64,000 bases of DNA from Entamoeba invadens IP1 (Eukaryota > Evosea > Mastigamoebida > Endamoebidae), in contig NW_004191832.1 in NCBI RefSeq assembly GCF_000330505.1, forward strand, positions 125,309-189,308. The letters are read 5' to 3'. Made by a program: the position numbers and the translations under genes. Every line of letters begins with the position of its first letter. Position 1 is the stretch's first letter. The notes beneath the pieces are model-generated. The model worked only from the letters and a program-made list of their open reading frames with translations, had not been told where the DNA came from and searched no databases. This document shows positions 1 to 64,000 of this stretch, one piece after another.

Positions 1-1
1 T

Positions 2-718
2 CTTAATATGACTAATCTCTTGAACACAGTCAACGAAGTGAAGACAGAGACTACACTCGATGACTTATTTAGACTCAATTTGATCACATCAGAAGACTTC
101 GCTAAACAAGTCATCTTGTTCGACCACGACGCACTCAAAAACGTCTCGTTCAACGAATTTTACACAACAAAGAACTTCAATACACTGCAGAAGTATATTA
201 ATAACGTAAAAGTCGTCGAAAAGCTTGCTATCCACTTCTTAAGTAAAATGCCATCGAAGAAACTCATTCAATTCTTCATTGAAAGTGCATCGTATTGTCA
301 CAAATTGGGAGGGTTTAATACTTCGTATTTGATATATGCTTCACTCTCACATTTAATGATGAAACGAATTCAAATGTCCGAGTTGAGTTCAACGGCTCGA
401 CTCATGTGGACTCACTTGGAGACACTCTTCTCGATAAAACAGAACTTCAAAAATTACTTCGCTACGTTTGAACTCTGTGGATACCCAAAAATCCCAATCA
501 CTGCTATGTGGATGGGTGAAGTCATCAGATTCGACGACTTACCAACATTTCTTGAAAAGGACAAACTCAATATGACAAAAGTCCGTTTAATTTCTAATGT
601 CATGAGTAACCTCTTCGCTTCAAGAGAAGCCAAATTCAACTTCGAGAGAAACGTTGATGTTCAATGGTTGCTCTGTAAATTCGGTAAAGAAAATGCGACT
701 TCAAATATTGAAGAATGA
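2..718 (+). CDS. RasGEF (CDC25-homology) catalytic domain, 3' part of a gene entering from the left
   Basis: The product would load Ras/Rap-type small GTPases with GTP by expelling GDP. The reading frame is open to the window edge (frame from base 2), so the ATG at 8 is probably internal and the gene probably starts outside. The visible ~239 residues follow the RasGEF pattern in order: a DFAKQVILFDHDAL helix (ARQLT..E.. equivalent), FNEFYTTKNFNTLQ, then FFIESASYCHKLGGFNTSY (the +FI.+A.ec..l.NFn motif). A SSTARLMWTHLETLF helix follows, then FELCGYPKIPITAMWMGEVIRFDDLPTFL, matching the P.iP..g....di......d. segment. It ends with a short polar tail and TGA. The N-terminal regulatory region (RasGEF_N, any zinc finger) is not visible. 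Domain assignment is confident; GTPase specificity is unknown. Confidence 0.8.
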   Translation, partial: LNMTNLLNTVNEVKTETTLDDLFRLNLITSEDFAKQVILFDHDALKNVSFNEFYTTKNFNTLQKYINNVKVVEKLAIHFLSKMPSKKLIQFFIESASYCHKLGGFNTSYLIYASLSHLMMKRIQMSELSSTARLMWTHLETLFSIKQNFKNYFATFELCGYPKIPITAMWMGEVIRFDDLPTFLEKDKLNMTKVRLISNVMSNLFASREAKFNFERNVDVQWLLCKFGKENATSNIEE

Positions 719-974
719 GTGGTCTGTATGTAATTTGTATTTGTTTGGTGTTAAAATGTGTTACAAGTCGCTCTTTTTTTAATATTCACAACGTTATCTA
801 TTAATAGAATTACATAAATGGTTTGTTAATTAAACAAATATTATAACTTTATATAGTTTATATATAAATATATAACTATATTTTATAGTTTATATATTTA
901 ATAGTTTCTATTATTATTAATTATAAGAATAATAATTATTATAAATAATTATTAATAGTACTAAGTGAAATGAA
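719..974. other. AT-rich spacer between convergent genes
   Basis: Spacer between the RasGEF stop and the amylase stop, which converge. It is almost pure A/T with long runs from about 840 to 960. No gene, RNA or repeat unit is recognised. Confidence 0.6.
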
Positions 975-2921
975 TTACTCGTCTTTGATACCAAGTTCTT
1001 TGGCTGAGATGGAACCTAAGCCCATCCATCCTCTCATGGCATTGATAATAGCAGTGTCTCTGTGTGTTCTGGTATAGTCACTGCCTCTCCATCCTTCGAC
1101 TGTATATCCAGTAGCATCAGCGACATATGCGTCCCTCTTTGGAATCGACTTGCAACTGCCACAATAACTTCCAGTGCACAAAGAACAGTCAGAAAGTCCA
1201 TCGGGGAATCCGTCATTTCCATTCAATCCATCTTGTAATGTGTATGAAGACAATAACAATCGGTGTGTCCAGTTTCTGTCTGTTCTTGAGAACAATTGGA
1301 CTTCAAAGTTTCTGTGTTTGTTGATGTCTTTCTCTTTGACTAAGACGGAGCCAAAGTCTTGCATATCACGCGATGAGCTTCCTGGCTTCTGTTGGTCGTG
1401 GTCATCATTTTCAATCACAAGTCTCTCCCATGCAATTGTTCCTTCGCCCATTCCCCATTCTTTTGGATACCAACTTTGCCAGATCTTCACCTTCATAATG
1501 TCGCTCTCACTCAAGCCATTCTTCTGGAGTTGCTCAGTCAAGTATTGAGTGTACTGATAGTTGTTATAATCAGTGACCAACAAATATCCTTCACCGCCGG
1601 TAATCACTTCAAGATATGCCATGAAGTCGTCCGGTAACGCCCCACCCATGTACGTCTTCACCTTACCAAAGATGGCAGCAATATCATCGGGGCAGATGTG
1701 CTTAGCAGCATCCATACGAATACCAGAAGCACCCGCTCCCAAGTTCTCGACAATCCACGTCGCTATTCTGTCTCTGACATAATCATTCTCGGTGGCCAAA
1801 TCAGTCAAACCGGAGAGATATCCAGCATTCATAATGAATCCGTCACTCCACGAGTTGAGCGATCTTTCACAGTGGAAGTGTAATGGGCCATATGCTGAGC
1901 CGGGGTATTCGGCGGTGTTGATCTTACCAGTGTACTTGTCTGTGCCATATGTGAATCCCAATGTGTAGTACGGCGAATTGCTGAATGACTGTTTTGGTCC
2001 CCAGAATGTCCCTCCATTGCAGTGATTCAACACATCATTTCCTCCACCAGACATGTGATTCAAGACCATGTCGTTGTACACTAAGACATTTGCAGCTCGG
2101 CACTTCTTGACCATCTCTCTGTATTGCGCACGAGTCCCCATACGCGAAGTCAACTTGTAAGCGACGGGTTGGTAGACCCAATACCATGGATTCAACAAAT
2201 TGTCCTGTGGTTGATCAAATGAAAGAACTCCGTCTTGTGGGGGATACACTTTCACGCCAAGCCACCCCGCTTTGCCCATGAACTCACACTCCTTTCCAAT
2301 ATCTTCAAATGGCCATCCAAACATTTCAACGATACCACCCTTCTGTCCCTTTTGATAGTTAGATGGCAAATTGGCTGCTGGAATACTCCAGACGAAGTCG
2401 AGGGGTTCCAAATTGATGTATTCAGTCTCTTCGTTGTCCATATGGACAATCACTTTAATCTTCAAGTCCTCCGTTGGGAGTGTCTCTTTAGAGACTTGGT
2501 ACACTTCAGAGTCTGAGGCGACACCATTGTATTCGTATGTGATCTTTTTGATGTTATATTTTGGGTTCACAGATGGAACAACAGTAACAGTTGCTGCTGT
2601 TCTCGCAGTCGATGTGTACTTCACCTGTGCGTACCCAACTACATGGGAGTATCCCTGATACCCCTCTACCCAGTCTGCACTGCCACGTGGTGGCGTTTGC
2701 CATCTCGAGTCCTCTGCAGACGCTTTCATTGCAATGTCGTTGCCACTGCAAGCAAACTGTCCGTTGTTTGAGCTGCATGAATCCGCTAAGACCAATCCCA
2801 AAAGGAAGGCTAAGAAGAAGAAAAACATTGAATGACCAAAGAAGGTACAAACTCTATTTATACTCTTTAACACTTTTCGATTTTTCCTTTGAATTTGTAT
2901 TTCTTCTTTTCGTTGAGACAA
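975..2921 (-). CDS. Alpha-amylase, GH13 family, secreted or membrane-anchored
   Basis: An endo-acting alpha-1,4-glucan hydrolase, probably for starch or glycogen outside the cell or in phagosomes. Numbering from the ATG at 2921 (648 aa), the GH13 conserved regions are: region I DMVLNH; region II GIRMDAAKH with the nucleophile Asp at about 404; region III MAYLEVITGG with the acid/base Glu at about 438; region IV ENDDHDQQ with the transition-state Asp at about 509. About 200 residues precede the barrel. The hydrophobic stretch MFFFFLAFLLGLVLADS starts with an internal Met at residue 32 (ATG at 2828). Starting there gives a classic signal peptide; starting at 2921 puts a basic 31-residue leader before it, as in a type II membrane anchor. 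I favour 2828 as the functional start but give the longest frame. The cysteine-rich CSLCTGSYCGSC near the C-terminus may form disulphides. No intron is needed. Confidence 0.9.
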   Translation of the reverse strand: MSQRKEEIQIQRKNRKVLKSINRVCTFFGHSMFFFFLAFLLGLVLADSCSSNNGQFACSGNDIAMKASAEDSRWQTPPRGSADWVEGYQGYSHVVGYAQVKYTSTARTAATVTVVPSVNPKYNIKKITYEYNGVASDSEVYQVSKETLPTEDLKIKVIVHMDNEETEYINLEPLDFVWSIPAANLPSNYQKGQKGGIVEMFGWPFEDIGKECEFMGKAGWLGVKVYPPQDGVLSFDQPQDNLLNPWYWVYQPVAYKLTSRMGTRAQYREMVKKCRAANVLVYNDMVLNHMSGGGNDVLNHCNGGTFWGPKQSFSNSPYYTLGFTYGTDKYTGKINTAEYPGSAYGPLHFHCERSLNSWSDGFIMNAGYLSGLTDLATENDYVRDRIATWIVENLGAGASGIRMDAAKHICPDDIAAIFGKVKTYMGGALPDDFMAYLEVITGGEGYLLVTDYNNYQYTQYLTEQLQKNGLSESDIMKVKIWQSWYPKEWGMGEGTIAWERLVIENDDHDQQKPGSSSRDMQDFGSVLVKEKDINKHRNFEVQLFSRTDRNWTHRLLLSSYTLQDGLNGNDGFPDGLSDCSLCTGSYCGSCKSIPKRDAYVADATGYTVEGWRGSDYTRTHRDTAIINAMRGWMGLGSISAKELGIKDE

Positions 2922-3215
2922 TTTTTATATCAATAATTTGTTTTTTAATAAATTATAGTTTTGGAAATTTCTACTTACAAACCAATAAATTGTGTTGATG
3001 AAATCTGATGAGTTGAAAAAAAGGAAAAGTAGTTTGTCGACTTGAGACATTTTCTATAAATATACTATATTTAAACTATACTATTATTTCTTTTAATTAA
3101 AAAGAAAATTCCAATGTGAATTGACTATTAATTATTCTATACCAATTGACAAATAAAAAATCAATACGACTTGTGTAGTACAAAACTCATACAAACTGAA
3201 CCACAAAAAAGTATT

Positions 3216-4655
3216 TTACTTCTTGGGGAGATTTTCGAGTAACTCCTCGAAGAATCTCATCTCTTTGTGTCTTGCCCTTTTAAGTTCTGGAGCGTCTGTT
3301 TCCTTTTCCGAGTACAAATCCGAGCAATGAGAAGTTGTTTGTATATATTGGACGATGTTACTACTGTCCACTGCGTCTTGTTGAGTAATACCGAGTGCAT
3401 GCCAAGGGTCAACTCCTCCATTTGTGAACGCGACGTTAGTGACTTGTGGGTTCTTTGCTCCATATCTGACATTAATATGTTCTACTGCTTGATAAAGAGT
3501 CTGATTATCGATGTTATATATATCTTTGCACATATCGATAGAGCCTTGGAGCTTATTCATTCTCCCAAACATCACATTTGACTTCTCAGAAACGGCTTGG
3601 TAGTATCCATAAGCCACACATGTTTGGAACATCCACGCTCTTCCCGACGCTCCGTCGTTCCCTTTTTCATATGTCGTTGTGTCTCGAAGTTCCTTATAAT
3701 TCGTTTCGAGTGACGATCCCGTGCAATCCGACCCCGATTTTGTATTGGTCTTGTCTATGAACATGGGGTACTTAGTATTGATGTCTTCGTCAAATTCGTA
3801 GCAGATGGAATTGGTGCTTTCATAATTCTTCTTCCACACAGAAGAATTGTATTGGACATACCCCGCAAGGGCTGTTCCTATATTCTCCGAGAACGTCTGG
3901 ATATCCTTCTCTCCAAACTCCGTGCATGTATGGAAGATCTTCCCAAGCTGTTTCCTCCCACTCTCCGTGACAACCATCTCGTCCCATTTCTCAAAGGCAA
4001 GAGTCAAAAGGGTTGCAGTGTTTTCAGGTAAATTGCTTTGAACGACTTCTAAGTACTCATAGAAGTCTACAACGGCTTCTAATGGGGCACTCGACGCCCA
4101 AGACCCATCAATGATATTTGGGTATTTCTGGCGAATCCATGTCGCAAGATTGCCACTGTATGACCCACCTAAGGCTATCACTGGATGTCCAACTAAACTA
4201 TACATCTCTTGGACGTAATTGATCACTTCAACATAGTCCATCATGGCTTGTTCAGCAGTGCAATACTTCAATGTATTCAATTCAAGTGATGGAGTCGATG
4301 TACCATAGAATCGGTGCTCGACAGAAAGCATTAAGCCTTTGTGCTTCTTAGCAAGTTCGTCGATGACGTAATTGTTTTGAAGTACTTTCTCAGTCTCAGG
4401 ACCTTCGCCTCCTAATAAAATGAATATAGGCGAGGTCTCACTTGCACTGTCAAGATACTGTGAATCGATAAAGTAAACTATTTCAAACTCCTCGTCGTTG
4501 TTTGCATTGAAATGGTCAAGAGGTACCGTGTATTTAAAAGTCTCAACAGTCGACTTTTTTGATTCTTTAGCTTGTTTAGAAATTGAGTGAAGAGTGCGCT
4601 GATGTTCAGTTAATTTAGAGCTCACAAGGAGTAATGTAAGAAAGAACAGAATCAT
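3216..4655 (-). CDS. Serine carboxypeptidase, family S28 (prolyl carboxypeptidase-like)
   Basis: A secreted or lysosomal serine peptidase of the S28 group, which removes residues after proline or short N-terminal peptides at acid pH. The 479-residue protein begins with a signal peptide (MILFFLTLLLVSS). The alpha/beta-hydrolase core is clear: LLGGEGPE oxyanion-loop strand, SVEHRFYGTSTP, the nucleophile elbow GGSYSGNLATW with Ser about 165, NGGVDPWHALG with Asp about 416, and TSHCSDLYSE with His about 443. Length is normal for the family. It lies downstream of and in the same direction as the PP2C gene, 475 bp away. Entamoebae carry several S28 peptidases; the exact orthologue is not resolved. 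Confidence 0.92.
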   Translation of the reverse strand: MILFFLTLLLVSSKLTEHQRTLHSISKQAKESKKSTVETFKYTVPLDHFNANNDEEFEIVYFIDSQYLDSASETSPIFILLGGEGPETEKVLQNNYVIDELAKKHKGLMLSVEHRFYGTSTPSLELNTLKYCTAEQAMMDYVEVINYVQEMYSLVGHPVIALGGSYSGNLATWIRQKYPNIIDGSWASSAPLEAVVDFYEYLEVVQSNLPENTATLLTLAFEKWDEMVVTESGRKQLGKIFHTCTEFGEKDIQTFSENIGTALAGYVQYNSSVWKKNYESTNSICYEFDEDINTKYPMFIDKTNTKSGSDCTGSSLETNYKELRDTTTYEKGNDGASGRAWMFQTCVAYGYYQAVSEKSNVMFGRMNKLQGSIDMCKDIYNIDNQTLYQAVEHINVRYGAKNPQVTNVAFTNGGVDPWHALGITQQDAVDSSNIVQYIQTTSHCSDLYSEKETDAPELKRARHKEMRFFEELLENLPKK

Positions 4656-5130
4656 GTTTTGTATTTTACAGTTCGTCTATAGAAATAGAGTTTCAATAGA
4701 ATTCCAGTGAAATAAAAAAAGAAAAATGATATTATAATTATAAATTATTGTATTATATTTTATAGTTTAAGATTCAGAATGGATTACCTATCAAATCTAC
4801 ACTTAAAACGTGGTGGAACCTTTTTAAAAAACTGTTCTTTTTAAAAAAAATTATTATTTTAAAAAGTCTGAATTATTTTGAAAATCAGGAAAAATTGTAA
4901 ATTCTGCTTTTTCAATAAATTATTTTTAACCGAATTTAGTTACTATTTATTTGTAGTTCAATAATTATAAATAACTAATAATTAAAACAATTACCGATAA
5001 AATATATTTGTGTAAGAAAATACAAACAATTACAAATACTTTGAAAAATATATCGGAATTTACGAAAAAATTCAATGAAACTATAATTAATAAAAACAGA
5101 ACCACAAAGAAATAATATAAATACAAATAA
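4656..5130. other. AT-rich intergenic region
   Basis: Upstream of the S28 peptidase start and downstream of the PP2C stop. It has runs of T and A and the short direct repeat AATTATAAAT. No ORF or RNA gene is supported; it presumably includes the S28 promoter. Confidence 0.5.
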
Positions 5131-6644
5131 TCATTTTTGGGCAAATTTCACAAAGAAACTTTCCTTCGGGGGTTGATGAGTTGGTGAAGGACTAAATCTA
5201 AAGACGATTTCAGCTTTCTTTTCGACCTTTTTTTCCGGTTGAGACTGAGGAGGAGAAATAGTTAGAGGTGATAACCTATCGAGTTGTGGTGGACTTATAG
5301 CGCCTCCTTTGTTTTTAAAAATTGGTGTGTAAACAGGGCGTGAGTATTCGATCTTTTGTGAGACAGAAAAAGGCTCAAAAGATGAGAACTCCTTTTCGGA
5401 AGAATTTCGTTGGTCCTTTTCACTTAATGTGAGATGATTAACCAAGTCTTTTGAACCAAGCGATAACGACCGAGTCTGTCGTAAAGAATGTGGAGTATAC
5501 GTATCCTCTATTTCATAGGAGTGGAAATTGTCTACAATTCCTATGTCGATATATTCCGTATCAACCATATACGTCCCAATAGTCGTGTGATCCAATTTGC
5601 CTTGAAACATCCCGACCTCTCGTTTTTTAGTCGGGTTGTTCACATGGAAACTCTTTAAATCGGCCGTAGAAGTGATGACAAAGTCATTCATTTGTTCTAT
5701 GAAGTTGATGAGGGAGGACGACTTCTTCATTTTCTCTGTAATGATCTCATCTAACACTTTTTTACTATAATTGTTATTCATTGAGATGTTGTCCGACATC
5801 CCATCAGTGGTCACTATCACAACATCTTGTACCTTCGTCTTAAACACTTTGATCGAGTGCGTCTTCAAATCCGGAAGTCCATTTGCAGTGCACCCGATGC
5901 ACCCAAGGGAGTCCTGCACTTTCTCAAGTGGTCGTTGCCACTTTTTATTAATTGGAATTGTTTTGTTTGTGTCGTGTTGGTAGATGAAAGCTTCACAGTC
6001 ACCGACTGATACAAATATGGTCTGTGGATGCTTTTTGGTACACACGGTAAACGCGACTAAGATCGTTGTTGTGCCATTAGCCACTCGAATTAAGTTACCA
6101 GCAACTATCTAATAATTAGTTATGTTGAAATGAGGGGATTAAATCATTTGATAACACAAACTTTATCGTGAGCACATGACATCATGTTGACTATACCTTT
6201 CGCAGCGTTTCTGAGTGTATCTGCCTTTGGTAAAATTTCAACTGAAAGTGAGAGAATAGTCTCAACCGCTAGTTTTGAAGCTCTCGCACTATCCTTATTC
6301 CACCCGCCTTGCTGTTAGTATATCCCTTGCAATACACATATAACTAAGTAATATAATAACAAACACCCGTCGCAAACTACTAAACACGTTGCATTCTTAA
6401 ACCTCAATATGCCAATATAGTCGCTGTTTGGTTCACCTTGTTTGTCACCTGTTGGGAAGACGGGGTAGTTGTTGAAGGAAGACAACCCAAAAGAAAATCC
6501 ATGGCCAACAATGGTCGATGGGTTTTCTATAATGTGTCTTGAGAAGACAGAGTTATCGATTGTATTAAACTTCACGTCTGGAACACATTTCAAAGCTTTT
6601 TTGAACGTTGTGTTGAACACCTTTGCTGATGCTGTTTCACTCAT
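5131..6644 (-). CDS. PP2C-type (PPM) Ser/Thr protein phosphatase, three exons
   Basis: A metal-dependent protein phosphatase, reconstructed as exons 6365-6644, 6162-6307 and 5131-6108 on the minus strand (1404 nt, 467 aa). Intron 1 (6308-6364) and intron 2 (6109-6161) both start GTTTGT and end AG, and the splices keep frame. Motifs after splicing: PVFPTGDKQGEPNSD, then VVCDGCGWNKDSA around residues 89-101 where canonical PP2Cs have DGHGG, NGTTTILVAF (the GsTa strand), SVGDCEAF with Asp about 179 (VGDSRA motif), and VTTDGMSDN with Asp about 244 and 248. Metal-ligand aspartates are present. The His of DGHGG is Cys, then Gly-Trp replaces Gly-Gly; I believe other amoebozoan PP2Cs share this variant. 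The last ~150 residues are Ser/Pro/Lys-rich low complexity, probably regulatory. Substrate unknown. Confidence 0.88.
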
Positions 6645-8224
6645 CTATGTTCATTGAGTTGAGACTTGTTTTTAAAAATTTTCGAAACGGTATTTAAAAT
6701 GCAAAAAGACATTTCTTGTCTTTTGGGGAGGATCTTTTAAGCTTTGATTGGTTGCCAGAAACTCCGTTTCTATATCGGCATCAAACGAACTATTTTTGTT
6801 TTATTTTCAATATTTTTGATTGAAATGGTTTGTATTTGAGCTTCTTTTCATCAAAGAAAAGTGGGGGTTCTTTTTTCTTTTTTTTTACATTGTGTAATTA
6901 AAGCAAAATTGATACCTTGTTATTTGAACGCAATATTTAATGTTTATTGTTCTTGATATTGAAAATATGGTATAAAAATAATGAAACTGCGAAGTGCTTT
7001 ATAAACAGAAAAAGCTAACTCCCACAAAAAAAGAACTGGACATTCGCTGGTTAATTAATAATAAAAATATTGTTATTATTAGTATTTGGCACTATTTTTG
7101 TTTTTGTATTATTTTTTGAATTTGTTCAGTTTTAAATAAATAATTTTATTTTTTTTAATCTAAAAAATGGATGAAAAAATCCCGTTTTTTAGGTTTTAAA
7201 TGAAGTGTATTTGAAATTCAAACAATTAATTAATCTTTGTAATTAAATAAAAATGCTTTTGCTCATTTTAAATATACATTTGATGTGGGACAAGTCCTAT
7301 AAATTTGCGATTTTTCCCGTTTTTGGTTGGTCTCCAATCAAAAGTGTTAAAAATTAGAGAACAAATGAATTAAAAACAATCCAAAGTATTTTTGAGTTTT
7401 TAAATAGTTAAATTTGTTATAAAATATCGGGTGTTTTTAGATGTTTTTGAATTGTAATTTATATTAAGGCATTTGCTTCAAATACTCACACCACTTAATT
7501 ACAACAGTTACAATTATTTATTAATTTATTTATAAAAAATAAAATAAAAAAATAATTAGCCAAATCCCAATGGCTTCAGTTATTATTCAATTAAATATTG
7601 TTAAAGTGGTTAATGTAAAAAGATGTATAAATTCTTCCCCATTTTATATATTTTTAACATATAAAGTCAGTCCTACAATGTAATCTGTTCGAAATTAATT
7701 TATGAACGTGTAAAAAACTCAAACTCATCTTTAATAATGTCATGGTGATAATCAATTCGAAGTTAATTTCAATTAAACGGAGAAAGGTAAAAAAACATCT
7801 TCTAAACTTGTGTCTCCAGACATTTTTAATTAAAATAAGCCACTTTCAGGACTGTTATTATTTTTAAAATAAGAGAATAATTTTCATTATGATCAATGTG
7901 AATGTATTAGACATAATATCCAATGTTGAGAATGTTGTAAATATAACGATTATAATTACAATCGTTATGTAATTGTATTTTATTGTATATATATATATAT
8001 TGAAAACAACAAAACATAACATGTTGTTGATTGTCACAAAATTCTTTTTTTTTGAGAAAGAGATGAATGAAAAAAAATATTGAAAGTATAATAAGAAGTT
8101 ATTATTACTATTGTGTGTTAATGGTGATGTTAAAATATTTTATACATTTTTACATTATGAAAGTACCCATTTTAAAGATGTTAAATAATATCAATAATAA
8201 ATAACCAAATACAGAAACAATCGA
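6645..8224. other. AT-rich intergenic region (1.6 kb)
   Basis: Long spacer with homopolymer A and T runs and a short TA microsatellite near 7988-8000. No coding frame, tRNA or TIR pair is recognised. The first ~100 bp next to 6645 should hold the PP2C promoter. Confidence 0.5.
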
Positions 8225-8851
8225 TTATAATGTCATTAATTTTAACTCTTCAATGTCGGGATGAGCTACTTTGAGTCGATGGATCATCTCTCGAAACATT
8301 TTGATCTTCTTTTCATTCTTGTCACAACGGGATCGGATTTCTTTTGCGCGATGTTCCTTTTCTTCAGCCAAATCTTTTGCATGGTGTTCTGTTAGCTCAG
8401 CAATAATTTTAATGTTATGTTCTTTTTCTTCAGTTAGTTTCTTTTCGTAGTGTTGTATTAGTTGTGTGATATCATTTTGGTAACCTTTTTCCAGGTCGTC
8501 TAAAGCCACGAATATGTCCATGTATTTGTTCATTTGGTTGATGTTGTTTTGCATCTCTTCACTTTTCTTCACAAGTTCCTCCTTTTCTGTCTGCAGAGTT
8601 TCGTTCTGATTTTTCAAGTCTTTTATTTGTTCTTCAAGACTTTTTGTTTTGCCACTTACAACACGGGCAACTAATACATTACTATCGTAAATCTCTTGAG
8701 TAATGCTGGTTCTTGGCTTCTTCTCATCTTTAATTTTTTTATATCGTTTCTTTTGTTCGTCTGTAAGATCCCACATTCCACCGCTGAATTGATCATATAA
8801 TTGATATAAAGGCCAATCTGAGTACATTATTTCATTTGTTGTTTGAGACAT
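8225..8851 (-). CDS. Coiled-coil protein of unknown function, paralogue of the gene at 62070
   Basis: I do not recognise a family. The 208-residue product has a short N-terminal block (SDWPLYQLYDQFSGGMW followed by LTDEQKK), then a long charged coiled coil from about residue 70 to 190 with heptad-like LEEQIKDLKNQNETLQTEK, and a basic C-terminus ending HPDIEELKLMTL. No signal peptide or membrane segment. A second gene at 62070-62681 on the other strand is clearly paralogous: N- and C-terminal blocks are nearly identical, while the middle differs by substitutions and by an extra unit around AELTEHHAKDLAEE here. Here the frame stops at TAA after LMTL, but similarity to the paralogue continues past it. 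Just upstream on the coding strand lie GAACTC and TATAAATAG, resembling Entamoeba GAAC and TATA-like core elements (weak evidence). Confidence 0.7.
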   Translation of the reverse strand: MSQTTNEIMYSDWPLYQLYDQFSGGMWDLTDEQKKRYKKIKDEKKPRTSITQEIYDSNVLVARVVSGKTKSLEEQIKDLKNQNETLQTEKEELVKKSEEMQNNINQMNKYMDIFVALDDLEKGYQNDITQLIQHYEKKLTEEKEHNIKIIAELTEHHAKDLAEEKEHRAKEIRSRCDKNEKKIKMFREMIHRLKVAHPDIEELKLMTL

Positions 8852-10281
8852 CTTCTATTTATAAGAGTTCTAAAGAACATTTTTTGGGGAAGTACTTTTT
8901 TCTTTTTTTCCTTAAATTAATTATAGATAATTAATCAAAAATACTATTGTTATTAGTTGTATATGGTTAATAGTCTTATTAGTAAATTAATTAAAAACGA
9001 CTGGTTTATAAACTGTTTTTCAAAAGTCTGTAGTGTGGTATCCCGAATTTTTGCATTTATTTTGTTTATTATTTTTGGGAATCGTTTTTTTGTAATAAAT
9101 ATCAATTATTTTTCCAAGTAAAAAAAGAAAAACGGTCTTCAAAAAATATTTTTTTACTTGAAGAATTTTTAAATTATTTCCCAATAAATTTTGAAATAAC
9201 GAAATTTTTGTATCTTAAAAACACGTGACTGATCCCAAAAGTGCATTTCAAATAAAACTGATAAAATAAATGACAAAATTTATCAAAGTCGAGTCTTCAT
9301 TTATAATAATAAAATAAATAACAAGCGCTAAAGTATCGCCTAATATTGATATACTGATGGTGTTGTCACAACAATAACAAGAATATCAAAACCCAAAATT
9401 ATTAAATGTTTGCTCTAATTAATTTTTTTCTTTGAAACTAGTTGTTTCATTTTCTTTTGTCCAAAGAAGAAAACTACATGTTTGTATTTAATTGAAAATG
9501 ATTTTTAATGAAACTGATATTTAGTTACAAACTGACAAACAACAACATCACAATTTACTAATGTGTTTATCGTTGTATGATTTGAGCCACAACGTCGAGT
9601 CTGTGTTGTATCGTATCGAGTTGTGGTCAAATCAAATAACAGGATCAGGTTTTTTGGAAAAGGCAGGCTAATATTCCGAAAAATTCCCGATATTGTACGA
9701 AAATAATAGAACGTGATTGGTATTTTTATTAATTAAGTCTGAACTTTCAATTTTTTGTTTTTTAGTAAAATAAAAACGGAACTTTAGGGAGTTCTAAAAA
9801 TACGGCTGTACACTTTTGAACTACGGTTTAAATTTATTATTTTAAAAAGTCAATATAATTTTACAAGCTAAAAATTAAACTAGACATTTCTTATTTAAAA
9901 CGGGACTGACCATTACCAAAACCAAAATACAATAAAATATAAATTGTTTAACACAATTACATTGTTCTGTATCACACTGTCTTCAATGATTTAAGGTAAT
10001 TGTCCAGCGTTTTTTCTTGAATTGGGGAACCATCTAATATCTTAATATTAAATGGTTCAAATATTGAGAACCTGCTATCTTCTTAATTCCTACATACTAT
10101 AATTTTAATTATAATATTATCATTAATATATTCTATATTCTATTTTAAATCGAGGTGAAATTAGTTTGTCTCAAATAATCCATTCCAATTTCAAACAACA
10201 AGTATTGTATTATTTTTATTAGTAAAATATTATAATATAATAGTACACATTTTTAAACGGAACAAAAGATACTCTTTTGTA
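8852..10281. other. Intergenic region holding element A copy 1
   Basis: Apart from the TIR element at 9011-9828, the flanks 8852-9010 and 9829-10281 are AT-rich, and I see no gene or RNA in them. The first ~60 bp should contain the promoter of the minus-strand coiled-coil gene. Confidence 0.5.
9011..9828. mobile_element. Non-autonomous TIR element, family A copy 1 (decayed)
   Basis: The left end (TATAAACTGTTTTTCAAAAG) and right end (CTTTTGAACTACGGTTTA) are inverted copies of each other, flanked by TA. The 818-bp segment aligns over both end regions with a 1005-bp copy at 31797-32801: shared landmarks are GGGAATCGTTTTTTTGTAAT near the left, ATCCCAAAAGTGCATTT internally, and GTCAAATCAAATAAC and GGAGTTCTAAAAATA near the right. 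The right TIR here is more diverged than in copy 2. No transposase ORF is inside. It sits between the coiled-coil gene and AP-3 beta. Confidence 0.75.
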
Positions 10282-12879
10282 TTAGATGAATGCAAACCCA
10301 GACTCTTGGGCATCTTTCTCTTCGCTCTTTTCCTTTTCTTCATCACCTCCCATAAAAGCGCTCATATCTGTATCGTGTTGGTCTAAAGGTTTGACCTCTT
10401 CGGGCTTCTTTTCTTCTTTCTTTGGTTCTTTAGTCTCTTCAACTTGTTTCTCTTCTTTTTGTTCGACTTTTGTAGCTTCAACAGGTGCCTCTTCTTTTAC
10501 TTCTACCGGCTTTTCTTCATCTTTTGCACTTTCATCTAACAACCCCCAATCATCATCTCCTCCAACTTCAAATCCACCTTCTGCTTCAAAAGCGTCATCA
10601 CCAACTTCTTCTTTTTGCTCGTCTTGGTGATCGACTTCCTTTTCTTTCTCTTTCTCGTCTTCGTCTTCCTTTTTCAAGTTGTCTTGGACAAGTCCAAGAG
10701 CGGCGTCCCAGTCCATATCGTCTTGATTTTGTTCCTTTAATTCCTCTTTCTTCTCAACGTTCTCAACTTTGTGTCCGTCCTCTTCACTTGCACTTCCCTC
10801 ACTCTCTTCTTCCTCTTCCGATGTGCTTTCGTCTCCACTTCCCCACATCCCTCCGTGTTTCTTCTTCTTGCCATCTTCTTCTTCATCTCCATTGAGCCAT
10901 CCTTCTAAGTCATCTTCAACTTCCTTCTTCTCCTTCTTCGCCTTTTCTTTCTTAACAGGCTCGGCTACTACAATCGCAGTCTTTCGAAGAGATGGGTCAC
11001 TCGCTTGCAATGAAAATTCTTCAAGGTCTTCATACCCACTAACTACCGTGTTCAAATAATGGGAAAGGGTGCCTTCTAATAGTCCTTGTCTCTCTTTATT
11101 AAATCCACCAACAACTGGAGTCGGCTTCTCTGATAACAAAACCTCTTTCGCCTGTTTCTGGAGCTCTTTGCACTCTCCAGTGGTATCAAAGAGGAATCTC
11201 CTGAGCATTCGTTCTCTGTCTCTGATATCAAAGCTGTTGTCGTACATGGCCAATTGGAAGATGTACCTCACCAACTTCTCGCTCTGTGCTTTGTTAGTGA
11301 CATAAAGCTTCGCGGCAAAGGTCAAGACTTGTTGTTTGACACACTCTTCTTCGTCAACAAAGGTCTTGGCGAGGATTCTTAGTATATCAGGTCCCAACTT
11401 CGGTACCATTTGGGAGTATTCCCCAATGACCCAGACGATAGACGCACGTGCTTGTGCTATCTTCATGTCAATCAGTAACTTAGACATCTTCCCGATGATT
11501 CTAAGATCTCTCTCCGGATCATTCTGCCCATTCTTAGACTGTTGGAGGAGCTTCTTAATGCCAATGACAGCCTCAGCAACGATTTCTGGACTCTTCGAAG
11601 ACATGAACTGAAGTAATTGCACCATACATCTCTCGGAAGTCTCTGGCATGATCATTGACAGTCTTGACATGGCTTGAATCGATATAGTGACTATTCGGGG
11701 GTTGTTCCACGTCGTGTAGTCCTTCAACTCGTCCAAGATCTTCTGGCAGTTTGTCTCTTGCACCAACAACGTGACTATTTCAAGCTTCATCTCGCAGATC
11801 TCGACGGGGTCATCGGGGAACAAGAAGAAGTCGTCCAAGTAGTCGACAAACGCGGAGGGTTGTTGTGCGACCAGTGACAACAAAATTGGGAATAAGAATT
11901 CCTGAGTAATGAAAGAGGAAGAAGTCAGCTTCATAATTCCTCTGACTGCTCGTGTTCTATCTTGGTGGTGTCCGACGTGGAAATAGAGAAGTGTAGCTTC
12001 CACAACGACTGCCGGATTCATTGAGTAGAACAGTGGAGATACTGATGAGATCAAGAACATCAAGTCTTTATCTAATTCATTGTCATCATCCAGTACAGTC
12101 AAATTAGGGTCTGTGAATTGGGTTCTCGCATAGTGCTCCAGTAATGACATCATTGGAACTTGTCCCCACTCTTCACAGTCGACAAGTGCTTGGCAGAGTT
12201 TGGTGTAGTGTTTGTGAATCAAGTCATATCGCGTCGGACACACTTTCAAAAATGCTAGACACGTCGAACCAAGTACTATCGGGTTTTTGTCTTCGAGCAT
12301 TTGCACGATCAAATTGACGCACTCGTCAAATCGACGCTCGTCTAAGTTATATATCTTTGGTATAGCCAACGCAGCAGCTTTTCTGATATATGGAGAGGTG
12401 TCTTTAACAGCTTTAGAGACGGCAATGACCATTAACTGAGCGATGTCTTTCACTCTTAAAGACGTGATTGACTGTAAAGCCAAAGTACGAACAAACGTGT
12501 GTGGGGACGACAGTGCTTTGTGCATAGTGTTGACAGCCATCAACGCGTTTGTTGGGTCCTTTTCAGAGTGGGAGACTATATACATACAGACCAGCTTCCT
12601 TAACTCCATCTCTTGACTTCCCACATTCATCGCTATTTCTGCAAACAATTCTGAAGTGTCCAACCCCTCAGTTTCTAATTTTAAAATAGCTTTGAGGGCT
12701 GCCAACTTATCTTTGTCGGAGGGGTTGAATAACATTTTACGTAACGGATCTATAGCAGCCAAATTGTTGTGCATAATCCCTGAACTCTCTGTGGTATTTT
12801 GTTGTGGGGTTTCTGGTTCGGATCCCATTGATGGCATTGATCCTGCCGATGTCGCAGTATAGACAATGTTGTTGTTCAT
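10282..12879 (-). CDS. AP3B: AP-3 complex beta subunit (beta-3 adaptin)
   Basis: Large subunit of the AP-3 adaptor, which sorts cargo from endosomes/TGN to lysosome-type organelles. The 865-residue product has an adaptin N-terminal HEAT solenoid from about 45 to 600: DPLRKMLFNPSDKDKLAALK, ELRKLVCMYIVSHSE, VRTLALQSITSLRVKDIAQ, SPYIRKAAALAIPKIYNLD, PTRYDLIHKHYTKLC, EEWGQVPMMSLLEHYARTQF. The LIHK..KLC and EEWGQV...L..YARTQF block is typical of AP-3 beta rather than AP-1/2 beta. Residues ~640-865 are an extreme Glu/Asp/Lys-rich hinge with serine clusters (STSEEEEESEGSASEEDG), like the acidic hinge of animal AP3B. No clear C-terminal ear follows. It diverges from the AAA ATPase over a 276-bp shared upstream region. 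Confidence 0.88.
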   Translation of the reverse strand: MNNNIVYTATSAGSMPSMGSEPETPQQNTTESSGIMHNNLAAIDPLRKMLFNPSDKDKLAALKAILKLETEGLDTSELFAEIAMNVGSQEMELRKLVCMYIVSHSEKDPTNALMAVNTMHKALSSPHTFVRTLALQSITSLRVKDIAQLMVIAVSKAVKDTSPYIRKAAALAIPKIYNLDERRFDECVNLIVQMLEDKNPIVLGSTCLAFLKVCPTRYDLIHKHYTKLCQALVDCEEWGQVPMMSLLEHYARTQFTDPNLTVLDDDNELDKDLMFLISSVSPLFYSMNPAVVVEATLLYFHVGHHQDRTRAVRGIMKLTSSSFITQEFLFPILLSLVAQQPSAFVDYLDDFFLFPDDPVEICEMKLEIVTLLVQETNCQKILDELKDYTTWNNPRIVTISIQAMSRLSMIMPETSERCMVQLLQFMSSKSPEIVAEAVIGIKKLLQQSKNGQNDPERDLRIIGKMSKLLIDMKIAQARASIVWVIGEYSQMVPKLGPDILRILAKTFVDEEECVKQQVLTFAAKLYVTNKAQSEKLVRYIFQLAMYDNSFDIRDRERMLRRFLFDTTGECKELQKQAKEVLLSEKPTPVVGGFNKERQGLLEGTLSHYLNTVVSGYEDLEEFSLQASDPSLRKTAIVVAEPVKKEKAKKEKKEVEDDLEGWLNGDEEEDGKKKKHGGMWGSGDESTSEEEEESEGSASEEDGHKVENVEKKEELKEQNQDDMDWDAALGLVQDNLKKEDEDEKEKEKEVDHQDEQKEEVGDDAFEAEGGFEVGGDDDWGLLDESAKDEEKPVEVKEEAPVEATKVEQKEEKQVEETKEPKKEEKKPEEVKPLDQHDTDMSAFMGGDEEKEKSEEKDAQESGFAFI

Positions 12880-13155
12880 CTCTTAATTTTATAGTTCTTT
12901 TAGTTAATGAAGAAGAAATTTTCTTGTTCAAAGAATCTTCCTTTCATATAGTTTTTTTATAGTTTAGTTATTATATTATTTGTTGTTAATTGATTTTTAA
13001 TAAAATATTAAGTGGCTGAGAAATTTCAAAAAAAAACTTTTCAAAAAAATAAGAAATAATTAAACTATTTATTTTATAGTTTTTTATTAAATCAATTAAA
13101 ATATTATTAGATAATAAATATAGTAAAAAAACAACTAAATTAAACTAAAAAAGTA
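12880..13155. promoter_or_regulatory. Shared divergent upstream region of AP3B and the AAA ATPase
   Basis: 276 bp separate two divergent start codons, so both promoters must lie here or overlap the genes. The region is AT-rich with no unambiguous core element. Assignment is positional only. Confidence 0.4.
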
Positions 13156-15036
13156 ATGGATTTCCACTTGGTCGCCAACGATGGAGAACAGGACAGCGGT
13201 AAGCTCAGATTGACTCAAAAGGTTATTGAAAAGTTGCGACTGAAGCCCGAGGAGTATGTTTTAGTCACTTTATCAGATAACACAACCTACATATGTCGAG
13301 TGAGTGCATTCAGTTCAATTATAGAAGAGGGGTGCACAATCGATAGGATGATAAGTCTGTCAGGTCAGAGTTGTTCATCACAAGAAATCATAAACATTTC
13401 TCCTCTGACAAACGTTTCCACAGCAACGAGTGTTTCTCTACGTGTGACTTCTTTAAACCCTTCTCTCTATTCGTTTAGTGAAGCCGTCAATATAGAAAAG
13501 TATATTAAAATGTTACTATTAAACAAAGTCATTTGCGAGAACTGTGTAGTGACGATCAACACACTCAACTTGCAAATTGTCACCGGCAAAACGCCTTCAT
13601 TCGTGAAAATCACCAACGAAACAAAATTCGAAATTTTACAAAATCCAAGCGCTCTTGTCAAACCCGTCGGATACCAAAATACCCTTGAAACACTCAGCAA
13701 ATTACTTCAGAAGAAGAATTGTGGGATTTTGTTGTTAGGTGAACACGGGTCTGGGAAGTCGACAATTGCAAAGTACTGTGCATCGCAGGCCAATACAGTG
13801 AGGTATTACCCACACTATCAGATCACAGAGGACACGACATGTGTAGATACTCACATTCACAATTCAGTTGTTATTCTTGATGATATAGATGAGCTCTTGA
13901 AGGACAACTCGTACGTGTTATATGAAACGATAAAAGAGTTGTTACTTCACAACACCGTCCTCTGTATATCCACAAAAGCAGTTCCACCCGTTTTCAAAGG
14001 AAATTTATTAACTGAGGAGTATGTCATCCCCCCACCCGATGTTGACACGCGATTTCAAATATTGGAAACCCTTCGGCCACACCACGAAAACGTCCACAGA
14101 AAGATATCTAAAAAGGCTGTGGGATATCTTGCAAACGACTTGGTTTTGCTCGAGAACGAAGTGAACTCGCGATTAACACAAACTGTTGAAAACACAGAGA
14201 ATCAGCGTGAAGAGGAAAGTAAACTAGAAGAGGTCTATTTGCATTCTATGACTTTCATTACACCATCGGTACTCATCGGAAGCGAAACGGACTACGACAG
14301 ACTCTCTTGGGACGAAATTGGTGGGTTGCAGAATGTCAAAGAAGCGATGACGGAGGCGATAGAGTGGCCAATGTTACACAAAGAAAGATTTCAGTTGTTA
14401 AACATCAGACCATCGAGGGGAGTGCTTTTGTACGGCCCAAGTGGATGTGCGAAAACGTCTGTTGTGAGAGCCACTGCGACTATGTTAAACACTTCATTCA
14501 TCACTTTAAACAGCGCAACAATTTACTCGCCGTTTGTTGGAGACGCAGAGGCGTCTGTAAGAGACGCTTTTAGAAGAGCCAGAAGTGCAACGCCATGCAT
14601 CATTTTTATCGATGAGATCGATACTGTTGTTGGTATCAGAAGTGGAGGGAGTGGAGGAGATAGTGTCAGAGATAGAGTCTTATCCACTATGTTGAATGAA
14701 ATGGATGGTGTTGAAGAGATGGAGGGCGTGGTGTTGGTTGCTGCGAGTAATCGGAAGGACTTAATTGATCCAGCGCTACTCCGACCAGGCAGATTCGATT
14801 GTTTGATTGAGATACCAAAACCAGACTTACAAACACGAGTCGAAATATTCAATGTCGCACTACGTAACATCCCAGTTGAGAAAGATATTGATGTCTCATT
14901 GTTGGCACAAAAGTCGGAAGGTATGAGCGGAGCTGATATCAAGTGGGTTGTGTCGGAAGCGTGCACCAAAACATTACGAGAAGATATCAATGCCAAGTGC
15001 TTGAGTATGAAAATGATGCTTGAAGTGATGAAGTAA
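13156..15036 (+). CDS. Two-domain AAA ATPase of the CDC48/AFG2 group, closest in motif to SPATA5L1 (AFG2B)
   Basis: A type II AAA+ ATPase of 626 aa: an N-domain to about 165, then D1 and D2. D1 has Walker A GEHGSGKS (about 195-202) and a Walker B-like VVILDD (238-243), where the usual catalytic Glu is Asp; D1 is also short. D2 is complete: WDEIGGLQNVKEAM, Walker A GPSGCAKT (427-434), LNSATIYSPFVGDAEASVRD pore/helix region, Walker B IIFIDEID (Asp486, Glu487), ASNRKDLIDPALLRPGRFD with the arginine fingers, and the sensor-2 region MSGADIKWVVSEA. The Cys-Ala-Lys P-loop with SPFVGD resembles SPATA5L1/AFG2B more than CDC48 (GPPGTGKT) or AFG2A. In animals AFG2A and AFG2B act together in 60S ribosome maturation; that role here is inference. 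Alternatives: a diverged CDC48-like or PEX-type ATPase. Confidence 0.8.
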   Translation: MDFHLVANDGEQDSGKLRLTQKVIEKLRLKPEEYVLVTLSDNTTYICRVSAFSSIIEEGCTIDRMISLSGQSCSSQEIINISPLTNVSTATSVSLRVTSLNPSLYSFSEAVNIEKYIKMLLLNKVICENCVVTINTLNLQIVTGKTPSFVKITNETKFEILQNPSALVKPVGYQNTLETLSKLLQKKNCGILLLGEHGSGKSTIAKYCASQANTVRYYPHYQITEDTTCVDTHIHNSVVILDDIDELLKDNSYVLYETIKELLLHNTVLCISTKAVPPVFKGNLLTEEYVIPPPDVDTRFQILETLRPHHENVHRKISKKAVGYLANDLVLLENEVNSRLTQTVENTENQREEESKLEEVYLHSMTFITPSVLIGSETDYDRLSWDEIGGLQNVKEAMTEAIEWPMLHKERFQLLNIRPSRGVLLYGPSGCAKTSVVRATATMLNTSFITLNSATIYSPFVGDAEASVRDAFRRARSATPCIIFIDEIDTVVGIRSGGSGGDSVRDRVLSTMLNEMDGVEEMEGVVLVAASNRKDLIDPALLRPGRFDCLIEIPKPDLQTRVEIFNVALRNIPVEKDIDVSLLAQKSEGMSGADIKWVVSEACTKTLREDINAKCLSMKMMLEVMK

Positions 15037-15919
15037 TTAACTTTTTGATTGGTGTTTATCTTTGTTTCATGATCAGGAAATATTATTACAATAACAGATG
15101 ATTTGCAAATAAATATCTAATATCTAGTTAAAACTAAAATTGTAACAAGTTGAATTATACAATTAGAATATTTACAATGCACATACCACTCTTGTTTATA
15201 CCAAAAGTAATAGAATTGTTTTATTAATTAAGTGTATTGTAATGACTAACTTTAAATTGTGGTCAAAGAGCCAATAGAGTTTATAATACAATTGTTATGT
15301 CTCTGAAATTTTAAAAAATATACATTTTATTAAAATATCAATTTAATAACTTATACTTTTTTTTAATTGTTCCATGTGTTGAGTATCATCCCTCTTTCAA
15401 AGAGTCATTAACTCATTTACATAATTACATCTTTTATTATTTTATTATATTATTAATAGAATAATAATTTAAAGTAATAATACAGTCACAATTAACAAAG
15501 CATAAATGGGAAATTGAAATAATCAATATCTAAACAGTATACTTTACATGATAAAAATATTTCAATTTGGGGTTAACTCGATAGATCTCAAACCAAATAT
15601 AGCGAAATGTTAAACACAAACCATTCAAATTTCAATGATTGTATAAATTTTCGATGTACAAAAGAATTTTTGAAAAAAACAAATTTTAGAATTGTATTAT
15701 AAAAAATATTAAAACTTTAATTTAATTTGTTCTATTAAAAAATAAAGTCTTTTGAAATACAATACCCGACTTATTTATATTTTAAAATACATTTCGTCTT
15801 TCAAGGATTCTTCATTGTTCGAATTATCTTTTTGAATTTATTATTTATTAAAAAAAATAAATGAAATTAACATTAAAAAAAGCATATAAAGAATCCAACT
15901 TTAAATTATTAATAAGAAG
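15037..15919. other. AT-rich intergenic region
   Basis: 883 bp between two plus-strand genes. Long A/T runs; no ORF, RNA gene, TIR or tandem repeat recognised. The last ~100 bp should hold the promoter of the C2-domain gene. Confidence 0.5.
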
Positions 15920-17659
15920 ATGATGGACTGTACATTGAAATTGATATGTGGACGTGACCTTTCTGTTCAAGACCTCATGTCCTCTGACCCATTCGTTAAA
16001 TTTGAAATCAATGGGAAGAAATATAAGACGAAGGTGGACCACATGACTGTAGAAGCCGAGTGGCTGCAAGAGTTTGATGTCCAACTCAAAGTTGGTGAAG
16101 TGATCACATTCAACATCTTTGACTATGATGTTATTGGTAAAAATGATTCAATGGGAAGTGCACAATGGACTGTACCTCCAATGTTCAATGGTGATACGCA
16201 GTATTTCATATCAAAAGTTGACAAGAAGGGCCACATCATGTTTTCCGTTAAGTGCAAAGAAGGTGGAGCGCCACTTACATTGCAACAAGTTCAGCCGTTT
16301 AAACCAACAACCCTTAAAATCCGCGTTGTGAATATAGTAGGTTTGGGTTACAGTTATTGTTCTAAAAATGGGTTGATGATTGGACCAAGCTTCGATGTAT
16401 TTAAGACTGAGTTTCGAACCAGTTGCGGGACTATCAGAGCTGGAACAACAAAGATAGTCAATTTGAATTACAGAGATGAGTTGATGGGTGGTGCACGATA
16501 TTACATAATTCAAGCCAAAGTCGGAGAGATCATCGAATTACACTCTTTCATGAACGGCTCGATGAAGTCAAAAGACGGTCAAGAACTCTGTGTTGGGTAT
16601 TGGAAAGTACCAGATTACAGAGATGGTGAGAAAGAAGAATTTTGTATCACAGCAGAGCCGTGCGCTCGTGTGAAATTAGAGGTTGAGTGTATGAGTGGAG
16701 TCTATCATAATGTGCCACCCCAAATGATTCCTCCACCAAAGGATTATGCTTCTGATTATGCATTCCCATGCGAAGTAATGGTACAGGGAGTCAATAACAA
16801 TGGATTTTATAGTGGATTTACTCCTACTATACCAGCTATTGGTCTTGAGACGAATGGAAAGCTGTATAGAACGTCGTGGGCTTTTAAAGAAAAGACTGGA
16901 AAACATAGTTACTATATACCAAAGGGTTGGTTCCAAAGCTTTATTATTCCATTGTATGTTGGTCAACCCGTTACTGCCAAATTGTATTTCAGAGAAATGT
17001 TCTCAATCAAAGAAAATGTCGTAGTTGAGACAAAGACAGTGTGGCCGGATTTCAAAGGAAGAGATCAGGTAGAAATGAAAATACCACTTGGGAAGGAAGG
17101 CGTCTTGGTTTTGCAACTCAACAGAGTCAGAGAGTTGTCAGCAACATTTAGAAGAACGTATATGGGTGAACAATTACAACAAGCACAACCACAACAACAA
17201 ATGTATCAACAATGCCCACAACAATATTCTCAACAACCACAACAAATGCAATACCAACAAACACCACAACAACAAACGTATCAACAACCAATACCTCAAT
17301 CTCAAATGTATCAACAAGTACCACCACCACAAAACACACAAGGCGTCCAGGACTCTACTAAACAAACATATCAGACTCCACAAGTCCCACCACAAGCACA
17401 GAATCCACAACAGGATCAAATGTACGGAAGCGCACAACCTCAGTTAGCAACAAATCCACAACAACCATTTTACTCACCTTTTGCTCCAGGAGCTCCTCAA
17501 CAATACCCACCACAACCACAACAGCAAGGGTACTATTCCCCTTTCGCTCCAGGGGCTCAACAAATGTACCAACAACCTCCTCAACAACAACAACAAGGGT
17601 ATTATTCTCCGTTCGCTCCGGGTGCTCAGCAACCTACCGTGCACAACCCTCCCGCGTAA
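15920..17659 (+). CDS. C2-domain protein with Gln/Pro-rich tail
   Basis: Probable calcium/phospholipid-binding cytosolic protein. Residues ~1-110 are a C2 domain: CTLKLICGRDLSVQD, SSDPFVKFEINGKKYKT, and FNIFDYDVIGKNDSMG supply the two Asp-bearing loops. Residues ~130-410 contain two further beta-rich blocks (TLKIRVVNIVGLGYSYC and SDYAFPCEVMVQGVNN), possibly degenerate C2-like folds, joined by a PPQMIPPPKDYAS linker. The last ~165 residues are Gln/Pro-rich from CAA runs and end with three copies of a SPFAPGA unit (YSPFAPGAPQ, YYSPFAPGAQQ, YYSPFAPGAQQ). Such Gln/Pro tails after C2 domains are known in amoebozoan proteins recruited to phagocytic cups; that role here is inference. Two ATGs are adjacent (15920 and 15923). 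Confidence 0.82.
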   Translation: MMDCTLKLICGRDLSVQDLMSSDPFVKFEINGKKYKTKVDHMTVEAEWLQEFDVQLKVGEVITFNIFDYDVIGKNDSMGSAQWTVPPMFNGDTQYFISKVDKKGHIMFSVKCKEGGAPLTLQQVQPFKPTTLKIRVVNIVGLGYSYCSKNGLMIGPSFDVFKTEFRTSCGTIRAGTTKIVNLNYRDELMGGARYYIIQAKVGEIIELHSFMNGSMKSKDGQELCVGYWKVPDYRDGEKEEFCITAEPCARVKLEVECMSGVYHNVPPQMIPPPKDYASDYAFPCEVMVQGVNNNGFYSGFTPTIPAIGLETNGKLYRTSWAFKEKTGKHSYYIPKGWFQSFIIPLYVGQPVTAKLYFREMFSIKENVVVETKTVWPDFKGRDQVEMKIPLGKEGVLVLQLNRVRELSATFRRTYMGEQLQQAQPQQQMYQQCPQQYSQQPQQMQYQQTPQQQTYQQPIPQSQMYQQVPPPQNTQGVQDSTKQTYQTPQVPPQAQNPQQDQMYGSAQPQLATNPQQPFYSPFAPGAPQQYPPQPQQQGYYSPFAPGAQQMYQQPPQQQQQGYYSPFAPGAQQPTVHNPPA

Positions 17660-17831
17660 TTACTTTTCTATTTTTGTTGGAATTTCTTGTAAAATTTAAT
17701 ATAATAGTCGTCAAACAGATTTTCAAAAAAACATATTATTGTTAACATCTTCAAATTTTAAAAAATTAAAAAAACAAGGTGTTTTAAATAAAAGAAAACA
17801 ACTATTTAAATCTAGTTTTAGTTGTTTTTTT

Positions 17832-17918
17832 AATTTTAATTTTAATTTTAATTTTAATTTTAATTTTAATTTTAATTTTAATTTTAATTTTAATTTTAAT
17901 TTTAATTTTAATTTTAAT
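17832..17918. repeat. Hexanucleotide tandem repeat (AATTTT)n
   Basis: About 14.5 perfect copies of AATTTT over 87 bp, immediately left of the pogo-like element. It creates a spurious Asn-Phe repeat ORF on the plus strand (17739-17930), which I do not call as a gene. Confidence 0.95.
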
Positions 17919-17954
17919 TCATTAAAATAATAATCATTTATTTACTTATATATA

Positions 17955-20294
17955 CAGTTAGCCGAATCAACCTTCTGCAACGAAACAGCCTTCTGCAGAT
18001 TGTTTTTCAAAAATAACCATAAATAATAACAATTTAAACCATTTTTAATAGTATTTTTTTCAACTTCAAATGGATATGTTTTTATTTACAGTAATTTATT
18101 AATACACCTTCTGCAGTATATAATTGGTCTTATAAATATCAAAAAGTTAAAATAAAACCAAACTAAAAATGAACAATACTCAGTTAACGAACTTTACTGT
18201 TTAACAAGTGATTGACATGTATTGATCATCAAGTCATTCAAGTTCAATCATGTCTTGTTCATATTGCAACTGATCCAATTCTTCTTTTGTTAAAGGCCTT
18301 CTTATACCATTTTCATCAAACAATGGCATACTTAATATTTCTTTATCAGTTTCACACAATGTTTGTTCGGTGATAACTGAAACTTGCGTTTCTTGGGTAT
18401 TTGTAACAAACAAATTATTTACCGATTAGTTTGGAACAGACATTGGTGTGCTTTTTTCAGTTTCGATTGGTAACCACTGTGTTGATTCAATTTTATTGTA
18501 TAATTCGATTACTGTTCTTTCGTTTACATCTGTCGCTCTACACAATTCAATTTTGTTTTCAGGAGCTCTGAGTTTTTCCAAAACTTCTAATGGTGGAGTT
18601 GAGATAAGAGTTTTAAGAAAAACACTTGCGCTTTCAATGTTGACATAAACTCTTTTTCTTCCGTTGTTGATGATACATTTATATCCAGCACACAAAAGTG
18701 ACGCCTCTATTGTTTCTGGAACTGCTTTTTTATAGATGGTTTTCATTACTTTGTTTATCTGACAAGTAATTAGTGTTCCCCATTTGGCTTTTGAATCCTT
18801 TATTGCTCGTTTTGTTATCGGATCTTCCAATGAATTTATCCACTTTATTAATGATTTTTCTGATTTGGATTGGTCTAATATTGGTTGTTCGTCGCTTGTT
18901 CTTTGTTGTAAATCATTTGAAATTTTATCTGAACACTGGGTTTTTAAATTGATTTGTTGAGTGGTTTGACAAGTGAACAGTGGTGTAGTCGTGTTTGAGC
19001 ATTTTTTAACAACACCAAATAAACACAAATCAAGTGGTTGTGATAAATGACTACTATGAGGTACTATAAAATGCAATATTATGTTGTGCGATGCAAACAA
19101 TGATTTTAATCTTTCATCAATATGTGCCGAACAATTATCTAATATAATAACCGCTTTCACGTCACTGTTTAAACCAACTTCGGATCTTCTTTTTACAATG
19201 TAACCCAAAACGCGTTCAATCATCCAAGTTTGAAAAAAATATATTTGTTAATAAAACCACTCGGATATGAATAAACTGTCAAATCTGTAAAACTCAATGA
19301 TACTGAATTGCTAAAATGTTTGTTAGGAATCACCATACCAGGAGTGACAAATTTACCGTCAGCTGATATGCAAGCTATTACAGTTGATCTTTTGCAATTT
19401 CTTGATATTCCAACTTTATGTACAACTTTGGTTTTGTCGTCAAACACTCTAACTTTTTACTGTCGGAGTATTCATTGAAACCTATTTCGTCGATGTTAAA
19501 AACTAATTCGAAAGGTGTTCCATTGAAGTTTTCAGCAAATGTTATATAATTGTCTAACACATCTTGTGGTTTGCATTCAACCCTTTCCAGTTCGTCTGGA
19601 TTAACAAAAACAGTTGTTTTATTGTGGTATTTTGCAACGTGTTTTACAATTTCGTCAATTGTTATATTGAATGTTGGTTCAAATTGTTCGCAAATTGAAT
19701 GAATGAAATATGGAGTTACTGCTTTTGAGTTTCTCTGACAATATTTAAACACTTCACTAATTGCTACATCCATTTCGAAAGTAAAATTTGTGTGTTTTTT
19801 TTGGTTCAATTGTATATTGTTTTAAGTGTGTGTGAATGGATCCTCCTGTTAATCCGAACAAAACACCCAATGTTGCCTCGCTTGTTTTGTAAGTATTGTA
19901 TATCATCTGTATCTGATTTACTTCTGTTGTGTTCATGAAAACGTCGTCTTCCAATTGTAAATACAATTCTTCGGATTCTTTAATGTTTTTAGGGATGGTT
20001 GTTGTTTTTTCGTCAACATACTTTTTGATTTTGAAATATTTGAAATCATTTCAATTCGGCTTAAAGCGGGGTTTTGTTTGCTCTTTTGTATTAATGTTTC
20101 AAAGTCGATTTCATAATTACCATCGATTATCTTACGTTTTATTTCATCAACAAATGTATCAGTGTTCATTAATAATTAATTTTAGTTTAAACTCATAATC
20201 AAAATAAAAAATCGAAATTTTATGTAAATTATTATCCGATCCAATAATAGCTGCAGAAGGTTGATTCTTTGCAGAAGTTTATTTCGTCTAGCTG
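17955..20294 (-). mobile_element. Pogo-like (Tc1/mariner superfamily) DNA transposon with broken transposase
   Basis: The 2340-bp element is bounded by TA dinucleotides (17953-17954 and 20295-20296). Ends are imperfect inverted repeats of about 45 bp beginning CAGTTAGCCGAATCAACC on the left and CAGCTAGACGAAATAAAC on the right. Each TIR contains CCTTCTGCA (or a one- or two-base variant) twice at 18-bp spacing: 17971 and 17989 on the left, 20252 and 20270 on the right in reverse. One more copy lies inside near 18110. The flanks rejoin to match an uninterrupted relative at about 31697-31730, which confirms both borders and the TA duplication. A frameshifted DDE transposase lies inside on the minus strand. 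Confidence 0.9.
18234..20169 (-). pseudogene. Pogo/Tigger-type DDE transposase, frameshifted
   Basis: Fragments in successive minus-strand frames form one transposase: 20169-19933 (MNTDTFVDEIKRKIIDG), 19966-19757, 19809-19378, 19447-19220 and 19223-18426, with the last frame continuing to 18234 through one in-frame TAA at about 18424. The catalytic core is readable: ELVFNIDEIGFNEYSDSKK (first Asp), VKAVIILDNCSAHIDERL (second Asp), and PHSSHLSQPLDLCLFG, the typical pogo/jerky SxxLQPLD block with the third acidic residue. A helix-turn-helix DNA-binding part is expected at the N-terminus but is badly broken. At least three frameshifts (near 19.95, 19.44 and 19.23 kb, the last in a T run) make this copy inactive unless they are assembly errors. 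Confidence 0.85.
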
Positions 20295-20296
20295 TA

Positions 20297-20600
20297 TAGT
20301 TTATGGTTTGAAATTATTTTATTGTTCATGTTTTGAGAACTTAACCTTATGTTAAATTATTTAACCATATATCTAAATTAAATAATAAAAACAATTAACA
20401 AGTAAATGATTATATATAATAATTTCAATAATTAAAAATACTATATTATAATTATTAATATATATAGTTTTTTAATTGTTTAAATTTTAATATAGAAGGT
20501 TTATTTCAGAGAGTTTTTTTAATACAAAAAAATGGAATGACATTATTAAATAATGATAACCAAGAATTAATTTTTTTTAATTTGATTCCCATTACCGTTT
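20297..20600. repeat. Dispersed parental repeat, copy 1 (interrupted by the pogo-like element)
   Basis: Together with ~17929-17954, this ~300-bp stretch (from AGTTTATGGTTTGAAATTAT to GAATTAATTTTTTTTAATTT) recurs at ~31697-34140. There it lacks the pogo insertion but is split by two other elements. Similarity stops at TTTGATT on the right and at ATAATCATTTATTTACTTA on the left. No coding potential and no TIRs of its own are visible. Confidence 0.85.
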
Positions 20601-21182
20601 GGCAATTTTATTTATTTATTTAAACACATGGCGCGTGTAAATATACAATTAGATAATGCAAATTACGCGCGACTTATGTTTGTTTGTTTTTTGTGTTATT
20701 TATTATGTTTAAGTGGCTGATAAATACAATTTATTAACTATTAGAAATGGGTTTAAAGTGGATATAAATTATTGATTTATTATTAGTATTTTTATGGTTA
20801 ATAAACTGAATAACAATCTATAGTTTAGATATTATATTAAACTAATCAGTAATTAATTGTTTAAAGTATGTATTAGGAACTGAACCATATATTATATTTT
20901 TTAATTTAAACATTTAATAAATTATATTAAAATTAAACCTAAAATATGTTCAAAAGCTTATTAATCACTAACTTAGAAATATCAGGAAAATAGATATTAA
21001 TTTTTAATTTCGTAATAATTTATATTTGTTATTCAAGGTTAATTTCATGTAGTTTTTATATTGTATTTTAATTATAAGAACATTCTTAATTAACCAAAAA
21101 ACCGAGACTGAACCTTTTTTCATTCAACAGCTTTTCAAAAAAGAAAAAAGAAAATGGGTGCGGGTTTTTTCCTCACTTTAAT
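20601..21182. other. AT-rich region between mobile elements
   Basis: No gene recognised. Contains poly-A/T tracts and scattered short ORFs without family resemblance. Ends at the hAT-like element. Confidence 0.45.
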
Positions 21183-22198
21183 CAGGGTCGGCCAAACGAT
21201 CATGTTATTGGAAAAAAACTTAAAAAACAATAAAATGGTAAATAACACAATCATTTTCAAAAAACAAAATAATAATGACAAAACACAATTATTTATACCA
21301 AAAGATAAAATGAAGAAAAATAAAACGATAATTTATATTAAACACCAAATTGTTTTCAAATTACTTTAGAATACAACAATAAACATATATATTTGTGTTG
21401 ATTTAATTGTACACCAAACCTTTCAATTGTAAATTATACATGCAAATAAAACTTATTCAAAGTTACTCTGATAACAGTTTTTTTTATTTGGGTGATAATA
21501 ATTATTTTGATTGATTATTATCGTATTATGAATTATCGTTTTTATCAAGAAAACGTACTAAAATTAAGTTTTACTGGTTTGAAAGTAATATGATTCACTC
21601 CATTCGAAAAATAATACATTGTTTGTTTTGTATTATTGTTAAAGATAATGAAAATACTTCTATTTGATTGTTTAATTTATACGATATTTAAAAAGGACAC
21701 GAATGAACTATTCAAAACCTTTGTTAAATTGACAAATATACATTTGTCAAATAACAAAAATACAGACATTAACAATTAACATTAATGTGTATGTTGAAAA
21801 AGTATATTAATTGTTAAAATAAAAATATTACGTTGAAATCACTAAAATCATTTCTAATAATTTTATTGGTTGTAAGTATCTTTTGTGTATACAACAATTA
21901 TAAGGAGTGAGTATTGTTATTTAATTTTAAAAACTTTGCATTTTACCATTTCGTATGCTTTTTTACTGTTCAATTATTGTTCTTTAAAACTGGATTATAA
22001 CAAATTGTAATGACGATTTAAACAATATAAAAATTTTGTTTAAATCGTTAACTATAGTTTTACCAATTTTTTAAAACATTTTAACAATAAAAAACTTTTT
22101 AAGTTTTTTGTTAACAACATGCTAAAACTAAAATATATATTGACACGTATTAGAGATTGCCACGAAGTTGTTTAAAAACTGGATCTTGGCCGACCCTG
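21183..22198. mobile_element. Non-autonomous hAT-like element
   Basis: The 1016-bp segment begins CAGGGTCGGCCAAACGATC and ends, in reverse complement, CAGGGTCGGCCAAGATCC. Thus the terminal inverted repeat is CAGGGTCGGCCAA plus a few bases, close to the hAT-superfamily end CAGGG. Both flanks carry CTTTAAT (21176-21182 and 22199-22205), a 7-bp apparent target duplication; hAT elements normally duplicate 8 bp, so one base may have changed. No transposase is inside, only A/T-rich filler. Confidence 0.75.
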
Positions 22199-22220
22199 CT
22201 TTAATTATTTTTTATTGATA

Positions 22221-22640
22221 CAGTAAAAGGAAATATAGGGATGCTCGAAAAAGGAGGATGCTCGTAACTATTGGTTAATTTCAATTGAAAAATTATAAAA
22301 TTATTATTAATTTTAATATAAATTATTACAGTTAATGGAAAANNNNNNNNNNNNNNNNNNNNNNNNNNNNNNNNNNNNNNNNNNNNNNNNNNNNNNNNNN
22401 NNNNNNNNNNNNNNNNNNNNNNNNNNNNNNNNNNNNNNNNNNCTCATCTTAATATTAGTTAATTTAATATTATTAATAATAAATAATTAATAAAAGTTTA
22501 TTTTGGTTTTTTCATTTTATTAATTTTTTGATTAATAATTTATATTAAAATTAATAGTAATTTTATTATTTTTCAGTTGAAATTAACCAATAGTTACGAG
22601 CATCCTCCTTTCTATAGCATCCCCATATTTCTTCCTACTG
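22221..22640. mobile_element. MITE X: TA-flanked element with ~100-bp TIRs, interrupted by an assembly gap
   Basis: The left end CAGTAAAAGGAAATATAGGG and right end (reverse) CAGTAGGAAGAAATATGGGG start long inverted repeats that continue through GTAACTATTGGTTAATTTCA and the AT-rich stretch beyond, about 100 bp. TA lies on both sides (22219-22220, 22641-22642). GGATGCTCG occurs twice at 17-bp spacing in the left TIR; the right TIR has AGCATCC twice at the same spacing. No coding sequence. Confidence 0.8.
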
Positions 22641-22773
22641 TAATCAATAAATTAATAAAATGTAAAAATCAAAATAAATTTATATTAATAATTTATTATT
22701 AATAATATTAAATTAATTAATATTTTAATTAGCATCCCCCTTTTTCTCAGCATTCCACTTTTCCAGTTAACTG
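22330..22773. mobile_element. MITE Y: second, overlapping TA-flanked element end pair
   Basis: CAGTTAATGGAAAA at 22330, preceded by TA and cut by the gap, pairs with TTTTCCAGTTAACTG followed by TA ending at 22773. The right arm again carries two spaced copies of AGCAT(T)CC (22731 and 22749, 18 bp apart), related to but distinct from X. Its borders interleave with X instead of nesting cleanly, so the local order is doubtful. Confidence 0.5.
22343..22442. other. Assembly gap (100 N)
   Basis: Exactly 100 undetermined bases inside the X/Y inverted-repeat region. True size unknown; palindromic repeats probably broke the assembly. Confidence 0.95.
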
Positions 22774-24951
22774 TAATTGAAAAACTCTATCTTAATTCAT
22801 ATAACTTGAATATATTTAATAATTGTTATAATATTCAAATTTTATTGGTTCAAATTTTCTAAATTCTGATAATATTTTAAATTATAAACAATGAAAAAAT
22901 AAACAAATATTAACAATGTTATTATATTCTACAATGCATTATTCACAAATATGACACATTTCTCGGACTCACAGCTAAATGCAACTTATAATTTAAGCAC
23001 AATTTATTGAATTTGGTGTCCTCTAATATAAAATATGCATATAGTTGCAACTGCATATCATGTAAGAAATAAATATACTAATTGTAATTTGCAATTAATA
23101 ATTATTATTTAGATAATTATGACGTTTTGTCTGTTTTATTTTATCGCACCAACGTGTAAAGATAAACTTTATAAACAACATTAATAATTCTTTACAACTC
23201 GTGACATAATAATAAAATATATACTGTTGTTAACAACAACATTAAATGATAATATGTAATCATATTAATAAAACTGTCAAATACACAAAAATACTATTTC
23301 AATTTTTGAACAACTGATATTTATTAAATTTAACAAACGTGAGATAGAACTACAAGTAATGAGTTGAAATGATGAAAATGTAAAAAAATTCAAAGCTCAA
23401 AATAATAATATTTTGATTTTGTTTGTTGTAACTTGTTAAGATATTAAAAAATACAACATTTTTTCTGAAAGAAAGTGATGAGGTTAAAAGTGAAACCTTT
23501 TTTTCAAACTATTGTTATTAAATTGTCTAAAAATAACAAACTATAAATGTCTCCATATAATTTTATTGTAATAGTTGTGGTGTTATCAAAACATAATTGT
23601 ATGATTTTGTGTGTTGTAATATTAATGATAATAATAATAATATTAATGTAATGTTTGTAAATAATATCTAGTTTATATGTATTTATCAACAAAAAGCCGT
23701 TGAACAAAAATAGCGAACATCGACGCTCTAACATTATAAAATAATCAACAATTATTTCTATATGATTTTATTTTATTTTCATGGAATATCACACCCATTT
23801 AACAAAATTAACATTCGATTAAGAATTTAATTATGACTCACCTTTTATTTTATTTGATTTGCGTAACAAAGCGAAGTTGTCAACCACAACCCTATCAAAA
23901 ATTCAACAATCAAAAAATAATTGTCATAACAGTCATTATTCATTTAAACACATCAACGATTACATGTTTATTTACATTAATGTATATATTTTTATATACT
24001 ACAACGTTAAATTAAGTTTATAACTATGTCGTGTTAATTATTGGAAACAATGTATATTAACCTTAGCAAGTCAACTGAATCAACTTTTTTTGTGCGAAGG
24101 TGAAATCTGGATAAGATTTATCTAGATCATAATTTATTTTTAGAATAATTAAAAATAAATTCAAAACACGAAATCGATTAGTTTTCGCGCAAACTACTGG
24201 TCTTTACAGACCCATGTTTTCTATTTTCCATGTGTTCAAAATAGTCAACACTTGCTGTTACGAGACATACACATGAATTTTCATTAGAGCGTTTCGGAAT
24301 TTATCAATTTTTCATTATTTAAATTGGTTTGTGACACGCAGTTCTTAATTTAAGATGTTTTTAGTTCAAATACAAAAATAAAAAAAGTGACTTATTTTAA
24401 GTGAAAAAATCAAGGATATAAATTATCCAGTTTTCACTTCGTAAGGTTAAATTTTTTTTTAATTATTTTATTCTAACAATACAACTATTTTTTTACTCGA
24501 GTAAATTTTTATAACAACAAAAAAATTAAAATACGATATAGTATCATTATTAATATCTATATTATATTAAAAATATGCGGAATGTTCGATTAATTATATT
24601 ATATATAACAATCGATAACAACTAATTTATCTAAATTATTTTTAGAATTTTTTTATTGTTACGGCAATTTTTTCTAGTTGTAAATGATTTTTGAATCTTT
24701 CATTTTAAATGCTTTTTTGATATTTTTTTTCTATTTATATAAAATAGTTCAATTCTACTGCCTATTGTTTGGTTTTTTGACGAACCATGGTAAAAAAACT
24801 GAAACAATGTTTTTCTAGTGTATCGAAAAATTTCCCGATATATTACAGTTATTAACATAAAAAAAATATAATTAAAAATATAAAAATCATTTATTTTCTT
24901 CATGTTATTTTTTTGTTGATATTTAAATGTCAATTCTAAAAAAATAATCAA
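22774..24951. other. Long AT-rich region without recognised genes
   Basis: 2.2 kb of A/T-rich DNA. Short ORFs exist (for example 24700-24951 minus, 23504-23734 minus) but they are composed of Asn, Ile, Lys, Phe and Tyr and match no family I know. No TIR pair or RNA gene seen. Confidence 0.45.
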
Positions 24952-25209
24952 ATGGGTTACACAAAAGATAAATACAACGTATATTGCAATGGTAAAATTG
25001 TGAATGGAGTAGATGCTGCGTCTTTTGAAGTCCTACCTTACAATTATATTAAAGATAAATATAATGTTTGGTGTCATGGTCAAATTGTTAAAGGAGTAGA
25101 TGCTCCAAGTTTTCAAGTTCTCAAATTTCCTTACACCAAAGATAAATATAATGTTTGGTGTCATGGTCAAATTGTTCAAGGGGTTGATCCTGAAAGTTTT
25201 CAAATTTGA
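24952..25209 (+). CDS. Small protein of three tandem DKNYY-type repeats
   Basis: The 85-residue product is three ~27-residue repeats of the pattern (T/I)KDKYNV(Y/W)C(N/H)G(K/Q)IV.GVD..SF.(V/I), beginning at about residues 4, 31 and 58. This is the signature of the DKNYY family, mainly bacterial proteins of unknown function with many such repeats. Repeats 2 and 3 are nearly identical in DNA over about 39 bp, suggesting recent internal duplication. There is no signal peptide. The gene is isolated in the transposon-rich zone, ~2.2 kb from MITE Y and ~1.9 kb from the Mutator-like element. It has no intron, and its TGA is followed by A/T-rich sequence. Horizontal origin is a possibility, not shown. 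Function unknown. Confidence 0.72.
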   Translation: MGYTKDKYNVYCNGKIVNGVDAASFEVLPYNYIKDKYNVWCHGQIVKGVDAPSFQVLKFPYTKDKYNVWCHGQIVQGVDPESFQI

Positions 25210-27123
25210 AATTAAACTTTTTATTGATTTTTTATAAAAATATCACAATGGTTTATTTACTTATAAAGACCAAACAATCTTTGAAAAGACTTGCATGCAT
25301 ATATTCGGGAAAAATTGTTATTATTCACACCAAATTATTTTTAGGGGCTATATTCAATTTAATTTAAAAAATATATTAAAATATAATACATTTAATTATA
25401 ATAATATAATGTATTTTAAAAAACCAAAAAACGTGTTATTGATAATAAGATCTTCAAAAACCAATAGTATACAGAACTAATACTTGTATAAATACGCAAA
25501 TTATAATTGTATGTTAATTAGTGCTTTGCAGTTTGTGAACTGAATTTTTTTTTCTTTTTTTTTCAAACTGAAAAAAATCACATTCAAGAATTTAATAATT
25601 TTTAATAGCTTTATCTTCACTTTTGGGATTAATTTATTTAAACAAAACTATTAAAAAACAAAATCATAAACTGTAAAACTGAATCAAGTTTGAAAAAAAT
25701 AAATAAAAAACCCAAAACTTTGAATTTTTTTTGTTTTTGTCAAAAATCCAAATTATGATTAAAAATGCATTTTTTGTCAAATTTTGTAAAAATAGTTATA
25801 AGTGTACACTGTGAAAAAAACAATTGTTATTAACCCAAAGTAAATGGTGTTTTCAATTATTTACACAACAAAGTTATCAACACATTAAAACGTTTAAATA
25901 AATTAATAACGAACATACGTAATTGTTAATATACATGTATAGTTAAATATAGTTTTAAGTTGAATGATGACTGTGAGTGACATCGTTATTCTCAAACGTT
26001 GATCGTAACTTATGGGTTATTGATGTGACATTTTGTTAAAACGAAAAAAGTCAAATATTATTAATAGTTACTTATTTCATTGTTTAACTTCGTCAACGTT
26101 CATAATGATCATTTAATCGCTTGTTGTAAATAATTACATGTTAATGAGATATTATATACAATTAAAAATTGTTTTATTTTTTTAATAATACAACATACAA
26201 AAATAAACACATGTATTTTGACAACACCAAAACATTTATGGTTAATTGAAATATAGGCGTGTATTTATTATTTTTAAATTATTTATAAATTATTGTTTTT
26301 TTTTGCTAATCTTTTGTTTAAAAAACTGCCTAAAAAGTAATAACCATCAACTGTGTAAACATGTAATATCAAATTAAATTTTTAAATGATAACACTAAAA
26401 TAAAAAATATAACATTTTACAGCATTTTTATCTTTTGACTTGGAGCTCACAAATACATGCACATGAGATATTAAAATCTTTTGTTCCGTAGTCTAAATAG
26501 TAATAAATTTTTAATTGAATAAAAAAACAAAAATTGTTCATTCTTTCATTGAATTATAAAACCCGAGTATGTAAATACATATGATATAGCTTGTTAATTC
26601 AACTTTTTGTGTTGAACTAATTATATTTTGTGGGTACGTCATAAATTTGAATGATCATAAAAATGACGAAAATCATATAATTTTAAACAAATTTTTATAT
26701 AATTATATGTTGATATTATATATTCAAATTGAAAACAACAACTCAAATATAAACGAATAATTTTAATTTATGATTTATTGGTCTTTACTCCATGAGTTCA
26801 GATCATAATAATTAAATATTTTGCAAAATTCATAAAGAAAACTCGGTTATTACAAATGTATTAAAGTTGGTGAACATCTTTGTTCTGTTATAAACAAAGA
26901 GCATTAAAAAATATTCAAAAATTAATATTAAATGGATGTCGACATATATAAAAAGTTATATTGAAGAAAGAATAATACGTTTTCAATTTATTTGTTTTTG
27001 TATCATGTCATGTTTGACTTTTGTTTTAAAGTTTTAAATGTAAAATGAAATAAATTGTATAAATTATGATGCGATGGTGATTGTATGTATTGATTGTAAA
27101 TTGTTTGCCTGAACAATATTTTT
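25210..27123. other. AT-rich region without recognised genes
   Basis: 1.9 kb. Around 25512-25660 a stretch (TTAATTAGTGCTTTGCAG onward) has a diverged inverted counterpart at about 30000-30203. Otherwise only low-complexity DNA; no gene supported. Confidence 0.45.
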
Positions 27124-29561
27124 GGTGCCCGGAAAATCCATTCTGGGTAACTCATTCTGTACAATTTACATTCTGGAAAACTCATTCTAAAAAATAATTA
27201 TTTTTTGTATTTTTTAAATGGTAAACTCATTATGGAAAACTCATTCAATGTAAAAGTTAACTTTTAATAATTATCTAAATAAATTGTAACATTTTAATAA
27301 ATTCTCAATTTTTATATATTAATTTAGCAAATAATATTTATGTTTTAATATACACGTATGTATACTATTAAACCAAATTTTTAAATATAATTAATCATTT
27401 TTTTTATTTTCTAATGTTTTTTTTGATTGTTTTAATATCAAAACTATTTCTTCTTTGTAAACAACACCCGACTCTAGTCTTTTCTTTGTAAACCACTGCA
27501 ACTCTTTTGATGCTAACTTCATCTTCTTCATCTTCTTCATCGAAACATCCTTCTTTTTGTATTTTAATATCTTTTTATTTAATACTATCTTCATTTCCAA
27601 GTCCAATTTTAATTTTTTCGATGTCAATTATTCCATCATCATCTTCATCAATTTTAAGCAAATTATGATTCAACATAACTATTTCGTCTTGCACGTTGTT
27701 GATTATGATACTTTGTTCGAATTGTTTTTCGTTTACCAGTGCCCTCTTAGCTTCCCAAAGATTTTCAAATAATTTATCTTTGTCAGGTTGTTGCCCAGAG
27801 TAATAATTTCTGATGTGATTCATTATAAGTTTGTTTTGTCTTGGATATTTTGGACTTTTTCTTGTGCTTTGTCCTTCTATCAGTTGATTCCATTTTTCGT
27901 GTTTTCTTCCTCTAAATCACACATTTATTTAAACCATTCCGATAATGTTGGTTTTGATCTTAAAAGTCTCTTAATAAATGCAGAATGATAAGACTCTGAA
28001 AAATTGTTTGTTCTGATATTTTGTAAGTATTGACACCATATAATAATAGGATACCTTGTATCCATCCAGGTTGACTCAAAATAATTTACAAATTTTTTAC
28101 ATTCTTCACTCTGATACAATTCATTTGTTTTGAGTTCGCCAAATTCCAATTTTATATTTTGAGGTTTTAAAAATGGAATAACATACAATTTGTTTATAAG
28201 AGATGTGAAATTGTCATCATCTAGTTGAACTTTTATAAAACCACCTGTTTGAACTTTTCTCCAAAGTGCTTGGCAATAATTAAATAACATCCTTTAATCA
28301 GACATTTAAACTGTTTTAAAGCATTAATAACGGCCATTTCATAATCAATCATAACAATTTTATCTTTTCCAAATATGTCAAATCCAATATTTTGAGAAAT
28401 TATATCAATTTCTTTAAAAAGTGAAGTGTACATTTTTTCTTCAAAACAAGTGGTTAAACAATAATACATTTTAAACAATTCACCAGTTTTAGTGACTCCG
28501 TGCACTGTGTACAATTGTGAAAAAATTTTCTGGACACGACTTGAAAGTCCCATCCATTAAAATATAACAAATTGATTTTATTTTTTTTTGAGTTTGGAAA
28601 TGTTGCTATAAATAACAAATTCTTGCGTTTCTATTAATTTGAATTCACCATACTTTTCATTTAAATGAACATCTTCTTTTTGTTTTTCTTTTGCTTTTTG
28701 CATGTTAATTTCCTTCAAAATTGTACTTACTCTTCTGGAATCTTTGTTTCTGTCAATTTTATCTAATAATATAGATCCAGGAATAGATAAATTGTCTTTA
28801 TTAGTTGCAAGTTCTTGTATTTTGTTATTAATACCGAGTTTGATAAACGGATAGTGTGGTTTGTGATCATGTTTAAACATCTCAGAAGTGTATTTGAATG
28901 AACTAAATTTTGTTTTATCATGTGGATCTCTAATAGCTTTGATTGTAACTTTACAATTCTTATCTTTACATTTGAAAGCGCAAGGGTTGCATCCAGTTTG
29001 GTGAAACACATAATCATTAATAACAGGTAAATAATGTTGTCTTTGACTTTTTACAGACAATACAACTTCTTGTTCGTTGTTAATGTTCGTTTCAGGTTGT
29101 TGAATTGATGTAACACTTTCATTCTCTTTTAAACTGTCGAGAGTAGTTGGTTCGATATTTTCATCGGGTTCTATATTGTTAAACATGAATAGACCACCGG
29201 TTAAAGTATCATAAAAACATTAGGTGTATTGGTCGGCATGTAACGTAGAAATTGGTTGGGTTGACCAAAAAATTCATTTATATTAACCGATTCAATTTTT
29301 ATTTAATTATAAATGAATCGATTTTTCATTTTATAAGTGAGTGATATTTGTTTCTTTAATTTAATCAAAATGGTTTAAATATTAATGATAAATAAATTAA
29401 AATAATTAATTATTTTTTACCTTTTTATTTTTTGCATAGAATGAGTTTTCCATTATGAGTTTACCATTTAAAAAATACAAAAAATAATTATTTTTTAGAA
29501 TGAGTTTTCCAGAATGTAAATTGTACAGAATGAGTTACCCAGAATGGATTTTCACCCCACC
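27124..29561 (-). mobile_element. Mutator-like (MULE) DNA transposon with ~120-bp TIRs and 8-bp target duplication
   Basis: The 2438-bp element. Inverted repeats run from 27124 to ~27247 and from ~29438 to 29561: starting GGTG....GAAAATCC they share TTCTGGGTAACTCATTCTG, ACATTCTGGAAAACTCATTC, AATAATTATTTTTTGTATT and AATGGTAAACTCAT almost without change. ATATTTTT flanks both ends (27116-27123 and 29562-29569), the 8-bp duplication expected for this superfamily. The short phrase CTCATTCT recurs within each TIR. A broken minus-strand transposase occupies the interior. Confidence 0.9.
27391..29186 (-). pseudogene. Mutator-type (MULE) transposase, frameshifted
   Basis: Reading from 29186 down: an N-terminal zinc-chelating domain of the FLYWCH or WRKY/GCM type (QTGCNPCAFKCKDKNCK ... 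FKHDHKPH, Cys/His ligands in order), then after an A9-run frameshift at ~28.58 kb the catalytic core. First Asp in LMDGTFKSCPE; second shift at ~28.525 kb; QLYTVHGVTKTGELF; second Asp in KIVMIDYEMAVINALKQ; third shift at ~28.27 kb; YCQALWRKVQTGGF (the MULE C..H/Q..W motif); acidic residue in TNNFSESYHSAFIKRL. Then a stop at ~27.925 kb and further fragments 27823-27575 and 27627-27391. All three catalytic residues are still readable, so decay is recent, or some shifts are sequencing errors in homopolymers. Inactive as shown. Confidence 0.85.
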
Positions 29562-30481
29562 ATATTTTTATGTTTTTTATAAATAAATTAAACTTGAGGT
29601 TATGATGTAAAATATACAAGTTGTAAATAAATCTAAAGTATATATTTAAAGTTTATCATGTACCTTTTAGATTATTAAAATATTTCGAAAAGTTATACAA
29701 AAAAATATATCCCAACTGTTTCATTATTTTTTGCGGTTTACTTAATGTGGTGTTTATATAAAATTATTGCTATTTGTTTGTCCACCAGATAACATTAAAA
29801 GACTGCCCCTATATTGAAACTTAAGAAGATTTGTTTAATCATCAAAAATACCAATTATTTGTTTTGTATAATACAAACATTTTTGTTTTTTAATTTATTA
29901 TTTTTTGTTAAACTACTTTTTGGTTCAAAATTTTTAGTTCTTTCAATTTTATTATTGTTGTATACACGTTTTCAGTTAATCATATTATAGACAATGTTGA
30001 TGTAATTAGTTTCAAAAGTGCGATTTCGGTAAATCTATTTAATACGGCTCCCATTTATTTTTTCCAAATTGTTGTCTTGTATAAAAAGAAAAAAAGCAAT
30101 TTGATAAAACCCTTTTCACGTTATTTTCAATAATAATTACGTCTTTTTTCAGGAAAAAATCAGTTAAAATTCAGTTAAATAACTGCGAAGCACTAATGTT
30201 AATTGTACATTTTTGAGTTATTAATATTGTACTATTATTATTAAATTGGAATTTAAACAAATTAATTTTAATAATTTTTTATTTAGAATTACATATTATA
30301 TTATAACTTATAACACATTGAAAAACAAACCAAATTAAACCCACCTTAAGAACAAATCAATTACTCTCTTGATTTTTCATTATTTATTCAATTGATTATA
30401 TATCTAAAACATAAATTATGGGTTTAATTTATTATTTAATAATAAACATATAATATATTATAACTTAATGAACAATATTTA
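29562..30481. other. AT-rich region between mobile elements
   Basis: About 920 bp without a recognised gene. Its part around 30000-30203 is the inverted counterpart of ~25512-25660. Confidence 0.45.
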
Positions 30482-31676
30482 CAGTGTTATTCACTGGGTT
30501 TTCGATTCCCACCATTTTCAATAATTATTAAGTCAGTTTATTAATTATTTAGTCAAAAAAATAAAATATTTCGTCACATATTTTAATTAAACACCACCTA
30601 CAATTATTAGTCCAGCATAATTAATAAATAGACCATGCAAAAAAATATTAATACCATCACAAATAATTTCAATATTATAATTTTTATATTTCATTCACAA
30701 AAATAAATAGACGCACCACAAACTTATATGTTCACGTCATTTAGAATTATTAAGGTTTTTTCTGAATTATTTTACTTTCAACAAAAAAATAAATTATTTC
30801 TTTATAAAATGTTATAAAAAACTATGACAATGAAATTAATTTAAAGATTATCTTGAGCATACACCTTCCTCCAAACTTCATTTCTACATCTTTGCCTTTG
30901 TGTAATTATTTTGATGTGCTGCTTAACATGGTGAATGAAATGAGTAATGCGGTTTTTGCGGTTGTAATGGTTCAAAGGATATATACTTCCCACTTTCATC
31001 AACTTTGTCAGCAAAGCGGCGCAGTGAATAGGTATTCCAAAAGTCTGTTAAAAATCTTCTGGTTTCTAATCAGGTTTCTTTCTAAACTCTTCAACAAACC
31101 GTTGCTTGAGCTTCAAACCAATTTTGGTGTATTGGTGCTTTTAGTGTTCTGAATGTTTTGGTTCAAATATCTTCGGTATTTATCTTGGATTTGGTTGTAT
31201 TGGAGATGGAATGAATAGTTGGGTTGCAAATGATTGAAACGGAGTAACCAGTAGATGTGTAGGCGTTAAGTGTATATAATCGGCCCGTGCATTTGAATCT
31301 GTGAGATCAACATGATCTATTGATGCTCGGTCCATTATACTTTGAAATAGTTTTAACGTTGTTTTTTATTTTTTTGTTGAAAGTAAAATAATTCAGAAAA
31401 AACCTTAATAATTCTAAATGACGTGAACATATAAGTTTGTGGTGCGTCTATTTATTTTTGTGAATGAAATATAAAAATTATAATATTGAAATTATTTGTG
31501 ATGGTATTAATATTTTTTTGCATGGTCTATTTATTAATTATGCTGGACTAATAATTGTAGGTGGTGTTTAATTAAAATATGTGACGAAATATTTTATTTT
31601 TTTGACTAAATAATTAATAAACTGACTTAATAATTATTGAAAATGGTGGGAATCGAAAACCCAGTGAATAACACTG
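30482..31676. mobile_element. TA-flanked TIR element with ~310-bp, apparently identical inverted repeats and gene-like interior
   Basis: Starts CAGTGTTATTCACTGGG at 30482 and ends with the reverse complement at 31676; TA on both sides (30480-30481, 31677-31678). The arms 30482-~30793 and ~31367-31676 appear identical base for base where I compared them. The ~570-bp centre is less A/T-rich than its surroundings and looks like decayed coding DNA on the minus strand: MDRASIDHVDLTDSNARADY from about 31337 runs on for ~51 codons, then in-frame stops and shifts appear. I cannot identify this sequence; it may be a captured host fragment or transposase remnant. Confidence 0.88.
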
Positions 31677-31796
31677 TAGTTAATTATTGGATTTTTATAA
31701 TCATTTATTTACTTATATATATAGTTTATGGTTTCAAATTATTTTAATGTTCATGTTTTGAGAACTTAACCTTATGTTAAATTATTTAACTATATA

Positions 31797-32801
31797 AACT
31801 GTTTTTCAAAAGTCGGTACTGAGGTGTCCCGATTTTTTGCATTTATTTTGTTTATTATTTTTGGGAATCGTTTTTTTGTAATAAATTCGCTTATTTTTTC
31901 CAAGTAAAAAAGAGAAAAACAATCTTCAAAAAATATTTTTTTACTTGAAGAATTTTTAAGCATTAAAAAAACCATATAAAATTTGAAATAACGGGATTTT
32001 TGTTTTTGAAATACACGTGAATGATCCCAAAAGTGCATTTTATTTTAAAAGCAAATAAATTTAATGTCAATCTTTTTCATTATCAAAAATTTTAATAATT
32101 AATAAAATATTCACAAAACAAGAGCTTAGTTCGAAGATTAGTATGCTTAGTAGTGTTGTCACAAAAATAATAAAAATAACAAAATGATTTGATAACTTAT
32201 CTTTGTTGGGTTTTATAAAGTCGACATTCTTTTTGAGCATTTCAGTGAGAACATCTTTTTTAAAATATCCAATAACAAAACAATATTGTTATTTTGTATT
32301 ATTTTTCTAGTGTTGCCCTTTGACAATTTTGACTTATGCCTGTCAAAATTATCAAACATTTGCTGTAATTATTTTGGTGTTTTTGGAACTCTTTATTTCA
32401 TTATTTTTTATTCAGAGAAGATAACCACAGTTTGTTTTAAATTTCAGTTAAATTTTAACGAGAGTAATATTCAGTTAAAACTCGACACGAACAACACCAT
32501 CCAAATTCACTTAAACGTTCATTGTTGTGCTTTTATGCCAACAATGCTGTGTATATGTCGTGAAGTATTGAGTTATGGTCAAATCAAATAACGGGATCGG
32601 GTTTTTTGGAAAAAGATGGCTAATATTCCGATATTTTCCCGAATTTGTACGAAAATAATTGAACGGGATTGGTATTTTTTTCAAAATTAAGTCTGTACTT
32701 TCGATTTTTTGTTTTTTTGTTTTTTAGGAAAAAACAAAAATAAAAAACGGGACTTTAGGAAGTTCTAAAAATATGACAGTACCGACTTTTGAAAAACAGT
32801 T
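31797..32801. mobile_element. Non-autonomous TIR element, family A copy 2
   Basis: 1005 bp. The left end AACTGTTTTTCAAAAGTCGG and the right end in reverse are the same for about 25 bp. TA on both sides (31795-31796, 32802-32803). Removing the element leaves AACTATATATTTAAATT, which matches AACCATATATCTAAATT at the undisturbed site in copy 1 of the parental repeat, so the border and TA duplication are well supported. No transposase; the 101-aa ORF inside (32286-32591) is not recognisable. Confidence 0.88.
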
Positions 32802-32897
32802 TATTTAAATTAAATAATAAGAACAATTAACAAGTAAATGATTATTAAATATATAGTTAATTGTTTTAAAAAAAATTGTTTTAGTTTTTAATATATA

Positions 32898-34014
32898 CAG
32901 TAAAAATTCTATCAGTGTGTGACTCTATCGGTGTGTAGTTTTGACCAATCAAAAGAGGCCTACACACCGATAGAATATAATGATTTCCCACATATTTGGC
33001 ACCAAAACCCGCAAAAATAATGTCAATTGCAATTTTGTTTTTATTTTAAAAGAGTAAAGACTTGGTAATAAAAACTTAAAAAGAAAAAAATTATCAAACA
33101 AAAATAAATTCAAAAAAGATAAGAAAAGAAAAGCAGAAAATGCTCTTCAAAAAATATTAAACTTTAAATGATAATAAAAAATGCACCGACTTCCACACAC
33201 CAATCACAAGAGCACGCTTGTGATTGGTGTGGTGACAGAATTGATACCACAAAAACTTAACAATTTCAGCAAGAAAGTCACAGATATTTTCGACACATGC
33301 AGACAACCAGCCTGGCGTGCTCATCCAAGTCTTTGAGGGCGAGGCATCTATGACATCACACTGCAACCCGTTTGACAAGGTTGGGTTGTTTGGTATCTTA
33401 TTAGCACCACGTGGAGTCTCACAGTTGAAGTCACATTTGACACAAATGCAAATGGGATTCTGAATGTGTCGGCTGAAAACGAGACAACAGGGAAGAAGAC
33501 TCTTAAAGGAACAGGTGGACAAGATGGTTGCAGACGCAAAAGAGTTCAAGGCGGAGGACGACAAGATGATGACTTTTGAGGCTAAAAATCGACACTCACC
33601 TTATGCTACTTATGTAATAACACAGTGAACAAGCAAATTTTTTCAAAGTTATCAACAAAAGACAAAGAAGCAATCGAGGCCTATGTCAAAGACGTACTTG
33701 AGTTGTAAATTGACAAGAACCAATCAGCACCAAAAGTCTATGTGTTTATACAAAAACACAATGCGTTGTTCTTATTCTAAACAATTAGACAAATTAAAAA
33801 AATTCACAATATTATTTTATGTTTACACGTGTCGCGTTTTTTTTCATAAAAAAACAAAAAAATACATTGTGTCATTTTTCTAGATTGTGGATAGTTTTAC
33901 AAATTTCATGATTTTTTAGTTTTTTTGCCAGAAATTAAAAAAGAAAAGAAAAAAAATTTACACACCTTGGGAAAACCATTTTCATGACTCCACACACCGA
34001 TAGAATTTTTACTG
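32898..34014. mobile_element. TA-flanked TIR element carrying an Hsp70 gene fragment
   Basis: 1117 bp, starting CAGTAAAAATTCTATCAGTG and ending with the near-perfect reverse complement (CAGTAAAAATTCTATCGGTG); TIR about 25 bp, TA duplicated (32896-32897, 34015-34016). The empty site in copy 1 of the parental repeat reads TTAATATATATAGTTTTTT. TCTATC(A/G)GTGTGTG occurs twice at 16-bp spacing at the left end and once inverted at ~32963-32976, a subterminal palindrome. The interior holds a decayed piece of an Hsp70 coding region and no transposase. Confidence 0.9.
33211..33735 (+). pseudogene. Hsp70 substrate-binding-domain fragment inside a transposon
   Basis: Across shifting plus-strand frames, successive Hsp70 substrate-domain motifs appear in correct order: [21 protein letters not shown] and QPAW (canonical TxLIPRN, TKKsEiFsTyaDnQPgv), the EGEASMT / DKVGLFGI region (EGERamT..nllGkFeLtGI), [44 protein letters not shown], then SKLSTKDKEAIEAYVKDVLE. 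Frames change several times and stops interrupt it, so nothing functional is encoded. The ATPase half and C-terminal lid end are absent. The plain reading is capture of a genomic or cDNA Hsp70 segment by the element. A minus-strand ORF over 33157-33564 is only a shadow of this. Confidence 0.9.
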
Positions 34015-34234
34015 TATATAGTTTTTTAATAGTTTAAATTTTAATATAGAAGGTTTATTTCAAAGAGTTTTTATATTGCAATAATAATGGAATGACATTA
34101 TTAAATAATGATAACCAAGAATTAATTTTTTTTAATTTGATTGCCTTGTTATGGAACAACAAATGTAGTAACGTGGCTTTCTTTCATTTCTTTAATTCAA
34201 ATAATTTCATTGTAAACTGAAAAATAGAAAAACA

Positions 34235-35503
34235 ATGGAAACTTTTACAGAACACGACTCACTATTGGAACATCAACCCACTTCTCAAACTACTCAGAGG
34301 CCAGAAACCAACATTAAACCGGAGACTGAAACTCGTGATTTTCAAGACCCAAATTTTGATGATCCACTGAATTACTACGCAGTGTTGGGTGTTCCTCGCG
34401 AAGCAAGTCCAGAGTTAATAAAACGAGCGTATCGTAAACACGCTTTGAAATTCCATCCCGATAAAAACCACAGTCCAAACGCCGAAGGGGATTTTAACAC
34501 AATCAAAAACGCGTATGAAGTTCTTTCTGACGAACAAAAGAAACGGATGTATGACTCCTTCGGCGCAGAGGGTGCACAATATGCTCAGTACATTTGGATG
34601 ATCAAACCATTTGTCTATATTCTCTGCTGTATTTTAGGCTTCTTCATAGCAGTTGCTGCTCTATTATATGACACATGGCTTGTACTCACAATCACCAACT
34701 TAGAGAAGGAATTACATTGGAAAATTTCTGCAGTCAACGTGCCCTTATACATCTTGCTCTTCTTTTACATGTTAAATCTCCCCAACACACGTTTGGGGAA
34801 GGTGTTTGGTCTCATCGAATTTTGCACGGGGTACCTGGGCCTCATTTTGTTCTTTGTGCGTGTTGATTGCAATAAAGGTGATTATCACTTGTGGTTGATC
34901 CCTGCGTACATTGCGTGTTTATTTAGACTGTTAAAAATGCTCCGAGAAGACTTAGGAGACTATGTTGGGCAAGGAGAGAATGGAGAAGTAATTAACATTC
35001 CTCGAAAAAAGCGTGTGGTGTTGCTGAATGGTGTATTAGATCTTCTCGAGAATGTAACTTTTATTGGGTTGATTGTCAGTATTGGTGTTAGTGGTAACGA
35101 GAAAGATTATATGTACGCAATGATATTCTTTGCACTGTATTTAGTCTTCAGAGTGGTGAGATCAGCACTTTTGGATCTTCACTTCTCGCGTATTAAATTG
35201 GTCTATGAAATTGTTGTTTGTCTGTTTTATGCGGCTCAAGGCATTATGTTGGGTTCGGATGTTGGAGTTCGATGTTACAAATATTCCTATGCTATTGCGT
35301 TCATCCCCGCACTTTTATATGGAGTTATTATCACTGCCATTCCTCTCATTGTGTGTCCACTTATTTGTTGCTTCTTACCACCTCTTCTCGAGAAAGTGTT
35401 TGGAAGTGATGATCCAAACACACAACACAGAGAACCAGAGAATCAACACACAAGTCAGCAACCAAGTCAGCAGTACCAAAACACTACTGCTTTACTGAAT
35501 TAA
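34235..35503 (+). CDS. DnaJ-domain multi-pass membrane protein
   Basis: An Hsp40-type co-chaperone anchored in a membrane, 422 aa. The J domain spans about 46-110: NYYAVLGVPREASPELIKRAYRKHALKFHPDKNHSPNAE in pieces, with the HPD motif at 74-76, then YEVLSDEQKKRMYDSFG. After it come about seven or eight hydrophobic segments: FVYILCCILGFFIAVAALLY, VNVPLYILLFFYMLNL, FGLIEFCTGYLGLILFF, LIPAYIACLF, VTFIGLIVSIGVSG, YMYAMIFFALYLVFRVV and AFIPALLYGVIITAIPLIVC. The C-terminal ~35 residues are Gln/Ser-rich. The repeated W..........P.Y/W.. pattern faintly recalls TMEM185-like proteins, which I would not insist on. No signal peptide or ER retention signal is obvious. It likely stimulates an Hsp70 at the ER or an endosomal membrane. 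Confidence 0.85.
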   Translation: METFTEHDSLLEHQPTSQTTQRPETNIKPETETRDFQDPNFDDPLNYYAVLGVPREASPELIKRAYRKHALKFHPDKNHSPNAEGDFNTIKNAYEVLSDEQKKRMYDSFGAEGAQYAQYIWMIKPFVYILCCILGFFIAVAALLYDTWLVLTITNLEKELHWKISAVNVPLYILLFFYMLNLPNTRLGKVFGLIEFCTGYLGLILFFVRVDCNKGDYHLWLIPAYIACLFRLLKMLREDLGDYVGQGENGEVINIPRKKRVVLLNGVLDLLENVTFIGLIVSIGVSGNEKDYMYAMIFFALYLVFRVVRSALLDLHFSRIKLVYEIVVCLFYAAQGIMLGSDVGVRCYKYSYAIAFIPALLYGVIITAIPLIVCPLICCFLPPLLEKVFGSDDPNTQHREPENQHTSQQPSQQYQNTTALLN

Positions 35504-35644
35504 CTTCTAAATTACAACTTATTAATATATTATGTTTACTACAAACTTTTGTCGACTAATAAAATATGATGGAACTGATAATACACTTTGAGGTATCGGA
35601 AACCTCAAACTCAAATCTACAACACATTCAATCAAACATACTTT
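35504..35644. other. Short spacer between convergent genes
   Basis: 141 bp between the DnaJ gene and TFIIH p62 stops; both 3' ends and polyadenylation signals must lie here. Confidence 0.5.
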
Positions 35645-36691
35645 TCAAACTTGTACCGATATTGCTTTGTGAAGTTGTTCAACAACTTGATCAAGTAAAG
35701 GTTTTTGTAATGGCAAACACGACTGTAACAACTTTTCTGCATACTCTGCACAATTCTGGATGATCTTTTTGAACTTTCTTTTGAGTTCATTGTTCTCAGT
35801 GTTCTTCCAGTAACACTTTAAACAGAACGAACACAACAATTCGAAGCGAAGTATTTGCTCCGACCCAACTCTTTTTGCTACACTTTGTAAGTCTGTGATG
35901 TTCAACATTAAGTCACTTTGTTGCTCTCCCAGCGTACTCTTTTCTTGACTCTCAAAGTGAATAGGTCCGCACCACTCGGGGTCGACTTTGTCCCATGATG
36001 TATATCCGATATCGCGAATTCCATTCACTCGCTTCGTGTCAGTCACTGCGTATTTAACACTCTCCTCGTTCTTCACGTGCTTTCCAAGTTGTCGCACAAC
36101 AACTTCTGAATGCCAATTAATGTTCTCCACGGTCTTGGACACTCTCAAATTCCTTTCATAATCGAGTTGTCGACACGACATCATCTCAACTCCCCAAGTG
36201 ATCCCCCGCGTACCAAACCCCTCCCAGCCATCATTCTTCAATTCAATCGAAGCGACTTCCTTCTCATAAAAAGTCCCTCGCAGTGTTTTCTTGACCTTCT
36301 CTTTTTCATTTTCGTCGCGGCGATAAGTTTCTTGAAATGAATTTGACGCGTTCTTCTCGGTGTCGCCAAAGTACCGCGACGCAAAGAACTCCTTGAAAAA
36401 GTCATTTTCCTTGTATTTGTGCATCTGTTCAACCTCTAAGTGATACTTCTCTTTGACAAATGGGTACTCCTCCAGAATTTGTTTCTTCTGTGTCGCCCAC
36501 TCCGGCCCTTCCGCAAACTTAGTGATCAGAGGAGAGGAAAAACCGGGAGATGGGAGGTCTGGTTTCTTCTTTGGAGGTTCCTCAATCTCGCTGAAAAAAA
36601 CATCTTCGGAAATGAGTGTTGTTGATACCAACTCGTTGTACAAAAATATTTTGTACTTTGTGTCAAGGCGGGGATCAATTGGTTTTGTCAT
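35645..36691 (-). CDS. TFIIH core subunit p62/Tfb1 homologue (GTF2H1)
   Basis: A likely subunit of the general transcription/repair factor TFIIH. The 348-residue protein contains a BSD-type segment at about 65-115: EEYPFVKEKYHLEVEQ, then NDFFKEFFASRYFGDTEKN, matching the p62 pattern YPaVK.KY......e.eFW..FFqS.YF.rdr. The C-terminal ~100 residues are helical (LRFELLCSFCLKCYWK, LQKPLLDQVVEQLHKAI), as at the end of p62. The N-terminal PH domain of human p62 is absent, so this is shorter than the animal and yeast proteins (~460-640 aa). A GIRDIGYTSWDK-like block between them is unassigned. Neighbours give no functional hint. Alternative: another BSD-domain protein. Confidence 0.65.
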   Translation of the reverse strand: MTKPIDPRLDTKYKIFLYNELVSTTLISEDVFFSEIEEPPKKKPDLPSPGFSSPLITKFAEGPEWATQKKQILEEYPFVKEKYHLEVEQMHKYKENDFFKEFFASRYFGDTEKNASNSFQETYRRDENEKEKVKKTLRGTFYEKEVASIELKNDGWEGFGTRGITWGVEMMSCRQLDYERNLRVSKTVENINWHSEVVVRQLGKHVKNEESVKYAVTDTKRVNGIRDIGYTSWDKVDPEWCGPIHFESQEKSTLGEQQSDLMLNITDLQSVAKRVGSEQILRFELLCSFCLKCYWKNTENNELKRKFKKIIQNCAEYAEKLLQSCLPLQKPLLDQVVEQLHKAISVQV

Positions 36692-37158
36692 GCTTTTGAT
36701 TTATTGAGTTCACAAAGTGCTTTGTTGTGTTAAACCAACTTATACTATAAATATTAGTTTCAAATGTTATTACATATGGTTTTCAATCATTATCATAATT
36801 TTAATTTTAATCAAAATAAAATGATAAGAATTATTATATAATATAGTAAAATAAACTATAAATTAGTAAATAACATCACAATTATTTTTTAATTATTAAT
36901 AATATTAAATATTTTAATAAAATAAACTATACTTCTTAAAATATTAAAACAAACAAAAATAATAATTATAATTATTAATATTATATAGTATTATTATTGT
37001 AATAAAAATATAATAAAAGTTAAATCACTGGATTTAATCTTTATAAATACAAAACACTACTAAGAAATTTCACAAAAAGGAATAGAAATTTATTAATTAT
37101 TACTTAGATTTCTTTACGAAAACAATAAGGAAAATGTCGAAAAAAAGACTCAAATTTT
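36692..37158. other. AT-rich divergent upstream region
   Basis: 467 bp between the divergent starts of the TFIIH p62 homologue and TMK 1. No defined core elements. Confidence 0.45.
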
Positions 37159-40100
37159 TTGTTTAAACGAATTAAATTTGCAAGAAAATGTTTTCGAAAA
37201 ATGAACTTCAAAAAATTTTTGAATAACCTTTGTTATATGCGCTTCCTTTATTACACGGTGGTGGTGTTGGTTATACTTTTTACTTGCGTGCAAAGCGATT
37301 GTTGGTATTCAAAGAGTAACTCCATTATTCACGACAGTTTTATGGATGCAGACACGTGTCAAAATCGCGGATATGGGTGGAAGTTATATTGGGATGGATT
37401 GTGTGACTGGGTACTTTTTACGGGTGAATGTTGTGAGAATTTGCACACGTATTACGTCCTCGAAAATTTAACGTTTGACCACAACCCCAAAGGTATTGAG
37501 TATGACGAGTCTTCAAATATACAAACTTTACGTCTCCGTCCGCCCTTTAAAGATCAGCAGTGGAGTGTCAACACCAAGAATATTGTCAGTGGCAGTTTAG
37601 TAGTATTAGAGAAGAACAGAGAAAGTGTAGATCGAGAGAAGCACACTGTTTTCTCTATAGGATTAAAAAACTTTGGTGTTGTTGTTTTGAACAATGAGTT
37701 GATAGAACTGAAGTTTACTGAGTATCAAAGACCATTTGTACTTGTCGAAGGAAACAATTCCCCTATTAGAATTACTGAAGAGCACAAAGAAACAGCCGAG
37801 TGTCGGTATGTCTTTTCAGGAAATGGTGTATATGTTGATAACCAGGACGATGGGTTTGTGAAGAACATATGTGAGATAGATGGACAGAAAAGGTATGTGA
37901 AGTGTTTGTATAGTTATGCCCTTATTCCCGATTGTTCCTGTTATATTAACAGCTCGTCAAGTCATGTCTCCTTTCAAGACTATTTCATGAATTACCCCGA
38001 CTGTCTTGTGAACAACACCAAATTCAGTTTGACCATCAGAGCATTCCAAACGGAGTTCGTCTTCGACTCGTTTGGGAAGTACTACTGGAAAAGTTTACTA
38101 TTCGAAGACAGAAATGCACCACTTGCTATATATACAGACAAAGTCCTTACTTTCGAGAACGACGTCGTGTTGCCATATTCAGAAGTCTTTTTCTTTGGTG
38201 AAGTCGACTTCAAGCAGTCGCTTACTTTTCCAGAGAACCACAAGACCTTGTACAAATTTGAAAAATTGACTGCAACGAATATTCAAGTGAGAGGACTTCA
38301 AGGATCACTACTTGTGTTTTTGAGCGAAGACGTCACAACAAGGAACTCCTTTATTGTGTTACTTTGTGATAATAAGAAGAACTCAAGATATGGCGCAATT
38401 GAGGTTGGATCACCTAATATAGGATGTATCTGCAATTTTAAGAATAACGTTTTTGATCAAATTGATTGTGAGACTTCAAGTCTTGAAGAGTCAAACAGAC
38501 TCGAGTTGGTTATAGCATCACATGAAGTTTACAACAAGACTCAAAAGCGATTTTGGGATGTTGTTGAAACAACAGATGCTGTAATATCAACAGAGATTAT
38601 TATAAAGAGATGTGTATTTTCTGGAAATGTTGTGATGGTTGACAATGATGTTATTTGTGACTCTTTAAACGCACAAGGATCCATCGAAATAAGTGACTGT
38701 ACTTTTACAAGTCAAATAGTTATTGCAAATGGACTTACAATTACTGGTAATGCCATATTTGATTCAGTTGATGTGACAGACTCTTTGTCTCTAAAATACA
38801 GTCAAACAACTATTAATGAATTAACAATGGAGGAGAACAGTGTGTTATACGTGGAAGGTTCTGTGGTTATAGTGACTCTCCACAACAATGGAAATAGCGA
38901 AATTGTGGTAAGCAAAGACATTGAAATTGTGTATTTACAGGCATCTTTTCTTGTGAGTCTGACCGCAGAGAATATGCACGTGTACTCTGGTAAAATTTTG
39001 TTTGACAAATTATCTGTGAAGTCACAAGTTGTTATTCAAAACCAAATAGAGTCAATTTCAATAAGACAGATCACTGTAATAGACGCTCTCTATTACTTTG
39101 ATATTCGACAAAGTATCATGACACTGACTGTCACTCGAATTCCCGAGATCATTCAAAGTGGAAATGAACAAGAGGGCATCACACTCTTGAGCACCAAAAA
39201 CAGGCAAACGGTATTTGAAGACTCAAGTCAAGTGAAATACATGTGTGACAATCAAATTGTAGTGATTGGCAATGTGAATCAGAGTATATGCAACGACTTG
39301 TTTCTAGCCAACAAAGTCTGTGTATATAAAGAGGGGATTTATATGGATGCTTATTATCAAATAGATTACTCGTGTCCATGTAAGAGTGATCCCACCATAG
39401 AGCGTACATTAATTATAGAAGATCCAACGTATACATTCAGTTCAAAAGAGAGTTATAATTCGATAATCACCAAACAAAGTGTGATATTATCAATGAAGTC
39501 GCAAGAGGTATCTATACTGTTGTATGGAGACATTCAATTAGTAGGGAACAATAACACTGTTCTAGTCAACACGACAAATCCACACATTGATATTACAGTA
39601 AAAGGTGATGCGCTTATATTCACCACAAAAAGTCGAGGCTTTGATGTAGAAGGCAATACAATCAAACTTACAACAACAGGTGTCTGCTCCTATGTGTTAG
39701 TTACAAACAGTGTTGCACAATGTTTGTCGTGTCGGTTTGGATCGATATTACATCTCAATGACAAAACAAATTTGATGTGTTTACCCGAGAGTGTGACCGA
39801 ATGCACAAGTTATAATTCAAAAGGAAATTGTGAGGAGTGTTCGAGAGGATTTTATTTAAAAAATGGTGTCTGTCTTAGATGTCCGGATCGGTGTCAAAAG
39901 TGTGAGTACAACACAATTATTAATGACACTTCTTGTATATTATGTGACTCTTCATACTATCTATTCAACGAGACTTGTATCAAAGATGATTTGTGCACAT
40001 TTAGTATCGACAAAACATGTTACTATTGTGGGGGTTCTAAATTTTACTCGACTGAAACAAATACATGTGAACCGTGCCTCCCAAATTGCATTCAATGTGA

Positions 40101-42768
40101 CAACAATATCACATGTAATATATGTGATATATCAAATGGATTTTTTGGAACACAATGTGAAAAGAGGAACGACATTATCATCTTGACTAATTCCAATTAC
40201 ATGTGTTTTCCTGGGTATTACAGAACAGAAAGTGGCTGTTCAGAGTGTAGAGAAAGCTGTGACGAGTGTGTAAGTGGTGATAACGAAACTGAATATGTAT
40301 GTGTATCATGTAATACGTCATTGGGATACACATTAGACCAAACTGGTCTATGTTCGAACACAAGCAGTTGTTATATAGAAAATTCGAAGTGTCAAAAATG
40401 CAAGAACGAGTCTGAATATTATGATGGATTTCAATGCACTTCGTGTGGAGAGCACTGTAGTCTTTGTACACCAACTGGTCAGTGTTTGGCGTGTGATCAC
40501 AATTATTACTTTCACCGAACGACAAACACGCAGAATAAACCAATTTCAATGTGTACAGAAACACCAGTGGCCAATTGTGAATATTATGAAGATGGCCGTT
40601 GTGTGAGTTGCGACAACACAACATACTATACAGATTTTGAGTGTGTTAAGTGTTTATATCCATGCCTTCGATGCGTCACTTCATCTTCACTATGTGTGCA
40701 ATGTAGTGAAGGTTTCATGTTACAAAATAACAAGTGCATTTCATCAAAAACAGAAATCAATTCGTGTAAGTACTTTACAACAACGGAGAGGGGTGGGTGT
40801 GTAGTGTGCAAAGATTATTATTATTTGGATTATATCACTTGTTACCCATGCCAACAGAATTGTCGAGTCTGCCAAAATTCGAAGTCGTGTGTCGAGTGTG
40901 GGATTAATTATTTTATCAATGAGAGTGGGTTATGTGAGAGTATATTTTCATTGACAAATTGTGTTTCTTATTCATTGTATGGATGTAAAGAGTGTGACAC
41001 AAGTGCTTATTTGGACTTTGGTCGGTGTGTTGACTGTGACAATTTCATGAAACACTGCACCAAGTGTCATTGGGAAGACAATGAGTGTTTTGGGTGTGAT
41101 GATGGGTACATACTGATCAACTCAACGTGTTACATATACAATGTTATAGCACATTGTGTGAACTCCATCGACTCAAAATGTTCTGAATGCACGTTTTGGT
41201 ATGAACCCTCACTTGATGGCCTTACATGTGAAATGAAGTCTCTGCGTCCTTTTGTAATAACATGTGTTGTACTTTTCACTGTATTTGTGACTGTCCCATG
41301 TGTATTAATATCAACTGTTCTGATCACAAAGAAAGTCCACCAAGTTGATACAGGCGAGAGAGAGATGTTACTTTCCCGCACTCGTATCGACCGAATAGGT
41401 GGCGATTGGATCTTTTTAAATATCAAAGGGCTTATGGTTACTAAAAGTGAAATTGTATTTAATGAGATGCCTGTGGCAACGCCTTCGTACGACTCGTTTT
41501 ACATTGGGAATAGCTCTCGAGACACCTCTCTTATAGGTATTGGGTTATTTGGGAACAAGAAGTATGAGACTTTGATAAAGCCGGATTACTTTGAATTGAA
41601 GAAGAATGGGTGCTGTGAAGTGAAAATCATGTTAAAGCCGTTGTGTACCACCAATATCCATGAAAAGATTCAAATAGTGCAGTATCAGAAGAACCAATTA
41701 ATCAAAGGGTTTGACTCTATTGATCTCATTGCAACGACACAGCTCTCTACTCATTTGGACTCAGACGAATTAATACGAGAAAGTCTGGTTGGGGAAGGGA
41801 CATTTGGTATTGTCTACAAAGGGAAGTACCGAGGCGCTGTTGTAGCAATAAAGACTCTAAAGAAGATAAAAATACTTGAAAATGTCTTAGACGACTTTTT
41901 GACTGAAATTGAGATGCTTGAAAAAATACGATGCGAGTATATAGTAAGTTACTTTGGTTCAGCTTGGAACAAGGCAGAGTGTTGTTTGGTCACTGAATTT
42001 GCAGAGTTGGGAAGTCTGAGCACTTTGATGGAAAACAAACAGAAAGTCTCTTTAAAAATCCGAGAGAAGATCATGTTGGATGCAGCACGAGGGATAGAAT
42101 ACTTGCATAATAATGGCATCTTACACAGAGACATCAAACCAGACAACTTACTCATATTTTCTATTGACTCTTCGATCGCAGTGAATGCCAAATTAACTGA
42201 TTTTGGATCGAGTCGAAGTGTTAAATTGATACTAACGAACGTGTCATTCACCAGAGCAATAGGTACTCCAGTTTGTGTTTAATTATTTATTACTTGTCCT
42301 ATAGGTAGTAATATAACTAAAAGGTGTATATGGCTCCTGAAATTCTGCAGAAGAAGAAATACAAAATGCCTGCAGACATCTTTTCATTCAGTATTATGTT
42401 CTTCGAGACAATGACATGGGGGTTAGCATATCCATATGAGATGAAATCTTGGGAAATTGCAAATGCGGTTGTTGAAGGAAAACGGCCAGTGAAGTCTGAA
42501 GGGATGAGTAAGAAGATGTATGATTTCATATGTAGCATGTGGTGCCAAAAAGCAAAGGAAAGACTTGGTTTGTTATTTAACACCCAATATTCTATAAGAT
42601 TTCGAATTATAGTTTATATACTATTAATGAATTATATTTTTTGTAATTATACTTTATAATAAATGTTATTATATTTATATTATATTACAGTTAAAGATTC
42701 CACTGACCGTTGTAGACATCGACGAAATCATTCCAATCATCAAGTATTTCTACCTTGATGATAATTGA
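37159..42768 (+). CDS. Transmembrane receptor-like kinase (Entamoeba TMK family), TMK 1
   Basis: A single-pass receptor-type kinase. Exon 1 is 37159-42270 (1704 codons), exon 2 42324-42567, with intron 42271-42323 (53 bp, GTTTGT...AG). A further intron 42568-42690 and a short third exon are likely. A signal peptide follows the Met at 37237 (MRFLYYTVVVLVILFTCVQS), so that start may be the real one. The ectodomain (~1340 aa) has a beta-helix-like N-terminal half, then dense CxxC furin/growth-factor-receptor-like repeats. TM segment about 1364-1389. Kinase: GEGTFGIVYKG (Gly1545), IKTL (Lys1565), HRDIKPDN (Asp1658), DFGSS (Asp1681), then IGTP joined across the intron to VYMAPEIL. All catalytic residues are present (TKL-like). 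The C-lobe after RLG is abnormal: normal splicing at the second intron leads to a frame ending at 42758, while the hydrophobic, kinase-like frame (KIPLTVVDIDEIIPIIKYF) ends at 42768 and is out of phase. Confidence 0.88.
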
Positions 42769-43192
42769 TGTACTATTTTAAAACTATTAATTTTAAGTTA
42801 ATTGACACAAATGTTTAATTGAAAGCAAAAGCAATCTTTTTGTTATAAATCATCATATACAAATGCCATGGAAATATTACAAAAATTATATATTTATACT
42901 ATATTAAATAGTAAAAAAGTGATTTTCTGAAATGAAAAAGTTTCTCTATTTTTGGATGGACTTTTTCGAACATCGACATTTTTTTTGAAAATCTATTTAT
43001 ATAGAAAAGTCGATTATTTTTTTGGTATTTTTTTAAATGAAGTTCAACGTTTTTTCTACTTTTTTGGAATTAAAAATAAATGGTTGGTGTGAAGACTTTG
43101 TACATTTGCTTTTTGTTGTCCATTTAAACAATCCATGACATGAAAGTATAAAAAATCAATCAACAATTAATACATAGAGTCTTCATACTGCT
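42769..43192. other. AT-rich spacer
   Basis: 424 bp between convergent genes; nothing recognised. Confidence 0.5.
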
Positions 43193-43696
43193 TTACTCTT
43201 GTTTCCGAATCATTAAAATAACACTTGCGAGTTTAGACTCGACCAAGTCGAGAGAAACGGAACTGAGTGGGTCAAAATAAGCACACATAAAATCGTATAC
43301 GTTTTTGGTTAAACTTGAGTGCTTTTCTTGAACCCATTTAAATCCCCCGTTCTTCGATTGTTTGAGTAATGAGTGGAAAGACGACCGCGTGTTATTCACT
43401 TTGTCTCTTATTTGCGTGGCAGTCTTATTAATCGACAATTCATTCAACATCTCCTCTGTGCACCGCTGGTGAAATACATGGAGAGAAACTGTCCGACGTT
43501 CTTTGAGTTGCCATTTTCTGTACTTGAGCATTATGTACATAGTTGTTAGGTCGGCCCACTCTCTTGTGTTCTTTGCTTCTTTTGTCTCCGACAATTCCAA
43601 AGAGTTAACAACAGAGGAATCGACGTACACTCGATACAACTGTGGATGAGTTGGTCTAAAAGCGCTAAGGTTCTGCATTTGGATTTTCTGTTCCAT
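43193..43696 (-). CDS. Putative trihelix (Myb/SANT-like) protein
   Basis: A 167-residue protein. Residues ~45-125 fit a trihelix/Myb-SANT-like DNA-binding domain: REWADLTTMYIMLKYRKWQ (first helix with Trp), a middle helix around HQRCTEEMLNELSINKTA, then TQIRDKVNNTRSSFHSLLKQ and GGFKWV, like the .T..Qir.K...lr..f...k......GF.W pattern. No signal peptide or repeats. This could be a transcription factor or a leftover DNA-binding domain from a transposon; its codon use and intergenic position do not decide. Family call is tentative, the ORF itself is reasonable. Confidence 0.5.
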   Translation of the reverse strand: MEQKIQMQNLSAFRPTHPQLYRVYVDSSVVNSLELSETKEAKNTREWADLTTMYIMLKYRKWQLKERRTVSLHVFHQRCTEEMLNELSINKTATQIRDKVNNTRSSFHSLLKQSKNGGFKWVQEKHSSLTKNVYDFMCAYFDPLSSVSLDLVESKLASVILMIRKQE

Positions 43697-45667
43697 AGTA
43701 TCTTTATATTGTTTAGTTATTCTAAATATATAAAAAATAGGTTAGACTATTTTTATTCAAGAAACAGGGGGAAATGTTTGAAAAAAATCAAGCACCAACT
43801 GTTTTTCAACCGAAAAAAGGTGGTGGATGAATTTAACTCAATTGGTCCAATTATTATCTTCATATCTCGAAAAAATCATTGGTTAATTATCAATTGAAAC
43901 CCTTTAACTAGGGTTACATGTTAACAAACTATAATTATTGAATAGTTTACGTTAAAAAATATATAAAATAAGTGCTGAAATTAACTTGAAGTAAAAATAT
44001 TTTCGAAAAAAATTGAGTTTTTTACTTGTCTTATAAATATAAAGCAGAATAATTTTTATTATCCGTTTTTATTAAATTTGGTATTAGTTATAAGAAAAAA
44101 GATAAAATATATTTTAAAATAAGAAATGGTAGAATAAAAGTGTGTTTGCCAAGGAAAAAAACTGAAAACTTGAAATATACTATACTTGTTAGTATAATTT
44201 TTATTTCAACAAGTTCTTAATAAACTGTAGGTTGAAATATTAAAGTTCGATTCTAAAAATCATTTTGACTAAATTAAAAAAACTAAAGGAAAAAAGACAG
44301 AACAATTTATTTTCAACGAACGATTTTTAAAAAATTAGACGTTTCAATAGAAAAGTTACATTTCCATTAATGAAAAATGTTCGAATTGATCTGGTAATGA
44401 AATGACTAAGAAATGATGCTTTTTGTGATATCAAGACCGTTGAAAATTTTGTTTAAACAAAAAGAAAAGAAATGATGGGAAGACAATTTTTTAAAATATT
44501 TTTCCTTACTTCCAAAACCTAATTTTATTTTTTGTTAAATATTTTTGTAAAAATTTCGAAAAATTCGAACATCTTTTTAGTAAATTAAACCAAAAATATT
44601 AAAATAATTGTGTTTTCCTGTTTTTTAAAATGAAGAAAATTTCAGACCAAAGTTTTAAAGAATTGAACAAAGGTGCAACAGATAACATTTTTTCACAAAA
44701 AAATGTTTTTCAAATAATTAGTATTTTGATATATCATATTATATTATATTAAATTATTAATATTTTAGAGTATGTTTTCCAAATATAATTACTATTGTTA
44801 TAATTTTAATATTATTGTATATATAGTTAAACAGACTTATTTTATATAATTATAACAAAAAAATATTAAAAAAATTGCACATTTTAACCCCAAATTTGTA
44901 TTTTTATTTTTTATAATGAAAAATACTTTTTATTTTTATAATAATAACTAATATTGTAAACTAATAAAAAAATGATTCGTCTCAAATGATTATTTAAATT
45001 CGTGGCAATTTCATTCGTGGTATTGATATTCTAATTGGTATGTGTAATAATCCCGTTTTTTTAATATAACACTCACATAAAAACAACCGAAACTATTAAT
45101 TTGTAAATCAAAGCCAATTGAGTCATTTTTTGGTTAATAAATTAATTCGTAATTAAAACATCGTTTCTAATATTCAAAAATGATAGTAAAATAACAATTC
45201 AATTAAAATTATTTTTTTTTCCACAATTCGTAGAAAAAGTTGATTTTTAAGAAAAATATTGTCATTTTGTTTAAGTAAAAACAGTAGTTCAAACAACTAT
45301 TGAAAAACTATAATACTTCCGAGAAATTGTGAAGAAAAATTTTGTAGAGAAAAAAAACTCGAAATAGATTTTTTCGTTTTAAACCAGTTTCCCGCGTTTC
45401 CCATCAAATCCGAACAAAGATATTATTCTTTACGCCAAACGCCCAAACAAAAAAAACAGAAAAACGGAAAAGTAAAAACATTTCTACAAAAAACACAAAA
45501 ACACAAAGAGAACAAAAAAGAACGTCGTGAGAATCTTTTAAGAAATATTTTTATCTTTGTTCAAGTAAATGATAGTAAACTGAACTATTTAGTCTAGTTT
45601 TTATACTCATATTTATGACTCCTATAAAAAAAGAAAATAGAGTGGAACTCCGTTACTATTCTGCTTA
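43697..45667. other. Long AT-rich intergenic region before TMK 2
   Basis: About 2 kb of A/T-rich DNA with no recognised ORF, RNA gene, TIR or tandem array. A GAACT at about 45580 and TTTTTATACTCAT about 20 bp later are weak candidates for the TMK 2 GAAC and TATA-like elements. Confidence 0.45.
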
Positions 45668-48600
45668 ATGGTTCAGCTTGTCCTAGTCATTTTGGTTATA
45701 TTGCAAGTCATATTTGTGAGTGCAGAGACTCATATGGCTTGGTGTGATACTGATACTAATGGTACAATGGTCTATATGGAAGACCCCCAGTGGACATGTG
45801 TGTATGATATATACAACACTGATTTTAATAATGTGACTTTCAGAGGCTTTGAAATATATAGGGAGAACAATATCGACTATTTCTGGGTCTATTATGATTG
45901 TTGCTCGATTAATGACAAAGAGGTGTGGAAAAACCACTTTGCCGTGATAGATAACGTCACTGAAATACCAAAACAACTGGGGTTCAAGTTTAGAGGAACT
46001 CCGAGTAAAAGAGGGTACCACAATGTGGACATCGATGAATATAGTGATACAGTCGACTGGCGTATTTTGACCGACAATATCATCGAACACTCCAGTATTA
46101 ACTTGATTGGAAGCGCTTCATCATATGAACATCCATATCACTTGACTGGCTACACTTATATGTTCAACGTGACTGCTCCTATGGAGACTCCGATGAAATA
46201 TTTGAACATGGATTTCTATTGGGGATATTCCCCTTTTGTGAACTGCTCTGGTAACTTAAATATAACTCTTGTTAATGAAGAAGACAGAGATGACTGCCAA
46301 TTCAGATATGTCTCTGACACTAATATTATCAATCATAACTCGAGTAACCATAACTTGTATGTGAAGCCCGTTTGTGAGTATACCAAGGGTTTAAAGAGAA
46401 TGGCTATTTGCTCAAAATACACTGCAAATGATTACCAAGACTGCAGTTGCTCGTACAAAGATTATCAATACGAAAATAGAGCGATAGACTGCACTTATAT
46501 GTCACAGTACTTAACCTTCAAAATTCAACCCTTCCAAGAAACAATCCCATTCGAAACGTTTTGGAATACTTTGGACACCACGGGCGTCGCTACACAACTG
46601 ACGATCCCAAAGGAAAAGAATATGACATTTGTTGGGGAAGTGGTACTCCCCCAATACTCTTTACAAGTCACAGGCAAAATCGTATTCAATAACTCACTGA
46701 CTGTCAGATACAGTAATGTCTTCCACTACTTCGACTCTCTCGATGTTAATAAAATCATTGTGGAAGATACTGTTGATGAAAAGGAAGTGCTTTTTGTGGG
46801 GAAGTGCACTGGTACAAACTGTGCGACAGTGTTAGAGGATGCGCGGATATCAAGTTCATTGTGTGGAGGTTCAACACTCCGATTTTATAAGTCGAGTGGT
46901 GCCGTTGAGTGCAAGTGTGAGCAGAAGGACTCGACTGTTTTGTATCAATCGGACTGTATGGTACTTTCAAAACAGCGGTCGAACAAGTACGACTTGTTTT
47001 TGACACAAAAGGAATTCAGCTTTGATGACGACACACATTACTTCCAAAGTTTGAACTTGACAAAAGACGTGAAAAGTGTCAACTTTAAAAATACTGTCAT
47101 CGAAGGTACTTGTGACTTCTCTGCTGTCACCGACCTGTTACTCTTCGGGCATTTAAGTTGTGAGAAAGTGTTAATTGGCGCGTCGACAAGAGTCGTTGGA
47201 AATACTGGGAGTTCATTTAGAAGTTACAACTTTGAAGTGATTGGAGTGGTCGATAACTTAAATACAAATGCAGTGTTTTCCATGGGTGAAGGGGAATTTG
47301 TTTCTGATGGGTCGTTATCATTAGTGATGACCGATGTACGAGCAACTCAACAGTGTTTCGAATTGAGTTCTTCGAAGAAAGGAATGAACTCTGCAATGAC
47401 TGGTACAATAGGAGGGACTGATTATCAACTGATTAACTTCAATAATGATGTGAGGGTATGTCCAAGTTCGTTAATTAACAATCGCATAGAATGTGTGTTC
47501 AAAGATTCTGAATATAATGGATTTAAGTATGACCAATGCCCATGCTCAGGAGAGACCTGTACATTCACAATGGACCCATCTCTTTCACAAATACACTTCA
47601 AGCAAGATGAAAGTTTCAGTGGGATGTTGTTACTCAATGCAGACGTTTCATTCACTTCGCCAAGTCTATTTTTCAATACAATTGAAATACGGAAAGACAA
47701 ATTGTTGATTAAAATGAGCGGCGACCTTACAACAAGCTTCACAAACATTTCAAGTGTTAACCATTTCATGCTGCAGACGGATGGCAATTTGCATATTAAG
47801 ACAATACCAAAAGTTTCTATATACACAACAAACTCGGGCTCTTTTGCTATTTCTGGAGATAATGTCGTGTTATATATCGACTCTACTGGGACCAATGAAT
47901 TGAGTTTGTCTTCTCCAAATATGCTTGTGATGGCAAGGTATGGCTTCAACGAAAATGATGACGGCACCTTTGTAATTACAAAAGATGGAGAGTACCGTAG
48001 TGCTGTTATTAAAAATTCAGTTGTCACAAATTTGATGTGTTCTCTGAGTGCAGCGGGGAAGTCTTGTCATAGTGACAGTGTTGTTCATTGTAGTCTTTAC
48101 AACATGTTAAATACATGTTCCGAGTGTGAGGAAGGGTATACTCTTAAAAAGAATAATAACAAATTTGAGTGCATAGTCATCTCAGAGAGTCACTGCACTC
48201 GGTTGAGTAACAATTCGAAGTGCATTTCATGTGGAAGTGGATTCTATCTTGATGCTAACACATTAAAATGCTCTGATGACATTTCTGGATGTTCGTTTTA
48301 TAAGAACAATTGGTGTAGAAGAACGAAAACAAGTGATCCAGCCATGTACTTTAAAGGAAGTAAAACAACTGAAAAGTGTGACACAAATTGTGTTCAATGT
48401 TTTGGAGCAAAGTGCTCTATATGTAAAAACAATTATTATTTAAATTCGATCAGTAAATGTGAGTTACTAAGCACTTTAAATTATGACGTTGTTGCGAACA
48501 ATCACTTGATAACTTGTGCTGAACACTACTTTTTAAGTGACACTGGGACATGCCTCAACTGTAACACTAAATATGGAAACTGTGCGAAGTGTGACAACAC

Positions 48601-50860
48601 ACAATGCTTCCAATGTGACGTTGATAATATTCTTCACAACTCCGAATGTGTTTCGAAGACTTCTACACAATGTGGTGCGGATAAAAACTCGGTTTGTTTC
48701 CTATGTGACCCACTGTATTACAATCGCTTTGGCTGTATTCCTTGCCCTAATAATTGTAACTCTTGTAATGAACATGGAGAGTGTCTTTCATGTAAAAATG
48801 CGTACTACTTATCCGAAGGAATGTGTGAGAAAACAATCAACGAATCGAATGCAGACTCTCTCTCTTCCATCTTCATGTCTTGTGACAATTTTGTGAACGG
48901 GAATTGCCTCAGGTGCAAAGTAGGGTTCTATTTAGAAGATGGAAATTGCGAGAGATGTGTAAAAACGTGTTACACATGTTCTCAAGAGGCGTCCAATTGT
49001 ACTTCATGTAAAGGTGAGAACGTCAACTTGGTGGGAAGTGATTGTGTCACATACGACGCGACGTCTAATCCGTGTTCTGCTTCTAACCCAACGAATACAG
49101 GATGCTCTATTTGTAAAATTGGGTATTACAGAAAAGGTACAAATTGTTATCAATGTCCAGAACATGTTGTTGAGTGTCAAAGTGACATCTTACCTATCAA
49201 GTGCGACAGTGACTCTTTCTTGTATCAAAATTCAAAATGTGTTGCGTTCACTTCACTTGATAACTGTTACCAAGCAGACACCACTGGATGTGTAAAGTGT
49301 TACTTTGGATACACTGTAGTCGACTCGTATTGTAAACCATGTGGCGCCAATTGTTTGTATTGCACTACACCTGATGTCTGTTCCTTGTGTAAAGAAGGTC
49401 TTGTTGTAGAGAGTGGAGTCTGTGTGAGTTATCAGAAAGTGTCACATTGTAAAGAGAGTGATGGAAATTCGTGTACCAAGTGTACACGTGGGTATACTCT
49501 ATCGAGTGGGGTGTGTCAGAAGCAGTCTTTGTGGTATGTATACCTTATAATAGCTATAATAGTATTAGGTATCATATGTTTAGTAGTATTGATAGTTGCG
49601 TATTATATTGTCAATAAGAAGGTGAAAGTGAAGAGAGAGAACATATCCCGCATCAAAGAGTTGAAAGACAAAATTGATTTGGTGTTTGCCACGGACTTTC
49701 TTGTGTGCGACCACCCCAATTTTGAGTTTTATGACGAAGAAGAACTTAAAGTTGGTGAAACAAAGAAGTTCTCTATTATCATTGGAAATGTTGGGAAGGA
49801 CAAAATCAGAATATCGCCGTCTGTTGTCGAGAATGTGAAGTATGAACTCGCTGTGGAACCTTACTTAGTGATTCTCAAACATGGGGATTATACCACTTTT
49901 AACATAGAAATTAAGCCGTTGTGTTCAACTACAATCAACGACTCGATTGCATTCAACGTTTTACACTTCAGAAATGATAAAGAAGAAATCTTTTCAGTCA
50001 ACTTGGAAGGGTCCACAAACATCACAAACAATTTGGACTACGACCAACTCGACATCAAGCGGAAAGTAGGCGAAGGTTCATTTGGAGTTGTTTATAACGG
50101 ATACTTAAAAGGGGAGGAAGTTGCTATAAAAGTACTCAAAGAAGACTCAGTGACTGATGAGAAGCTTGAGGAGTTCCACAAGGAAGTTTCTATGTTGGAC
50201 AAATTTAGAAGTCCCTTCATTGTTCACTTCTTTGGAGCCGTCTTCATACCGGGGAAGATGTGTATGGTCACCGAATTTGCAAAATACGGCAGTTTGCAGC
50301 ATCTCATCTTTAACACAAAGACTCGGAAAGTCCCACGTGAAGCAGTTCGAATCAAAATATGCCACGACTTCGCTCGGGCTTTGTTGTACTTGCACTCCAA
50401 TGGGATTTTACACAGAGACATTAAACCAGACAATGTCTTAGTCTTCTCTCTCGATAAGAACATTCCAGTCTTCGCTAAACTGACCGACTTCGGGTCATCG
50501 AGAAATTTGAATATGTTAATGACTAATATGACATTCACTAAAGGTATCGGTACACCCGCATATATGTCTCCTGAAGTCTTGGAACAGACTAGATATAAGA
50601 CACCAGCAGATGTATACTCATTTGGTGTCACTATGTATGAAACAGTGTCTTGGTCGCATGCCTTCAAAAAAGAGGACTTTGGCTTCCCGTGGGAAATCGC
50701 ACAATTCGTGACTGAAGGAAAACGCCCGTTACAAAACAAGTTAATCAGTGATGGGGCTTTTGAAGTCATTACCGAGTGTTGGGGGCAAAATCCACAAAAC
50801 AGGCCGAGAATGGAGGATGTCTGCAAGAAATTGAGTAAGCTCAACACTGTTTATGACTAA
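45668..50860 (+). CDS. Transmembrane receptor-like kinase (Entamoeba TMK family), TMK 2
   Basis: A complete 1730-aa, intronless receptor kinase. Signal peptide MVQLVLVILVILQVIFVSA. N-terminal ectodomain of beta-rich repeats to ~800, then many CxxCxxG-type cysteine repeats (~800-1285), TM about 1289-1316 (WYVYLIIAIIVLGIICLV). Between TM and kinase lies a ~110-residue beta-sandwich-like block (FEFYDEEELKVGETKKFSII ... IEIKPLCSTTI), also present in TMK 1 (KPLCTTNI). It resembles MSP/Ig-like folds; inferred. Kinase: GEGSFGVVYNG (Gly1468), VAIKVL (Lys1488), HRDIKPDN (Asp1584), DFGSS (Asp1607), GIGTPAYMSPEVL, then DVYSFGVTMYETVSW and CWGQNPQNRPRMEDV. All catalytic residues are intact. Extracellular ligand unknown; TMKs in Entamoeba have been linked to growth and phagocytosis. 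Confidence 0.93.
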   Translation: MVQLVLVILVILQVIFVSAETHMAWCDTDTNGTMVYMEDPQWTCVYDIYNTDFNNVTFRGFEIYRENNIDYFWVYYDCCSINDKEVWKNHFAVIDNVTEIPKQLGFKFRGTPSKRGYHNVDIDEYSDTVDWRILTDNIIEHSSINLIGSASSYEHPYHLTGYTYMFNVTAPMETPMKYLNMDFYWGYSPFVNCSGNLNITLVNEEDRDDCQFRYVSDTNIINHNSSNHNLYVKPVCEYTKGLKRMAICSKYTANDYQDCSCSYKDYQYENRAIDCTYMSQYLTFKIQPFQETIPFETFWNTLDTTGVATQLTIPKEKNMTFVGEVVLPQYSLQVTGKIVFNNSLTVRYSNVFHYFDSLDVNKIIVEDTVDEKEVLFVGKCTGTNCATVLEDARISSSLCGGSTLRFYKSSGAVECKCEQKDSTVLYQSDCMVLSKQRSNKYDLFLTQKEFSFDDDTHYFQSLNLTKDVKSVNFKNTVIEGTCDFSAVTDLLLFGHLSCEKVLIGASTRVVGNTGSSFRSYNFEVIGVVDNLNTNAVFSMGEGEFVSDGSLSLVMTDVRATQQCFELSSSKKGMNSAMTGTIGGTDYQLINFNNDVRVCPSSLINNRIECVFKDSEYNGFKYDQCPCSGETCTFTMDPSLSQIHFKQDESFSGMLLLNADVSFTSPSLFFNTIEIRKDKLLIKMSGDLTTSFTNISSVNHFMLQTDGNLHIKTIPKVSIYTTNSGSFAISGDNVVLYIDSTGTNELSLSSPNMLVMARYGFNENDDGTFVITKDGEYRSAVIKNSVVTNLMCSLSAAGKSCHSDSVVHCSLYNMLNTCSECEEGYTLKKNNNKFECIVISESHCTRLSNNSKCISCGSGFYLDANTLKCSDDISGCSFYKNNWCRRTKTSDPAMYFKGSKTTEKCDTNCVQCFGAKCSICKNNYYLNSISKCELLSTLNYDVVANNHLITCAEHYFLSDTGTCLNCNTKYGNCAKCDNTQCFQCDVDNILHNSECVSKTSTQCGADKNSVCFLCDPLYYNRFGCIPCPNNCNSCNEHGECLSCKNAYYLSEGMCEKTINESNADSLSSIFMSCDNFVNGNCLRCKVGFYLEDGNCERCVKTCYTCSQEASNCTSCKGENVNLVGSDCVTYDATSNPCSASNPTNTGCSICKIGYYRKGTNCYQCPEHVVECQSDILPIKCDSDSFLYQNSKCVAFTSLDNCYQADTTGCVKCYFGYTVVDSYCKPCGANCLYCTTPDVCSLCKEGLVVESGVCVSYQKVSHCKESDGNSCTKCTRGYTLSSGVCQKQSLWYVYLIIAIIVLGIICLVVLIVAYYIVNKKVKVKRENISRIKELKDKIDLVFATDFLVCDHPNFEFYDEEELKVGETKKFSIIIGNVGKDKIRISPSVVENVKYELAVEPYLVILKHGDYTTFNIEIKPLCSTTINDSIAFNVLHFRNDKEEIFSVNLEGSTNITNNLDYDQLDIKRKVGEGSFGVVYNGYLKGEEVAIKVLKEDSVTDEKLEEFHKEVSMLDKFRSPFIVHFFGAVFIPGKMCMVTEFAKYGSLQHLIFNTKTRKVPREAVRIKICHDFARALLYLHSNGILHRDIKPDNVLVFSLDKNIPVFAKLTDFGSSRNLNMLMTNMTFTKGIGTPAYMSPEVLEQTRYKTPADVYSFGVTMYETVSWSHAFKKEDFGFPWEIAQFVTEGKRPLQNKLISDGAFEVITECWGQNPQNRPRMEDVCKKLSKLNTVYD

Positions 50861-50901
50861 CTAATTATTGGATTATTTTGTGTATTGGTTATATATTATA
50901 T

Positions 50902-50940
50902 ATATAATACTATATAATACTATATAATACTATATAATAA
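50902..50940. repeat. Short tandem repeat (unit ACTATATAAT)
   Basis: Between TMK 2 and MON1, about three to four copies of ACTATATAAT in an AT-rich spacer between convergent genes. Confidence 0.8.
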
Positions 50941-51012
50941 TTACTATTTTATTCTAGTTTATTAAATTATAGTAAGTGGAATAATATGTTATTTAAAGCT
51001 TTTATATAGGTA

Positions 51013-52264
51013 TCACCAGAGTGGTGGGTTTGCTAGCCAAAGTGTTGGCGAGACTTGTTTCACCCAGACGAAAATGTCTTCATCCAACTTGCACAAGTCT
51101 GTTTTAGTAATGAAAGGGTTGACGACAGCGACGTATTCTGCCTCTTCTACTCGTTTATGTAATATATAGTAGTCTTTGTAATTGATCATTTCCTCTGTGT
51201 ATTGTCGAGAAAGTGCGTTAGCCACGTCCCTTTTCTGTTCTTTAGTAAATATTCCAGTGGTATAGATTTGGTGGTTTTGTGTGACGACGATATTTAATAC
51301 TTTATTTTGTGTGATGAGTTGGCACTGAATGTCTGGTGTTGATATTTCGATGTCTTTCATCATATTTTCGATATCGCAACAGAGAACATTCAACGACTGA
51401 AATGATTCTGCCTGTGTAGATATAGCGACAATAGTGATGTCTTCTGTATAGAAGTTGAAGTACGATTGTACAAAAGCATTTTCTAAAATTGAGAGATTGA
51501 AGAATACATACAGTTCAATACAAACCATTGAAATCAGACAAACACATTGGTAACAACACTTTCTTCCCAACTACTTTGATAGTGTTGACATGTGCTATAA
51601 TCGCTAATATGTCTCTTGTGGACATTTTCACACCTTTTCTTCCGCGCGCAAAGACGGTCTTATTCCGATTCAATATGAGAACAAATAAGACCCCGTCCTT
51701 CTCCATCGTCTTCTCACACGTGTTAATCGCAAAGTCTATTTTGATGAGCAACTCCTCGCGGTGTTTGCTCTGTAACGGAAAGATTTCGGTGCACCCCACA
51801 CAGATCCCAACCATTTCGTTCGCTAAATGAATCGCGTTTTTGAGTAGCGAGTAGTGTCCCGCTACAATTCGTCGCAAATCAAAATTACTCGCATTTTGAA
51901 GTGTCATTTTGATCGTCGGAAGTGAGATGAACGAGTGTAACACGTGGATTAATATCGACAACTGTCTTAAAAGCACCTTTTCATATTCCCCCGTCTTTGA
52001 AATGATGCAATACGACAGCGGCGTTGTTGTATCGAAAAGTATAATATTGTCTGGCGCATGAATGGACTGAATTGGATCTGATGAAGTATAAGAAATCAGC
52101 GCTGTTAGTGTCGCTGTTGTGGATGACTGAAGAAGTACATTCCCATATCGACAAAACACCGGCTTTCCAGCTGGCGTGAAAATATAGATCTGTTTCTTGT
52201 GGTGGAAAAATGTCAGAGAAGTCGGGTCTTCCTTTGAATGAGCCTCCCAAAGTGCTTCAGTCAT
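51013..52264 (-). CDS. MON1: MON1 vacuolar fusion protein (Rab7 GEF subunit), two exons
   Basis: MON1 with CCZ1 activates Rab7 on endosomes and phagosomes. Joining exon 51526-52264 to 51013-51482 across a 43-bp intron (51483-51525, GTTTGT...AG) keeps frame and gives 402 aa. Recognisable MON1 blocks: FFHHKKQIYIFTPAGKPVFC-RYGNVLL (first longin), ALISYTSSDPIQSI, FDTTTPLSYCIISKTGEY, LLRQLSILIHVLHSFISLPTI, NFDLRRIVAGHYSLLKNAI, IFPLQSKHREELL, VLILNRNKTVFARGRKGVKM, DILAIIAHVNTIKVVGKKVLLPMCLSDFN, which matches the W.PiCLP.FN end of the second longin; exon 2 starts NAFVQSYFNFY and gives the third. No transmembrane segments. It is close to the animal and yeast protein in order, but short at the N-terminus. 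It ends convergently with TMK 2. Confidence 0.87.
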
Positions 52265-53075
52265 TACATTTAATGTTCTTTGTGGATATTTTTTTTTTCA
52301 GTTGCGCTATAGTTCTTTTTTATTGTTATTTTAATTATATTATAGAATATGTTCACACTACTCTCTATTTATAGTTTTGACTATATTTTAACTATAATTA
52401 ATCAAATAAAAAAACAATAAATAAATTTGATCTGAAATAATATTAAGTCGTATATATAATAACATTCTAATAAAATAATAACAAAATGTATTAATGTTTA
52501 TTGTTTTTTTAATAAATAAATAGATAGAATTTATAGTTCGAAAAAAAAATTTGTGGTTTTTAAGAAAACCTCAGATTTTTTTAATTATAAATATGTTTCT
52601 TTTTGTCGCATTAAAAATCAAAAAAAAATGGCAAAATTAACTTCTAAACTATAACCTCAAGTAAAAGAACCAAGAAAATATAGTACTATTGTTGCTTTGT
52701 CGCAAAAAACGAAACCAATCAAATGAAATAGTAATCGGCATTATAAGCTTTTTTACACTCAATTACCACAAAAATTGACATAAATGTCGTCGAGTATTTA
52801 TAGATATTAATTTTTTGACTTTTTATATTGAATTTAATAATAAAACACAAAAGTAGTATAGAAAAAAGAAATTATAAATATAGTAAACTTATTATATTAA
52901 CAACTTGAATAGATAATGATAATTTTATGAAAGTAAATGAACTACATATTTTTTTATAAGTTTACTAGTTAAAAATAGTAGAATAGTTATATAACTCTTT
53001 TTTATCTTTTTGAAGAGTCGCGTTATAAAACAAATCTCAAACAAAACCATATAAATTCTATAAATAATACATACA
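52265..53075. other. AT-rich divergent upstream region
   Basis: 811 bp between divergent starts of MON1 and the ANTH-like gene. Poly-A/T rich; no core element stands out and no gene is supported (the 70-aa minus ORF overlapping 52925-53137 looks spurious). Confidence 0.45.
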
Positions 53076-54365
53076 ATGTTGAGACGAAAAGAAATAACTT
53101 TGAACGATGTTATTGATTCAAAAAGAAAACTTTCCAACTTCGGAATTCAGAACCGATTTATGTCAACAGAAAACAACACGTATGAGTCATTGTTCGACAA
53201 ATGCATCAGAAACTCATCGAAGGGAGTCGACTTGAAGATCCTCCCCGACTTGACAAAGGGGATGGAAAGTGCACCACAGCAACTTTTCAATGCGCTCAAA
53301 ACAAGACTGGAACAGCCATTTGAAGAGCAAGAATTGGTGAATTTGTTTGTTGTTATTTTGTACTTGTCGTTACAAGAAAAGGGAGATACGATATTTATGT
53401 ACCTTCAGTCGATCGAATACAAAGTGAGTGAGTTATATAAAAAGACCATAAAAGAGGAAGGAAACGGGTATGAGACCTTTGCTGATTTCATTGATGCCAT
53501 GGACGAACTTACACTGTTTAAGATACCAATTTCGAATACACCACAGATATCCTTTGAAGGAAAGCAGAAGGAAAAGAATATGATGGTTGGGATGTTAGGT
53601 TGGTTACTCTATGGCATTCATTTAGAATAGTTATTAATAATTATTAATATAAATAACTAATATGCAGTGGGAGTATCTAATATATTACAAATATTACTCG
53701 ACGTCGACTATAATGGACTCGAGAACATGTCGAACAAAACAGCTGCAGAGTTACTTTTTCTTTTGTTGCATCATATGAGTAAAATCCACCACTTTTTGTT
53801 CTGTGGAATTAGCAACTTTTGTTCCTCATACAAAAACATCGACTCTAAAAATATGATGGAGAAGATGATCAAAATATTCAAAGTCTTTGGAGAGCAAAAC
53901 ACAACGGTCGCAGAGATATTTAACAACCCAAATCTTAAAGTCTATTTCAAGGAAGTCCCTAATGTACAAAAGTCCAATTTGTCACCATTCATTCAAGTGT
54001 TGGAAGACTATTCCTCGGTGACTTTCGATGGGGGAAAGTCCTCCATTTTACTCGACAGACCACTTATAATATCCGAAGTTATTTCGTCGACTAAGGACAA
54101 CATCGCTTTCATCAAAAAGGCACTCTTCATTAACGAGAGCAACAAGAACATCTTATTTCTCAAAGCCTCTAAAACTAAATCGAAGAAATCACCCCGCTTC
54201 TTAGCTCTCTTCTCAAAGACCAAGTCGGCTAAAATCATTTTATCACCAAGAACACGCGCAGAGATCATTCCAGAGAACGACGAGCCTAAAGAACAAAAAG
54301 ACAAAGAATCTTCAAAGTTGAGTGAAACACAGAACGTCACGGAATTAACACAACCAACACTTTGA
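53076..54365 (+). CDS. ANTH/ENTH-like protein, probable two-exon gene
   Basis: Two plus-strand frames (53076-53630 and 53667-54365) most likely form one gene. A donor GTTGGT at 53599 and acceptor ATGCAG ending at 53667 remove 69 bp and join exon 53076-53598 (phase 1) to 53668-54365, giving 406 aa in frame. The first frame alone would stop at a TAG 30 codons later. Residues ~35-160 fit the ANTH helical pattern weakly: KILPDLTKGMESAP, FNALKTRLEQPF, LVNLFVVILYLSLQEKGDTIFMYLQ, GNGYETFADFIDAM; the second exon continues TAAELLFLLLHHMSKIHHFL and MEKMIKIFKVFGEQN. The C-terminal ~60 residues are charged and disordered. If ANTH, it would bind phosphoinositides as a clathrin adaptor; family confidence is low, gene-model confidence moderate. 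Confidence 0.55.
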
Positions 54366-54508
54366 TATTCCAGAATGTGTTTTTTAATCTATTCTAACTA
54401 GTAATTGCTTGTCGTTCCAAGTATAGTAATTTATAATAAAATATAGTATAATAGAATAGTATAGTATGTATACTATACTATATAATACTATTATAATAGA
54501 ATTGACCA
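54366..54508. terminator. Convergent 3' region with inverted repeat
   Basis: Between two convergent genes. TAGTATAGTA, loop TGTA, TACTATACTA at about 54458-54481 is a hairpin-forming inverted repeat of 10-11 bp arms. Placement suggests a bidirectional 3'-end signal, but A/T-rich palindromes are common here by chance. Confidence 0.35.
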
Positions 54509-55951
54509 CTAAAATTTCATTGAACAGAAACTCCCAAACACGACCTCTTCAAGCTTCAAAAAGATCGGAGTCCTCTCTTCTCCGTAGTCTCCACCAACTT
54601 TCTCAAACCGGTCAATACACTCTTCCTTCATCTCAAACAATTTCTTCAATATCCGCTCATCAACAACACTACACGACGTCTCACTCCCTCGTAACACCCC
54701 ACCTAACTTTCTGGACTTTGCTGCTAATATCAACTGATTCTTCAAATTTTCAAGCTCGAGGTCTTTTAAACAATTATCGAGGAAATACAGTTGGTCGGGC
54801 GAAGTCATTGTGTTTGGCCCGAACATCTTTGAGGTGTCCATTTCACTCTTCACATTGAAGAGTTTCTTCCAGTCGTCGATCGGACTGGACTTTCCCAAAT
54901 CCTTGACAAAGGCTTTGAGTTTGAAGACCACCGTCCCCGTCTCGCGTTTTGAAAACTCGACCATTGTTCGCCAGACGATTTTGGACTTCTGTTCTTCGTA
55001 CTGCGCCACTTCATCCCAGTACATCGTCTTCTCATACGAAAATCCCTTTTCAATGATCATGTCATGTTTTTTGGTATACACTGCGCCTTGGTGGAGTAAT
55101 AATTTGACTAACTTCCTATTCCCGTCTGAATTCAAAGCCGTGTCCAAAGCAGTTTCGCCCGTTGAAGACACGAAATTGAGAATTTCGTGTGTGGGGTGCA
55201 TCATAGAGAAGAGAAGAGTCTTCTTGGCCTCGGTAAGCTTTGAGAGTGCCAAATGGTGGAGAACAGTCGTGTTATCAGCGTGTGTTGTTGCACCAAGCAT
55301 GTTATCTATTGTACTTGTGAGAAGAAAGAGGGCACACTCACTACTGTTTGCATCTATTGCACAAATCAAGGGAGTCTCGCCTAATATGTTTTGCTTCACA
55401 ACATAGACATTTGGGTTCTTCGAGATGATCAATGCGATGATCTGCTTCAAAATGTCGACGTGGTTTGTTTTACATGAAATGTGAAGTAATGTGTCCAATG
55501 TCATATTATCTACAAACTCCAGAATTGAACGGTGGTTCGAAGAAATTAAGTCTGAGAACATCATAGAGTCTCCTTTCTCAACGGTTGTTTTAATAAAATT
55601 ATTTAACTACCAATCAGCGCGTGTTGAGTGATACAAGAAACAAACAAATGGTTGTTTCTGAAGTTTCTTTTCAAAGTCGTTCAAGTCGTTGTAAGCAGAC
55701 AATTCATTTTGCTCATTTAAAGAGGACGTTTGTAGTGATAGTGTTGGTGACTTATCGGGTTGAGCTTGTTGAGATTGTTGTTGGGGAGGTTCTTGTGGCT
55801 TAAATGGAATGACGTTGCCTTTTCTCTGGGAGTTGGCATTGCGTTGGTATGTGTTATTTGGTGGGTTAAGTACTTCTTCCACTACTTTTTGTTGGTATTG
55901 TGGTGGAACACTCGGACTTGAAATAGCTTTATCTAATAAGCTTTGTTCCAT
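54509..55951 (-). CDS. Ankyrin-repeat protein with Pro/Gln-rich N-terminus, two exons
   Basis: Exon 1 (55646-55951) and exon 2 (54509-55576) splice through a 70-bp intron 55576+1 to 55645 (GTTTGT...TTGAG), in frame, giving 457 aa. Exon 1 encodes a disordered leader rich in Pro, Gln and Asn (PPQQQSQQAQPDKSP). Exon 2 has about four ankyrin-like repeats: DTLLHISCKTNHVDILKQII, LGETPLICAIDANSSECALFLL, NTTVLHHLALSKLTEAKK, TGETALDTALNSDGNRKLVKLLLHQGA. The ~200-residue C-terminus is helical and charged (WRTMVEFSKRETGTVVFKLK; IFLKLEEVVFGSFC) with no family I recognise. Probably a scaffold protein. Without splicing, each frame alone would give truncated products. Confidence 0.78.
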
Positions 55952-57334
55952 AGTATTATAGTTCTTTTTTCCTTTTTAGTAATTTTTATATAAATAATAA
56001 TATGTGTTATTATTGTATTTTATATAAAAAAAATATAAAATATATTATTTAATTAAAACTATAAAAATTAGTATAGTTTAAAAAAAAATTATTATATTAG
56101 TTTATTATAATTTAGTTAATTGATAATAACATTTTGGTTTTTTAAGTTAAACACTTTTTTTTGAATAGTTCTGTTTGCTGTTTCATTTTGATAAATAAGA
56201 CCAAATTGTGCAAAAATTAAATGATGGTAAACATTGGATTGTACGTCTCGACATAAATAATCAACGTAATTGTGATTCAAAAACAAGACAAAAAAAACAC
56301 GAGTAATATTTATTTTTTGTTTTGATTTACGAATTAAACCACAAATTTTCGGTTTATCAAAGCCGACAATTTGTCGAATTGTCAATAAAAAAAGTTAACT
56401 TGGTTTTTTATTTACAATGACTGCAAAATTTTTTCAAATAAAAGTCTGTGATAATTTTGTAAATATAAATATAAAATATTGCAGATAAAATGAATAAATA
56501 TTTTTTTTTATAAAAAAAATACTATTTTAAATAATATCTAAACCTAATAGTTATTATAAATTTTTAAATTTTTTATTAATTATTCATTAAAAAATATTAC
56601 AATTTTTCATTAATTTGATTAATTATAAGTATGATATATAAATTGTAGTTTGACAAATATATGAAAAGTTAAAAAAAAGTAAAGCGAAATTCTAGTCTAT
56701 TTATTATTACAATAATTCCTTGAACATTTTTCATAATTTAAACCCAAAAATAAATAATTAACATTATAATATTATAATTTATAATAAAATATATTATAAA
56801 GTTAAATATAATAGACTTTTAGTTTTATAAAAATGTTTTTAAAAAAATATATAATTATTAATAACTATATTGTTATTATTTAATATTTTTTGATATTAAA
56901 ATAAAAAATCAAGATTAATAATACAAATTACTAAAAATAAACCTTTTAACGACTTTTTTTTCAATTACAAAACGAAAAAAAAATATTCAATATTTCCCAA
57001 TTTTTTTGTTTTATTTATATCATGAATATAAAGTCAATTTTTATACCCTTTTAGGATAATGTTTTTAATTAACACATAAACTAGTTTTTAGAACCATATT
57101 TTTAAAAAATGTTTAAATCGCCCAACCGCACTATTTGGTCAAAACTGTTATAACAAATATAGTTAAAATTACCAATAAAGTTTAGTAAACAATCAAAAAA
57201 ATAAGATAATTAACACTTCTGTTCCAAATTCAAAGATGGACACACTGTTTCGAATTTTCAAAATTGTTAGGAGCAAACCCCAAATGATTTTGATAAGTCT
57301 TTTCAATATCCATCTTTGATTTCCAGTAACAGAG
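55952..57334. other. AT-rich divergent upstream region
   Basis: 1.4 kb between the ankyrin and TLDc genes. One 89-aa minus ORF (56116-56385) has no recognisable family and the composition of random A/T DNA. No TIR pair seen. Confidence 0.45.
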
Positions 57335-58285
57335 ATGGGGAATTCGGCAAGTTGCCAATGCACATGTTTGCAGTCGGGGACTTTAGACGAATACGTCCAT
57401 CCGAAGAAGTCGCTGTCACCACTCAAAAAGCTGAAAGTATTAGAGTCTCCAATAGTTTCTGAAGAAGAGTGCAAATCTTCGATATACACCCATCCACCCT
57501 CTGAATTGTATAAACGAAAAAGTGTGAGTCCGATGACACCAATACGTTCAGTATCATCAAGTTCATTGTTTACAAAGAGAACACCAGTTATGATGCTTTC
57601 AACCCCATCAGTTTACACTAAAGAAAAATCCCAAACTGTTTTGAAAGACCCAAAACGTCTAATAAAAAGGTCGACGACGTCTTCAAAACTCTTGGTGAAC
57701 TTTTCCTCTAAAAACAATTCAAAAAATTCGTCGGGAACGAACACCCCAATTAATGAATCTTCGCCCGCAATGGACATTGCATCTCCAGACATCCAAATAC
57801 TCTTTTCTCCAGTGTTTCAGAAAACGCCAACTATACTCTTTGATACAAATGAAGACGGGTGGGACACTAAGACATTCAACGCGAAGATCTCTTGTAAAAA
57901 GAACGTGATGGTTGTCTGTGTGTTGGACGACAAGTCATATTTGGGAGTGTACTCCGACGCGCTAGTCCCGATGCCGCCAAAGGATGAAAGTGTCGTTGTG
58001 ACTGCGAAAAACACACTGTTGTTCAGTAGCCACCCATCTTCCGAATCGCCTTTAGTGTTTGAAAAATACACAAAAAACACGAATTGCTTCACTATGCACT
58101 CTAACACACAACACTCGCTGTTATTCACATGCTTCTCTGCGTTTTGGATCAAAACGAACCAAATGGTGTCGATCAATTCTCACGTAGCTGAACAGTACGA
58201 AATCACAACGACAAGGTCTTTATTTTGGTCTTCATTTTCTAAAGAATACAAATGCAATAAAGTCCTTGCAGTGGAGTGGATTTAA
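57335..58285 (+). CDS. TLDc-domain protein with predicted N-myristoylation/palmitoylation
   Basis: A 316-residue protein beginning MGNSASCQCTC: Gly2 with a small residue at position 6 fits N-myristoylation, and Cys7, Cys9 and Cys11 could be palmitoylated, predicting a membrane-anchored protein. Residues ~15-160 are disordered, Ser/Thr/Lys-rich. The C-terminal ~150 residues fit a TLDc domain: LFDTNEDGWDTKTFNAKISCKKN (the lY.s..dG.s..tF...c), MVVCVLDDKSYLGVYSDALV (vlvik....fGgy.s), LLFTCFSAFWI. TLDc proteins in animals protect against oxidative stress and regulate V-ATPase; Entamoeba has an expanded set of unknown role. No conserved catalytic residues are known for the family. Converges with the RING-RasGEF gene. 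Confidence 0.72.
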   Translation: MGNSASCQCTCLQSGTLDEYVHPKKSLSPLKKLKVLESPIVSEEECKSSIYTHPPSELYKRKSVSPMTPIRSVSSSSLFTKRTPVMMLSTPSVYTKEKSQTVLKDPKRLIKRSTTSSKLLVNFSSKNNSKNSSGTNTPINESSPAMDIASPDIQILFSPVFQKTPTILFDTNEDGWDTKTFNAKISCKKNVMVVCVLDDKSYLGVYSDALVPMPPKDESVVVTAKNTLLFSSHPSSESPLVFEKYTKNTNCFTMHSNTQHSLLFTCFSAFWIKTNQMVSINSHVAEQYEITTTRSLFWSSFSKEYKCNKVLAVEWI

Positions 58286-58504
58286 ATCTGTATGTAGTAT
58301 TTCCTTTCACTCTTTACTATTTGTTATTATTTATGTTGGGTTATTGATTCACTTATATCAATTATATCAAATATTTATATTATATATTTACGTGTGTATA
58401 AACAATATGAAAGAATTGATAGTATTAGTCAAGATGTATTCATAGACTTTGTTGTGTCACACCACTTTGTAAATAGTCATTTACACAACTCTATATCGTT
58501 TCTG
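58286..58504. other. Spacer between convergent genes
   Basis: 219 bp; AT-rich, nothing beyond 3' ends expected. Confidence 0.5.
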
Positions 58505-60223
58505 TCACTTTGTCCCTATCACCGTGATCTTTGTGTTCTTCTTCCAAAACGCATTGTACTTCTTCCACATCTTTTCTGCACCTTCTTTCCCTTTAGAAAT
58601 TGCCTTCTTGTTCTCTTTCGATAACTCCCCACTCCGGGTTTCTTCAAGTGTTTTGGAGATGTCAAAGAGGGTATCTTCGTTCTCGTTAACACGCATTCTT
58701 TGAATAACATTCTCGAGGTCTCGGGCAACATAAAATGAAGGCGGGGAGTTCTGCTTCATCACGATTTCTTTGAGCATCAACCCATACATTCTCACTCTAA
58801 AAAAGTTCACAAGCTTTAACTGCCCATTTTCACTCTTTTCATTTTCTTTGGTAAAGACTAAATCACCAAGAGTTGACCCGAGAAAGGGCACACATGGCGG
58901 TTTACACACATTGGTCATCTCACGGAGCTTTTTGAAGTTTGAGTCGTAGTCGACCAAGTCATTAAATTCACTTAAAGTCCTTTTGAACTCGTCGCTCAGT
59001 CCGTCGAAAGTGTCTTTCAGTCTAAAAATAGGAGACGCGTTGAGAGCAGCCAAAATAGATTTGAACCCATCGAAGTTGTGTATCTCTTTCATCTCTTGAG
59101 CCACTTTAATAAAGTACTCAACTGCAAATATCCTGTGTTTTAACTTGGATAGAGAGAGAATAGTAGTCTGCACTTTATATGAGAGAGAGTTGGTCATTTG
59201 CATCATCTTAACTATATTTGGAGTGATGACTTTGTTCTCCTTTTTCATCCATCCCTGTGACAGTAACTCCTCTACTGGAATTCTTCTGAATAAGTCGTAT
59301 TGCATTAACATGATCTGTTGAGCAACATCTTTGTACCAAAATGCAAAGATGGCACTTAACACATCGAATTCACTGTTTTTCCTCACGTCGACACCTTCAT
59401 CTAATTGTTCAATCGGCTTCGTGTAATTCACTCTCAGCTTCTTCATATAGTCGGACATAAATTGAGCCGTTTGAGGCTTAATCTCTGAATGAATTTGAAT
59501 AATGTTGTCGACTTTGTTGCTCATGTTCTCATTCATAAAATCCGCACATCTCCACTTCGCCCACGTCCGGATGAAATTCACAATTTTTGTTCGAATAGGA
59601 ACTAACACGGTCTTAACAAAGACCTCCCAATCCATCTTTTCGGGCTTTTGTGGGCTCATTCTTTTTGTTAGAATATCCATTAGACTCTCTTTTGTTGTAA
59701 AAGTAGAATACCCAAAAATAAGACATTCTGCAAAATAAGAGTCTTCAAAGTCTTGTCGTGTGATGATCTCTATCATCTTCTCGTACGTCGCCGTCTGGAT
59801 TATTTTTGTATCCCACCCCTTCTCTGATGTGAACGTAACAAAGTCGGAAGAGTCCGGTTTTTCAAATAAGTCGTGTGAGGCATCGGGTGTATAACTGCTT
59901 TCAAGTATCATCTCCAACCCACTAAAATCAGAATATACAGACCGCCGTCGTGACAGTTCTGACTGTTCTGTAACCTTCAAATTGTCGGTGACAACCATCG
60001 AATTGCGTTTTTTAGCTTTAAATGGAGGAGCTAGTTGTTTGAGTGAAACCCCATTTTCAGACTTGCCAGTAAGCTCTAAGAGAAGGGATGTAGCTACTTC
60101 TTCTTTGCATATTGGACACTGCCCATTTGCTTTCACTGAGTCACAGAAACACTTGACACAAATCTGCTTCTTGCACTTTGGGCATTCTGTTGTGTTTCCT
60201 AAGCCGTGGGTACAATCGCTCAT
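58505..60223 (-). CDS. RasGEF with N-terminal RING-like zinc finger
   Basis: A 572-aa exchange factor for Ras-family GTPases. Residues ~4-43 are a Cys/His zinc finger (CTHGLGNTTECPKCKKQICV, then KCFCDSV and GQCPICKEE), CxxC pairs spaced like RING or B-box. Then a basic linker, then a RasGEF_N-like segment around FVTFTSEKGWDTKIIQTATYEKMIEIITRQDFEDSYF. The CDC25 catalytic domain spans about 310-520: YKDVAQQIMLMQYDLFRRIP (A.QlT...f.l...i), YKVQTTILSLSKLKHRIFAVEYFIKVAQEMKEIHNFDGFKSILAALNASPIFRLKDTF in pieces (the FI..A......NF....a....l....l.rL..tw), then VPFLGSTLGDLVF (VP.lg..l.dl.f) and a helix-forming C-terminus. Ubiquitin ligase activity is possible for the finger but unproven. Related in family to the partial RasGEF at the left end, which may have the same layout. 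Confidence 0.85.
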   Translation of the reverse strand: MSDCTHGLGNTTECPKCKKQICVKCFCDSVKANGQCPICKEEVATSLLLELTGKSENGVSLKQLAPPFKAKKRNSMVVTDNLKVTEQSELSRRRSVYSDFSGLEMILESSYTPDASHDLFEKPDSSDFVTFTSEKGWDTKIIQTATYEKMIEIITRQDFEDSYFAECLIFGYSTFTTKESLMDILTKRMSPQKPEKMDWEVFVKTVLVPIRTKIVNFIRTWAKWRCADFMNENMSNKVDNIIQIHSEIKPQTAQFMSDYMKKLRVNYTKPIEQLDEGVDVRKNSEFDVLSAIFAFWYKDVAQQIMLMQYDLFRRIPVEELLSQGWMKKENKVITPNIVKMMQMTNSLSYKVQTTILSLSKLKHRIFAVEYFIKVAQEMKEIHNFDGFKSILAALNASPIFRLKDTFDGLSDEFKRTLSEFNDLVDYDSNFKKLREMTNVCKPPCVPFLGSTLGDLVFTKENEKSENGQLKLVNFFRVRMYGLMLKEIVMKQNSPPSFYVARDLENVIQRMRVNENEDTLFDISKTLEETRSGELSKENKKAISKGKEGAEKMWKKYNAFWKKNTKITVIGTK

Positions 60224-60731
60224 GTATTGATTTCAAGTTTAGACTCAGTTCCACATATAATTTTCATGGAGTTTTGGTACTTTTGGATATTTTCAATACG
60301 CCAAAACGGTTAAAGAATTACGTCATATGAATTATTATGAATATCTCGAGTCGTATTGATCTCATTAGTACTACAATATCGGGGTTTCTAAAAACAAGTT
60401 TTTTCCAGCCAAATGCTTGGAAAATTCCATTATTCGTTTGGAACACTAAATATCAGCTTTTATAATAAATTAACTATACTTAAATAATACAAGTCGTTTA
60501 TTTATATCAGCATTTAAATAGACATTTGCATCAAATCATCATATTATTGAGTTGAATCAATTTCCGATAAAAACGCGTTGATCTTTTTGAAAAATAGAAA
60601 AGACTACAAGAGGAACCCATTATTATATGGACATTATTTATAGACCAAAAACCCCGGGCAATAACAAAATTTTCAAACTGTTCTTTTACTCCGACATCAC
60701 TTGGGCAACTCCAAAACAGGGACAAAACTGG
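60224..60731. other. Intergenic region upstream of RING-RasGEF
   Basis: 508 bp between two minus-strand genes. AT-rich; no RNA or ORF supported. Confidence 0.45.
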
Positions 60732-61529
60732 TTACTTAGCCTCGATGACCTCTTCGGCCACCTCTTTGATTTCTTCTTCGACTGGTTCTTCAGCTGGGAT
60801 GGACTCGACAACTTCATTAGCGTCTTGATGTTGTTCGAGGAGTTTCAAAGAATCAATTTTACCGGATTTGAGGATCTTAACCTTACGGATGTAGACGTTG
60901 TCGATTGGGAAGATTTTTTCGGCTCTTTGGATGATGGTTTGGGTGAGAGTTGGCTCTCTCAAGAAGTCGACGAACTGTGGCAAGTCTTTATTGATGGCTT
61001 GTTTAGTGATGATGGCTCCCATGATCTTTCTAATAAGTTTGGCTTGTCCCTTTTTAGCATATGAAGTCTTCTTGATCTGACTTGGTTTTCTTGTGGTGAA
61101 ACCAATGCAGAAGACTCTGATTGTGTTTCCGTCAGTAGTCTTGACATCGACAGAAGTCTCAATCAACGTGCACCACTTCTTGACGATGCTTCTAAGTTTG
61201 TCGGTGGTCAATTTCAATGAGTGGAAGACCATCAGGCAGTCCTTGCCATTGACGTCTTCGCATCTGAACTTATAGTTGTAAGCTCCATACTTCTCACTTT
61301 CCATAAGATCAGCCAAGTTGACCTCGACAACACGGCCTCTCAATTGGTCTGAAGCAACTTTGGTACCAGTGGTCTTGTTGACTACTATTTGTCCAACATT
61401 TCTTCTCTTAAAGTTCTTGGGGACCTTCACGTTGTACCACTCCTTCTTCGAAAAAGGCTCAGCGATCTTACGCTTGTTGCCCTTCTTAACGTTTCCTGCC
61501 TTATACTTCTTGTTCTTGCCTGTAGCCAT
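60732..61529 (-). CDS. RPS3A: 40S ribosomal protein eS1 (S3a)
   Basis: A small-subunit ribosomal protein at the mRNA exit side. 265 residues, matching eukaryotic length. Clear eS1 blocks: GKNKKYKAGNVKKGNKRK and FSKKEWYNVKVPKNFKRRNVG in pieces, then NKTTGTKVASDQLRGRVVEV (family Vn.T.gtk.as..LkGRvfEv.l), LMVFHSLKLTTDKLRSIVKK, RVFCIGFTTRKPSQIKKTSY, IRKIMGAIITKQA, LPQFVDFLREPTLTQTI. The C-terminal acidic tail EEPVEEEIKEVAEEV is typical. It is intronless and its codons are strongly biased, as expected for a highly expressed gene. It diverges from the coiled-coil gene at 62070. Assignment is secure. Confidence 0.97.
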   Translation of the reverse strand: MATGKNKKYKAGNVKKGNKRKIAEPFSKKEWYNVKVPKNFKRRNVGQIVVNKTTGTKVASDQLRGRVVEVNLADLMESEKYGAYNYKFRCEDVNGKDCLMVFHSLKLTTDKLRSIVKKWCTLIETSVDVKTTDGNTIRVFCIGFTTRKPSQIKKTSYAKKGQAKLIRKIMGAIITKQAINKDLPQFVDFLREPTLTQTIIQRAEKIFPIDNVYIRKVKILKSGKIDSLKLLEQHQDANEVVESIPAEEPVEEEIKEVAEEVIEAK

Positions 61530-62069
61530 GTGTCTTGGAGTGTTTTTTTCATAGGGTTTTCAAATTTTTATTACAGAAGCTTTTAGTTTCAAGTCAATGG
61601 ATTTTTATGGTTTTGGAATAGTAAACTCTTTTTTAATTAATTATACTAATTGAGTAGAAATATATAGTATAATGAAAGTAATAATTTAATTAAAACAATT
61701 AATAATATTATTTGTTTGGGTCTTTTATCATAGTTTAATGATTTAAATTATAATATATGAAATTGATTTAATAAATCAGTCATAAATTATGACTGATTTA
61801 TTGTTTTTTTTTAGGTTTTTTTTAATATCTTTGAAAATTTTAATAAACTGTTTTTTATATTAGTTTGTTTATAATATATTTTTATAGTTAAATTTTATTA
61901 TTGTTATTATTTTTTGAATAATACAATTTGATAAATAACTTATATAAGTTTTATTACTACTAAAAGATACAATCTAATAACAATAGTATTTTTATAATTA
62001 TTTATAATTAATTTAAGGAACAAAGAGCACTTCACAAAAAAAGCACTCAAAAACTTTTATTAACAGAAG
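61530..62069. promoter_or_regulatory. Divergent upstream region of RPS3A and coiled-coil gene 2
   Basis: 540 bp of A/T-rich DNA between two divergent starts. Includes two AAATCAGTCATAAATTATGA-type inverted half-repeats near 61774-61803. Promoter status is positional inference. Confidence 0.4.
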
Positions 62070-62681
62070 ATGTCTCAAACAACAAATGAAATAATGTATT
62101 CAGATTGGCCTCTGTATAGGGTGTATGACCAATTTAGTGGTGGAATGTGGAAACTTACAGACGAACAAAAGAAAGAACTTAAAAAAATTAAAGAAGGAGA
62201 TGATATGAAGCCAAGAATCAGCACAACTCAAGAAAATTGCAAGTACAATGCATTGGTTGCTGGTATTGTAAGTGACAAAATCGATAGTCTTGAGGAACAA
62301 ATAAAAGACTTGAAAAATCAGAACGAAACTCTGCAGACAGAAAAGGGGGAACTTGTGAAGAAAAGTGAAGAGATGCAAAACAACATCAACAGATACACAT
62401 ACATGGATGAATTAATGGACGACCTGGAAAAAGGTTACCAAGATGATACCACACAACTAATACAACACTACGAAAAGAAACTCGCTGAAGAAAAAGAATA
62501 TCGCATTAAAGATCTTACTGAAGAAAAGGAACACCATGCAAAAGAAATCCGATCTCGTTGTGACAAGAATGAAAAGAAGATTAAAATGTTTCGAGAGATG
62601 ATCCATCGACTCAAAGTTGCTCATCCCGACATTGAAGAGTTAAAATTAATGACATTAAAATTGACTGTTTCTGTATTTTAG
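62070..62681 (+). CDS. Coiled-coil protein of unknown function, paralogue of the gene at 8225
   Basis: A 203-residue paralogue of the minus-strand gene at 8225-8851. Shared: the first 16 residues MSQTTNEIMYSDWPLY, FSGGMW, LTDEQKK, SLEEQIKDLKNQNETLQTEK, KKSEEMQNNIN, DDLEKGYQ, TQLIQHYEKKL, and KEIRSRCDKNEKKIKMFR through HPDIEELKLMTL. The middle differs, including loss of a ~19-residue charged repeat unit. Here the frame runs seven codons further, to LKLTVSVF before TAG; the other copy has a TAA right after LMTL because of a base change. Predicted coiled coil ~65-190. No family recognised, no signal peptide. Expansion between copies suggests unequal recombination in the heptad region. Confidence 0.72.
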   Translation: MSQTTNEIMYSDWPLYRVYDQFSGGMWKLTDEQKKELKKIKEGDDMKPRISTTQENCKYNALVAGIVSDKIDSLEEQIKDLKNQNETLQTEKGELVKKSEEMQNNINRYTYMDELMDDLEKGYQDDTTQLIQHYEKKLAEEKEYRIKDLTEEKEHHAKEIRSRCDKNEKKIKMFREMIHRLKVAHPDIEELKLMTLKLTVSVF

Positions 62682-62916
62682 TCTCCATTTAATTTTAATA
62701 AATTCAGTTACATTGAAATTATATTGTGATAATCAATCACTTCCGACTAAAGAAATTTGACAACTTTCATTTTTTTAAAAAATAAAAAAATGTAAAATAT
62801 TTGTTACTAACCGTTTTTTGAAGAAAACTATACTTACTGGTAATATAATTATTTAAGTATAATAACGACAACGAAACACAAAAATAATGTGGTGAACTGC
62901 TTTTCTTATTGCTTGA
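62682..62916. other. Spacer upstream of the right-edge gene
   Basis: 235 bp; AT-rich, nothing recognised. Confidence 0.5.
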
Positions 62917-64000
62917 ATGTTGCTATTTGTTCTAATAGTGTGTACCATCGCCGCAGACTTATCTTCATATGGGACGTGTCAACCCGCTTTTGGGATTTCG
63001 TCCCCTTCAAGATTTCTAATGAAACAAGACGGCGCTTACACGACGCCTTACCTCTGTGCTGAATTTAACTTAAGACCTGCTTCGTGGACTACGGATGATG
63101 TGTATATAGTTGGGTTTACCAACTTTGGGATCACATACGCCAATGATGCAAATGGTATAGGAAGAGTCTATTTTGTATATAGAGACACGTCTTCTGTTAG
63201 ACAGAAAACGGAGATCTTAACTGCGACATATTACGAGTGGCACAAAGTCTGTTTAGCGTCGAGTGACTCGACACATGTTGGTGTCTACGTCGATTCAGAA
63301 ACTCAGTTAAATCAAAGTGTCGAACATGCGACTATGACTTCGAGTGATATGGAGTATTATATAGTCTTGATGTCGTATCCAATATCAGGCAAACCCGGGA
63401 CGGCAAATGTCGGGACAGTGTCTGGAATAGTCTACGGAGATACTCTGTTGACTGTTGAACAACTTAAGAGTTACTTCTCAAATAACATAGGGCCTCTTGG
63501 GAATAAATTTGCACTTGGGACTCGATACAGCGGATACACCACACAATTGCTTAAAATGAGCTTCACAAAAAACACGGGGAACGTCAGCGTTTTGTCGCCA
63601 AATTTTGGACTTCCAATGATCGACGACGGGTGTTACGAGACAGCAAAGGATACATTGCCGATACATAGCACTGTAATTCCAATAAAGAGTGTCGATAGTA
63701 CTACAATCAGCCAATTTAATCCTTCTAATGCGTTTACTATTGAAAATGGTGTTATTCGAATGGATGCGGAAGATTACTTCTTACTCAATGCCGTCAATAC
63801 AAACAACTTGAGAAACTTGAAAATAGAAATCGACTTCCAAGGAATATTTGAAATTGATTTTAAATATGGAGAAGAGTGGGTCGAGGGAATCAAACCGAAA
63901 AGTCTGTTGTTCACACCAAAAGCTACTTATTATCTTCCATATTTCTTGATGGGCGGATCAACAGATTTGAAGGTCAAATGTGTTGCTCCGGGCACTGGAG
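62917..64000 (+). CDS. Secreted or membrane protein with LamG/jelly-roll-like N-terminus, truncated by the window edge
   Basis: The frame opens with ATG at 62917 and stays open to the end (361+ codons). A signal peptide is clear (MLLFVLIVCTIAADLSSYG). Residues ~40-190 show concanavalin/LamG-like strands: FTNFGITYANDANGIGRVYF, YYEWHKVCLASSDSTHVGVYVDSE (the W..va.....l.lYvDg pattern), and GTVSGIVYGDTLLTVEQL (G.i..v..ydraLt..Ei). These are hallmarks of LamG/jelly-roll domains. The rest to the edge is beta-rich (NAFTIENGVIRMDAEDYFLL) with no family. By length and context it could be another TMK ectodomain, whose TM and kinase would lie beyond 64000. An upstream ATG at 62887 is followed at once by a stop. 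Confidence 0.7.
   Translation, partial: MLLFVLIVCTIAADLSSYGTCQPAFGISSPSRFLMKQDGAYTTPYLCAEFNLRPASWTTDDVYIVGFTNFGITYANDANGIGRVYFVYRDTSSVRQKTEILTATYYEWHKVCLASSDSTHVGVYVDSETQLNQSVEHATMTSSDMEYYIVLMSYPISGKPGTANVGTVSGIVYGDTLLTVEQLKSYFSNNIGPLGNKFALGTRYSGYTTQLLKMSFTKNTGNVSVLSPNFGLPMIDDGCYETAKDTLPIHSTVIPIKSVDSTTISQFNPSNAFTIENGVIRMDAEDYFLLNAVNTNNLRNLKIEIDFQGIFEIDFKYGEEWVEGIKPKSLLFTPKATYYLPYFLMGGSTDLKVKCVAPGTG

Follow-up and report, generated by a model that had tools for sequence, protein, structure and literature searches.

Capture of host genes by elements with terminal inverted repeats (TIRs) is best known in plants, and is mostly met with where the transposase has already gone, which makes the process of capture itself hard to observe. 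Pack-TYPE elements have been delimited, in PMC8903248, by TIRs with the target-site duplication (TSD) of their superfamily, no match to a transposase, and a match to host coding sequence of E<1e-5 over more than 50 bp. The element described here resembles such plant elements, notably rice Pack-Mariner, in having TIRs and a TSD, no transposase, a fragment of host coding sequence and several copies per capture, but differs from them in its amoebozoan host, in being of the pogo/Tigger type, and in that its cargo is also found in transposase-bearing relatives. Outside plants, host coding sequence has reportedly been captured by Turmoil-1 of C. elegans, which keeps its captures in the inverted repeats (PMC2572040), and by DNA transposons of a different host, Pyrenophora tritici-repentis, through transduplication (PMC3538342). 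Pack-type and transduplicating DNA transposons are already known, then; the present case is an amoebozoan one of the pogo/Tigger type, in which capture most likely took place in a transposase-bearing element. Among the Tc1/mariner families described from Entamoeba invadens (Gemini, Piglet, Mogwai, Gizmo and Hydargos; PMC2657916), all of which share host and superfamily group with the present family when compared by published text rather than by sequence, one may be identical with it; the text of that paper contains none of the terms hsp70, heat shock, Tigger or pogo. In E. histolytica, Hsp70 genes and transposable elements have been linked by proximity within 1 kb (PMC2886108), whereas here Hsp70 sequence lies inside the element. 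We found no description of an Hsp70-carrying transposon in Entamoeba in the open-licence literature searched.

We analysed a window of 64,000 nucleotides of E. invadens IP1 (contig NW_004191832.1, positions 125,309 to 189,308). An earlier note on this window had proposed a clean, TA-flanked TIR element at 32898-34014, and this was borne out. The element is complete and 1,117 bp long (C186:158206-159322 in the genome); it starts with CAGTAAAAATTCTATC at 32898 and is closed at 34014 by the complement of CAGTAAAAATTCTATC. Its TIRs are 24 nt long (CAGTAAAAATTCTATCAGTGTGTG at 32898-32921 on the plus strand, and 33991-34014 on the minus strand), forming 30-nt arms of 97% complementarity when six flanking bases are included, and TA duplications adjoin them at 32896-32897 and 34015-34016. 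A subterminal palindrome at 32924-32974 (arms 32924-32938 and 32960-32974) repeats the TIR motif. Two regions on the plus strand are common to transposase-bearing relatives of the element, one at the left end (32924-33180, element positions 27-283) and one at the right (33598-34014, element positions 701-1117), with 88% and 86% identity, respectively, to the relative C7. The reading that best accounts for the evidence as a whole, to which we give a probability of about 0.9, is that the window element belongs to a pogo/Tigger-type (DDE_1, TA-targeting) family of E. invadens, as a non-autonomous member shortened by internal deletion. As the earlier note had also stated, no transposase is present: the longest stop-free stretch in the window copy is 147 codons, and a genome-wide search with the C7 transposase as the single query gave at least 95 matches (98 of 101 candidates scored), none of which falls within this copy. 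Elsewhere in the window, a 265-aa frame at 18426-19223 on the minus strand, with a DDE_1 match of 2e-5, is a remnant of another DDE transposase, and a frame at 34235-35503, starting ~220 bp downstream of the element, resembles by eye a DnaJ-domain membrane protein.

The Hsp70 sequence consists of ~536 bp (33226-33761, plus strand, element positions 329-864), corresponding to Hsp70 residues ~411-599 with a broken frame, and 40 bp (33180-33219, plus strand, element positions 283-322), corresponding to residues ~292-305. At the nucleotide level the longer piece is 74% identical to an intact gene (blastn; E 3e-108 in a single-target search with the intact E. invadens Hsp70 coding sequence L049, and 2e-82 for the same 536-bp match against 30 loci), and the shorter piece is 85% identical (blastn, E 3e-7). 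With tblastn the element gave two overlapping pieces in different frames, at no more than 56% amino acid identity. The extent of the Hsp70 part is close to the ~520 bp, read over shifting frames, of the earlier note. A 36-bp palindrome with 15-bp arms (33196-33231) lies beside the junction at which residues ~306-410 are missing; since it is also found in the relative C165b, which retains those residues, it is not a product of the deletion in the window element. All of the Hsp70 sequence is internal and stops short of both TIRs; extension of a fragment into the flanking DNA, which would have spoken against capture, was not seen, and the Hsp70 similarity itself is significant. A search for the donor among the Hsp70s of the same genome, as had been suggested, pointed to the cytosolic genes L048-L050, which are 74-79% identical in nucleotides to the four elements compared. 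There are five intact cytosolic Hsp70 genes, each a single open frame of 653-663 codons; the L048 product matches the E. invadens IP1 protein at 100% over 653 aa, in agreement with the species assignment. Because these are intronless, introns cannot separate capture of DNA from capture of RNA, and for a retro-copy origin, which we considered, there is no signal either way.

Further copies had been predicted, and we found at least 24 near-full copies of the 1.1-kb element, each covering at least 84% of it (40 of 107 candidates scored); the window copy is one of these, and the other 23 are 89-94% identical to it. The TIR pattern has 80 matches genome-wide (40+40), as compared with none (0+0) for the reversed control. 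Both TIRs, with up to five mismatches, were found in 27 of 38 sources, and all 27 of these two-ended elements have TA on both sides. Seven sources have one end only, with an adjoining TA in five and none in C187 and L035, and in the remaining 4/38 neither TIR was found. The window itself contains a paralogous empty site (20370-20590, plus strand), where the joined flanks of the element match at 87% across the junction, although the alignment is poor over the ~45 AT-rich bases on its left side. For another copy, L016, the joined flanks have a counterpart with 74% identity at window 24179-24450, a second empty site; both empty sites lie inside repeats.

These observations bear on the possibility that the copies are Hsp70 pseudogenes multiplied by segmental duplication, their TIR-like ends being coincidental or due to later nesting. 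Pieces of Hsp70 are indeed numerous in the genome (75 matches, several of them with stops), as such a family would have it; the copies, however, share TIR-to-TIR limits and TA duplications, and empty sites exist, so that we hold this account to be highly improbable. In its plainest form, chance TIRs around an Hsp70 pseudogene, we rejected it, for the two-ended copies, on account of the 27 of 27 TA/TA elements and the empty sites.

Some members of the family carry more than the 1.1-kb form. Nested insertions are present in four of them (C23:205761-209959, C6:262619-266065, C182:171495-176373 and C49:74771-78262), three near element position ~170-200 and that in C49 near 61-68; judged by eye, the insert frames are pogo-like in C23 and hAT-like in C6, and the C182 insert has no frame of 80 aa or more. 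The sequences of C36, C182, C6 and C23 were joined from adjacent stretches of one contig, on the assumption of correct assembly. Three mini-elements (L083, L084 and L085; 71, 71 and 87 bp) look like hardly more than the palindromic left end with a right TIR to close it. The TIR pairs retrieved contained only this family, the nested insertions in C6, C23, C182 and C49, and the 71-87-bp mini-elements, with no other cargo; the pairs leave aside 11 single TIR matches (C39, C48, C57, C63, C67, C103, C149, C151, C194, C204 and C213:13467), one of which, C103:8933, sits 0.5 kb from an Hsp70 fragment.

The superfamily of the window element is known from its relatives. C7 (C7:653693-656226, 2,534 bp) shares its ends with the window element and contains a 100-aa frame, a stop and then a 429-aa frame, which matches DDE_1 (PF03184) at 2.9e-30; a match to HTH_Tnp_Tc5 (PF03221), a DNA-binding domain of the CENP-B/Tc5 type, is marginal (23.2 bits against a cut-off of 22.2). 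Of the catalytic triad in DDE_1, D88 and D192 are invariant in all seven aligned rows, and the third D, in QPCD after a 27-residue insertion, is D in six rows and E in P0022. The closest named public relatives are Tigger-4-like; the alignment took in six proteins, with identities of 29-38%. The domain evidence, which comes from C7 rather than from the window copy, and the TA duplications of the 27 two-ended elements argue that the family of the window element (family 1) is of the pogo/Tigger type (IS630-Tc1-mariner).

Interrupted transposases are found in four other members: C36 (3,036 bp), C182 (4,879 bp, including its nested insertion), C72, whose TIRs are degraded, and C55, for which a single TIR was found. 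None of the five frames examined is unbroken (one stop in C7 and several interruptions in each of the other four), which counts against inferring present-day mobility of family 1. Hsp70 is recognisable beside the transposase in four of the five, C55, C36, C182 and C72, where it lies on the start side of the transposase and is directed away from it. Direct search of C7 gave no Hsp70 match at E 0.05, the tail matching at E 0.12-0.18. The end of C7 aligns at 92% of nucleotides with the Hsp70-tail-bearing end of C36, and at the C7 junction A-rich words border the place from which the other Hsp70 sequence has been lost; judged by how it aligns with C36, C7 appears to retain an Hsp70 remnant. The transposases of C55 and C7 are 72% identical, and a capture older than the C55/C7 split would fit these data.

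We compared the limits of the Hsp70 segments within family 1. The residues retained are 273-326 and 426-591 in C36 and C182, 252-326 and 426-591 in C72, 273-395 and 560-591 in C55, 292-591 in C187, 292-561 in C165b, and 292-305 and 411-599 in the window element. The segments begin and end at roughly corresponding places (about residues 273 and 591) but are interrupted by different gaps, as would fit a single capture of ~1 kb of coding DNA, the stop codon excluded; given the shared outer limits, we rejected several captures within the family. In C187 and C165b, which have no transposase match, the left end is joined to Hsp70, and these two look like the step preceding the 1.1-kb form. Trees built separately from the left ends and from the right ends are star-like (median end branches 0.028 and 0.024, 31 of 38 sources each), and few of their inner branches have good support (2 of 27 and 3 of 28); because the deep branches are poorly supported, the order of the deletions rests on shared junctions.

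Most likely, judging from these sequences, a transposase-bearing element made one capture (~residues 273-591), and the 1.1-kb form arose from it by internal deletion and then multiplied. By this reconstruction, the ancestor would have taken up ~1 kb of coding DNA from a cytosolic Hsp70 gene once, perhaps through a repair error or a switch of template at a time when it lay in such a gene or close by; internal deletions would then have yielded the 1.1-kb form, which the transposase of its relatives may have mobilised in trans, in a burst, with the Hsp70 piece a probable passenger without protein function. The related copies look like stages of capture: transposase with Hsp70, Hsp70 with the transposase gone, shortened and multiplied, and, in one copy, most of the Hsp70 lost again. 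The description of the window copy as a pack-type element in the earlier note holds, with a correction as to origin. On TIRs and TSD, absence of a transposase and match to host coding sequence, the window copy agrees with the published definition. Relatives with a transposase, however, carry the same captured segment, so that the lack of transposase is secondary and the non-autonomous form seems to have come, by deletion, from an element that already held the cargo.

Hsp70 also occurs in a second pogo-type family, consisting of a 2.3-kb TIR element (AAGACCTGCGAAATAC...) with Hsp70 residues 389-612 and TA on both sides in all three copies read (L087:1284-3645, L088 and L089). One member, L094 (L094:101-4227, C175:17502-21628; 4,127 bp, TA/TA), has the ends of this family, a 524-aa open transposase frame and Hsp70 389-612; the 2.3-kb form corresponds to it minus ~1.85 kb that contains the transposase. 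Over 268 residues, the L094 transposase and the family 1 transposase share 26% identity. In L094, Hsp70 lies on the opposite strand to the transposase in convergent orientation, as opposed to the divergent orientation in family 1. In better-preserved stretches, the second-family Hsp70 is 81-89% identical in amino acids to intact Hsp70. As TIRs, transposase, orientation, Hsp70 limits and Hsp70 identity all differ from those of family 1, we take the capture as independent. A third repeat, at least 7 kb long (L080:3797 to L081:~3010, across L080, L061 and L081; C51:152846-159862) and recurring, as to its left part, at 13 places, carries Hsp70 36-304 and 475-653; of 17 loci of this type, 14 lack the stretch from ~305/325 to 474/486. 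The DNA to the left of this repeat reads N.

Since this small genome has two families that hold differing segments of the same gene, the randomness of capture targets becomes testable. Hsp70 loci may be a hot spot of capture, where heavily transcribed, open chromatin draws insertions and the cargo brings no benefit; this would complement the deletion-derived origin of family 1, and we hold it somewhat less likely than not. It would account for different Hsp70 segments in two TIR families and for Hsp70 in the third long repeat (in a survey of Hsp70 alone), and it has parallels, as given in PMC2886108, in E. histolytica, where an Hsp70 cluster with 31 members has transposable elements within 1 kb in 30% of cases, and in transposable-element insertions near Drosophila hsp70 promoters, to which the same report points. 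The captured segments, however, are coding sequence and not promoter.

We analysed the codon positions of changes in both families. In family 1, private changes in an in-frame 273-nt block of Hsp70 were spread evenly (24:21:22, p 0.90; 26 of 29 copies, the short rows L033, L035 and L036 being dropped), and all 25 other copies compared share a 1-nt deletion relative to L010. The lack of codon-position bias argues against a protein product from the Hsp70 part, which is probably drifting rather than coding; the suggestion in the earlier note that other copies might be expressed is, as far as protein is concerned, unlikely to hold. In the second family, private changes absent from intact genes (40:22:40, p 0.04) and shared changes (15:10:25, p 0.03) gave ratios to be compared with 1:1:21 and 3:1:25 between intact Hsp70 genes; pairwise dN/dS was 0.22-0.52 (21 pairs, 7 copies), values that taken alone suggest constraint, and five of the seven copies have a frame-shifting indel. 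We lean towards recency as the explanation of this codon pattern.

Exact stretches of at least 27 nt are shared with an intact Hsp70 gene by 15 of 35 distinct elements (28 nt in the window copy, 11 in the reversed control; the 37 entries compared include L030 and L031, which belong to C23 and C6), which permits, rather than demonstrates, action through small RNAs. In E. invadens, 27-nt small RNAs derive from DDE-classed elements (8.1% of unique reads as compared with 4.1% of the genome), with no effect on stress responses, according to PMC4527709. Unannotated transcripts with DDE_1 and hsp70 domains, generally without a single long frame, are reported in PMC4053983, and the Hsp70-carrying elements are a likely source of them.

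It could be argued that Hsp70 cargo is retained because it benefits the transposon, its RNAs feeding the 27-nt pathway or otherwise affecting host Hsp70, or shielding the element. The small RNAs, the transcripts, the shared 27-nt stretches and the presence of Hsp70 in an unrelated second family would agree with this, but the family 1 fragment shows no constraint at the codon level and the four elements compared are 74-79% identical to the closest intact gene; we consider such a benefit quite unlikely. We also think it rather unlikely that Hsp70 is a recurrent, non-random cargo that at least two unrelated pogo-type families captured and then kept while shedding their transposase, because the cargo or its RNA aids their spread or silences or buffers host Hsp70.

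The elements also call for caution in counting the Hsp70 genes of E. invadens. Many open frames of ~540-600 aa give long, weak Hsp70 matches (in C30, C36, C37, C71, C72, C142, C103, C164, C194 and others); the four tested (L058, L069, L072 and L074) are 26-33% identical to Hsp70. Together these frames make up a divergent Hsp70-like family.
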